Source: Crocinitomicaceae bacterium (GTDB lineage: Bacteria > Bacteroidota > Bacteroidia > Flavobacteriales_D > Crocinitomicaceae). From it: 39,828 bases of DNA. Every line of letters starts with the position of its first letter. The stretch's first letter is position 1. The translations under genes were made by a program, and so were the position numbers. This document shows positions 1 to 39,828 of this stretch, piece by piece. The notes below the pieces were generated by a model. That model ran no database searches and was not told the origin of the DNA. It saw nothing but the letters and a program-made list of their open reading frames with translations. The stretch lies in NCBI GenBank assembly GCA_029238665.1, contig JAQWFQ010000001.1, positions 1-39,828 on the forward strand. Direction: 5' to 3'.

Positions 1-1199
1 AATGGTATTCAAATGGAGAGCAAAAGTTTGATGGTACATATAAAAATGAGAAAAAAGAGGGGTTACATATATATTGGAACGAAAATGGCGATTGGACTTC
101 CATCAAGAATTATGATGCTGACAGAGAGGCCTACCTTAAGAAAGAAGATCTGAGTCAAGAAATAAGAGATCTACTTCCTAACAAGATTACACAAGGACAC
201 ACTAGGAATAGTAACAATGGGGAGGTGCTTTACAGAAATACATCGATTTTGTTTTCTGGGATATACCAAGAATATTATTCAAATGGGAAATTAGAGTCAG
301 AGTTTAATTATAAAGAGAATAAAAAAGAGGGGTTTTGTAAGAAATGGTATTCAAACGGAAAGCAAAAGTTTGAAGGCAACTTTAAGAACAATTTAAAAGA
401 TAGCTTTTGTATTGAATGGGACGCAAAGGGCATTATGGACCTTAAAAAGTATGAAAACGGGGAGGAGATACCAATTCTCAAAGATGATCTAAATCAAAAG
501 TTATTAAACAAATTGAATATTCCTTCAAGTGTCAATTTCTCGGACTTAATAGAAAGGAGTGATATATATTATTATAAAGATTTTAAATCAATTACTTTTT
601 CTGGAAGAATTAAAGAATTATATGATAATGGTAAGTTAAAACTTGAGTTTAATTTTTTAAATGGAACTATAATTCTACAGAAATGGTATTTCGCAAATGG
701 GACTTTGGCAGAATTAGCTGATTATGCAAAAAGAGAATTTAAAGTTTATCATGAGAATGGAAAACTACGTTACGATTCTGAAATTAAGGTTACAGGAAGT
801 TACAGTACATATTCTGGAAAGTATTCCTCTGATATCGACAAAGATATTTATAATATATATACGCATTATCACGATAGAAAAGGTTGGCATAAGGAATATC
901 ACGAGAATGGTATACTCTACAAACAATTCAAAATAATTGAATCAATGGATAAAAACAGTTATATAAGTCATAACCTAGACAGCACATACAAAGAATGGTA
1001 TAGCAATGGACTTCATAGCAAGGAGTTTAATTATATAAATGGAATACTAGAGGGTTCCTATAAAGAGTGGCACGATAATGGAAAATTACATATTCAAACT
1101 AGTTATATAAACGGCAAGAAAGAGGGTTCTTACAAATATTGGAGTTATGACGGTAGATATACCGAGACTAAAAAATATCGCAGCGGTGTAGAGTATTAG
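1..1199 (+). CDS. YwqK/MORN_2-type repeat protein, 5' end outside the window
   Basis: The reading frame is open from position 3 to the TAG at 1197-1199, so the gene begins before the window; the in-frame GTG at 225 is only an internal codon. The visible 398 or so residues consist of about ten degenerate repeats of the type W/Y-Y-x-N-G-K-L-x-x-E-x-x-Y-x-N-G-K-x-E-G, the pattern of the MORN_2 / toxin-antitoxin YwqK family, common in Bacteroidota. These repeats form beta-hairpin solenoids of uncertain function, and the antitoxin label is historical. No signal peptide can be judged because the N-terminus is missing. The last repeats (YKEWYSNG, YKEWHDNG, YKYWSYDG) run almost to the C-terminus, so no extra domain follows. 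Similarity between repeats is visible at DNA level too (1-34 against 343-376). The family call is fairly safe; the role is unknown. Confidence 0.85.
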   Translation, partial: WYSNGEQKFDGTYKNEKKEGLHIYWNENGDWTSIKNYDADREAYLKKEDLSQEIRDLLPNKITQGHTRNSNNGEVLYRNTSILFSGIYQEYYSNGKLESEFNYKENKKEGFCKKWYSNGKQKFEGNFKNNLKDSFCIEWDAKGIMDLKKYENGEEIPILKDDLNQKLLNKLNIPSSVNFSDLIERSDIYYYKDFKSITFSGRIKELYDNGKLKLEFNFLNGTIILQKWYFANGTLAELADYAKREFKVYHENGKLRYDSEIKVTGSYSTYSGKYSSDIDKDIYNIYTHYHDRKGWHKEYHENGILYKQFKIIESMDKNSYISHNLDSTYKEWYSNGLHSKEFNYINGILEGSYKEWHDNGKLHIQTSYINGKKEGSYKYWSYDGRYTETKKYRSGVEY

Positions 1200-1271
1200 A
1201 TTATGAGAAAACGATATTAAAAACAAATAATAGATGAACTACTGAAATACGCATAAGTATAGAAAAACGGA

Positions 1272-2582
1272 CTAATATTCCACGCTAAACACCTTCTCTA
1301 TACTTCCATCATCATAGATATAGATAAGTGGTGTATTGGGTTTAAAAGTGGTTTCTCTGCCCAGTACATCTAGAATTCGTATAGGATTTTTTTGTGAATG
1401 ATTCAGGTTGGTCAATCCTGCAGATGAACATGCTGGAACAATGCCGTTGTTAGCATTTAGAGATAGTGCGTAATCATAAAGGGCATCGCAGATATATAAA
1501 TTCGTACCGCTCCCGTTGGAAAGTACGCATACTCCAATTTTTGATACTGGATCTACATACATGTCGGTTGAAACGCCCATCTCACCGCCATTGTGTCCCC
1601 ATAGGTAAGCTTCTCCTCCGCTATAATACAATAGCTCCTTATACCAATTTAAACCCTGTGAGTTCTGGATTAATGGAACTTGTTCGGTCCACATTTCATT
1701 CACAGATGAAGGATTCAAGATGGTATTGTCTCCTAGTGTTCCTCCATTTAAAAAAGCAATCATGAAATTTGCCAAGTCCAACGCGGAGCTTCTCAATTGT
1801 CCGTCTGGGTAATCCGCAAATCCATAATGTGGATTGGCAACAAAATTACCATTGGAATAAGAATAGGGTCGTGCCACTTCATTGGAATCAAGATCCGCCA
1901 TATGCCATGCCGTATTTTCCATGCAAAGGGGTTCGAAAATATGCGCATCACAGAAGTCATCAAAAGGTGTCTCGCTTACAATTTTTGTAATGTAACCATT
2001 CAGCGCTGTGGCCATATTTGAATAGCTGTATGCTGTTCCTGGAGTAGCACTAATAAAATTTTCGTTGGCGTCGTAGTTTCCTCCTGTTAGCGTAAAGTAG
2101 TCTTGCATGCAATCCTCTAGACTCATCGTCGGGTCTGGATACCCATAGTAATTACCCATGGCGCCCCAGTTATCTTTTATTGAGGATGTATGTGTCATCA
2201 GCTGTTGAATGGTCATCGGTGTCGTGCTTTGAACAGGGTGCTGTAAGGACCAAGGGAGATGTTCGTTAATGTCATCATCGAGATCCAACATGCCGCTTTC
2301 TTTGATCTGCATTGTAGCGGTTCCAGTGAATAGTTTCGACATGGATGCCAACAAGAACTGAGTACTGTCAGAGACAGGAATATTATTTTCAATATCTGCA
2401 AATCCGTAGGATTGAATCCAAACAATCTCTCCATCTTTTACAATAACAGTTGTGGTTCCGGGGAAGTGCGATTCTTCCATTTCGCTTTGAATGTATTCAT
2501 CTAAAATAGTACTTGGATTAGGGTTCTGTGAATGACTGTGGAAGACGATGAGAAATGAAAAGTAGGAGAGAAAGTACTTCAT
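1272..2582 (-). CDS. Secreted serine hydrolase, beta-lactamase / class C PBP family
   Basis: This 436-residue protein has the fold signatures of class C beta-lactamase-like serine hydrolases: nucleophile motif S80-M-S-K83, Y187-S-N189, and a late W-G-H-N-G-G segment that replaces the KTG box, as is usual in the esterase/peptidase members. The substrate (a D-amino-acid peptide, peptidoglycan fragment or ester) cannot be told. I start it at the ATG whose complement is 2580-2582, because residues 1-19 (MKYFLSYFSFLIVFHSHSQ) then form a signal peptide and a TATCTTTG element sits 20 bases upstream; a start at 2639 would lie upstream of that promoter. The last 40 or so residues (IRILDVLGRE, then TPLIYIYDDGSIEK) resemble a shortened T9SS type A sorting tail, so export to the surface is possible. 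The gene stands alone and converges on the repeat-protein gene. Confidence 0.88.
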   Translation of the reverse strand: MKYFLSYFSFLIVFHSHSQNPNPSTILDEYIQSEMEESHFPGTTTVIVKDGEIVWIQSYGFADIENNIPVSDSTQFLLASMSKLFTGTATMQIKESGMLDLDDDINEHLPWSLQHPVQSTTPMTIQQLMTHTSSIKDNWGAMGNYYGYPDPTMSLEDCMQDYFTLTGGNYDANENFISATPGTAYSYSNMATALNGYITKIVSETPFDDFCDAHIFEPLCMENTAWHMADLDSNEVARPYSYSNGNFVANPHYGFADYPDGQLRSSALDLANFMIAFLNGGTLGDNTILNPSSVNEMWTEQVPLIQNSQGLNWYKELLYYSGGEAYLWGHNGGEMGVSTDMYVDPVSKIGVCVLSNGSGTNLYICDALYDYALSLNANNGIVPACSSAGLTNLNHSQKNPIRILDVLGRETTFKPNTPLIYIYDDGSIEKVFSVEY

Positions 2583-2602
2583 GTTGAAAGAATTAATTTC
2601 TA

Positions 2603-2610
2603 CAAAGATA
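2603..2610 (-). promoter_or_regulatory. Bacteroidota -7 promoter element, serine hydrolase
   Basis: Minus-strand TATCTTTG is an exact match to TAnnTTTG and ends 20 bases before the ATG at 2582. No clear TTG at the expected -33 spacing. Confidence 0.45.
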
Positions 2611-2760
2611 GAAAAACACGGGTAAACAGATAACAGCAATGGTTAAGATGTAGAGCCACTTCAATGAGTCATTTTTTTAGTTAAAGTTGACCAATGTTAG
2701 AGTCCCACATTAAATCTTTATTTTGTTTGCACGCTTGTAAAGTGCCCTTTTCTTTATTGT

Positions 2761-2768
2761 TATATTTG
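2761..2768 (+). promoter_or_regulatory. Bacteroidota -7 promoter element, universal stress protein
   Basis: TATATTTG matches TAnnTTTG exactly and lies 22 bases before the ATG at 2791. A TTG at 2735-2737 is 23 bases upstream, at the long end of the spacing known for -33/-7 pairs in this phylum. Confidence 0.5.
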
Positions 2769-2790
2769 TGTTCTAGTCTAAAACCTTGCC

Positions 2791-3612
2791 ATGAAAGTAA
2801 AACCTTTTATTGTCCCTCACGACTTCACTACCGTTTCTAACATTGCTCTAGAACACGCTGTTGCTACCGCTAAGCCATTAAACGCTGAAGTTTTTTTACT
2901 TCATGTAGTAAGTAAAAAAAAAGACATTAATAGCGCGGAGGAAAAGCTGAGAAGTATTGTTTCACAGCTTGAAACACTTGTAAAAGTAACCCCCGTTGTC
3001 CGTGTAGGAAATATTTTTGAGGATATTGGTGATTTTGCCGCAGAGCATCATGCGGCGCTCATTTTCATGGGAACACATGGCGCTCATGGGTGGCAACACC
3101 TCACAGGGATGAATGCTTTAAAAGTAATAACTCGGTCGGTTGTTCCTTTTGTTATTGTTCAAGAAAAAACACCAAAAGAAACGGGGTACAACGACATTGT
3201 TGTACCGCTAGACCTAAACAAAGAAACAAAACAAAAACTTGCTGTCGTAGCAAATATAGCTCAGTATTTTAAGTCTAAGGTGCATGTCATTACTCCTGAA
3301 GAGTCTGATGAGTATTTAAAACAAAAAGTAAAAGGAAATATTGTTTTTGCTCAAAAATACTTTATTGAAAGAGGGGTTCATGTAACAACAACCGTTCTTC
3401 CAAGCCCTGGTTTTGATAAAGAGGTTGTTAAACACGCCGTGAGTGTAGACGCAGATTTAATTGCTATTATGAACTTAAACAAGAACAACTTTTTGGGTGT
3501 GCTAACAGCCACACATGAAGAGTATATTATAACCAATGACGCTCAAATTCCCACGCTTATTGTAAACCCTATCGAGGGTATCAACACCCTATCGGTAGAT
3601 TTTAATGGTTAG
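2791..3612 (+). CDS. Universal stress protein, tandem UspA domains
   Basis: The 273-residue protein carries two Usp domains. Domain 1 (about residues 1-135) opens with the strand FIVPHDFT and closes with the segment G-T-H-G-A-H-G-W, then VPFVIVQEK, the place of the family's nucleotide-binding G-x2-G-x9-G-(S/T) loop. Domain 2 (about 140-265) is more divergent but repeats the layout (DIVVPLDLNKE at its start, IPTLIVNP at its end). Such cytoplasmic tandem Usps are induced by starvation, oxidative stress or low oxygen; whether this one binds ATP cannot be decided because the first loop matches only loosely. It is monocistronic with its own TAnnTTTG element. Its last 11 bases overlap the end of the convergent sensor-cyclase gene. 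Confidence 0.9.
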   Translation: MKVKPFIVPHDFTTVSNIALEHAVATAKPLNAEVFLLHVVSKKKDINSAEEKLRSIVSQLETLVKVTPVVRVGNIFEDIGDFAAEHHAALIFMGTHGAHGWQHLTGMNALKVITRSVVPFVIVQEKTPKETGYNDIVVPLDLNKETKQKLAVVANIAQYFKSKVHVITPEESDEYLKQKVKGNIVFAQKYFIERGVHVTTTVLPSPGFDKEVVKHAVSVDADLIAIMNLNKNNFLGVLTATHEEYIITNDAQIPTLIVNPIEGINTLSVDFNG

Positions 3613-6600
3613 CCTCTTGTTTATAGTCGTTGTTTTGAAGCCTATTTAACACCTCTTGAAGATTTTGTGCTTTTATTTTATTCCTTATTTTCTTTGCTGT
3701 TTTTGTAAAATATTTGTGCTTCTTTAAAAAACTCACTTGTATCTCGTCCCACTGTTTGTGTGTTTCAACCTTTCCGTGCTCAATAAGCTCATCTCTAAGC
3801 TTGTTTGAAATCTGATGAAAGTCCTTTCTTCCCAAATAATCAAGGTCCGCATCACATATAATTTCCTCCAACTTATCTTTAGGGCTGTGTGGGATTTTAG
3901 TCGCAAAAATCAACATTTTTATTTTTTCAATGTGTTTTGTTGTGTAGCCGTATTTTGGCAAAATCTCATCTGCCAATCGTGCGCCAACGTCTTCATTATC
4001 AACATACTTTTCTACAAACCCTGCGTCGTGATATGTTGCTGCAGACTTTAACAAAAACAGCCCTTCGTCTGTTACGTTTTCTGCTAACGCAAGGTGCTCT
4101 ACAGCCGAAACCACATCTTTAGTGTGTGCAACACTGTGATAATATAGTGTCTTTGACAAGCCCTTTTCTAGCACTTTCATTATGTGTCTCTCTGCCTTAT
4201 AGTAGTTAATAGGGCTATATAAATGAAGGTTTACTATCTCTTTAAATTTTTCATTCGGAAAAACACCCTCTCCTTTCACTGAAAGCTCTTTTTTTATCCG
4301 ATCAACAACATACATGTCAATAAACCCACGGCTCTTTGTTTGAGCCCTTCCTTTAAACGTGCACTCAAAATAAGGCTCAATAAGCATAAAGGTAGACCCG
4401 GTTATTGTTACCTTTTCAGCCTCACCTAACATCTCCATTCTTTGAGCATGGTTTACTGTTGCCCCCCAAACATCAAAAGCAAGCCGTTCAGAGCCTATAA
4501 CCCCAGCAATAACATCACCTGTGTTTATCCCTAAGCGCAACCCCCAATATTCCCTTTCGTTGGCTATTGCGTCATTCTTCCGCTTAAGCATGTATGCCTG
4601 GATTTGGATTGCGGCTAAACAAGCATCAATCGGGTTTGTTTTATTTCTTACTGGCACTCCACCCGCACACATATATGCGTCTCCTATTGTTTTTATTTTT
4701 TCTAAGTTGTTCTTTATGATTATTTCATCAAATTTTGAAAAATAAACATCCAGTTTTTTAACCAGTTCAGTGGCGGGTGTGCGGTCAGAAATTTTTGTAA
4801 ACCCTACAAAGTCGGTAAAAAGTACCGAAACCGTTTTGTAGGCACGCGCCCTTGCTTTGCCTCGTTTTTTTAACTCTTCTGCTGTAGATGTAGGGAGCAC
4901 GTTTTTTAATAGGCGCTCTGTTTTATCTTTCTCTTTTTGAAGTAGCTCCTGCTGAAGAATCACGTTGTTTCGCTCCTCTTCAATTTTTTCTTTTTGACGT
5001 TCAATTCTTTTTGTTTGGGCTTTAATTTCTTTTGTTCTATCTCTAATTTTCATTTCCAGACGAACCTGCTCTCTTCGTGATAAATCAATTCTTTTCCTTA
5101 TAAACACTCGAACTAACAGCGAAAAAAAAGCAATACATAAAACCAAAAACCACCCCCTTCTCCACAACGGAGCCTCAATTGTTATTTTTAACACTCCCGG
5201 ATTAACCCCCCACGTTCCGTCGGCAGATTTTGCGTACACTTTAAGTATATACGAACCGTGTGCTAGTGCGTTAAAGTGTATTTCATTCGATGTTCCTAAT
5301 TCTATTTCTTCCTCACTAGAACCCTCTAACATATACTTATATCTTGTTTTTGTTGGGTTGCTGAGGTCTGATGAAAGAAAAGAGACGGTAAAGCTTCGTT
5401 GTTCGTATGGTAAATTAAGCTCTCTCGTTAAATGCATTGGTTTTACTAACGGCGACCCTTTTTTGTTGGGTTTTAACCAACCTCCGTCAAGCTTTAACTT
5501 ATAAAAAACAACCTTCGTTTCTGTTTTTCTTGGGGTTAAGTCTTCGGTTTTAAAATAGTTATAACCATATATCCCTCCAAAATAAACAACGTCTTCGTTT
5601 GTTTTAAAGTGTGCCCCAAGGTTAAACTCGTTACTCATTAACCCGTCTGACTCCGTATAGTTTTTGGTGGCTTTTGTTTCCGGGTTAAAACAACAAACCC
5701 CTTTGTTTGTACTTAACCAAAGGTTTTTGTCTTCCCCTAAAATTACCCCATAAATAACATCATTTGGTAGGCCGTTAGACTTGTTAAAAAGTGTGCCTTT
5801 TTTTTGTTTAGCATCCCATCGCAACAACCCCGACCCAAATGTTCCTAACCAATAAATATTGGGGTTAGTGTTGTTTATTGAAGTTATTTGTTCTGTGGAA
5901 AATTCTTTTATCTGTTTGTTTTCTTGATAAGGAGCAATATACACCCCGTTTTGATTTTCATGCAGCTTGTTTACTCCACCGGTGCTTGTTGCAAACCAAA
6001 CATGGTTGTTTTTATCTTTATACACAAGCCTGCAAATACCTTTAGACATTGTTGTTTTTGGCATTTTTGGGTCGTGGATAAACGATGTTATTTTTTTTGT
6101 TTTTATATCATACAGTAGTGCTCCCTTTTTTGACGCAACCCAATACATGTTTTTTTTCCAATGAACAATTGCATACGTCCTATTAAATCCGTTGGTTTTT
6201 ATTTTTTTAAACGTATGTGTGTTGCCGTGTATTTTTAAGTCAAAAAGGCCGTCCGCACAACCTACAAGTAGGTGGTTGTTTGTAATTGCCTTTATTGATA
6301 ACACTGTTTTTTCACCCGAAAGACCAAGGGGCTGCTCATCTTCCCTCTTGTACTGGGTAAACCTTTTGTTTTGTTTATCTAAACGAGAAATTGCATTGTC
6401 TGTACCTATAAACACCGCGTCCTTTGTTTCTTCAAAGCTCCAAACGCTTGCTGTTGGTATTCCTTTTGAAATATCTCCACTCGGGCCAATTCCTCTTATT
6501 CCTTTTGAAAGCGGGTTGAAGCTTGACAAGCCTCGCTGTGAGCCAATCCAAAAGGTTCCTTGTACGTCTTTGTATATACAGTTTGTTTCATTAAAAAGAA

Positions 6601-7474
6601 GCGCTGTTTTTTGAAAAATGTCTTCGGTGTTTTGAAAAATCTCCCCGTTCTCTTTAATAACAAAAAGACCTTTGTTTTTGGTACAAACTAGCCAGCCTAC
6701 TTCTTCTTCAAAATAAACGTCAGAAACATTTTTAAAGCTTTTTTTATGTTTTTCAAAAAACAGGTTTGTTTTTTTTGTGTCGCTATTTAATTCAAAAAAC
6801 CCCTGGTTTGTTGCTAATAGCACGTTGTTTGCACCCTTTTTCTTTATTTTATTTACTATTGTTGTTCTTTCTACATGGGTGATGTAGCTCTTTTTTTCAA
6901 TCAAGTCATATACATAAACACCTCTATCTGCCGTTGAAACAACAAAGCTTGTGTTGCTCGTAAACTCAATGTTTGTTGTTTTTTTTGAAGGAGTGAACGA
7001 TGAAAAAAAATGTAGGCTGTTGGTTTTTGAATTGTATTTAAAAACACCTGATTCTGCTGTAGCGATCCAAATATTCCCGTCTTCATCTTCCGTAATGTCC
7101 TCTACATATATAACCTCGTTGTTTGTGGTTGCATATGTTTTAAACTGTTCTGTAAAAATATTATACTTTGTTAAGCCTTTACTTGTTCCAAACCACAAGT
7201 TTCCTTGATAATCTTTGTGAGAACAAACGATATAATCACTCTCTAGTCCGTCTATTTTATCAGATGTGAATGTTTCAAAAGACTTTCCGTCATAACGGTT
7301 TAATCCATCTTGAGTTCCAACCCAAAGTGTGTTTAGGTCGTCTTGAACGATTGTTGTTGCTGAACTTTGAGAAAGGCCATTATTAATGGTATAGTTTCGA
7401 AACCTGTAGTCGTTTTGTGCATAACCACTTATACCTAAAAGAAAAAATGTTATATAAATAATTCTTTTAAACAC
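3602..7474 (-). CDS. Sensor adenylyl cyclase: beta-propeller, Y_Y_Y, TM, class III cyclase, HD domain
   Basis: I start at the GTG complementary to 7472-7474, 10 bases after the ferritin stop; MFKRIIYITFFLLGISGYAQ is then a good signal peptide, whereas the longer frame back to 7552 has an unlikely N-terminus inside ferritin. The 1290-residue order is: signal peptide; two-component-regulator-type propeller blades (about 25-690, repeats such as LWVGTQDGLNRYDG and LWFGTSKGLTKYN); Y_Y_Y domain (about 700-765); one membrane helix (about 774-793); charged coiled coil (about 795-865); class III cyclase (about 877-1060); HD domain (about 1100-1220). Metal Asp888 (FTDFVGFT) and Asp932 (KTIGDAYM) are present. 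Lys928 and Asp1001 (FDVWG) are the adenine-selecting pair, and Asn1008 and Arg1012 are kept, so the product should be cAMP rather than cGMP. HD ligands are His1113 or His1117, His1149-Asp1150 and Asp1208. Architecture is read directly; ligand and HD substrate are unknown. It probably shares a transcript with ferritin. Confidence 0.9.
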   Translation of the reverse strand: MFKRIIYITFFLLGISGYAQNDYRFRNYTINNGLSQSSATTIVQDDLNTLWVGTQDGLNRYDGKSFETFTSDKIDGLESDYIVCSHKDYQGNLWFGTSKGLTKYNIFTEQFKTYATTNNEVIYVEDITEDEDGNIWIATAESGVFKYNSKTNSLHFFSSFTPSKKTTNIEFTSNTSFVVSTADRGVYVYDLIEKKSYITHVERTTIVNKIKKKGANNVLLATNQGFFELNSDTKKTNLFFEKHKKSFKNVSDVYFEEEVGWLVCTKNKGLFVIKENGEIFQNTEDIFQKTALLFNETNCIYKDVQGTFWIGSQRGLSSFNPLSKGIRGIGPSGDISKGIPTASVWSFEETKDAVFIGTDNAISRLDKQNKRFTQYKREDEQPLGLSGEKTVLSIKAITNNHLLVGCADGLFDLKIHGNTHTFKKIKTNGFNRTYAIVHWKKNMYWVASKKGALLYDIKTKKITSFIHDPKMPKTTMSKGICRLVYKDKNNHVWFATSTGGVNKLHENQNGVYIAPYQENKQIKEFSTEQITSINNTNPNIYWLGTFGSGLLRWDAKQKKGTLFNKSNGLPNDVIYGVILGEDKNLWLSTNKGVCCFNPETKATKNYTESDGLMSNEFNLGAHFKTNEDVVYFGGIYGYNYFKTEDLTPRKTETKVVFYKLKLDGGWLKPNKKGSPLVKPMHLTRELNLPYEQRSFTVSFLSSDLSNPTKTRYKYMLEGSSEEEIELGTSNEIHFNALAHGSYILKVYAKSADGTWGVNPGVLKITIEAPLWRRGWFLVLCIAFFSLLVRVFIRKRIDLSRREQVRLEMKIRDRTKEIKAQTKRIERQKEKIEEERNNVILQQELLQKEKDKTERLLKNVLPTSTAEELKKRGKARARAYKTVSVLFTDFVGFTKISDRTPATELVKKLDVYFSKFDEIIIKNNLEKIKTIGDAYMCAGGVPVRNKTNPIDACLAAIQIQAYMLKRKNDAIANEREYWGLRLGINTGDVIAGVIGSERLAFDVWGATVNHAQRMEMLGEAEKVTITGSTFMLIEPYFECTFKGRAQTKSRGFIDMYVVDRIKKELSVKGEGVFPNEKFKEIVNLHLYSPINYYKAERHIMKVLEKGLSKTLYYHSVAHTKDVVSAVEHLALAENVTDEGLFLLKSAATYHDAGFVEKYVDNEDVGARLADEILPKYGYTTKHIEKIKMLIFATKIPHSPKDKLEEIICDADLDYLGRKDFHQISNKLRDELIEHGKVETHKQWDEIQVSFLKKHKYFTKTAKKIRNKIKAQNLQEVLNRLQNNDYKQEANH

Positions 7475-7484
7475 CTTTTTTATT

Positions 7485-8009
7485 TTAAATACCAGGCGCG
7501 TTTCCGCTTGATGGTGGAGTTTGAATGGTAGAGTTTTCAAGATCTCTATCAAACATATAAAGGCCAGCCTTGTCTCCTCCTATTAATTTTATTTTATCTA
7601 AAATTGTACGCGCTAAAGCTTCCTCTTCTAGTTGTTCTGACACATACCACTGAATAAAATTATGTGTTGTATAATCTTTTTCTTGAAGACATACATCTAC
7701 AATAGCGTTAATACTTTCAGTTACCAACAGTTCGTGTTCCAATAATAATTGAAAAACATTCTCCAATGAATCAAACTCTTCTTGTGGTTTTTTTAACCCA
7801 GGAACAGCAGCTGACCCTCCCCTTTCGTTTACAAACTTCATTAGTTTTAACATATGAAGGCGTTCTTCATCAGAGTGTGTATATAAAAATTTTGCCGTTC
7901 CGTTTAATCCTTTATTTTCAGCCCAAGAAGCCATTGCTAAATAAAACTGTGAAGACAGTGCTTCTTTTTCGACTTGGTCGTTCAATACTTTTTCTACTCT
8001 TTTATTCAT
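7485..8009 (-). CDS. ftnA: Ferritin (non-haem, bacterial FtnA type)
   Basis: This 174-residue four-helix ferritin has all ferroxidase-site residues at the usual positions, one less than in E. coli FtnA: Glu16, Glu49, His52, Glu93, Glu125, Gln126 and Glu129. It oxidises Fe(II) and stores it as a ferric mineral in a 24-subunit cytoplasmic shell. No haem-binding Met typical of bacterioferritin is needed for this call. The C-terminal tail (NSTIQTPPSSGNAPGI) is a short unstructured extension. A TAACTTTG element lies 14 bases before the ATG. The sensor-cyclase gene begins 10 bases after its stop on the same strand, so the two may be co-transcribed. Confidence 0.95.
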   Translation of the reverse strand: MNKRVEKVLNDQVEKEALSSQFYLAMASWAENKGLNGTAKFLYTHSDEERLHMLKLMKFVNERGGSAAVPGLKKPQEEFDSLENVFQLLLEHELLVTESINAIVDVCLQEKDYTTHNFIQWYVSEQLEEEALARTILDKIKLIGGDKAGLYMFDRDLENSTIQTPPSSGNAPGI

Positions 8010-8023
8010 TTTACTGTTTTTTA

Positions 8024-8031
8024 CAAAGTTA
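8024..8031 (-). promoter_or_regulatory. Bacteroidota -7 promoter element, ferritin
   Basis: Minus-strand TAACTTTG matches TAnnTTTG and lies 14 bases before the ferritin ATG, which would leave a very short leader. No TTG at 19-base spacing. Confidence 0.4.
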
Positions 8032-8050
8032 TAATTATCAATACAACTCT

Positions 8051-8086
8051 TTCTTTTTTTATAAAAAAGAAGCGTATCTTACGCTT
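8051..8086 (+). promoter_or_regulatory. Two overlapping inverted repeats in the rnr leader
   Basis: The first repeat, 8051-8071, has 9-base arms (TTCTTTTTT / AAAAAAGAA) around TAT. The second, 8070-8086, reads AAGCGTATCTTACGCTT: perfect 7-base arms around TCT, ending two bases before the rnr ATG at 8089. They share bases 8070-8071, so as RNA they could stack or compete. The second would sit where the initiating ribosome binds. A role in control of rnr translation is inference. Confidence 0.5.
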
Positions 8087-8088
8087 TA

Positions 8089-10215
8089 ATGACAAGAAAA
8101 AAGAAACCTAAGAATAAGCTTAAATTAAACTTATCACACATTATCCGAAAGGTCTTTTCGGAAAACCCCGAGTCCACTCTTAACCATAAACAAGTTTGTG
8201 CGTTAATTGATGTTCGTGAATCTGCCATTCGTAAGTTAGTGTTTAATATTTTAGAACGTCTAACTGAAGAAGGTTTTCTTAAAAAAAATGGCCACAGTGT
8301 TTATGTTTTAAAAAACACAAACACTTTTTACGAGGGTGTTTTACAAATAACACAGCGTGGATCTGGTTTTGTTGTTTTAGACGATACTAAAATGGATGAT
8401 GTTTTTATTGATAAAGCTAATCTCCACCAAAGCCTTGGTGGAGATCGGGTAAAAATTCAATTATTAAACACTAGAAAATCTCGTAATGAAGGGTTTATTA
8501 TAAACGTTATTGAGCGTGAGCGAACTCAATTTGTTGGAACAATTCAAATGCATGCTAATTTTGCTTTTTTAATTCCTGATAATAGTCGTATCGGTACACA
8601 TTTATATATTAGAAAAGAAAAACTAAAAGGTGCAAAAAATGGAGACAAAGCTTTAGCTAAAATTACTGTTTGGCCAAAATCTGCTGATAATCCTTACGGT
8701 GAAATAATAGAGGTTTTAGGTAACTCTGGTGGTAATGATACTGAAATGGTAAGTATTCTTGTTAATCAAGGGTTAGATTATAAATTTAACAATGATTTAT
8801 TACAAGAAGCTGAATCGTTATCTCTTAATTTAGATAAAAAAGAATTAAAAAAACGACGCGACTTTAGAAACATTACCACTTTTACAATTGACCCGCATGA
8901 TGCTAAAGATTTTGATGACGCCCTTTCTTTTAAAACATTAGAAAACGGAAATATTGAAATTGGTGTTCATATAGCAGATGTAAGTCATTATGTAAGACCT
9001 GGAACAGTAATGGATAAAGAAGCTTTAAAGCGATCCAACTCTGTTTATTTAGTTGATCGTGTTATTCCTATGTTACCTGAACAACTTTCTAATTTAATTT
9101 GTTCATTGCGACCAAAAGAAGAAAAACTAACCTTTTCTGCTGTTTTTGAAATGGATGAAAACGGAACCGTTTACAATGAATGGTTTGGTAAAACAGTCAT
9201 TTTTTCTGACCGAAGGTTTACTTATGAAGAAGCTCAAGAAATTATTGAGGGTACTGATGGTGACTACAAAACAGAAATTTTATTTTTAGATAAAATAGCT
9301 AAAACTTTACGTAAAAATAGATTGAATAATGGTGCTATGAATATTGAAAGTTCTGAAATGCGCTTCCAATTAAATGAAAAAGGACACCCCATTCAAGCAC
9401 TTTTAAAAACATCTAAAGATGCTAATAAACTAGTTGAAGAGTTTATGCTTTTAGCTAATAAAAAAGTGGCTTCCTTTATTTATAATAAGAAAAAAGACAA
9501 AATACCTTTTATTTACCGCTGTCATGATAAACCTGATATAGCTAAAGTTGAATTATTTAAGCTTTTTGTAAAAAAGTTTGGTTACGATATAAACATTGAC
9601 AATACAAATCATATATCAAAAAATATCAATTCATTACTGAACGATGTTAAGTATAAAAATGAATTTGAATTAATTCAAACAATGGCAATTCGATCAATGT
9701 CTAAAGCAACTTATGAAACATTAAATATTGGTCATTATGGTTTAGCTTTTAACAACTATACCCATTTCACCTCTCCTATCCGTAGATATGCCGATCTAAT
9801 GGTACATCGTATTCTTCAAGAGGAATTAATTCAAACTAAACAGGTTAACGGTAATAGTTTAGATGATATTTGTAAACGAATTTCTAGAATGGAAAGAAAA
9901 GCTGTAAGTGCTGAACGAGAAAGTATTAAATATTTTCAAACATTATTTGTAGCTAATAAAGTTGGTGATGAATTTGAAGGAACTGTTTCTGGAATAGCTG
10001 AATTTGGTGTTTTTGTAAAAATGGACAATAACCTTTGTGAAGGATTAGTTCCAATGAAAGAAATTCCAGGAGATTATTATAGTTTTGATTCTGAACAATT
10101 TACAGTTATTGGTTCAAGAACTGGTAAAGAATATAATTTTGGAGATCGTGTTAAAGTACGTATACAAAATGTTTCAACATCAAAACGTCAAATAGATCTA
10201 GAAATGATTAAATAA
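8089..10215 (+). CDS. rnr: Ribonuclease R
   Basis: The 708-residue protein is a full-length RNase R, a processive 3'-5' exoribonuclease that degrades structured RNA, rRNA fragments and tmRNA-tagged messages. Order of parts: basic N-terminus with a helix-turn-helix-like segment (about 10-70), cold-shock/OB domains (about 80-210), RNB catalytic domain with Asp268, Asp274, Asp276 and Asp277 in IDPHDAKDFDDAL, and a C-terminal S1 domain (about 625-705, beginning VGDEFEGTVSGIAEFGVFV). The start ATG directly follows two inverted repeats. The gene converges on a response-regulator gene and their ends overlap by 8 bases. It is distinctly richer in A+T than genes beyond 13 kb, with many T-ending codons, but a core gene like this need not be foreign. 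Confidence 0.96.
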   Translation: MTRKKKPKNKLKLNLSHIIRKVFSENPESTLNHKQVCALIDVRESAIRKLVFNILERLTEEGFLKKNGHSVYVLKNTNTFYEGVLQITQRGSGFVVLDDTKMDDVFIDKANLHQSLGGDRVKIQLLNTRKSRNEGFIINVIERERTQFVGTIQMHANFAFLIPDNSRIGTHLYIRKEKLKGAKNGDKALAKITVWPKSADNPYGEIIEVLGNSGGNDTEMVSILVNQGLDYKFNNDLLQEAESLSLNLDKKELKKRRDFRNITTFTIDPHDAKDFDDALSFKTLENGNIEIGVHIADVSHYVRPGTVMDKEALKRSNSVYLVDRVIPMLPEQLSNLICSLRPKEEKLTFSAVFEMDENGTVYNEWFGKTVIFSDRRFTYEEAQEIIEGTDGDYKTEILFLDKIAKTLRKNRLNNGAMNIESSEMRFQLNEKGHPIQALLKTSKDANKLVEEFMLLANKKVASFIYNKKKDKIPFIYRCHDKPDIAKVELFKLFVKKFGYDINIDNTNHISKNINSLLNDVKYKNEFELIQTMAIRSMSKATYETLNIGHYGLAFNNYTHFTSPIRRYADLMVHRILQEELIQTKQVNGNSLDDICKRISRMERKAVSAERESIKYFQTLFVANKVGDEFEGTVSGIAEFGVFVKMDNNLCEGLVPMKEIPGDYYSFDSEQFTVIGSRTGKEYNFGDRVKVRIQNVSTSKRQIDLEMIK

Positions 10216-10957
10216 TTTTAATCTGCCTATTTAAGTCATTTTTATAAGAACCTCCTATAGGAATATTTTTATCAACTTTTTCCAACATTAAAAATGGATA
10301 TTCTATTGTTTTTATCTTATTTAAATTAATAATATAAGACCTATGAACTCTTAATAGTTTACTACTACCTATTTTAAATTCAATGTTTTTCATTGTAGAA
10401 TGAACAGTATATTTAATGCCAGAAGTGTAAATAACAACATAATCTTTTAATGCTTCTATATATACTATTTCATCTATATACAACTTAACAAGCTTACTGT
10501 TATGTTTTATAAAAATAAATTCATTTACACTTTTTTTACTATTCACTACTGATACTAATATATTATTTATCTCCTCTTTTTCTTTACTGTGTTTATAAAT
10601 AGCTAACTCTATCGTTGAATATAAATCAATATCTTTAACTGGTTTTAATAGATATCCATAAGGTTTTGTTTTTTTAGCTTTAGATAAAGTAACTTCATTT
10701 GTGTATGATGTATAAAAAATAACCGGTATAGAATAGTTTAACCGAATAAAATCAGCTGTTTTTATCCCGTCCATACTCCCTTTTAATTTTACATCCATTA
10801 AAACAATATCAGGAATATCTAAACTCACTTTTTCAATAGCTACCTCACCTGTATTACAAGTTCCTATAACATTATAACCTAGTTTTGTAAGACTATTAAA
10901 TAAATTACTAGAAGTAATTGGTTGGTTCTCTACCACAAGTACACTTATTGCAGCCAT
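10208..10957 (-). CDS. LytTR-family response regulator, orphan
   Basis: The 249-residue protein has a receiver domain (about 1-122) with phospho-acceptor Asp55 (IVLMDVKL), Thr83 and Lys105 (LLKPV), then a LytTR DNA-binding domain (about 145-249; FIFIKHNSKLVKL, then VYIEALKDYVVIYT, HRSYIINLNKI). LytTR proteins bind direct repeats upstream of targets. The acidic pocket near residue 10 reads V-E-N-Q rather than V-E-D-E, so one of the two Mg-binding acids is replaced by Asn11, which could change phosphorylation kinetics. No histidine kinase is adjacent. The very AT-rich stretch upstream may hold its operator. A TAAATTTG element is 22 bases before the ATG. The gene itself is strongly AT-rich. Confidence 0.93.
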   Translation of the reverse strand: MAAISVLVVENQPITSSNLFNSLTKLGYNVIGTCNTGEVAIEKVSLDIPDIVLMDVKLKGSMDGIKTADFIRLNYSIPVIFYTSYTNEVTLSKAKKTKPYGYLLKPVKDIDLYSTIELAIYKHSKEKEEINNILVSVVNSKKSVNEFIFIKHNSKLVKLYIDEIVYIEALKDYVVIYTSGIKYTVHSTMKNIEFKIGSSKLLRVHRSYIINLNKIKTIEYPFLMLEKVDKNIPIGGSYKNDLNRQIKII

Positions 10958-10979
10958 TTTAAATTCGTTTAATAAACTT

Positions 10980-10987
10980 CAAATTTA
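10980..10987 (-). promoter_or_regulatory. Bacteroidota -7 promoter element, LytTR regulator
   Basis: Minus-strand TAAATTTG matches TAnnTTTG, 22 bases before the ATG. A minus-strand TTG at 11013-11011 is 23 bases upstream. Confidence 0.45.
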
Positions 10988-11472
10988 ATCATATATTTTA
11001 TTCTGTTTTTCAAGAATAAAATAGGTAACTCTATTTCTAAATTAATTACAGTTTACCTTTTAAATATTAGATTTAATCTAAACACTTAAAGTAATGTAAA
11101 TCAACTAGTTAATATGAAACAAACCAATTATAAATAGAAGATAGGGTATTTTTTATAAAAAACCAAATAGAGGTATTTTTAACTACTTAATAGAGTAATT
11201 AAATAACTTTTTAATTAAAAAGAGAAACTATTATATTTATTAAGAATGTTAATATGTTTATAAGTATAAAAAAAAGTAAATACTATGTTGTATAACAATC
11301 ATATTAATAGTGTTTTATGTTATATATTTTAAATAAAAACATATGGTTAATTACTTAAGTTTATTCTGTTATAAAAAACTCATAAATAATTAAAACTATA
11401 CTAGGTTTATATAAATAAATAATAGTATTCGAATAAAAAACTATATTTCCTAATAAAAGTAATTAATAGTTA

Positions 11473-11486
11473 TTAATACGTATTAA
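11473..11486. promoter_or_regulatory. Perfect 14-base palindrome, possible operator
   Basis: TTAATACGTATTAA is its own reverse complement and contains one of the few CG steps in an otherwise A/T-only stretch. It lies 140 bases upstream of rpiB. Binding of a dimeric regulator is inference. Confidence 0.3.
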
Positions 11487-11600
11487 CATAAAAAAAAGAT
11501 TTATAGTTAATAAAAAAAAGCAAAAAGGGTTTAAAATAAGGTGTTTAAAGGTTTACATTTTTTTAAATGTTTAAAAGTAGGAGTAATTGTTAATATCATA

Positions 11601-11608
11601 TAAATTTG
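11601..11608 (+). promoter_or_regulatory. Bacteroidota -7 promoter element, rpiB
   Basis: TAAATTTG matches TAnnTTTG and lies 17 bases before the chosen rpiB ATG at 11626; it is downstream of the alternative upstream start at 11587, which argues against that start. Confidence 0.4.
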
Positions 11609-11625
11609 TAAAAAAAGCGAAAATT

Positions 11626-12060
11626 ATGAAAAATATAATACCAATTGGATCTGATCATGCCGGTTTTGAACTCAAAAATAAAATTATAAAACACCTAGAG
11701 AAAAAAGGGTATGAATTAAAGGATTTTGGTTGTTATTCTGAAGAGAGTATTGATTACCCCGACTTTGGTCATCCAGTTGCTTCTTTGGTAGAAGAAAACG
11801 AAGAAATGTTAGGAATAATTATTTGCGGTTCAGGTAATGGTATTAATATGACGGCAAATAAACATCAAAAAGTAAGAAGTGCATTGTGTTGGAATACTGA
11901 AATAGTACAATTAGCAAGAGAACATAATAATGCAAATATTTTGGCTTTACCAGCTCGTTTTATAACAGAAAAAGAAGCTATAGAAATGGTAGAGGTGTTT
12001 TTTTCTGTACAGTTTGAAGGAGGAAGACATCAAAAAAGAGTAAATAAAATATCCTGTTAA
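11626..12060 (+). CDS. rpiB: Ribose-5-phosphate isomerase B
   Basis: The 144-residue protein is a normal-length RpiB/LacAB-type isomerase that interconverts ribose 5-phosphate and ribulose 5-phosphate in the non-oxidative pentose phosphate pathway. Visible signatures are G8-S-D-H11-A-G, catalytic Cys67 in CGSGNG, His100 in REHNNAN, and the phosphate-binding basic tail GGRHQKRV. I use the ATG at 11626 because it gives the family N-terminus (MKNIIPIGSDHAG); the frame extends back to 11587 without added similarity and across a likely promoter. A weak hairpin with a T-run follows at 12093-12112, before the sigma-factor gene. Confidence 0.95.
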   Translation: MKNIIPIGSDHAGFELKNKIIKHLEKKGYELKDFGCYSEESIDYPDFGHPVASLVEENEEMLGIIICGSGNGINMTANKHQKVRSALCWNTEIVQLAREHNNANILALPARFITEKEAIEMVEVFFSVQFEGGRHQKRVNKISC

Positions 12061-12092
12061 AGGGTTGATAAAAGTCTTTATTACAATATTAT

Positions 12093-12112
12093 AAGGTGAA
12101 GCAACCTTTTTT
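12093..12112 (+). terminator. Weak intrinsic terminator after rpiB
   Basis: AAGGT and ACCTT form a 5-base stem around a 6-base loop, followed by a run of T to 12112. The stem is short, so read-through into the sigma gene is likely. Confidence 0.35.
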
Positions 12113-12136
12113 CTGAAAAAGAAGTCTATATAAATA

Positions 12137-12670
12137 GTGAATGATTCCATCCTAGTAAAGAAGTGTGTTAATGGCGATCAACGAGCACAACGAGCGTTGT
12201 TTGAAAAGTTTGCACCAAAAATGTTGGGTGTCTGTTTGCGCTATGCAAAAGAAAAAAACCAAGCAGAAGATTCTTTACAAGAAGGTTTCATTAAAGTTTT
12301 TACTAAAATAAAAAAATATAAAGGAGGCTCTTTAGAAGGGTGGATTAGAAAAATTATGATTAACACCTCTTTGGATAACATTAGAAAAACACACAAGTTT
12401 AAAAACAATGTAAATATAGATGAGGTTGATTATAAATGTATAGAAAACAACACTATAATAGAAGGGTTAGCAGCAGCAGACTTATTAATGATAATAAACA
12501 CAATGCCTGTTGGTTATAGAACCGTTTTTAATATGTTCGCTATTGAAGGATATTCACACAAAGAAATAGGTAAAGAATTAAATGTTTCTGAAAACACATC
12601 AAAATCTCAATATTCTCGAGCAAGAATGTTTTTAAAAAATAAACTAGAAGCTAAAAAAATTGAAAGATAA
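12137..12670 (+). CDS. ECF-type RNA polymerase sigma factor
   Basis: The 177-residue protein has sigma-70 region 2 (about 23-85; LFEKFAPKML, AEDSLQEGFIKVFTKI, GWIRKIMINTSLDNIRK) and region 4 (about 118-172; the helix-turn-helix YSHKEIGKELNVSENTSKSQ), with no region 3, as in extracytoplasmic-function sigma factors. The start must be the GTG at 12137, because an in-frame stop is only two codons upstream and the next Met is residue 29-30, inside region 2. The next gene begins inside its last codons (TTG at 12660), the usual coupling of a sigma factor to its antagonist. No autoregulatory promoter could be identified by eye. Confidence 0.93.
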   Translation: MNDSILVKKCVNGDQRAQRALFEKFAPKMLGVCLRYAKEKNQAEDSLQEGFIKVFTKIKKYKGGSLEGWIRKIMINTSLDNIRKTHKFKNNVNIDEVDYKCIENNTIIEGLAAADLLMIINTMPVGYRTVFNMFAIEGYSHKEIGKELNVSENTSKSQYSRARMFLKNKLEAKKIER

Positions 12671-13478
12671 AGATAAAATAGAGCAACTTTTTTATGATAA
12701 ACTAGGAAGTTTTGAAGTAAAAGTAGACCCGTTGTTATGGTCTAATGTTTCTTCAGAGCTTGCTTCTAAACCAACAGCGCTATCTACAAAAGGGTTTACT
12801 GCTTTAACAAAGACAATATTGTTTATTGGTACCGCTTGTTTTGTTTTTTTAGCGGTAAAGTACCCATTCAAAAAACAATCAACAGATACGGGGGTTAAAG
12901 AAACAAAACAGATTAAAAAGATAAACCCAAAAGAAAACAATCAACAAAACAAAAAAATGAATAAGGTGGTTTTAAAAGAAGAAATAAAACCCCTAAAAAC
13001 CCCTCTGCCAACTAGTATAACTAGCATAGAAAAACCAAAAGAACAAGAAGAAATAATAAAAAAAGAAGCAGTAATTTTCGTTGATACAATAAGCACAAAA
13101 GAACCCCTTCGGGTTGTTAAAGAATTTGTTGAAGAGGTTGTGCCACCAGTTGAACCACAAAAACTACCAATTGAACCACAAAAAGAAATCAAAAAAGACT
13201 ACACGATAGAAGCGCTGCCAAACATTTTTACTCCAAACAACGACGGTAAAAACGATCTTTTTATGGTAAAAACAACCGGTTTATATGATTTTAATATAAC
13301 AGTAATTGATGATAAAAATAACGTTGTTTATCAATCAAAAGATGTAAATTTTTCTTGGAACGGACTTGACCTTTATCAAAACGAATCAAAACCCGGAAAG
13401 TATATTTATATAATTACAGCTATAGACAGAAAAGGAAATAGAATAAGTAAATATAGCCCGCTAATAATCAGAAGATAG
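12660..13478 (+). CDS. Putative membrane anti-sigma factor with CHU_C/T9SS-like C-terminal domain
   Basis: The gene starts with TTG at 12660, overlapping the sigma gene by 11 bases. The 272 residues are: cytoplasmic N-terminal segment (1-48; IEQLFYDKLGSFEV and DPLLW resemble N-termini paired with sigma factors in Bacteroidota); one membrane helix (about 50-67); a Lys/Glu/Pro-rich linker (about 70-185) with a short tandem repeat (VEPQKLP, IEPQK); and from residue 187 a domain opening PNIFTPNNDGKNDLF and ending with Arg-Arg, which matches the gliding-motility-associated C-terminal (CHU_C, T9SS type B sorting) domain. There is no cleavable signal peptide, so this end is expected to stay membrane-tethered in the periplasm. 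Anti-sigma activity is inferred from position and layout. The 3' end overlaps the convergent membrane-protein gene by 18 bases. Confidence 0.8.
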   Translation: MKDKDKIEQLFYDKLGSFEVKVDPLLWSNVSSELASKPTALSTKGFTALTKTILFIGTACFVFLAVKYPFKKQSTDTGVKETKQIKKINPKENNQQNKKMNKVVLKEEIKPLKTPLPTSITSIEKPKEQEEIIKKEAVIFVDTISTKEPLRVVKEFVEEVVPPVEPQKLPIEPQKEIKKDYTIEALPNIFTPNNDGKNDLFMVKTTGLYDFNITVIDDKNNVVYQSKDVNFSWNGLDLYQNESKPGKYIYIITAIDRKGNRISKYSPLIIRR

Positions 13479-14171
13479 GTGTTTTTGATAGGCGCTTACA
13501 CCATAAAAATAAAGCGTTAGGCTTATTGCTAATAAAAAGTGGCTTGCATCATTTTTGTCAAACCATTGGTGTAGGTTTATTTTTAGTGATTGAAAAAAAA
13601 CGGCAGGAAACAAAACAAGAACACTAATCCAAAAAGGCTTAAAAACGGAGGATAACTTTTTATAATAAAAGAAACCTAAAAACCCAAGAGAAAACAACAA
13701 TCCAACGGTTGAATTAAAAGAAGGTACACGAAGCCCTAAGGAAGGATTTTCTTTTAAGTCAAACAGAACAAAGACCGCTGACGCGACACTTACTGCAGCA
13801 ATTAATTTACCAAAAACAACGAAATTAAACACCCGAACAAACGTTTTGTTAGGGTGTATCGAAATCATCGCCCGTTCAATAAAAAAAACAGAAATAATAC
13901 CCAAATACCAAGAAGCGTACTTTCCTGACACCTCCCAGTAGTTATACATTAAATGACCAAGCCCCCCTAATAAAAAGCCAATAGCAAAAAGAATAAAAAA
14001 CCACCTCCAAGCAACAAAAAAAGTGTTTTGAAGGGGCATTTTTCCAACTTTAAAAGCAAAAAATAGAGAAACAATGCAGATAACAAGGTCTCCTAACATT
14101 GCGTTAGGCTCTAATAATTCGAGACCAAAGCACGAAAAGTCAATTTTTGGGTAATCAGATCCAATCAACAT
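13461..14171 (-). CDS. Multi-pass membrane protein, DUF6962-like / possibly CREST-type
   Basis: The 236-residue protein is mostly hydrophobic with about seven predicted membrane helices. The order of conserved-looking polar residues is Asp in LGDLVICIV, a Gly-Gly-x-Gly-His in the second helix (FLLGGLGHLMYNYW), and near the C-terminus His-x-x-Phe-Asp-x-Asn-Asp-x-x-His (HQWFDKNDASHFLL). This recalls DUF6962 proteins and, more loosely, the Ser/Asp/His set of the CREST hydrolase superfamily (alkaline ceramidases, PAQR receptors, Per1). I recognise the pattern from memory only. It is the last gene of a four-gene operon, two bases after the SDR gene, which suggests work on a lipid substrate. Its function is not known. 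Confidence 0.75.
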   Translation of the reverse strand: MLIGSDYPKIDFSCFGLELLEPNAMLGDLVICIVSLFFAFKVGKMPLQNTFFVAWRWFFILFAIGFLLGGLGHLMYNYWEVSGKYASWYLGIISVFFIERAMISIHPNKTFVRVFNFVVFGKLIAAVSVASAVFVLFDLKENPSLGLRVPSFNSTVGLLFSLGFLGFFYYKKLSSVFKPFWISVLVLFPAVFFQSLKINLHQWFDKNDASHFLLAISLTLYFYGVSAYQKHLSSDY

Positions 14172-14173
14172 GG

Positions 14174-14986
14174 TTATTTACTTTTTTCTTCAAACTTATG
14201 TAGGTTTTTTAAAATCAATCGCTCAACCAACAGCGGAAATCTTGGAGCCATAAAAGCGTTTAAACGGCCTATTCTGGTTAAGGTTGTTGTAAATTTTCGC
14301 TTGTTTATGTTTTGAGAAACACGCTTTGCAACATAGCTTGTCGATTGTACCTTTTTATTTTCTCTATTATTTAATACCACCATTGATCCGTCTGCTGAAA
14401 TAGCCTCTTTATTGTGTTCAATTTGTGTTATGCCAACATAAATAAGACCAACATGGATGTTGTTTTTTTTTTCTTCAATACGTATAGATTCTGCAATGGC
14501 TCTCAGTGCCATTTTAGATGAGCAGTATGCAGACAGGCCGGGCAACCCACGTATACCAGCAAGACTTGAAATAAAAACAAGGCTTCCTTGTGTTTTCCTT
14601 AGTTCTGGAATGGCCGGAATAGTAGGGTTAATACTTCCCATAAGATTGCTTGAAAAAACAGATTCAAAAACTTCTGGCTTTAGGTCGGCTACCCCACCTC
14701 TACTTGAAACACCAACGTTATTAACAAGGATGTCAAGTCGATTAAAAGCCTTAATTGCGGCCTTAATTAAAAGCTCCCCACCTTCTTTTTTAGAAACATC
14801 ACAACAACAAACAACCACATTTTTATGAATGGCTAACACGGCTTTTTTTGCTTCGGCTAAACGGGTTTCGTTTCTTCCGTTTAAAACAATATAAGCCCCC
14901 TGGTTGGCTAGGTCAAGAGCAATAGCTTTTCCTATTCCCCTGCTAGACCCTGTAACTATAGCAACCTTTCCTCTTAAGTCGGCCAT
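14174..14986 (-). CDS. Short-chain dehydrogenase/reductase
   Basis: The 270-residue protein is a classical SDR: NAD(P)-binding T12-G-S-S-R-G-I-G19, Asp63 (CCCDVS), N89-N-V-G92, and the catalytic set Asn114, Ser141, Tyr154-C-S-S-Lys158. Arg16 after the glycine motif and Arg38 at the end of the second strand favour NADPH. The C-terminal part (IGRLNAFMAPRFPLLVERLI, about 240-260) is hydrophobic and basic and may touch the membrane. The substrate is unknown; DHRS7-like or ketolipid-reducing members are the nearest kinds I can think of. Its ATG overlaps the stop of the CPBP gene by one base, and the membrane protein follows at once, so translation is probably coupled. Confidence 0.9.
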   Translation of the reverse strand: MADLRGKVAIVTGSSRGIGKAIALDLANQGAYIVLNGRNETRLAEAKKAVLAIHKNVVVCCCDVSKKEGGELLIKAAIKAFNRLDILVNNVGVSSRGGVADLKPEVFESVFSSNLMGSINPTIPAIPELRKTQGSLVFISSLAGIRGLPGLSAYCSSKMALRAIAESIRIEEKKNNIHVGLIYVGITQIEHNKEAISADGSMVVLNNRENKKVQSTSYVAKRVSQNINKRKFTTTLTRIGRLNAFMAPRFPLLVERLILKNLHKFEEKSK

Positions 14987-15732
14987 TATCTTATTTTTAA
15001 GTGTGTTTCTGTGTTATACTTTAGGGCTGTTAAACTATTTGTCCAAGCCATTGCTAAGTGAACAAAAAAAGCAATCCAAATAGTACCTGAAGCAAGTGTT
15101 AACAGACAAAGCACCAACCCTAATGGTATTGCACCTAGCGTTTCATCTAAACCTTTCGGTATGTGTGTGGCAGAGTATAAGGCTATATTTATAACGATTG
15201 CGGGCCAAGCCCCTAAAGGTTCTACTAGCGGGATAAATAACACTCCTCGAAACAAAAACTCATAGCCAAACAGATATAGGGCCCAACCCAACAGGTTTAT
15301 AAAAAGGGTTTTCCTTGTCCAAAGCTTCGCTCTAATTTGAGGGTAATTTTGGAGGTTTTTCGGTTTTTTAGCAGAAAAATAAGCGAGGGGAATAACTAGA
15401 ATTGAAAGGCCAACGGTCCAAATAAAAGTAAAAAGCGCTGTCTCGGGAATAAAAGTAAGCCCGTATTGAGCCAAAGACACCTCGGGGATAAAAAACAAGC
15501 ACAGCGAAACGGGAACAACCCCCATGCTTATAAAGCCAAAAACCTTAGTAAAAAAGATGTGTTTTATAGACCCTTGATCGGCGGTGTTTTGTTTAAAAAA
15601 AGCTGTTTTTATTTTTTTAGATTGGGCTGTAAACCAGTACAGAATAAAAAAAACTAAAGTGACAAAAACAGGAACAACCACACGGGTATCAACCGTCTCC
15701 CAGCTGGTGTCAACGCTAAAAAAATCAACCAT
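14986..15732 (-). CDS. CPBP-family intramembrane metalloprotease
   Basis: The 248-residue protein has about seven to eight membrane helices and the CPBP (CAAX protease and bacteriocin-processing, Abi) motifs: Glu158-x-x-x-Arg162 (YEFLFRG), His190 (YSATHIP) and His225 (FFVHLAMAW). The first motif has a single Glu where many members have Glu-Glu, and the Asn expected four residues after His225 is Ala. Members process prenylated proteins or small peptides, or serve only as scaffolds; the changes leave activity uncertain. It sits between an NAD-dependent epimerase-like gene (7 bases upstream) and the SDR (one-base overlap), an unusual place for a protease unless it belongs to the same lipid-related pathway. 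Confidence 0.87.
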   Translation of the reverse strand: MVDFFSVDTSWETVDTRVVVPVFVTLVFFILYWFTAQSKKIKTAFFKQNTADQGSIKHIFFTKVFGFISMGVVPVSLCLFFIPEVSLAQYGLTFIPETALFTFIWTVGLSILVIPLAYFSAKKPKNLQNYPQIRAKLWTRKTLFINLLGWALYLFGYEFLFRGVLFIPLVEPLGAWPAIVINIALYSATHIPKGLDETLGAIPLGLVLCLLTLASGTIWIAFFVHLAMAWTNSLTALKYNTETHLKIR

Positions 15733-15739
15733 AACAATA

Positions 15740-16729
15740 TTATTTTTCTAAATAATTATTTTCTTCAAACCAATCATAACACTCCTTTATAGCAACTTCT
15801 ATAGGTGTTTGGGGGAGTTTAAGCTCTTTTCTTGCTTTTTCTGGAGAGTAGTAGTGTTTTTCACAAGAAATAAGAGCGAGCTCTTTGGTTATCCCTGGGT
15901 AGTAGTTAAAAAACCGCGCAAAAAATGAGTTTAACGAGCCGTAAGCCTTTGCAATTGTGGGGTTTATTCCATTTTTAGGTGGTTTTGTATTAATTACCGA
16001 AGCGATCGTTTCAAAGGCTTTTTTATAGGTTAAATTAACGTTGCCTAAAATATAGGCCTCTCCAATTCTACCCATTGTTATTGCGTTGGCAATTGCTGTT
16101 GCCGCGTCTTTTACAGCAACATAGTTTTTTCCTCCCAACGTATACCCGGGTATTTTGCCTTTGTGAACCGCTAAAATCATTGCACCAGAGCTAGGTCTAG
16201 AGTCGTAGGGGCCAATCATAAATGTTGGGTTAACAACAATAGCGGGTAGACCAAGGCTCTTTACAGCACTAACTATTTTTTCTTGAGCGTAATACTTAGA
16301 ATCCATGTAGTCAAGGCCATACTTAAAAGACTGATAAGGATCACCTTCTTTTCCAGGTTTTTCTTCATCTCCATAGCCAAACGAGTTTGCGGTTCCAACA
16401 AAAATAAAGCGCTTTACCTTATGCCTTAACGCAGCGTCTATCATTTTTTGGGTACCATCAATATTTACCCTGTTTACTTGCGGGTTTCTTGCTGGAAAAA
16501 CAGAGGTAGAAGCGGCGCCATGAACAACAGCATCACAGCCTTTAAAAGCGTTGTTTAAGTCGTTGTCGTCGAGAATTGTTCCGTGAAAACGAGTTATATT
16601 CAACCCCTCTAAAGTGGGTGATTTTTTTCCCTGTTCCAACAGAACATTTACGTCATAATTACGCGAAATTAACTCCCTCACAAGGTTACTTCCAAGAACC
16701 CCGTCTGAACCGGTTACTAGAACTCTCAT
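15740..16729 (-). CDS. NAD-dependent epimerase/dehydratase (dihydroflavonol-reductase-like)
   Basis: The 329-residue extended SDR starts directly with the Rossmann motif MRVLVTGSDGVLGSNL (Gly7, Gly10, Gly13), has Asp54-Asp55-like acids after the third strand (GTILDDNDL), the cofactor-near AVVHGAAS, and the catalytic Tyr141-x-x-x-Lys145 (YMDSK). The layout is that of dihydroflavonol 4-reductase / 3-beta-hydroxysteroid dehydrogenase / HpnA-like proteins, acting on a ketone or hydroxyl of a lipid, terpenoid or sugar. It is the first gene of the minus-strand operon epimerase-CPBP-SDR-membrane protein. No TAnnTTTG element was seen before it. Confidence 0.88.
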   Translation of the reverse strand: MRVLVTGSDGVLGSNLVRELISRNYDVNVLLEQGKKSPTLEGLNITRFHGTILDDNDLNNAFKGCDAVVHGAASTSVFPARNPQVNRVNIDGTQKMIDAALRHKVKRFIFVGTANSFGYGDEEKPGKEGDPYQSFKYGLDYMDSKYYAQEKIVSAVKSLGLPAIVVNPTFMIGPYDSRPSSGAMILAVHKGKIPGYTLGGKNYVAVKDAATAIANAITMGRIGEAYILGNVNLTYKKAFETIASVINTKPPKNGINPTIAKAYGSLNSFFARFFNYYPGITKELALISCEKHYYSPEKARKELKLPQTPIEVAIKECYDWFEENNYLEK

Positions 16730-16794
16730 TTTATTGTTTAATTTTTATTCTCTAAGTATGTGAAGATAGTGTTATTATTTATGAATATGATTAA

Positions 16795-17154
16795 TTGTAC
16801 CTTCGAAATAAAAAGGTGTTGAGAGCTATTGTTTTGTTTTTTGTTGTTGTGTGTTTTTTTTCCTGTGAAACTCAGGATAATGAGGTTTTAAAAAAGAGGT
16901 CTGAAAAAAAACAAAATAGTTTAAAAGCTACTGTTGTTGGGGGTTGGGTGGAGCCCGAAAAAGACAGCGCTAAGTGGGTTTTTCAAAAAGACAGATTAAA
17001 ATGGAAAGGCTTTTCTCATCCTGTTTCTTTTTGTGACAACAGGGCCTCTGTAGGGCAGTTGGGGTTTAGGATTGTTTTAAAACACCCAGACAGCCTAACA
17101 CTGATAAACAAGACAACAAAAGAAAAACACAAGCTTATTCGGGTTGGCCGATAA
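16795..17154 (+). CDS. Small lipoprotein of unknown function
   Basis: A TTG at 16795 directly follows an in-frame stop and gives MYLRNKKVLRAIV, a basic n-region, then a hydrophobic core and the lipobox FFSC with Cys23-24 as the lipidated residue; a GTG at 16816 is the only other choice. The mature part, about 96 residues, has no domain I recognise. It is rich in Lys and Trp with alternating beta-strand character (WVFQKDRLKWKGFSH, TLINKTTKEKHKLI), compatible with a small beta-barrel. It lies alone, divergent from the epimerase operon and 79 bases before a T9SS-protein gene. Confidence 0.75.
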   Translation: MYLRNKKVLRAIVLFFVVVCFFSCETQDNEVLKKRSEKKQNSLKATVVGGWVEPEKDSAKWVFQKDRLKWKGFSHPVSFCDNRASVGQLGFRIVLKHPDSLTLINKTTKEKHKLIRVGR

Positions 17155-17233
17155 AAGAGAGGGTTATATACACGTCAATTTAAATGTGTATTTTGTTGTC
17201 TTCACACCTTGTTTTTAATTAACAATCAACGAT

Positions 17234-18958
17234 ATGAAACCACTATTAATCATGCTGTTAAGCATTTTTTTAACAAAGGGAATTAACCTTAAGGCACAGT
17301 GTACTATTGATTACACACAAACACAGCCGGGAATATACCCAGACACATTACCTGATGGTATGGTTGGTGTGGGGTTTATGGAAGGAATGACCTTTGTTAT
17401 GCCTCTAGACACGTCTGGGTTTGATTTCACAAACTTTTATATACAAACGGTGTCAGGGCTTCCTTTTGGTTTAAGCTGGCAGTGTAACTCACCGGGAACA
17501 AATTGTAATTACAACCCGCAAACAAATCAGCATGGTTGTATTGAGATTTTCGGAACACCTCTCCAGGCTGGAACATATCCGATAGATGTTTCTATCGTTG
17601 CAACACTTAATGTTATAGGGGATATCCCTGCAAACTTTTATACTCAAGTGGTAATTCAACCGGATTCTTCGTCTAATATGGGGTTTATTGCTTCGGGGAC
17701 CTATGGCTGTTCACCAATGACTGTGTCTTTTACAAACAATAACCCAGGAATGGCGGCCTATAATTGGGGTTTTGGAAATGGAACAACAAGCACCCAAGAA
17801 AATCCGGCCCCACAAACCTACACATCCCCAGGTGACTATGTTGTTAACTATGAGGCGTACCCTGCAGGATCATCATCTTATTTTTTAACAAACATTGAGG
17901 TTGTTGATGCTGATGGTTGGAGTGGTGATCTTGATGATGGTTTTGGTTCTTTAAGCCCAGACCCATACATTAAGCTTTTAGATCAATCGGGAAGCGTCAT
18001 CTACACTTCTCCGGTGTATATTGACCAAGACTTCCCTGTTTCATGGCCAATTAGCAACATTCTCTTGCAAGATCAAAGCTATACAATCGAAGTGTGGGAG
18101 GAAGATGGTTTTTGGACCAACGATGATTTTTGCGGAAGCCTTAGTTTTCAGGGGTTTTCTACATCGGGCACATTAACAGGTGGTGGAGAAACGGTAAATT
18201 ACACAACGTCTGTTGTGAACGCGGGTTTAATTACGTCTAGCGACACTATTCACGTGTTTGACACACCAAACACACCAAACATTGACTTTTTAGGTTCAGA
18301 ACTTTGGACGGACTCTCTAGGTTTTTTGTTACAGTGGTACCAAGACGGAGCGCCAATTACCGGAGCAACAAGTGATTCTTTGTTGGCAACAGTGTCTGGA
18401 GATTATTTTGTTCTTTCTTCTAGTCTAGAGGGTTGTTTTTCGAGTTCTGACACAGTTTTTGTTGTTGTTTGTGACACTGCGTTTGTTCCGTCGATTACTC
18501 AAAATGGAAATATGCTCTACACAAGTGCGAGTAGTTTCGATATACAGTGGTATCAAGACGGACAACCAATTACAGGAGAAACAAACGAAACACTACTAAA
18601 TATTAGTGAGGGTGAATTTTTTGTTGAGCTAAGCTCTACCGATGGTTGTGTGTATGTTTCTGACACTATTACGGTTGACTTTTCTTCAATAGACGAAGGC
18701 GCGTTATCAAAAGCATCATTTGTAATTTATCCAAACCCAACAAAGGGCGCGTTCACCTTAAAGCTAAATGGGGTTGGTAGTGATCCATTAACGATTCAAG
18801 TATTAGATTTATCAGGAAGAATTGTTTTTAACAAGGAGGTGACAGCAATAAACCAATCACTAGAACAAATGATTCGTTTTAATAGTTTAGCGGGTGTTTA
18901 TCTGGTACGGGTGACTAATAACAACCAGTCGATTCAAAGAAAATTGGTGGTTAATTAG
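17234..18958 (+). CDS. Secreted T9SS protein with PKD and Ig-like repeats
   Basis: The 574-residue protein has a signal peptide (about 1-22, ending in KAQ), an N-terminal beta-rich part with several Cys, a PKD domain (about 150-225; CSPMTVSFTNNNPG, then WGFGNG and YTSPGDYVV), a C2-like beta segment with DPYIKLLDQSG (about 240-310), two Ig-like modules recognisable by the repeated strand WYQDG-x-PITG (about residues 371 and 438), and a type A T9SS sorting domain (FVIYPNPTKGAFTLKL, VLDLSGRIVF, GVYLVRV). It is exported through the Sec system and then across the outer membrane by the Por/T9SS machinery. No catalytic domain is evident, so an adhesin or surface structural role is likely. A strong terminator follows. 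Confidence 0.9.
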   Translation: MKPLLIMLLSIFLTKGINLKAQCTIDYTQTQPGIYPDTLPDGMVGVGFMEGMTFVMPLDTSGFDFTNFYIQTVSGLPFGLSWQCNSPGTNCNYNPQTNQHGCIEIFGTPLQAGTYPIDVSIVATLNVIGDIPANFYTQVVIQPDSSSNMGFIASGTYGCSPMTVSFTNNNPGMAAYNWGFGNGTTSTQENPAPQTYTSPGDYVVNYEAYPAGSSSYFLTNIEVVDADGWSGDLDDGFGSLSPDPYIKLLDQSGSVIYTSPVYIDQDFPVSWPISNILLQDQSYTIEVWEEDGFWTNDDFCGSLSFQGFSTSGTLTGGGETVNYTTSVVNAGLITSSDTIHVFDTPNTPNIDFLGSELWTDSLGFLLQWYQDGAPITGATSDSLLATVSGDYFVLSSSLEGCFSSSDTVFVVVCDTAFVPSITQNGNMLYTSASSFDIQWYQDGQPITGETNETLLNISEGEFFVELSSTDGCVYVSDTITVDFSSIDEGALSKASFVIYPNPTKGAFTLKLNGVGSDPLTIQVLDLSGRIVFNKEVTAINQSLEQMIRFNSLAGVYLVRVTNNNQSIQRKLVVN

Positions 18959-19004
18959 CTGTGTTTTTTTATTAGAAGACACAGAATCAAGACGTTAAAA
19001 AAAC

Positions 19005-19037
19005 AAAGCCCCCTTACAAATTTTGTAAGGGGGCTTT
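19005..19037. terminator. Bidirectional intrinsic terminator
   Basis: An odd palindrome centred on T19021 has 16-base arms containing GCCCCCTTAC / GTAAGGGGGC, flanked by A-runs on the left and T-runs on the right. It can stop the T9SS gene from the left and the tRNA-Cys transcript from the right. Confidence 0.9.
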
Positions 19038-19042
19038 TTGTG

Positions 19043-19113
19043 AGGTCCCGAGCGGATTCGAACCGCTGTAGATGGTTTTGCAGACCACTGCCTAGCCACT
19101 CGGCCACAGGACC
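19043..19113 (-). tRNA. trnC: tRNA-Cys (GCA)
   Basis: The minus-strand 71-base gene folds as a cloverleaf. The acceptor stem GGTCCTG / CGGGACC has one G-T pair. The anticodon GCA lies in GGTCTGCAAAACC, the T-arm contains GGTTCGAATCC, and the discriminator base is U, the identity base for Cys. CCA is not encoded. A TACATTTG promoter element lies 12 bases upstream, and the shared terminator begins 5 bases downstream. Confidence 0.97.
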
Positions 19114-19125
19114 GTTAAATCAGGG

Positions 19126-19133
19126 CAAATGTA
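19126..19133 (-). promoter_or_regulatory. Bacteroidota -7 promoter element, tRNA-Cys
   Basis: Minus-strand TACATTTG matches TAnnTTTG and is 12 bases from the mature tRNA 5' end. The gltX-folB transcript may also read through. Confidence 0.45.
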
Positions 19134-19153
19134 ATAAAAAAATGATTTATTAT

Positions 19154-19507
19154 CTAGCCTTCGAGAATAATAGCAACATTATCTACATCCCCATTGATCG
19201 GAGGGCAGATTTTTGTCACCTTAACCCGCATTGAAATAACATTTTTAAAGGTTTCTTTTATTCGATTTACGATTCGTTGGCCAACATGTTCAATTAACTT
19301 AGAACGAATAGCCATTTCTTCTTTAACAATTAGATTGACATCAACATAGTCGATGGTTTCATTTAGCTGGTCTGAAACGGCAGCTGAACCAAAATTGGTT
19401 TTTAGTGAAACGTCAACAGTGTAATGTCCACCAACCTTACCTTCTTCAGGTAAACAACCATGATAAGCGTATAGCTTTATTCCGTTAATCTCTATTGTGT
19501 GGGTCAT
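19154..19507 (-). CDS. folB: Dihydroneopterin aldolase
   Basis: The 117-residue protein is a normal-length FolB, which converts 7,8-dihydroneopterin to 6-hydroxymethyl-7,8-dihydropterin in folate synthesis. Family signatures are the opening I-x-I-x-G-I-x-x-Y-A-Y-H-G (HTIEINGIKLYAYHG), the catalytic Glu in GCLPEEGKVGG, the substrate-binding stretch TIDYVDV, and Lys in VKVTKICPPI near the C-terminus. Its ATG overlaps the gltX stop by four bases, so it is translated with gltX; linkage of these two is a matter of shared transcription rather than pathway. Confidence 0.94.
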   Translation of the reverse strand: MTHTIEINGIKLYAYHGCLPEEGKVGGHYTVDVSLKTNFGSAAVSDQLNETIDYVDVNLIVKEEMAIRSKLIEHVGQRIVNRIKETFKNVISMRVKVTKICPPINGDVDNVAIILEG

Positions 19508-21033
19508 ATCTCCGGTTTCAGCTTTGCCATTTTCTCTAAACCAATAGTTAGGCGCTCAGCACACTCTTCTTTTCCAAGAAATTCAGAAATATCAAACATA
19601 CTTGGCCCCATACCTTTGCCTGTTACTAATAGGCGAAATAATGGTAAAACAGCACCCACACCCAGCTCTCTTTCTGCAAGAAAAGCTTTAAATTGCTTTT
19701 CAACGGCATCAGCGTTAAAAGTCTCTATGTTTAAAACATCTTTAGACCAGTCTGTCATTAGCTCTACAGCATTTCCTTTCCACTTTTTTCGGGTTGTTTT
19801 TTCGTCAAAAATAGTTGGTTGTTCAAGTAAAAAAGAGCCTTCTGTCCAAATGTCTTTAATAAATGTTGCGCGCTCTTTCATAAGTTTACACACCGTTGTT
19901 AGTTTATTAACAGGGTATTTATTTTCTAAAAAGACCGCTAATTCTTCCGCTAAAACAGCATCGTCGGTGTTTCTTAAATATTGTTGTTGAAACCACTTTG
20001 TTTTGTCTGGGTCAAACTTTGCCCCCGCTTTTGAAACACGTTCCAATGAAAATGTTTCGCTCAGTTTTTCTAGTGAAAATAATTCTTCTGTTGTTCCTGG
20101 ATTCCACCCCAAAAACGCCAACATGTTAACAAAGGCTTCAGGAAAATAACCATTTTCTCGATATCCAGAAAAAACATCTCCCTCAGCTGTTGTCCAGTTT
20201 GTTGGAAACACAGGAAACCCTAACCGATCCCCATCGCGTTTAGAAAGCTTTCCGTTTCCATCAGGCTTTAACAATAACGGAAGGTGCGCAAATTTTGGAG
20301 CTTCCCACCCAAAGGCACCATATAACATAACGTGTAGGGGTGCAGACGGTAGCCACTCCTCCCCGCGAATAACATGACTAATTTCCATTGTGTGATCGTC
20401 GACAATGTTTGCCAGGTGGTAGGTTGGCATCCCATCAGACTTAAATAAAACCTTGTCGTCGATATTGTTTGTATTCACAACAACCCAACCTCTAATTTCA
20501 TCGTGAAAACGAATGTCTTCATTTCGAGGCATTTTCATACGAATTACATAAGGATCTCCTGCGCTTATTCGTTTATCCACCTCGTCAGACGAAAGTGTTG
20601 TAGAGTTTTGCATTGACCCACGCGTTACGCAGTTGTATTGCCAATTAGGCATTCCCATTTCTTTCGCTTGCGCTCTCATTTGTGTAAGCTCTTCAGAGGT
20701 ATCAAAAGCGTAATACGCCTTATCGTTTTTAACTAACTCTTCAGCATATGGTCGGTATATTGCTCGGCGTTCAGATTGAACGTAAGGCCCAAAGTCTCCA
20801 CCTAAACCTGGCCCCTCTGTTGGCATTATTCCACACCATTTTAACGAGTCCATGATGTAGTCTTGAGCACCTGGAACAAATCGTGTTTGGTCGGTGTCTT
20901 CAACTCGAATAACAAATGTTCCCTTGTTTTTTTTTGCAAACAAGTAGTTGTATAATGCTGTCCTAACTCCCCCCATGTGAAGGGGTCCGGTAGGTGATGG
21001 TGCGAATCTTACGCGTACAGGTCTTGAAGACAT
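19504..21033 (-). CDS. gltX: Glutamyl-tRNA synthetase
   Basis: The 509-residue class I synthetase charges tRNA-Glu with glutamate. The HIGH-type motif is H19-M-G-G22 in FAPSPTGPLHMGG, and the KMSKS-type loop is GKLSKRDGD. I use the ATG complementary to 21031-21033, giving MSSRPVRVRFAPSP, the family N-terminus; the TTG frame back to 21060 would add nine residues of no value and run into the TATCTTTG promoter element. Catalytic, connective and anticodon-binding parts are all present at normal length. It forms an operon with folB. Confidence 0.96.
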   Translation of the reverse strand: MSSRPVRVRFAPSPTGPLHMGGVRTALYNYLFAKKNKGTFVIRVEDTDQTRFVPGAQDYIMDSLKWCGIMPTEGPGLGGDFGPYVQSERRAIYRPYAEELVKNDKAYYAFDTSEELTQMRAQAKEMGMPNWQYNCVTRGSMQNSTTLSSDEVDKRISAGDPYVIRMKMPRNEDIRFHDEIRGWVVVNTNNIDDKVLFKSDGMPTYHLANIVDDHTMEISHVIRGEEWLPSAPLHVMLYGAFGWEAPKFAHLPLLLKPDGNGKLSKRDGDRLGFPVFPTNWTTAEGDVFSGYRENGYFPEAFVNMLAFLGWNPGTTEELFSLEKLSETFSLERVSKAGAKFDPDKTKWFQQQYLRNTDDAVLAEELAVFLENKYPVNKLTTVCKLMKERATFIKDIWTEGSFLLEQPTIFDEKTTRKKWKGNAVELMTDWSKDVLNIETFNADAVEKQFKAFLAERELGVGAVLPLFRLLVTGKGMGPSMFDISEFLGKEECAERLTIGLEKMAKLKPEI

Positions 21034-21057
21034 AATAAGTCTGTTAATGTTAAGCGG

Positions 21058-21065
21058 CAAAGATA
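21058..21065 (-). promoter_or_regulatory. Bacteroidota -7 promoter element, gltX
   Basis: Minus-strand TATCTTTG matches TAnnTTTG and is 24 bases before the ATG at 21033. Confidence 0.45.
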
Positions 21066-21200
21066 GGGATTCGAAAGAAACTTCTTAGGTGTAAGGTCAT
21101 AAATTGAATGATTCGTTTTTTAAGGCCTCTATTTTTATGGCTAGTATGTTGTTGGGTCTTTGGTTGAAAGTTATATCTTAGGGGGTTATATTGGCGTTTT

Positions 21201-24200
21201 ATGAGTGCATTTGATCGTTTATTGAGTCAAATAGACGGGTTTATCCGTAAGTTTTATAAGAATCAAATAGTGAAGGGACTGTTTCTTTTTACTGGGGTTC
21301 TTATTACGTCTTACCTTTTTGTTATTACCGTAGAGTACTTTGGTAGGTTTAACTCTGTAATTCGTGGTGCTCTTTTGTTGAGCTTCTTGATTGTTAATGG
21401 CTTTATTGTTTATAAGTACTTGATTGTACCTGTTTTACGACTAAAATCTTATGGACAGCGAATCAACAGAAAGCAAGCCTCACAGATTATTGGACGGTTT
21501 TTCCCAAGCGTTTCAGACCGCCTTTTAAACACCCTACAACTAAACGACCAGATAAGCCCAAATTCTGCTGATTATGAGCTTCTTATCGCAAGCGTTCAGC
21601 AACGAAGCTCGTCTTTAAGTGCGTTATCATTTTCTGATGCGGTTGATATCACAGAAAACAAGAAACATTTAAAGTGGGTTCTTCCATTGGCTCTATTGTT
21701 ACTTGTTCTTGGAGTTGTGAGCCCGTCATTTATTCGTAGTGGAACAGAGCGTGTTGTTCATTTTTCTCAAGAGTTTGTTGAGCCGGCACCTTTCACTTTT
21801 AAATTGTTAACGAGCAATCTGGTTGTAGAAGAGGGGGCAGACTTTAATTTTGAGTTGGGACTGGAGGGGTCGGTGTTGCCGTCAAAGGTTTACATTGTTT
21901 CTAAAGCAGGTAGATTTGTCTTATCAAAGACGGCTAAAAACAAATTTGAAGGATCGGTAAAACAGCTTAGGAGTGATTTTAATTTTTCCTTTGAAGCGAA
22001 TGACTTTAAAAGTGAGATGTATTTTGTTCAGGTTTTGCCAAAAACTGCTTTTGGTAAGTTTGAGGCCCGTTTGAGTTACCCTGACTACCTTGAAAAATCA
22101 CCTGTTATAATTAAAAATGCAAAAGACCTTTCGGTAGAAGAGGGAACCACAATAACCTGGAGTGTTTTAACAAAAAACACAAAAACTGTTGGGTTTGCTG
22201 TTGGAGAAGATTTGAAAAAATTTAGCAGTTCAGAATTTTCTTTAACCAAAGCCTTTTTTAATGCAGCGTCCTGCAAATTGTTTTTAGAGAACAGTGAAAG
22301 TAAGCTTATTGACACAACATCGTTTGTTGTAGACGTTATAAAAGATGAGCACCCCGCAATTCAGGTTGTTGAGGTTAAAGACTCGTTAAAAGATGGGATT
22401 CGTTATTTTTCAGGGTCTGTTTCGGATGATTATGGCCTCCGTTCTTTAACGTTTGTTTATACTGTGAAAGGAAAGAAAAAAAACAACCGTATTGTTAAGC
22501 TTGATGTTGGAAAAATGGAAGGCACAGAGCGTCTTTTTAATTTTGCGGTAGACTTTAGGAGAGAAGATCTCTCCCTTGAAGATGAGCTTGAGTATTATTT
22601 TTCTGTTGGAGATAATGATGGTGTAAACGGATCTAAGTTCACAAACAGTAGGAGTTTTAACTATGCCTTGCCGAGTTTAGAGGAGTTAAACGAGTCTCGT
22701 GTAGAGCAACAAGAAAAAACAAAAAAAGAATTAAAGGAGGTGTTAGACCGTGCCGCGGAGTTTAATAAGAACATCGAAAAACTACGGAAAGAGACGTTAA
22801 ATAATAAAAAGAACAACTGGAACAGCCAGAGTGAGGTTAATGAGCTTCAAGAGCAACAGAAGAGTCTGATAGAGGACCTGAAAACGCTTAAAGAGGAGAT
22901 GAACACGAGTATTGAGGAAAAAACCCAGTTATCTGAGATGGATAAGAAGCTTTTGGAACAACAAGAGCTAATAAATGACCTTTTAGATGACCTAATGGAC
23001 GATGAGTTAATGGATCTTTTAAAGGAGCTTGAGGACTTAATGAAGGCGGAAGACAAGGATGAAATTGACGAAAAAATAGAGGAGTTAGAAACGGGCTCAG
23101 AAGACTTAAAAAAACAACTAGACCGTAGCTTGGAAATGTTGAAAAAGCTTCAGGTTAACGAGAAGATAGATGATATAGAGGAGGTTTTAAATGCGCTTGC
23201 AGAAAAACAAGAAGCGCTAAGGGCCCAAACAAAAGATAAAAAAGACGTTTCTGAGGAAAGTAAGGCTAAACAAGAAGATATTAATAAGGCGTTTGACAAA
23301 TTGAAAGAAGACCTGAATGAGCTAGACAGCCTAAACAATGAATTAGATCGCCCAATGAATTTGGACCCTCAAGAGGAAAAGAAAGACGAGGTTACAGAAG
23401 ATTTAAAAGAGTCTAAAGAACAGTTAGACAAAAATAAAGGAGGAAAGGCCGGGGAAAGCCAAAAGGGAGCCGCGGAGAAAATGCAGGAGATGGCCGAATC
23501 TTTGGGGGATATGCAGTCCCAAAGCAACCAAAAGCAAGACGAAGAGGATTTGGAAATGCTGCGAGACATTCTTGAGAGTTTAATTTCGTTGAGTTTAGAC
23601 CAGGAGGGTGTTTTGGCTGCGTTTAAGCGTGTTAAAGACGACGATCCGGCATTCCACAATTACAGCAAGCAACAACGTAGGTCAATCGACGATTCATATA
23701 TGATTCGGGATAGTTTGTTTGCTTTGGCGAAACGACAACCAAAGATCGCGAGGTTTATAGACAAAGAGCTGACCCAAATTAATTCTAACCAAGAGTTAAT
23801 TCTTGAGGATATTGATGAACGCAGAAGCAAGGAGCTGTCTAATCATCAACACTATGTTATGACTTCTTACAATAACTTAGCGCTGCTGTTAAATGAAAGC
23901 TTGGCAGAGATGCAAAACCAAATGGCTAATAAGGTTCCAGGGTCTGGAAGTTGCAATAAACCAGGGGGTAGCGGAAAGGCGAAGCCGGGGTCTGGAAGCC
24001 CTAGCGACATGAAACAAATGTTGAAAGATCAGCTAGAGCAGATGAAAAAAGGCAATAAGCCGGGCGGCAAAAAACCAGGAGATTCTCCCGGGGAAGGAAA
24101 AGGTGGACAAAAAGGTCAGGGCTTAATGGGTACTGATAGCAAACAAATTGCAAAAATGGCGGCTCAACAGGGAGAAATGAGGCGGGCGCTTGAGAAGATA

Positions 24201-24557
24201 CGAAATGAAATGAATAAAGACGGAAAAGGCCTAGGCAACGCGCTTAATCCACTTATAAAAGAATTAGAGCAACAACAGAAAAGCCTTATTAACAAAAGGC
24301 TTGGTGATGGTTTGGTTGAGCGCCAACAACGAATTTTAACTCGACTTTTAGAGAGTGAAAAAGCCTTGATGGAGAGGGGGTTAGATGAGAAACGCGAGTC
24401 AAAAGCAGGTTTTTCTGAAAATAATGGTAACCAAATTAAGTTTGAGCAGTATAATAAACAAAAGTTGAAGCAAGTTGAATTGTTGAGGTCTGTTGACCCT
24501 GCTTATCAAAAGTATTACAAAGATAAAGCGACTCAATATTTCTTACGTGCTTTGTAA
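21201..24557 (+). CDS. DUF4175-family membrane coiled-coil protein
   Basis: The 1118-residue protein begins with two membrane helices (about 24-46 and 52-78), a third helix near 158-178, then a beta-rich periplasmic-type region with repeated ATF-like strands (about 190-480). A very long charged coiled coil follows (about 500-790, dense in Glu, Lys, Leu and Asp), then a low-complexity Gly/Lys/Pro/Ser stretch (about 910-990; PGGSGKAKPGSGSPSD and similar) and a further helical end. This is the layout of the DUF4175 family, widespread and chromosomally conserved in Bacteroidota but uncharacterised. The neighbours HATPase, ybeY and mnmG follow closely on the same strand, which is the usual order in the phylum as I recall it. 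An envelope or division-related structural role is inference. Confidence 0.85.
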   Translation: MSAFDRLLSQIDGFIRKFYKNQIVKGLFLFTGVLITSYLFVITVEYFGRFNSVIRGALLLSFLIVNGFIVYKYLIVPVLRLKSYGQRINRKQASQIIGRFFPSVSDRLLNTLQLNDQISPNSADYELLIASVQQRSSSLSALSFSDAVDITENKKHLKWVLPLALLLLVLGVVSPSFIRSGTERVVHFSQEFVEPAPFTFKLLTSNLVVEEGADFNFELGLEGSVLPSKVYIVSKAGRFVLSKTAKNKFEGSVKQLRSDFNFSFEANDFKSEMYFVQVLPKTAFGKFEARLSYPDYLEKSPVIIKNAKDLSVEEGTTITWSVLTKNTKTVGFAVGEDLKKFSSSEFSLTKAFFNAASCKLFLENSESKLIDTTSFVVDVIKDEHPAIQVVEVKDSLKDGIRYFSGSVSDDYGLRSLTFVYTVKGKKKNNRIVKLDVGKMEGTERLFNFAVDFRREDLSLEDELEYYFSVGDNDGVNGSKFTNSRSFNYALPSLEELNESRVEQQEKTKKELKEVLDRAAEFNKNIEKLRKETLNNKKNNWNSQSEVNELQEQQKSLIEDLKTLKEEMNTSIEEKTQLSEMDKKLLEQQELINDLLDDLMDDELMDLLKELEDLMKAEDKDEIDEKIEELETGSEDLKKQLDRSLEMLKKLQVNEKIDDIEEVLNALAEKQEALRAQTKDKKDVSEESKAKQEDINKAFDKLKEDLNELDSLNNELDRPMNLDPQEEKKDEVTEDLKESKEQLDKNKGGKAGESQKGAAEKMQEMAESLGDMQSQSNQKQDEEDLEMLRDILESLISLSLDQEGVLAAFKRVKDDDPAFHNYSKQQRRSIDDSYMIRDSLFALAKRQPKIARFIDKELTQINSNQELILEDIDERRSKELSNHQHYVMTSYNNLALLLNESLAEMQNQMANKVPGSGSCNKPGGSGKAKPGSGSPSDMKQMLKDQLEQMKKGNKPGGKKPGDSPGEGKGGQKGQGLMGTDSKQIAKMAAQQGEMRRALEKIRNEMNKDGKGLGNALNPLIKELEQQQKSLINKRLGDGLVERQQRILTRLLESEKALMERGLDEKRESKAGFSENNGNQIKFEQYNKQKLKQVELLRSVDPAYQKYYKDKATQYFLRAL

Positions 24558-24572
24558 TTTGTTGTTGTGAAG

Positions 24573-24989
24573 ATGAAAGATGGTTACGTTGAAATTGAAA
24601 GCTTAAAGGTTCCTTCTAGCTTTGAATCTATAAATAAGGTTGAGGTGTTGATAGATGCCGTTTGCAGTAGGCTTTCTGTAAACGAAGACTATTATGGAAA
24701 CGTTTTGATTGCGGTTACTGAGGCTGTTAATAATGCTATTCAGCACGGAAACAAAGGCTCGGCAGACTTGTCGGTTGATTTATTTGTTTCCGATAAAGAA
24801 ACAGATTTTTGTTTTCAAGTCAAAGACTATGGTGATGGGTTTGACTATAAAAAACTTCCAGACCCAACAGCTCCAGAAAATATAGAACAAGAAAATGGAC
24901 GCGGAATTTATTTAATGAGATCGCTTGCTGAGGGCGTTGAGTTTGGGAACGGAGGACGAAGTGTTAGTATATATTTTAGTAAGAAATAG
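24573..24989 (+). CDS. RsbW-like ATP-binding protein (HATPase_c_2)
   Basis: The 138-residue protein is a single GHKL ATPase domain of the serine-kinase anti-sigma type: N-box EAVNNAIQHGNKG (about 50-62), G1-box DYGDGFD, and G2-box NGRGIYLMRSL. In Firmicutes such proteins phosphorylate anti-anti-sigma STAS partners or bind sigma-B-type factors; no STAS gene is next to it here, so the partner is unknown. I prefer the ATG at 24573 to the GTG at 24567 two codons upstream. It starts 15 bases after the DUF4175 gene, and its TAG overlaps the ybeY GTG by one base. Confidence 0.88.
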   Translation: MKDGYVEIESLKVPSSFESINKVEVLIDAVCSRLSVNEDYYGNVLIAVTEAVNNAIQHGNKGSADLSVDLFVSDKETDFCFQVKDYGDGFDYKKLPDPTAPENIEQENGRGIYLMRSLAEGVEFGNGGRSVSIYFSKK

Positions 24990-25411
24990 TGGTTAATATT
25001 TTTTTTGAGGACACTGATGCTTTGGATTTAAGTCCAAAGCTTTTTGTTTCCTGGTTGTCTGATTTAGTTTCACGTGAAACATTGGAGTTGGGGGAGGTGA
25101 GTTTGATTTTTACAAGCGATGAATACCTTTTGTCTGTAAATCAAGAGCATTTAAACCATGATTTTTATACGGATATTATTACCTTTGACTATCGTTCGGG
25201 AGTTGTTGTTTCTGCAGATTTATTTATTTCTATTGACATGGTTCGGTATAATGCTGACAAGTTGTCTTTGGTGTTTTTAAACGAGTTGTACCGAGTTGTT
25301 GCTCACGGAGTGCTGCATGTTTGTGGTTATGGTGACAAGACGCCGGACGAAAAGATTTTAATGACCCAAAAGGAGAATGAGGCCTTGGTTTTAATAAGGT
25401 CTTATTTATAG
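24989..25411 (+). CDS. ybeY: Endoribonuclease / 16S rRNA maturation factor YbeY
   Basis: The 140-residue protein matches YbeY, a metal-dependent RNase needed for 16S rRNA 3'-end maturation and 70S quality control. Conserved parts are TDIITFDY, the ADLFIS strand and the metal site AHGVLHVCGYGD. The third ligand of the usual H-x3-H-x5-H motif is Asp here, a change I recall from other Bacteroidota YbeY proteins. It starts with GTG directly overlapping the previous stop (TAGTG). Codons 27-31 (Val-Ser-Arg-Glu-Thr) are written GTTTCACGTGAAACA, which is also the core of a ParB-binding parS site. Confidence 0.94.
   Translation: MVNIFFEDTDALDLSPKLFVSWLSDLVSRETLELGEVSLIFTSDEYLLSVNQEHLNHDFYTDIITFDYRSGVVVSADLFISIDMVRYNADKLSLVFLNELYRVVAHGVLHVCGYGDKTPDEKILMTQKENEALVLIRSYL
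25066..25081. other. parS-like site inside ybeY
   Basis: AGTTTCACGTGAAACA matches the ParB/Spo0J centromere consensus TGTTnCACGTGAAACA at 15 of 16 bases, with a perfect 14-base palindromic core at 25067-25080. It lies within the ybeY coding sequence. Confidence 0.85.
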
Positions 25412-25425
25412 TGGGTTTGTGGTTT

Positions 25426-25441
25426 TGTTCCACGTGAAACA
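25426..25441. other. parS-like site between ybeY and mnmG
   Basis: TGTTCCACGTGAAACA matches the consensus TGTTnCACGTGAAACA at every defined base. It occupies nearly the whole gap between the ybeY stop (25411) and the mnmG ATG (25449), 360 bases from the first site. Confidence 0.9.
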
Positions 25442-25448
25442 ATAATTT

Positions 25449-27320
25449 ATGTTAAAACAATATGATGTAATAGTAGTTGGTGGTGGTCACGCTGGTTGTG
25501 AGGCTGCAAACGCTGCGGGAAAGTTGGGTAGCTCCGTTTTACTCGTTACTATGAACATGAATACAATTGCCCAGATGAGCTGTAACCCAGCAATGGGAGG
25601 TGTGGCAAAAGGGCAGGTTGTTCGGGAGATTGATGCGCTTGGCGGTGGGTCCGGGATTGTGAGCGACTTGAGTGCTATACAGTTTCGAATGTTAAATAGG
25701 TCTAAGGGCCCTGCTATGTGGTCTCCGAGAACACAAAACGACCGAATGCTGTTTGCTGAAGAGTGGCGGCTAATGCTGGAACGGAACCCCAATGTGGATT
25801 TTTGGCAAGACATGTGTACGGGACTGATTACCGAAGGGGAATCTGTAGTGGGAATAAAAACCGCGATAGGAATTGAGATAAAATCAAAGTCGGTTGTATT
25901 GACAAACGGTACTTTTTTGAATGGTTTAATTCATTTGGGTGAAAAGCAGTTTGGAGGTGGCCGTGCAGGTGAGAGAGAGGCAACAGGGATTACCGAAGAG
26001 CTTTCTAGCTTAGGGTTTGAAACGGGTCGGATGAAAACAGGAACACCCCCACGGGTTGATGGACGCTCATTGGATTACTCAAAAATGGAAGAGCAGTTTG
26101 GAGACGAGTCGCCTTCAAAGTTTAGTTATTCTGACACTAAACCGCTGTCAAAACAGAGGTCTTGTTATATTACATATACAAACCCGGACACACACGAAAT
26201 GTTAAAGGAAGGGTTTGATCGCTCTCCAATGTTTAATGGCGCAATTAAAAGTGCTGGTCCTAGGTATTGTCCAAGTATAGAAGATAAAATAAACCGCTTT
26301 TCGGACCGTGATAGACATCAAATATTTGTTGAGCCAGAAGGCTGGAGTACTGTTGAAATATATGTAAATGGGTTTAGTACTTCGTTGCCAGAAGATGTTC
26401 AGGTAAAAGCGATGCAGTTGATTCCTGGGTTTGAAAAAGCAAAAATGTTTCGCCCTGGATATGCGATTGAATACGATTATTTTCCCCCAACACAATTAAA
26501 ACATACACTTGAAACAAAAGCACTTAGTGGCTTGTATTTTGCAGGCCAAATAAATGGAACTACAGGGTACGAAGAGGCGGCTTGCCAAGGCTTAATGGCA
26601 GGAATAAATGCACACCGTAAAATAAAACAACAAGAGCCTTTTATTCTTTCAAGAAGCGAAGCTTATATAGGTGTGTTGATTGATGATCTTATTACAAAGG
26701 GTACTGATGAGCCTTACCGAATGTTTACAAGTCGTGCAGAGTACAGAATTTTGTTACGTCAAGATAATGCAGATATTCGATTAACTCAAATTGGCCACGC
26801 TATTGGTTTGGCTGATGATTTGGCGTTGAGTCGTGTTGAAGCAAAAATTAAAGGAACACAAGATTTAAAAAAAGCACTTCAAAAAGAAGGTGTTACTGTC
26901 GAAAAAGCAAATGTTGTTTTGAAAGAAAAAAACAGTTCTCCTATAAAGCAACAGGTGCGATTAAATTCTTTGATTACAAGGCCAAACATTACAATGGAAG
27001 ATGTACTTGGAATGAGTATTGATTCAAAAAAACTCGCTGAAGAATTGACTCAAATTCATCCAGACATTGTTTCTCAAGCCGAGATACAATTAAAATATGA
27101 GGGCTATATTAACCGAGAAGAAGATGTGGCTAAAAAAATGAATCGTTTAGATGAAGTTAAAATACCGGCTGAATTGGATTATTCAAAACTGAAAAGTTTA
27201 AGCAGTGAGTCGAAGGAAAAACTTGCAAAATTAAAACCGGTAACTATAGGTCAAGCTTCACGGGTTAGTGGAGTTTCTCCAAGTGACATTTCTGTTCTTT
27301 TGGTTTATCTAGGACGGTAA
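25449..27320 (+). CDS. mnmG: tRNA U34 5-carboxymethylaminomethyl modification enzyme MnmG
   Basis: The 623-residue protein is full-length MnmG/GidA. With MnmE it forms the cmnm5 group at wobble U34 of several tRNAs, using FAD, NADH, glycine or ammonium and methylene-tetrahydrofolate. The FAD-binding motif is [12 protein letters not shown] (about 10-21); further signatures are [34 protein letters not shown] and [12 protein letters not shown]. The C-terminal helical domain (about 550-623) ends [17 protein letters not shown]. The partner gene mnmE lies at the other end of the window. A parS-like site is eight bases upstream of its ATG, so ParB loading and transcription of this operon may interact. 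Confidence 0.97.
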
Positions 27321-27474
27321 TCCCTAAAAACCACGCAATTTCCACTTTATAGGCGCAATTAAGCCGTTTTAAGCCCCGTTCAGGTGTTTTAGGTGTTGTT
27401 GTCTCGCCGCTGGTGAGATGTGCCGCCTAGCAACACGCACTTATTTGTTTTGTAACTAGCTGCTTTATAGTTGT
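27321..27474. other. Structured, GC-richer gap between convergent mnmG and ispG
   Basis: These 154 bases contain no gene I can support. They show direct repeats TTAAGCC (27359 and 27369) and AGGTGTT (27382 and 27391), then a nested fold: GTGTTG (27393-27398) can pair with CAACAC (27431-27436), enclosing a 7-base hairpin TCTCGCC / GGTGAGA (27402-27418, one G-T pair) with a GCT loop. There is no T-run where an intrinsic terminator would need it. A small RNA or a decayed repeat is possible. Confidence 0.45.
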
Positions 27475-29409
27475 TTAGCTTGTTTTTGGCTCTGTCCAGT
27501 CTCCATTTTCTTTAATTAGAGCGATTAATTCATCAACGGCATTCTCTTCGGGGATATTTTTGCGAACAACAATTTGTTCTTTGTAGAGGTGAATTTTTCC
27601 AGGGCCCGTTCCAACATATCCATAATCAGCATCAGCCATTTCTCCAGGGCCATTTACAATGCACCCCATAATTCCTATTTTTAAACCTTTAAGATGTGCG
27701 GTTTTTGATCTGATTTTTGAGGTTGTTTCTTGAAGGTCAAACAGTGTTCTTCCACAAGAGGGGCAACTAATGTATTCTGTTTTAGATATTCGGGTTCTGG
27801 TAGCCTGAAGCACACCAAAGGCGGTGTTGTTTATTTGTTGAGTAGTCTGGTTGCCCCTAAGCCAAACTCCGTCACCAAATCCATCGATGAGTAGTGACCC
27901 CAAATCTGAAGCGGCCCATAATTGAAATGTTTCTGGGTCTTCAACGGCAGGTTGAGAGCAGATTATTACAGGGTTTTTTAGTTTGTTTTTGGCCAGGCTT
28001 AAGTGTATGTGTCGGTATAATTGTGTTTTGTTTGAATGTTGTGTGTCGAGAACAACAATAGCGTTTGGAAATTTTGTTAAATAACTTGTGTCTGAATCTT
28101 CCGCGTTGTGTTTTATAAAAAACACAGAATTTTGCTTTATCAAGCTGGCTTCAGATTTTTTAACCAAGGGGTAAAATCCGGGTCTTTTAACGAAGTTTTT
28201 TTTCCAATTCGAGTAGCTACATAGAACTTTTAATGTCCCAGGAAGTTTAACGTTGAGCTGTTGTTCCCCAATGTAAACAATGTCTGCAGCCAAATCTGTT
28301 AAATTCCATTTGTCTAGTGGAACAGAGTAATTAAGACCAAAACCAAAAAAATGGGATGGTTTAATTGTTTTTACCTTACTTAAGTCTGCAAAAACAACAG
28401 GAACATTTTGTCCTCCAATATTATCAACGGAATTGCTTTCTCGTTTTTTATAGTAGAAAGGGTTGTATGGAAGCTTGTTCGAATTTACGTTAATAGAAAA
28501 AGGGGTGTATACTTCAGGGTTAAATTTTTCTAATAGTTTTCTCGCCACAGGCATTTCTGCCTCTGGTTTTTCCGTAAGCGAAACACGAATGGTATCTCCT
28601 ACCCCATCTTCTAACAACGCCCCTATACCCACAGCAGATTTAATACGCCCATCTTCACCATCACCAGCCTCTGTTACCCCAAGGTGTAAAGGATATGACA
28701 TTCCCTGCTCTTTCATTATCGAAACAAGCATGCGATAAGCTTGCACCATAACCAAGGTATTGCTAGCCTTCATCGAAATCACAACATTGTGAAAGTCATT
28801 TTTAAAGCAAATCCGCAAAAACTCCATGGCAGATTCAACCATTCCGTTGGGTGTGTCTCCATACCTACTTAGTATTCGGTCCGAAAGTGATCCATGGTTT
28901 GTTCCTATGCGCATTGCTGTTCCAAGCTCTTTACATAAAAGAACTAGGGGTGTAAATTTTTCTTCGATGCGGTTTAGTGCTTCGGAGTAAGATTCATCGG
29001 TATATTCTATTGTTTCAAATTTTTTTTTGTCAGCGTAGTTTCCTGGGTTTACACGAACTTTTTCAACATGTTTCGCGGCAATTTCTGCTGCGTTTGGCGT
29101 AAAATGTATGTCGGCAACAAGTGGTGTATTGTACCCTTCTTTAAGGAGCCTCTTTTTTATTTCTGCTAAGTTTTCAGCTTCTTTCTTGCTTGGTGCTGTT
29201 AACCGTACTAATTCACACCCCTCCTGAATCATTCTGATTGATTCGTCAACGGACATTTGCGTATCCATAGTATCTGCCGTGGTCATTGATTGAATACGAA
29301 TAGGAGATTGCCCTCCAATTGAAATGTTGCCAACTTGAATCTCGTTGGTAACATTTCTTGAACGGTTAAACGGGTCGTTGCAATAGTTTTCTGTGGTCGT
29401 TTTCTGCAT
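27475..29409 (-). CDS. ispG: 4-hydroxy-3-methylbut-2-enyl-diphosphate synthase (long form)
   Basis: The 644-residue protein is IspG/GcpE of the non-mevalonate isoprenoid pathway, converting MEcPP to HMBPP at a [4Fe-4S] cluster. The N-terminal TIM-barrel part (about 1-290) has IRIQSMTTADT, LVADIHFTP and KVRVNPGNYAD; the C-terminal cluster domain has the ligands in CPSCGRTLFD and GIMGCIVNGPGE. It is far longer than the E. coli enzyme (about 370) because of a large central insert (about 300-540), the form known from Bacteroidota, Chlamydia and plants. It converges on mnmG. It is the only isoprenoid-pathway gene in the window. Confidence 0.95.
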   Translation of the reverse strand: MQKTTTENYCNDPFNRSRNVTNEIQVGNISIGGQSPIRIQSMTTADTMDTQMSVDESIRMIQEGCELVRLTAPSKKEAENLAEIKKRLLKEGYNTPLVADIHFTPNAAEIAAKHVEKVRVNPGNYADKKKFETIEYTDESYSEALNRIEEKFTPLVLLCKELGTAMRIGTNHGSLSDRILSRYGDTPNGMVESAMEFLRICFKNDFHNVVISMKASNTLVMVQAYRMLVSIMKEQGMSYPLHLGVTEAGDGEDGRIKSAVGIGALLEDGVGDTIRVSLTEKPEAEMPVARKLLEKFNPEVYTPFSINVNSNKLPYNPFYYKKRESNSVDNIGGQNVPVVFADLSKVKTIKPSHFFGFGLNYSVPLDKWNLTDLAADIVYIGEQQLNVKLPGTLKVLCSYSNWKKNFVKRPGFYPLVKKSEASLIKQNSVFFIKHNAEDSDTSYLTKFPNAIVVLDTQHSNKTQLYRHIHLSLAKNKLKNPVIICSQPAVEDPETFQLWAASDLGSLLIDGFGDGVWLRGNQTTQQINNTAFGVLQATRTRISKTEYISCPSCGRTLFDLQETTSKIRSKTAHLKGLKIGIMGCIVNGPGEMADADYGYVGTGPGKIHLYKEQIVVRKNIPEENAVDELIALIKENGDWTEPKTS

Positions 29410-29496
29410 TGAAAGTAAAAGTACTTTTTTTGAAACAAAAAGGAGCGTTATAACCGGGATGTTTATTTTTATTTGGAAGCTTGTGCGGGCTTATTT

Positions 29497-29511
29497 ATCA
29501 TAAATTATGAT
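29497..29511. promoter_or_regulatory. 15-base inverted repeat upstream of the desaturase
   Basis: ATCATAAATTATGAT has perfect 7-base arms around a single central A. It lies 32 bases upstream of the putative -7 element of the desaturase gene, in the shared region with the divergent ispG. A dimeric operator is likely in form; the protein is unknown. Confidence 0.4.
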
Positions 29512-29542
29512 TTAGATTAGTTATCCCCAATTATTTTAACCT

Positions 29543-29550
29543 TACTTTTG
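29543..29550 (+). promoter_or_regulatory. Bacteroidota -7 promoter element, desaturase operon
   Basis: TACTTTTG matches TAnnTTTG, 26 bases before the ATG at 29577. No TTG at the -33 position. Confidence 0.4.
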
Positions 29551-29576
29551 TCATCTGAAAACTATAATTTAATAGT

Positions 29577-30683
29577 ATGATTTTAAATAAAGTTAAGTTC
29601 ACCAACCCGAACAAAGAAGCGTTTTATAAAGAGCTTCGTAAACGAGTTAATGCTTATTTTAAAGAGAACGAAATCTCTCGATATGCAAATGTTAATATGG
29701 TGCTAAAAAGCATCTTTATGATTTCCCTATATCTTGTGCCTTTTATTCTAATCCTAACGGTTTTAGAGTCTAGTTGGCTTATTGTCCTTATGTGGGCTCT
29801 AATGGGGTTTGGTATGTCTGGGATCGGGCTGTCTATTATGCACGATGCAAACCACAGCGCCTACTCTAAAAACAAGTATGTAAATAAAATCATGGGTAAA
29901 ATGATTTGGCTTGTTGGTGGTAGTGATGTAAACTGGAGAATTCAACACAATGTACTACACCATACATTTACAAACGTAGATGAAATGGATGAAGATATTG
30001 ATACTGGAGTACTGATGCGTTTTTCGCCAAATCAAGCGCTAAAAAAAGGCCATAAGTTTCAACACGTTTATGCTTGGTTTCTTTACGGAATGATGACAAT
30101 TATGTGGGCTACATCAAAAGACTATGTCCAGTTTTTACGCTACAAGAAGAAAGACCTATTAAAAACGCAAGGAATTACAGGGGCTCAATTTTTAACAACA
30201 TTACTAATTACTAAGACAATGTACTTAGGCTTTACGCTTGTTTTACCTTTGATTATTGGCGCTATGCCGTGGTGGGGTACAGTTTTATGTTTTTTAATGA
30301 TGCATTTTATTGCAGGCTTAACGTTGGCGGGGATTTTTCAACCTGCGCATGTTACTCCAAACTCAACATTTGAGGCAGCAAACTCAAATGGAGAAATTGA
30401 ATTGGATTGGGCGGCAAACCAGCTGATGAACACGGCAAATTTTGCTCCTAAAGCGCGACTTTTTTCATGGTACGTTGGTGGTTTGAATTACCAAATAGAA
30501 CATCACTTATTCCCGAATATTTGTCATGTTCATTACCGTAAAATTTCGAACATTGTAAGAAATACGGCATTTGAGTATGATTTACCATACTACTCTTATA
30601 AAACATTTTACGATGCGCTTTCAGGGCATGCTAAAATGCTACGAAAACTAGGTACAGAAGTGGATGCGCCTGCAATTCATTAA
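29577..30683 (+). CDS. Membrane fatty acid (acyl-CoA/lipid) desaturase
   Basis: The 368-residue protein has the three histidine boxes of membrane di-iron desaturases: H89-D-A-N-H93, H124-N-V-L-H-H129, and Q306-I-E-H-H310. The Gln in the third box is typical of front-end and linoleoyl-CoA-type desaturases, but there is no fused cytochrome b5 domain, so a separate ferredoxin or cytochrome must donate electrons. Four or so membrane helices flank the boxes (about 45-62, 67-88, 208-228, 230-255). The position of the double bond it inserts cannot be told. It begins the operon desaturase-yjbR-hslR, and an inverted repeat upstream may serve in regulation, for example by temperature or fatty acids. 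Confidence 0.93.
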   Translation: MILNKVKFTNPNKEAFYKELRKRVNAYFKENEISRYANVNMVLKSIFMISLYLVPFILILTVLESSWLIVLMWALMGFGMSGIGLSIMHDANHSAYSKNKYVNKIMGKMIWLVGGSDVNWRIQHNVLHHTFTNVDEMDEDIDTGVLMRFSPNQALKKGHKFQHVYAWFLYGMMTIMWATSKDYVQFLRYKKKDLLKTQGITGAQFLTTLLITKTMYLGFTLVLPLIIGAMPWWGTVLCFLMMHFIAGLTLAGIFQPAHVTPNSTFEAANSNGEIELDWAANQLMNTANFAPKARLFSWYVGGLNYQIEHHLFPNICHVHYRKISNIVRNTAFEYDLPYYSYKTFYDALSGHAKMLRKLGTEVDAPAIH

Positions 30684-30686
30684 GGC

Positions 30687-31031
30687 GTGAATGCCGTTCA
30701 TTTTCTTGATTTTTGTTTGTCAAAAAAGGGAGCGACAGATTCATTTCCTTTTGATGAAAAAACCCTTGCCTTAAAAGTTGGCGGTAAAATTTTTGCACTT
30801 ACGGATATTGATAATTTCACAGCAATTAACTTGAAGTGTGACCCAGAGCGCGCTATAGAGCTTCGTGAAACATTTCAAGGGGTTAAGTCTGGGTTTCACA
30901 TGAATAAAAAACACTGGAACACGGTGCGTGTAGATGCTGATCTTTCTGACAAGCTTATAGAGGAGTTGATTGACCATTCATACTGTTTGGTGTTTGATTC
31001 ATTAACAAAGCGTGTAAAAAATGGCTTGTAG
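30687..31031 (+). CDS. MmcQ/YjbR family protein
   Basis: The 114-residue protein belongs to the MmcQ/YjbR (DUF419) family: FCLSKKGATDSFPFDEKTLALKV at the start (cited in part), the strand KIFALTDI, the segment LKCDPERAIELRE, and H-W-N-T-V (KKHWNTV) in the middle are typical. It has a CyaY-like DNA-binding fold in structural work on the family, but no established role. It starts with GTG three bases after the desaturase stop and overlaps the next gene by 11 bases, so the three genes are translated together. Confidence 0.9.
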   Translation: MNAVHFLDFCLSKKGATDSFPFDEKTLALKVGGKIFALTDIDNFTAINLKCDPERAIELRETFQGVKSGFHMNKKHWNTVRVDADLSDKLIEELIDHSYCLVFDSLTKRVKNGL

Positions 31032-31398
31032 GCTTGATAAATACGTTTGGTGTGTGCGCCTTGCTAAAACCAGGTCGCAGTCTACAGAGGCAATAAACAA
31101 GGGGAAGGTTAAACTGAACCATACAATTGTAAAACCAGCAAAAGAAGTCAAACTTGGAGATGAAATACAAATTATTCGACACACAGCGGTTTTTTCATTT
31201 CGAGTAATTCAGCTATTAAATAAACGTATAGGGGCAAAGCTTGTCGCTGATTTTATTTTAGACGTTACCCCGGTAGAAGAGTTGGAGAAATTGAAAATGT
31301 ATCAAGCTGCTCAGAGTAATTACCGTCATAATGGAACAGGGAAACCAACCAAAAAAGACAGAAGAGATCTTGACGATTTTATAGAGAACTGGGAATAG
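31021..31398 (+). CDS. hslR: S4-domain RNA-binding protein, Hsp15 type
   Basis: The 125-residue protein has an N-terminal S4 RNA-binding domain (about 1-65; RLDKYVWCVRLAKTRSQ and INKGKVKLN) and a basic, Lys/Arg-rich tail, as in Hsp15/HslR. Hsp15 binds 50S subunits that carry a stranded nascent chain and helps recycle them after heat shock. Its start overlaps yjbR by 11 bases. A strong hairpin terminator follows 24 bases after the stop. Confidence 0.9.
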   Translation: MACRLDKYVWCVRLAKTRSQSTEAINKGKVKLNHTIVKPAKEVKLGDEIQIIRHTAVFSFRVIQLLNKRIGAKLVADFILDVTPVEELEKLKMYQAAQSNYRHNGTGKPTKKDRRDLDDFIENWE

Positions 31399-31422
31399 AG
31401 AAAAACGAATTTAAGGGCATAA

Positions 31423-31452
31423 AAAATGGCGCACTAACTAGTGCGCCATTTT
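31423..31452. terminator. Bidirectional intrinsic terminator
   Basis: Arms AAAATGGCGCACTA and TAGTGCGCCATTTT (14 bases each, perfect) enclose a two-base AC. It can end the desaturase operon from the left and the PA-domain gene from the right. Confidence 0.9.
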
Positions 31453-31471
31453 AGTATGTATAATAAGAAAC

Positions 31472-33259
31472 TTAACGCTTAATTACATTAAACTGAGAAG
31501 TTTCACCGTTTTCTAATTCAACATTGAACACGTAAACACCCGCGTCTAAAAACGAAGTGTTTATTTCAGCTTTACCATTTACTAGTGTAACTGCCTTAGC
31601 CAAACAAAGTTTTCCTGTAACATCTGTTGCGGTGATGTTTGCAGCTCCATTTGATTCAATAGAAATTGTTACTACATCTACTGCTGGATTTGGGTATGCC
31701 ATTCCATTAACCGTAGTATGATCGTCTAAACCAAGTAGCGCGCCATCAATTACCTTCAAACCAATAGAAGGCGTAGAAGATCCTGACCAACCGCCAGTAT
31801 ACCATGTGTCGTCAACATAAACAGGAGAAATAGGCATTGCTGTTATTGCTTGATTCCCATCATAGTCTAGGTTTCCATCATAACCGAAAGCAATAGCAGG
31901 GTCAAAAGATTGTAAACAGAACAGGTATCTTTGACTGTCTTGAACTTCAATAGGATCGTCAAAGGCAACATATACCGGGTCTCCTGTTTCATCGTTAGAC
32001 ATAGGGTAGTACGTTGAATAAGCGATTTGATTTAACGCGCTAAACCAAGCGTTGTTCGTTGTATAGTTGGGGTCTGTTAAGTCAGTCCAAGGGTCCAACC
32101 ATTCGTAAACATTGATAAAGATTTCAGCGCCTTCTAAATTGTCCACAGCAGTATCTGCGTAAGGGGTAAAGTATGCGCCAAGAATACCTACAGCACTAGC
32201 GTTAGGATCCTCGAAAAACATGCAAGACTGGTACTCTATTGTTGAGTTGCTAGGGTAAGTAGAGCTTACAGGCATTCCTGTTGAATCAAGGTTAGCTAAA
32301 GAAATCATTTCGTCATTAACCGAAAATTTTGATTCAAAAATATTATCAAAATCTGAATCATCGATAACGGTGTCACCCATACTTAATGTATATGTTAATG
32401 TATACTCGCCAACAGGGTACATTCCTACCCCCCCTAAATCGAAAGGAGCGAATGCCACCGGGTTTCCAGATGCAATATAAAGTGAATCACCGCTTGCCAT
32501 TAATGGAGCGGATACTGTATCATCATATACATTACCGGAAGGCCCATCTATTTTCGCTCTAACGGTTACATTTGACTGCTCGTTGGAGCCGAAGTTATAG
32601 ATTTGAATAGCTAAATCGAACCCATTGTCAAAAAATGTATTTGATGCTCCATAAGGAGAAACCATTAAGTCAGCAGCAGAAGTTCCTACGTCATTGCTAT
32701 ATGCGCCAACCTTGTTTCCTATAAACATAACTACAGGACCATTTGTCATTTCATTTGTAAGGATTAGCCCATCTAGACTAGACACCATTACAACAGGAAT
32801 AGTAACATTTAAACCTTCCGTGCCTCCCGCCATTCCTACAGCTTCAGGGTCTCTGTTGATAATAATAACACCAACTGCACCTGCATTTTGAGCTTGAAGA
32901 GCCTTATAACCGAACTCACAAGTATTTCTATAGATAACAGCAATTTTACCAGTCAAATCATTTAAAGTTCCCGCTGGAGGAGCTCCAACAGCTCCAGATC
33001 CTGCACATCCTTCTGCAGAAATAGGATTACCTTGTAGGTTAAGTCCTGGCGAACCGTCGTCAATCATCATTAATGTATCTTGAACAAAGACCCCTGGAAC
33101 TAAAAAGTCTGGTGTTGCCCAGTCATTTCCTCCTGGGTCTGCCCATTCAAAGGCATAGTTTCCGATAATTGATGCTGGAGAAACGCCCGCACAAACAACT
33201 TGGGTGTGGGCTATAAAACTAGCTGTAATTACGGCGACACATAGTATAATTTTTTTCAT
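31472..33259 (-). CDS. Secreted PA-domain protein with T9SS sorting tail
   Basis: The 595-residue protein starts at the ATG complementary to 33257-33259 (MKKIILCVAVITASFIAHTQ, a signal peptide), not at the frame's first Met 33 bases upstream. It carries a protease-associated (PA) domain (about 80-195; KIAVIYRNTCEFGYKALQAQ, AGAVGVIIIN and TIPVVMVSSLDG), a beta-sandwich region (about 200-510) without catalytic motifs, and a type A T9SS sorting domain (AYPNPAVDVVTISI, ATDVTGKL, AGVYVFNVELENG). PA domains normally cap peptidases; here no peptidase domain follows, so a binding or cell-surface role is more likely. It stands between two terminators or promoters as a single gene. Confidence 0.9.
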   Translation of the reverse strand: MKKIILCVAVITASFIAHTQVVCAGVSPASIIGNYAFEWADPGGNDWATPDFLVPGVFVQDTLMMIDDGSPGLNLQGNPISAEGCAGSGAVGAPPAGTLNDLTGKIAVIYRNTCEFGYKALQAQNAGAVGVIIINRDPEAVGMAGGTEGLNVTIPVVMVSSLDGLILTNEMTNGPVVMFIGNKVGAYSNDVGTSAADLMVSPYGASNTFFDNGFDLAIQIYNFGSNEQSNVTVRAKIDGPSGNVYDDTVSAPLMASGDSLYIASGNPVAFAPFDLGGVGMYPVGEYTLTYTLSMGDTVIDDSDFDNIFESKFSVNDEMISLANLDSTGMPVSSTYPSNSTIEYQSCMFFEDPNASAVGILGAYFTPYADTAVDNLEGAEIFINVYEWLDPWTDLTDPNYTTNNAWFSALNQIAYSTYYPMSNDETGDPVYVAFDDPIEVQDSQRYLFCLQSFDPAIAFGYDGNLDYDGNQAITAMPISPVYVDDTWYTGGWSGSSTPSIGLKVIDGALLGLDDHTTVNGMAYPNPAVDVVTISIESNGAANITATDVTGKLCLAKAVTLVNGKAEINTSFLDAGVYVFNVELENGETSQFNVIKR

Positions 33260-33382
33260 GTAATAGTGTTTAGAGTTCAGGCTAAAGTACAATTTTTTCA
33301 GAAGTACGCACTAAAATTAAAGGCACAAAAAAAGGATTGAAAATAAATTCAACCCCTCTAGGTATGTTTTTGAGAGTCTTAT

Positions 33383-34132
33383 TTAAGACTTTATAGATGC
33401 CTTCATAAACTCGCGATTCATTCGAGCAATGTTTTCTAAAGAAATTCCTTTAGGACATTCAACTTCACAAGCACCCGTGTTGGTACAGTTTCCAAATCCT
33501 TCTTCATCCATCTGTTGCACCATATTTAGTACACGGTCTGTTGCTTCAATTTGCCCTTGAGGGAGCAAGGCGTACTGAGAAACCTTTGCAGAAACAAAGA
33601 GCATAGCGCTTGAATTTTTACAAGAAGCAACACAAGCCCCACATCCAATGCATGTTGCTGCATCCATCGCTTTATCTGCATCGTGTTTAGAAATTGGAAT
33701 AGCGTTTGCATCCTGTGTGTTTCCAGAAGTGTTCACAGAGATAAATCCACCTGCATGTTGAATACGGTCAAATGCTCCACGGTCAACAACTAAATCTTTA
33801 ATTACAGGAAATCCTTTTGCCCTAAACGGTTCTATATAGATTGTGTCTCCGTCTTTAAACTTACGCATATGTAATTGACATGTTGTAACTTTTCTGTCAG
33901 GCCCATGCGCTTCTCCGTTAATGTATAGAGAACACATTCCGCAAATTCCTTCTCTACAATCGTGATCAAAAGCGACAGGAGAATCTCCTTTCTCTATTAA
34001 TTGATTGTTTAGTATATCTAACATTTCAAGGAAAGACATATCTGGTGAGATATCGGAGACTTGATAGTCTACAATGCTTCCTTTATCGCTTGCGTTTTTC
34101 TGACGCCAAATTTTTAAGGTTAAATTCATCAT
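33383..34132 (-). CDS. sdhB: Succinate dehydrogenase/fumarate reductase iron-sulfur subunit
   Basis: The 249-residue protein holds the three clusters of complex II: [2Fe-2S] with Cys59, Cys64, Cys67 and Cys85, [4Fe-4S] in [12 protein letters not shown] and [3Fe-4S] in [12 protein letters not shown]. It passes electrons from the flavoprotein to quinone at the membrane subunit. The first or second Met may be the start. It is the last gene of sdhC-A-B, six bases after sdhA. The type with a large five-helix b558 subunit works with menaquinone or ubiquinone; the direction cannot be read from sequence alone. Confidence 0.96.
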
Positions 34133-34138
34133 TCCTAC

Positions 34139-36199
34139 TTATTTGTATGATCGTTCTTTGACTTCAATATTTTCGTAAACCAACTCTTCTTTATGCAGTA
34201 CTGCATCTTTAGGCTCTCCTTTATACTCCCAGGCAGAAACAAATTGAAACTCTTTGCGTCTCATTGCCTCTCCTTCTGAGGTTTGGTGCTCATCTCTAAA
34301 GTGCCCTCCTGCAGACTCTTCTCTTAGTAAGGCGTCCTTTGCAAACAGTTCTCCTAATTCTAAGAAATCTGCTACACGTCCTGCTTTTGCTAACTCTTCG
34401 TTAAATTCATTTGCAGTACCTGGAACCATTACCTCTTTGTAAAACTCTTTTCGGATTAAAGAAATTTCTTCAATGGCCTCTTTTAAGTCTTTTTCATTTC
34501 GAGACATTCCACATTTCTCCCACATCACTTTCCCCAATTTTTTATGGAAATAGTCAACAGATTTAGACCCTTTGTTGTTTATGAAGTGATTGATGTTTTC
34601 TTGAACACTTTTCTCAGCCTCGTCAAACTCTTTTGTGTCTGTAGGAATTGTTCCTGTTCGAATGTCATTTGATAAGTAATCACCAATAGTGTAAGGCAAC
34701 ACAAAGTAACCATCTGCTAACCCCTGCATTAAAGCAGAAGCACCCAGCCTGTTTGCTCCATGGTCAGAAAAGTTTGCTTCTCCAATGGCATATAAGCCAG
34801 GAACAGTTGTTTGTAAATTGTAATCAACCCAAACCCCTCCCATTGTGTAATGAACGGCAGGGTAAATCATCATGGGTGTTTCGTATGGGTTCTCATCTAC
34901 GATTTTCTCATACATTTGGAAGAGGTTCCCGTATTTTGCTTTTACAATCTCTTTTCCAAGCTCCCTTACGATGGTCTCATTCATTTCATCAAGCCCTTTT
35001 ATGAAGGCTTGCTCTTTACCATAGCGCATAATAGCAGCGGCAAAATCCAAATAAACAGCTTCTCCAGTGGCGTTGACACCAAAGCCAGCATCACAACGCT
35101 CCTTAGCTGCTCTTGATGCAACATCTCTTGGAACTAAATTTCCAAAAGCAGGATATCTTCTTTCTAAGTAATAATCTCTATCGTCTTCTGTAAGCTGAGT
35201 TGGCTTTAATTTACCTTCTCTAATCGCGATGGCGTCTTTCATGTGTTTTGGCACCCAGATACGTCCATCATTACGCAACGACTCTGACATCAACGTTAAC
35301 TTTGACTGGTGATCTCCAGAAACAGGGATACAAGTAGGATGGATTTGAGTATAACACGGGTTTGCAAAGTACGCCCCTTTTTTATGTGCTTTCCATGCGG
35401 CAGTTACATTACTTCCCATTGCGTTCGTGGACAAAAAGAATACGTTACCATATCCTCCTGTTCCTAAAACAACAGCGTGTGCAGAATGCCTTTCAATTTC
35501 TCCTGTTACCAAGTTTCGAGCTATAATACCTCTTGCTTTTCCGTCAACAATTACAACATCTAACATTTCGTGCCTGTTGTATACTTTGATTTTTCCACGA
35601 CCAATCTGACGGTTCATTGCAGAATAAGCTCCAAGCAACAACTGTTGTCCTGTTTGCCCTTTTGCGTAAAACGTTCTTGACACGAGCACTCCTCCAAAAG
35701 AACGGTTGTCTAGTAATCCGCCATAATCACGTGCAAAAGGAACACCTTGAGCAACACATTGATCAATTATATTTGCTGAAACTTCAGCCAGTCGATATAC
35801 ATTAGATTCTCGCGAGCGGTAATCGCCACCCTTAACCGTGTCGTAAAACAAACGGTATGTAGAATCTCCATCTCCTTGGTAATTCTTTGCGGCATTAATC
35901 CCCCCCTGTGCTGCAATCGAGTGAGCTCGCCTTGGTGAATCTTGAAAACAAAATGCTTTCACGTTATAACCAAGCTCTGCTAGCGTAGCGGCAGCAGAAC
36001 CTCCAGCCAATCCTGTCCCAACAACAATAACGTCAATCAAACGCTTGTTTGCAGGGTTAACCAGGTTAATTTCATTTTTATATTTTGTCCACCTTTCAGC
36101 TATTGGACCCTTAGGTTCCTTTGAATCTAAGGTACTGGAAAAAGTATGTTTCATTGTTACACCTTCTTTATCTAAGTTTTCCGTTTTTGAACTTTCCAT
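34139..36199 (-). CDS. sdhA: Succinate dehydrogenase/fumarate reductase flavoprotein subunit
   Basis: The 686-residue flavoprotein has the Rossmann motif [19 protein letters not shown] (about 58-76), the covalent-FAD motif [11 protein letters not shown], the active-site HPTC segment (QIHPTCIP), and the FAD-binding [20 protein letters not shown]. The N-terminal 30 or so residues are an extension before the conserved start; an in-frame ATG at residue 16 (MKHTFSS) is a possible alternative. It oxidises succinate to fumarate or does the reverse. It is 11 bases after sdhC. Confidence 0.96.
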
Positions 36200-36210
36200 A
36201 GCTCTTTATT

Positions 36211-36903
36211 TTAATGATTGAAATGGTGAAATAATGCAATAAACACAAATCCCAAGGGAACACCCACAGAATAAATTTTACTAAATCGCTCCATTCCTTT
36301 TGTGTATTTGTTGTTTGCTCCTGCTGATTGAAATGCAGAGCTAAAACCGTGCAATAAATGCAGCGCTAAAAAGACAAATGCCAAGCAGTATGCACCTACA
36401 CGAATAGGATTTTCAAATTTATGCACCAATTCTTCAAAGTATCTAAACCCGCTCTCAGGTAGGGTTGGATCTAAAAGACCTGACATGTCTCCTTGAATGT
36501 ATTTTATGTTAATTTCTGGAATCCAAAAATCAATAAAATGCAGCGCCATGAAAGACAGTATAGCTAGTCCACTCCAAATCATATTGCGACTCATCCAAGA
36601 AGAGTTGGCTGCTCCTTTGTTTTTTGCATACTTCACTTCGCGTGCTCTGTTGTTTTTTATCTCTAAAACAAAACCCATTACAAAGTGAAAAATCACACCA
36701 AAAATTAACACGGGTTGCATAACATATTGAATGACCCAGAACGTTCCCATAAAGTGAGAAACTTCATTAAAACTATCAGTGCTAAAGACAGATAGCAGGT
36801 TAATTAAAAAGTGTTGTAAAAGAAAAATCATAAGAAAAAGTGCCGACAAAGCCATAGCAAACTTTCTACCTATTGATGACGATAATATCGTAGACTTACT
36901 CAT
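36211..36903 (-). CDS. sdhC: Succinate dehydrogenase cytochrome b558 subunit
   Basis: The 230-residue membrane subunit has about five helices and His residues in the helices suited to two b haems (LLQHFLINLL, IFHFVMGFV, ALHFIDFWI, ALHLLHGFSSAFQSAG). It fits the sdhC/frdC b558 family that anchors SdhAB and reacts with quinone. It is the first gene of the operon, with a TATGTTTG element upstream. Confidence 0.94.
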   Translation of the reverse strand: MSKSTILSSSIGRKFAMALSALFLMIFLLQHFLINLLSVFSTDSFNEVSHFMGTFWVIQYVMQPVLIFGVIFHFVMGFVLEIKNNRAREVKYAKNKGAANSSWMSRNMIWSGLAILSFMALHFIDFWIPEINIKYIQGDMSGLLDPTLPESGFRYFEELVHKFENPIRVGAYCLAFVFLALHLLHGFSSAFQSAGANNKYTKGMERFSKIYSVGVPLGFVFIALFHHFNH

Positions 36904-36940
36904 GTTTATTTTTTATAATATTGAAGATAAAATATCATTG

Positions 36941-36948
36941 CAAACATA
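36941..36948 (-). promoter_or_regulatory. Bacteroidota -7 promoter element, sdhCAB
   Basis: Minus-strand TATGTTTG matches TAnnTTTG, 37 bases before the sdhC ATG. No clear -33 TTG. Confidence 0.4.
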
Positions 36949-37062
36949 ATGGTTACTGCGCACACTTGTAAGGGAAGCCGGTTATTTAGAACAGTTTTAA
37001 ATAAGGCGTGTTTTAGAATGAAATGTACTTGGGTAAATTTGTCCGTTTTGTTTGGGCTAGCG

Positions 37063-37962
37063 TTACAAAAACAAAAGTTCTGACCCGGTTGTGTTTACGT
37101 TAAATTCAACGTTCGCACCTAAAATAAGTGCTCGATTGTCGTTAATATGGCCTGCTGGAAAGTTGAAGCAAATAGGAATCTTTCGATACTCAAAGTGCGA
37201 TAAAATTACCGATTCATAGCTCATTCCGAATGGAATAGCAGTGTCTTTCATGTCGGTCATTCCACCAACAATGAGCCCTTTTATGCGATTTAAAACACCT
37301 GCTTTGGCAAGGGCGTAGAACATACGGTCTAGGTGGTAAATTTGTTCAGAAAGGTCTTCAATAAATAAGATGGAATCTGTATAATCGACGCAATCATCCG
37401 TGCCAAGCAAGCTATACAAGATTGACAAGTTGCCTCCATGTAGAGTAGCACTTGCAGATCCAAATGTATTGTATTTAGAGGGCTCTGCTTTAATGCTGTA
37501 AGTTTTCCCAGTTAGGGCATCGTTTAGTGTAGACAGGGACTGGCTAGAGTTTAGGGCAAAATTTAAAGGCATTGTTCCATGGATGCTTTTTAAACCCATT
37601 GACCCTAGTTTTTGATGAAACACAGTCACATCACTAAAGCCAACAATCCATTTAGGGTGTCGTAGCATGTTTGCCCATTGAAGTTTATCAACAAGTTGAA
37701 TACACCCGTAGCCGCCTCTAGCACAAAAAATTGCCTTTACCTCATCATCGTTAATTGCGTTCTGAAAATCGGATAGCCGTTCTGAAATAGTTCCAGAAAA
37801 ATAATTAAACTGTCCTAAGCAGTGTTTAGAGACACGCACGTTGAGCCCCATTTTTTCTAATGTTTTAACGGCCGTTTCAACGTGTATCTTTTCGATGGAT
37901 TTAGCAGGAGCTAAGATTTCAACAAGATCTCCTGCCTTCAATTTTTCGATGGAAAGATTCAT
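37063..37962 (-). CDS. ldcA: LD-carboxypeptidase, peptidase S66 (LdcA/MccF)
   Basis: The 299-residue protein is a cytoplasmic S66 peptidase with Ser-Glu-His catalysis, which removes the terminal D-Ala of murein tetrapeptides during recycling; some members (MccF) cleave microcin C instead. The nucleophile is Ser110 in VGFSDVT, after the typical ARGGYGC; the Glu is likely in LFIEDLSE and the His in FPAGHIND. I start at the ATG complementary to 37960-37962, giving MNLSIEKLKAGD; a frame back to 38127 exists but would run antisense through tadA and carries no similarity. It is divergent from tadA. Confidence 0.93.
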   Translation of the reverse strand: MNLSIEKLKAGDLVEILAPAKSIEKIHVETAVKTLEKMGLNVRVSKHCLGQFNYFSGTISERLSDFQNAINDDEVKAIFCARGGYGCIQLVDKLQWANMLRHPKWIVGFSDVTVFHQKLGSMGLKSIHGTMPLNFALNSSQSLSTLNDALTGKTYSIKAEPSKYNTFGSASATLHGGNLSILYSLLGTDDCVDYTDSILFIEDLSEQIYHLDRMFYALAKAGVLNRIKGLIVGGMTDMKDTAIPFGMSYESVILSHFEYRKIPICFNFPAGHINDNRALILGANVEFNVNTTGSELLFL

Positions 37963-37985
37963 GATGTAAATGTAGGGAATTTGGT

Positions 37986-37993
37986 TAATTTTG
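37986..37993 (+). promoter_or_regulatory. Bacteroidota -7 promoter element, tadA-mnmE
   Basis: TAATTTTG matches TAnnTTTG, 20 bases before the ATG at 38014; it supports that start over the TTG at 37981. Confidence 0.45.
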
Positions 37994-38013
37994 AATCGAA
38001 AAAACCAATTGAA

Positions 38014-38457
38014 ATGATTACCCCGTATACCGACGATTATTTTATGAAGCAAGCTTTTCTGGAGGCGGAAAAAGCATTGGAGACAGGAGAAATACCAGTT
38101 GGAGCAGTGGTTGTTTCTAAAAACCAAATAATAGCCCGTTCACACAACCTAACAGAACGGCTAACCGATGTAACAGCGCACGCTGAAGTACAAGCAATTA
38201 CAGCAGCGGCAAATTACTTGGGTGGTAAATACCTTAAGGGCTGTACGCTTTATGTAACACTTGAACCCTGTGTAATGTGTGGTGGCGCACTTTATTGGTC
38301 ACAAATCGACAAGGTTGTTTACGGTGCTTCAGATGAAAAACGAGGCGCAGGAAAACACAAAGGAATATACCACCCAAAAACAACGCTTGTTTCTGGAATA
38401 TTAGAAAATGAATGCGCCGAATTGATGAGGTCCTTTTTTCAATCTAAGCGAAAATAA
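38014..38457 (+). CDS. tadA: tRNA-specific adenosine deaminase
   Basis: The 147-residue zinc enzyme converts A34 to inosine in tRNA-Arg(ACG). Zinc and catalytic residues are His56-Ala-Glu58 (TAHAEVQ) and Pro85-Cys86-x-x-Cys89 (EPCVMCGGAL). A free-base or nucleoside deaminase of the same family cannot be excluded by eye, but the length, N-terminal YFMKQAFLEAEKA and C-terminal K/R-rich tail fit TadA. The start at 38014 is preferred because the frame's TTG at 37981 is inside the promoter element. mnmE follows 16 bases after. Confidence 0.93.
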   Translation: MITPYTDDYFMKQAFLEAEKALETGEIPVGAVVVSKNQIIARSHNLTERLTDVTAHAEVQAITAAANYLGGKYLKGCTLYVTLEPCVMCGGALYWSQIDKVVYGASDEKRGAGKHKGIYHPKTTLVSGILENECAELMRSFFQSKRK

Positions 38458-38473
38458 GCAGTACTTTTACACC

Positions 38474-39828
38474 ATGTTTCAAAATCAAAATACAATTTGT
38501 GCACTAGCTACAGCAAACGGTGTAGGTGCTATAGGTGTAATCAGACTATCAGGAAGTAAATCGTACGAAGTTGTTTCAAAATCTTTTTCAAAGAATTTGG
38601 TTGGGCTAAGCTCACACACAACACACTTTGGAACCATTTCATCGAAAGAAGGTATCTTGATTGATGAAGTGTTGGTTGCTATTTTTGAAAATGGAAAGAG
38701 TTTTACAGGAGAAGAAAGCGTTGAAATATCATGCCATGGATCGGTTTATATTCAACAAAAAATACTGGCCATATTAATTGAGAATGGTTGTAGAATGGCC
38801 AACCCTGGAGAGTTTACACAACGTGCTTTCTTGAACGGGAAAATGGACCTTTCTCAAGCCGAGGCTGTTGCAGACTTAATTGCATCAGAATCAAAAAGTG
38901 CACACGACATTGCGTTAAAACAACTTCGCGGTAAGTTTTCTAGCGAGTTAAAGGAGCTGCGTGAAAAATTAATCAACTTTGCTTCGTTGGTAGAGTTGGA
39001 ATTAGATTTTGCAGAAGAAGATGTGGAGTTTGCAGACCGTACAGAGTTAAAAAGTTTAGTAAGTAATGTTTTGATCTATATCAAAAGGCTGGCTAAATCA
39101 TTTGAACTCGGAAATGCAATTAAAAATGGCGTTCCGGTAGCAATTGTTGGCGCACCAAACACCGGAAAAAGTACGTTGTTAAATCAACTGTTAGGCGATG
39201 ATAGAGCAATTGTAAGTAACATAGAAGGAACAACCAGAGATGTCATAGAAGAAACGCTGAACATAGAAGGGATTCTTTTTAGGCTAATAGATACAGCCGG
39301 AATTCGTGAGGGTGCAGAAGAGGTAGAGGCAATGGGGATCGAACGATCGCTAGAAAAAATAAAACAAGCCACAATTGTTTTGTGTATAGCAGACGCTACA
39401 AAGCCGGATAACATTAAGGAGGTTTCAAGTTGGACGCAAGAACTTGAAGTATCGCATCCAGACAAAAAAATTGTCATGGTGCTAAACAAGACAGATGTTG
39501 TGCCCTCTCAAGTTGAAGAGGCAATCCATATAAGTGCGAAACAAGGGTCTAACATTGAGCAATTAAAGGACCGGTTAGTTTCAGAAGTACAGGGCGATTT
39601 TAACCTTGGAAATGAAACAATTGTTTCTAATGCGAGGCATTATGAAGCATTGGTACAGACGGCTGAATCACTTCAGAAAGCAGAGGAAGGGTTAGCCACT
39701 GAAGTTACAGCCGATTTTGTTGCAATGGATATTCGCCAAGCGATGTTTCATTTAGGAAGCATAACGGGAGACATTTCAACGGACGACTTATTGGGTAATA
39801 TTTTCAGCAAGTTTTGTATCGGAAAGTA
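38474..39828 (+). CDS. mnmE: tRNA U34 modification GTPase MnmE, cut in the stop codon
   Basis: The gene runs from the ATG at 38474 to the window edge. Its last codons read F-C-I-G-K followed by TA, so only the final base of the stop is missing and the 451-residue protein is complete. The N-terminal folate-binding domain (about 1-118) has TICALATANGVGAIGVIRLSG and NPGEFTQRAFLNGKMDLSQAEAV (cited as signatures). The G domain is inserted in the helical domain: G1 GAPNTGKST (about 226), G2 EGTTRD, G3 DTAG and G4 NKTD. The C-terminal FCIGK has the conserved Cys. With MnmG it modifies wobble U34. It shares a transcript with tadA. Confidence 0.96.
   Translation, partial: MFQNQNTICALATANGVGAIGVIRLSGSKSYEVVSKSFSKNLVGLSSHTTHFGTISSKEGILIDEVLVAIFENGKSFTGEESVEISCHGSVYIQQKILAILIENGCRMANPGEFTQRAFLNGKMDLSQAEAVADLIASESKSAHDIALKQLRGKFSSELKELREKLINFASLVELELDFAEEDVEFADRTELKSLVSNVLIYIKRLAKSFELGNAIKNGVPVAIVGAPNTGKSTLLNQLLGDDRAIVSNIEGTTRDVIEETLNIEGILFRLIDTAGIREGAEEVEAMGIERSLEKIKQATIVLCIADATKPDNIKEVSSWTQELEVSHPDKKIVMVLNKTDVVPSQVEEAIHISAKQGSNIEQLKDRLVSEVQGDFNLGNETIVSNARHYEALVQTAESLQKAEEGLATEVTADFVAMDIRQAMFHLGSITGDISTDDLLGNIFSKFCIGK

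Follow-up and report, generated by a model that had tools for sequence, protein, structure and literature searches.

The window, meaning the whole 39,828-nucleotide stretch of DNA analysed, makes up contig 9 in full, in a Crocinitomicaceae draft genome of 2.2 Mb and 34 contigs. Its features of interest (Table 1) include: (i) ybeY and mnmG, in tandem on the same strand, (ii) a pair of palindromes, both of which match the palindromic 14-16-base parS consensus, and (iii) an AT-rich stretch beside rpiB. The MnmG of the window is nearest, among named proteins, to that of Fluviicola sp. XM-24bin1 (82% identity). A reading made earlier from the letters of the DNA (here, the sequence-only reading) had described two parS-like sites 360 bases apart, one a full match and the other matching 15 of 16 bases, with the first written into the ybeY frame as Val-Ser-Arg-Glu-Thr; the pair is present as described, with 15/16 consensus bases matched at site 1 and 16/16 at site 2. 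The 14-base core of site 1 begins 78 bases after the ybeY start, and codons 27-31 read GTT TCA CGT GAA ACA (Val-Ser-Arg-Glu-Thr). Site 2 falls inside the 37-base gap that separates the ybeY stop codon from the mnmG ATG at 25449.

A terminator-like stem of 9 pairs, followed by a T run, lies 26 bases upstream of site 1, at 25019-25040 within the 5' part of the gene ybeY. Terminator-like sites number 2 in the interval 24900-25600 compared to 0.6 in shuffles, and a promoter scan around the parS sites returns 2 compared to 1.4 in shuffles. Rfam and tRNA scans of the whole window yield a sole match, tRNA-Cys at 19042-19113.

Table 1. Features of the ybeY-mnmG locus and of the rpiB-side stretch, by position in the window.
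Feature	Position	Strand	Remarks
LytTR-type response regulator	10208-10957		Other flank of candidate oriC; PF04397, PF00072
Candidate oriC, non-coding	10958..11586	.	GC 0.165 over 629 bases; directly 5' of rpiB; ~14 kb from parS pair
Two overlapping DnaA-box-like repeats, TGTTNATA	11247..11263	-	Reverse of TATNAACA
DnaA-box-like repeat, TATNAACA	11480..11488	+
rpiB (ribose/galactose isomerase family)	11587..12060	+	Flanks candidate oriC; PF02502, E 2e-58
ybeY (endoribonuclease YbeY)	24989..25411	+	Host of parS site 1; PF02130, E 4e-20
parS site 1, AGTTTCACGTGAAACA	25066..25081	.	In ybeY, codons 27-31; 1 mismatch to TGTTNCACGTGAAACA
parS site 2 (anchor), TGTTCCACGTGAAACA	25426..25441	.	~22 bases 5' of mnmG start codon; 0 mismatches
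mnmG (gidA)	25449..27320	+	Gene beside which parS sites of the class cluster; PF01134, E 3e-161

Rarity of the sites and the ParB of the host genome

The pattern GTTYCACGTGRAAC is both rare and clustered, with two exact occurrences in the 2.2 Mb draft genome, both in this pair, and the backward reading of GTTNCACGTGAAAC, used as a control, has no occurrence in the same draft. When up to two mismatches are allowed, the genome yields 21 matches compared to 29 for the backward control; thus, the weak matches elsewhere are background. Within the window, relaxation to three mismatches adds position 1276 as the only place beyond the pair, and the resulting count of 5 matches is ordinary, being reached by 8 of 100 shuffles, such that the weight of evidence rests on the near-exact matches. 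This ordinary count is the point in favour of chance matching, which the sequence-only reading had already called very unlikely; against it, a first-order model of the window composition predicts 0.03 occurrences of GTTYCACGTGRAAC per 2.2 Mb genome, yet two are found together, and the conservation of site position in relatives refutes it. The likelihood of chance is, thus, negligible. Single-mismatch parS-like sites elsewhere in the genome are only three, one each on contigs 4, 22 and 25 (L004, L005 and L006), and all three carry the identical change of CACGTG to CACTTG.

A single ParB-family match is encoded in the genome (contig 26, E 3e-57) and includes N-terminal, HTH and dimerisation domains (PF17762, PF02195 and PF23552). 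The open reading frame directly before it encodes a ParA/MinD-type ATPase (AAA_31, CbiA). Two of the three findings that the sequence-only reading had set against itself, a genome lacking parB and matches scattered far from the pair, are not what the genome presents: parB is there with an adjoining ParA-type ATPase, and the genome-wide scan returns no exact match outside the pair. The host ParB aligns with Spo0J, Noc and Caulobacter ParB proteins of known structure, and its HMMER alignment to Noc gives R-H-K-G at the four ParB/Noc specificity positions. Passages of one study (PMC7383237) present R173 and G201 as conserved in ParB and as the parS-type residues. The host protein has R and G at both of these discriminating positions, and a ParB with parS-type DNA contacts is therefore encoded in the same genome as the sites, which are likely to be ordinary parS. 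A Noc-type site is rejected on the same two residues and on the presence of one ParB-family match in the genome. Both dnaA and parB of the draft genome reside on contigs other than that of the window.

Sites in ybeY and beside mnmG among relatives

Within the genus, 34 genomes were searched, of which 31 have a YbeY match and one of these is without the locus, giving a set of 30 loci that includes the window's own. The anchor site is found -21 to -24 from mnmG in 30/30 loci (29 exact and 1 with one mismatch). A second site, in ybeY or across the ybeY stop codon, likewise accompanies it in 30/30 (29 exact and 1 with a single mismatch); its place is codon 27 in three loci (the window, L120 and L122), codon 94 in three, across the stop codon in three (one being the mismatched site) and the C-terminal codons in 21. 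Six of these 21 have an extra site near codon 95 in another frame, where it encodes Phe-His-Val-Glu-Leu. The ybeY site of the genus is, thus, subject to positional turnover more than to synonymous drift. The asymmetric anchor core GTTCCACGTGAAAC is present in 24 of the 29 exact anchors of the genus loci (L118-L147) and its reverse complement in 0; the named loci and the class loci show this orientation bias less strongly.

The near-constant spacing to the mnmG start in the genus, often similar in other families, is also what would be expected of a transcription-factor operator that controls mnmG and has no centromere function. The same sequence, however, is found in ybeY, across the ybeY stop codon and just after mnmG, and is nearly absent outside the locus in both the genome of the window and 19 single-contig genomes, one of which has eight copies. 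As the sequence is moreover that of canonical parS and ParB is present, an operator is quite improbable. An RNA hairpin in the ybeY-mnmG transcript would account for a palindrome in the 37-base gap, which is probably transcribed and just 5' of a start codon. By contrast, mRNA bases 4 and 11, which a hairpin would pair with each other, are C and A, and thus unpaired, in 24 of the 29 exact genus anchors, the U-G form occurs 0 times and no Rfam family matches here; a hairpin is, thus, very improbable. The reading of the palindromes as parS sites is retained below.

The effect of the ybeY site on its host protein is apparent from the peptide V[SP]R[EG]T, which was searched in YbeY in a codon-blind manner that covers frame-0 sites only. 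The peptide is encoded by an exact parS in 27/28 cases among the 30 genus loci, in 14/14 cases among the named loci (66 of 80 having YbeY) and in 4/5 cases among the class loci (43 of 80 having YbeY), with some lineages common to the three sets. The two exceptions (L141 and L303) are each one synonymous base off parS, indicating that some synonymous drift occurs; L141 has an exact site elsewhere in its ybeY. Across sampled stretches totalling 2.0 Mb the peptide is found at two places, in L177 (exact parS) and in L349 of genome G198 (one mismatch). The L177 occurrence is very probably the parS site known in G370, as it is in the G370 stretch that contains mnmG.

An AlphaFold prediction for YbeY of the window (mean pLDDT 97) places residues 27-31 at the end of a helix and in the loop that follows, and residues 94-98 in a loop and the beginning of a helix. 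The C-terminal parS place is where the last helix is predicted to end, or beyond it. The 16 invariant columns of YbeY all fall outside residues 27-31 and 94-98. The invariant columns of the group include H106, H110 and D116 (within 24989-25411 of the window, residues 106-116); D116 presumably stands where E. coli YbeY uses a third histidine as metal ligand. The proposal that a segregation signal constrains the protein sequence is, thus, supported by the coding of the peptide, with the qualification that codon 27 is not a fixed place: only 2 of the 29 relatives share it, and in the remaining 27 the site is at another place in ybeY or across the stop codon (26 exact sites and one with a single mismatch). 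At the DNA level, the one genus case in which the peptide is not encoded by an exact parS differs by one synonymous change.

At the level of the family, the parS pattern is detected in 143/150 genomes. Among the named loci (n = 80), an exact site is upstream of mnmG in 62 and downstream in 14, and 16 lack both. The class set includes 80 genomes that were handpicked, with parS unseen at choice, across 62 families outside that of the window, the class pool being the 389/396 genomes with an MnmG match. An exact site is located within a ~2.9 kb stretch around mnmG in 60/80 of these loci, spanning 50 families, and is absent from that stretch in 20/80. Of 300 shuffled palindromes used as controls on the 80 class loci, 296 match none and 4 match 24-27 loci; exactly four of the shuffles drawn are compatible with the true parS half-site.

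Single-contig genomes (n = 19) allow the sites to be placed on one contig each. Exact sites occur in 15 of these genomes and total 36, of which 35 are within 0.6 kb of mnmG; the sole exact site of G451 is 25 kb away. The remaining four have one-mismatch sites beside mnmG instead, and ParB is encoded in 19/19, these four included. The backward pattern gives 1 match across the 19 genomes, in G391. The nearest ParB-family gene is at least ~0.28 Mb from the sites in all 15 relatives with exact sites, and an arrangement of parS adjoining parB is rejected. With contigs taken as circular, a distance of at least ~0.66 Mb separates dnaA (over the cut-off) from parS in 14 of the 15 genomes; in G198 the distance is 16 kb. 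Neighbouring parS sites that are less than 160 bases apart are most often separated by 34-39 or 43-48 bases (84 pairs; loci L008-L087 and L228-L307, which are related to one another), a spacing that may reflect helical phasing.

Position relative to the replication origin

The sequence-only reading placed the window near the replication origin, and the skew of the window agrees with this on the local scale only. Skew was sampled in twenty (or ten) 20-kb stretches in each of six single-contig genomes, with mixed results. In G391, which is of the same order as the window's organism, the plain and fourfold cumulative minima share the 3.50-3.69 Mb interval that holds mnmG (3.64), and in G277 both are in the 0.80-0.91 interval that holds mnmG (0.876). 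In G370 both are in the 1.86-2.05 interval, which starts ~13 kb from mnmG (1.852). For G305 the plain skew agrees with mnmG (2.43-2.74, mnmG at 2.63) and the fourfold skew does not (1.44-1.75, rpiB at 1.24), and for G528 the plain minimum is in 3.16-0.10 (spanning the contig ends) and the fourfold minimum in 2.36-2.80, both of which leave mnmG (3.09) outside. The gene-strand measure points away from mnmG in G391, G370 and G277. In none of the six sampled genomes does the interval of a plain or fourfold minimum include dnaA, which is, thus, rejected as an origin marker.

In G198 (family f37), the mnmG-parS locus (0.02 Mb) is separated from dnaA by 16 kb and from rpiB (2.06 Mb) by 2 Mb, and both sampled minima are at 1.77-1.95 Mb, near rpiB and far from mnmG. 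A large rearrangement, or movement of parS off the origin, is possible in this genome.

A candidate oriC is noted in the window at 10958-11586, where an AT-rich non-coding stretch adjoins the start of rpiB. In five single-contig relatives a stretch that is AT-richer than its surroundings (GC 0.18-0.33) is found at the same place, and equally AT-rich stretches occur elsewhere in some of these relatives (e.g., G506). In 13 of the 19 single-contig genomes rpiB and mnmG are less than 70 kb apart, the exceptions being G198, G235, G258, G305, G389 and G528. Across 30 loci (the window, G370 and 28 further family members), the 650-base segments 5' of rpiB include a total of 104 motifs of TATNAACA, which is taken to be a DnaA box from its form; shuffles give 11.2 on average and at most 17 in 30 rounds. 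Many of these motifs are at aligned positions, with L323 off the alignment by eye. The window's copy is a weak case for oriC because it has three such motifs, a count reached by 9/500 shuffles, and no TTATCCACA within one mismatch in 10958-11586. With 40-80 kb examined, about 5 kb at most separates the fourfold minimum from the candidate oriC in the window and in G391, G370, G506 and G440; in G277 the separation is 33 kb. Replication may initiate at the rpiB-side stretch. A relative of the LytTR-type response regulator that flanks this stretch is also near mnmG in G391.

The sites may alternatively be parS in a region that is not origin-proximal in this genome, with parS staying beside mnmG and the origin elsewhere. 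The draft state of the assembly, with dnaA and parB on other contigs and skew of local scale only, is in keeping with this possibility, as are the distant skew minimum of G198 and the conflicting measures of G305 and G528. By contrast, the plain and fourfold minima of G391, G370 and G277 are in intervals that hold or adjoin mnmG, and the fourfold minimum and candidate oriC of the window are 13-14 kb from mnmG; an origin elsewhere is, thus, unlikely. The origin-proximal placement of the sequence-only reading is the weakest element of that reading and stands as probable for the parS segment, on three of six relatives and the local skew, with conflicting measures in G305 and G528 and with G198 as the counterexample. 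Origin-proximal in this group does not mean near dnaA or parB.

Proposed function and comparison with known segregation systems

Taken together, the best explanation of the two sites is that they are chromosomal parS centromere sites, presumably bound by ParB, in a probably origin-proximal segment (with a probability of roughly 0.87). By analogy to ParB proteins studied elsewhere, the single ParB would bind each palindrome, close as a CTP-bound clamp and slide into ybeY and mnmG. The complex would then be moved by ParA and may load SMC, such that the segment would be segregated first. Sequence comparison shows that the distance of the mnmG-proximal site is almost constant among genus members and that its partner turns over within ybeY, dictating the amino acids where it resides. 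The parS sites are proposed to be gained and lost inside a short zone, presumably because a site anywhere in that zone works, and sites outside the zone would not be kept. Whether this extends to much of the Bacteroidia is an evenly balanced proposition: the centromere would be a place more than a set of fixed sites, marked by a single parS or a small number of copies no more than about 0.6 kb from mnmG, in most cases close to an origin and independent of dnaA and parB, with sites repeatedly born and lost and the loops and tail of YbeY rewritten in the process.

The mnmG-parS locus would serve to mark the centromere in sequence data, and probably the origin region, in a class in which dnaA does not. 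In ybeY, the gain and loss of parS within a coding gene would be recorded naturally, and the candidate oriC family upstream of rpiB would be a further useful outcome.

The clustering of parS near origins is already known (PMC7333895). For a gut consortium of 12 species, Bacteroides caecimuris and Muribaculum intestinale among them, passages of PMC10197239 describe the placement of the origin by parS clusters and GC skew and note that the origin is not always at dnaA. The main text of that paper makes no mention of mnmG, gidA, ybeY or rpiB. A link of parS with mnmG or ybeY in Bacteroidota appears in no title or abstract among the matches listed, which cover part of the journals, and an earlier mention may exist. 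The consortium resembles the present relatives in its parS clusters and in an origin that is not always at dnaA, the species with a displaced dnaA being unnamed in the passages.

The present sites share with the chromosomal parS of ParABS systems a 16-base palindrome, few and clustered copies, and the encoding of ParA and ParB in the genome. The best-known model genomes have parA-parB near parS and the origin. By contrast, the nearest ParB-family gene is at least ~0.28 Mb off in the 15 single-contig relatives with exact sites, which are close against mnmG. In Proteobacteria and Firmicutes, gidA/mnmG is near oriC and close to rsmG-parA-parB. The probable location of mnmG near a replication origin is the likeness to that neighbourhood. 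In the single-contig relatives, by contrast, parB is elsewhere, as is dnaA in all save G198, and it is parS that stays with mnmG.
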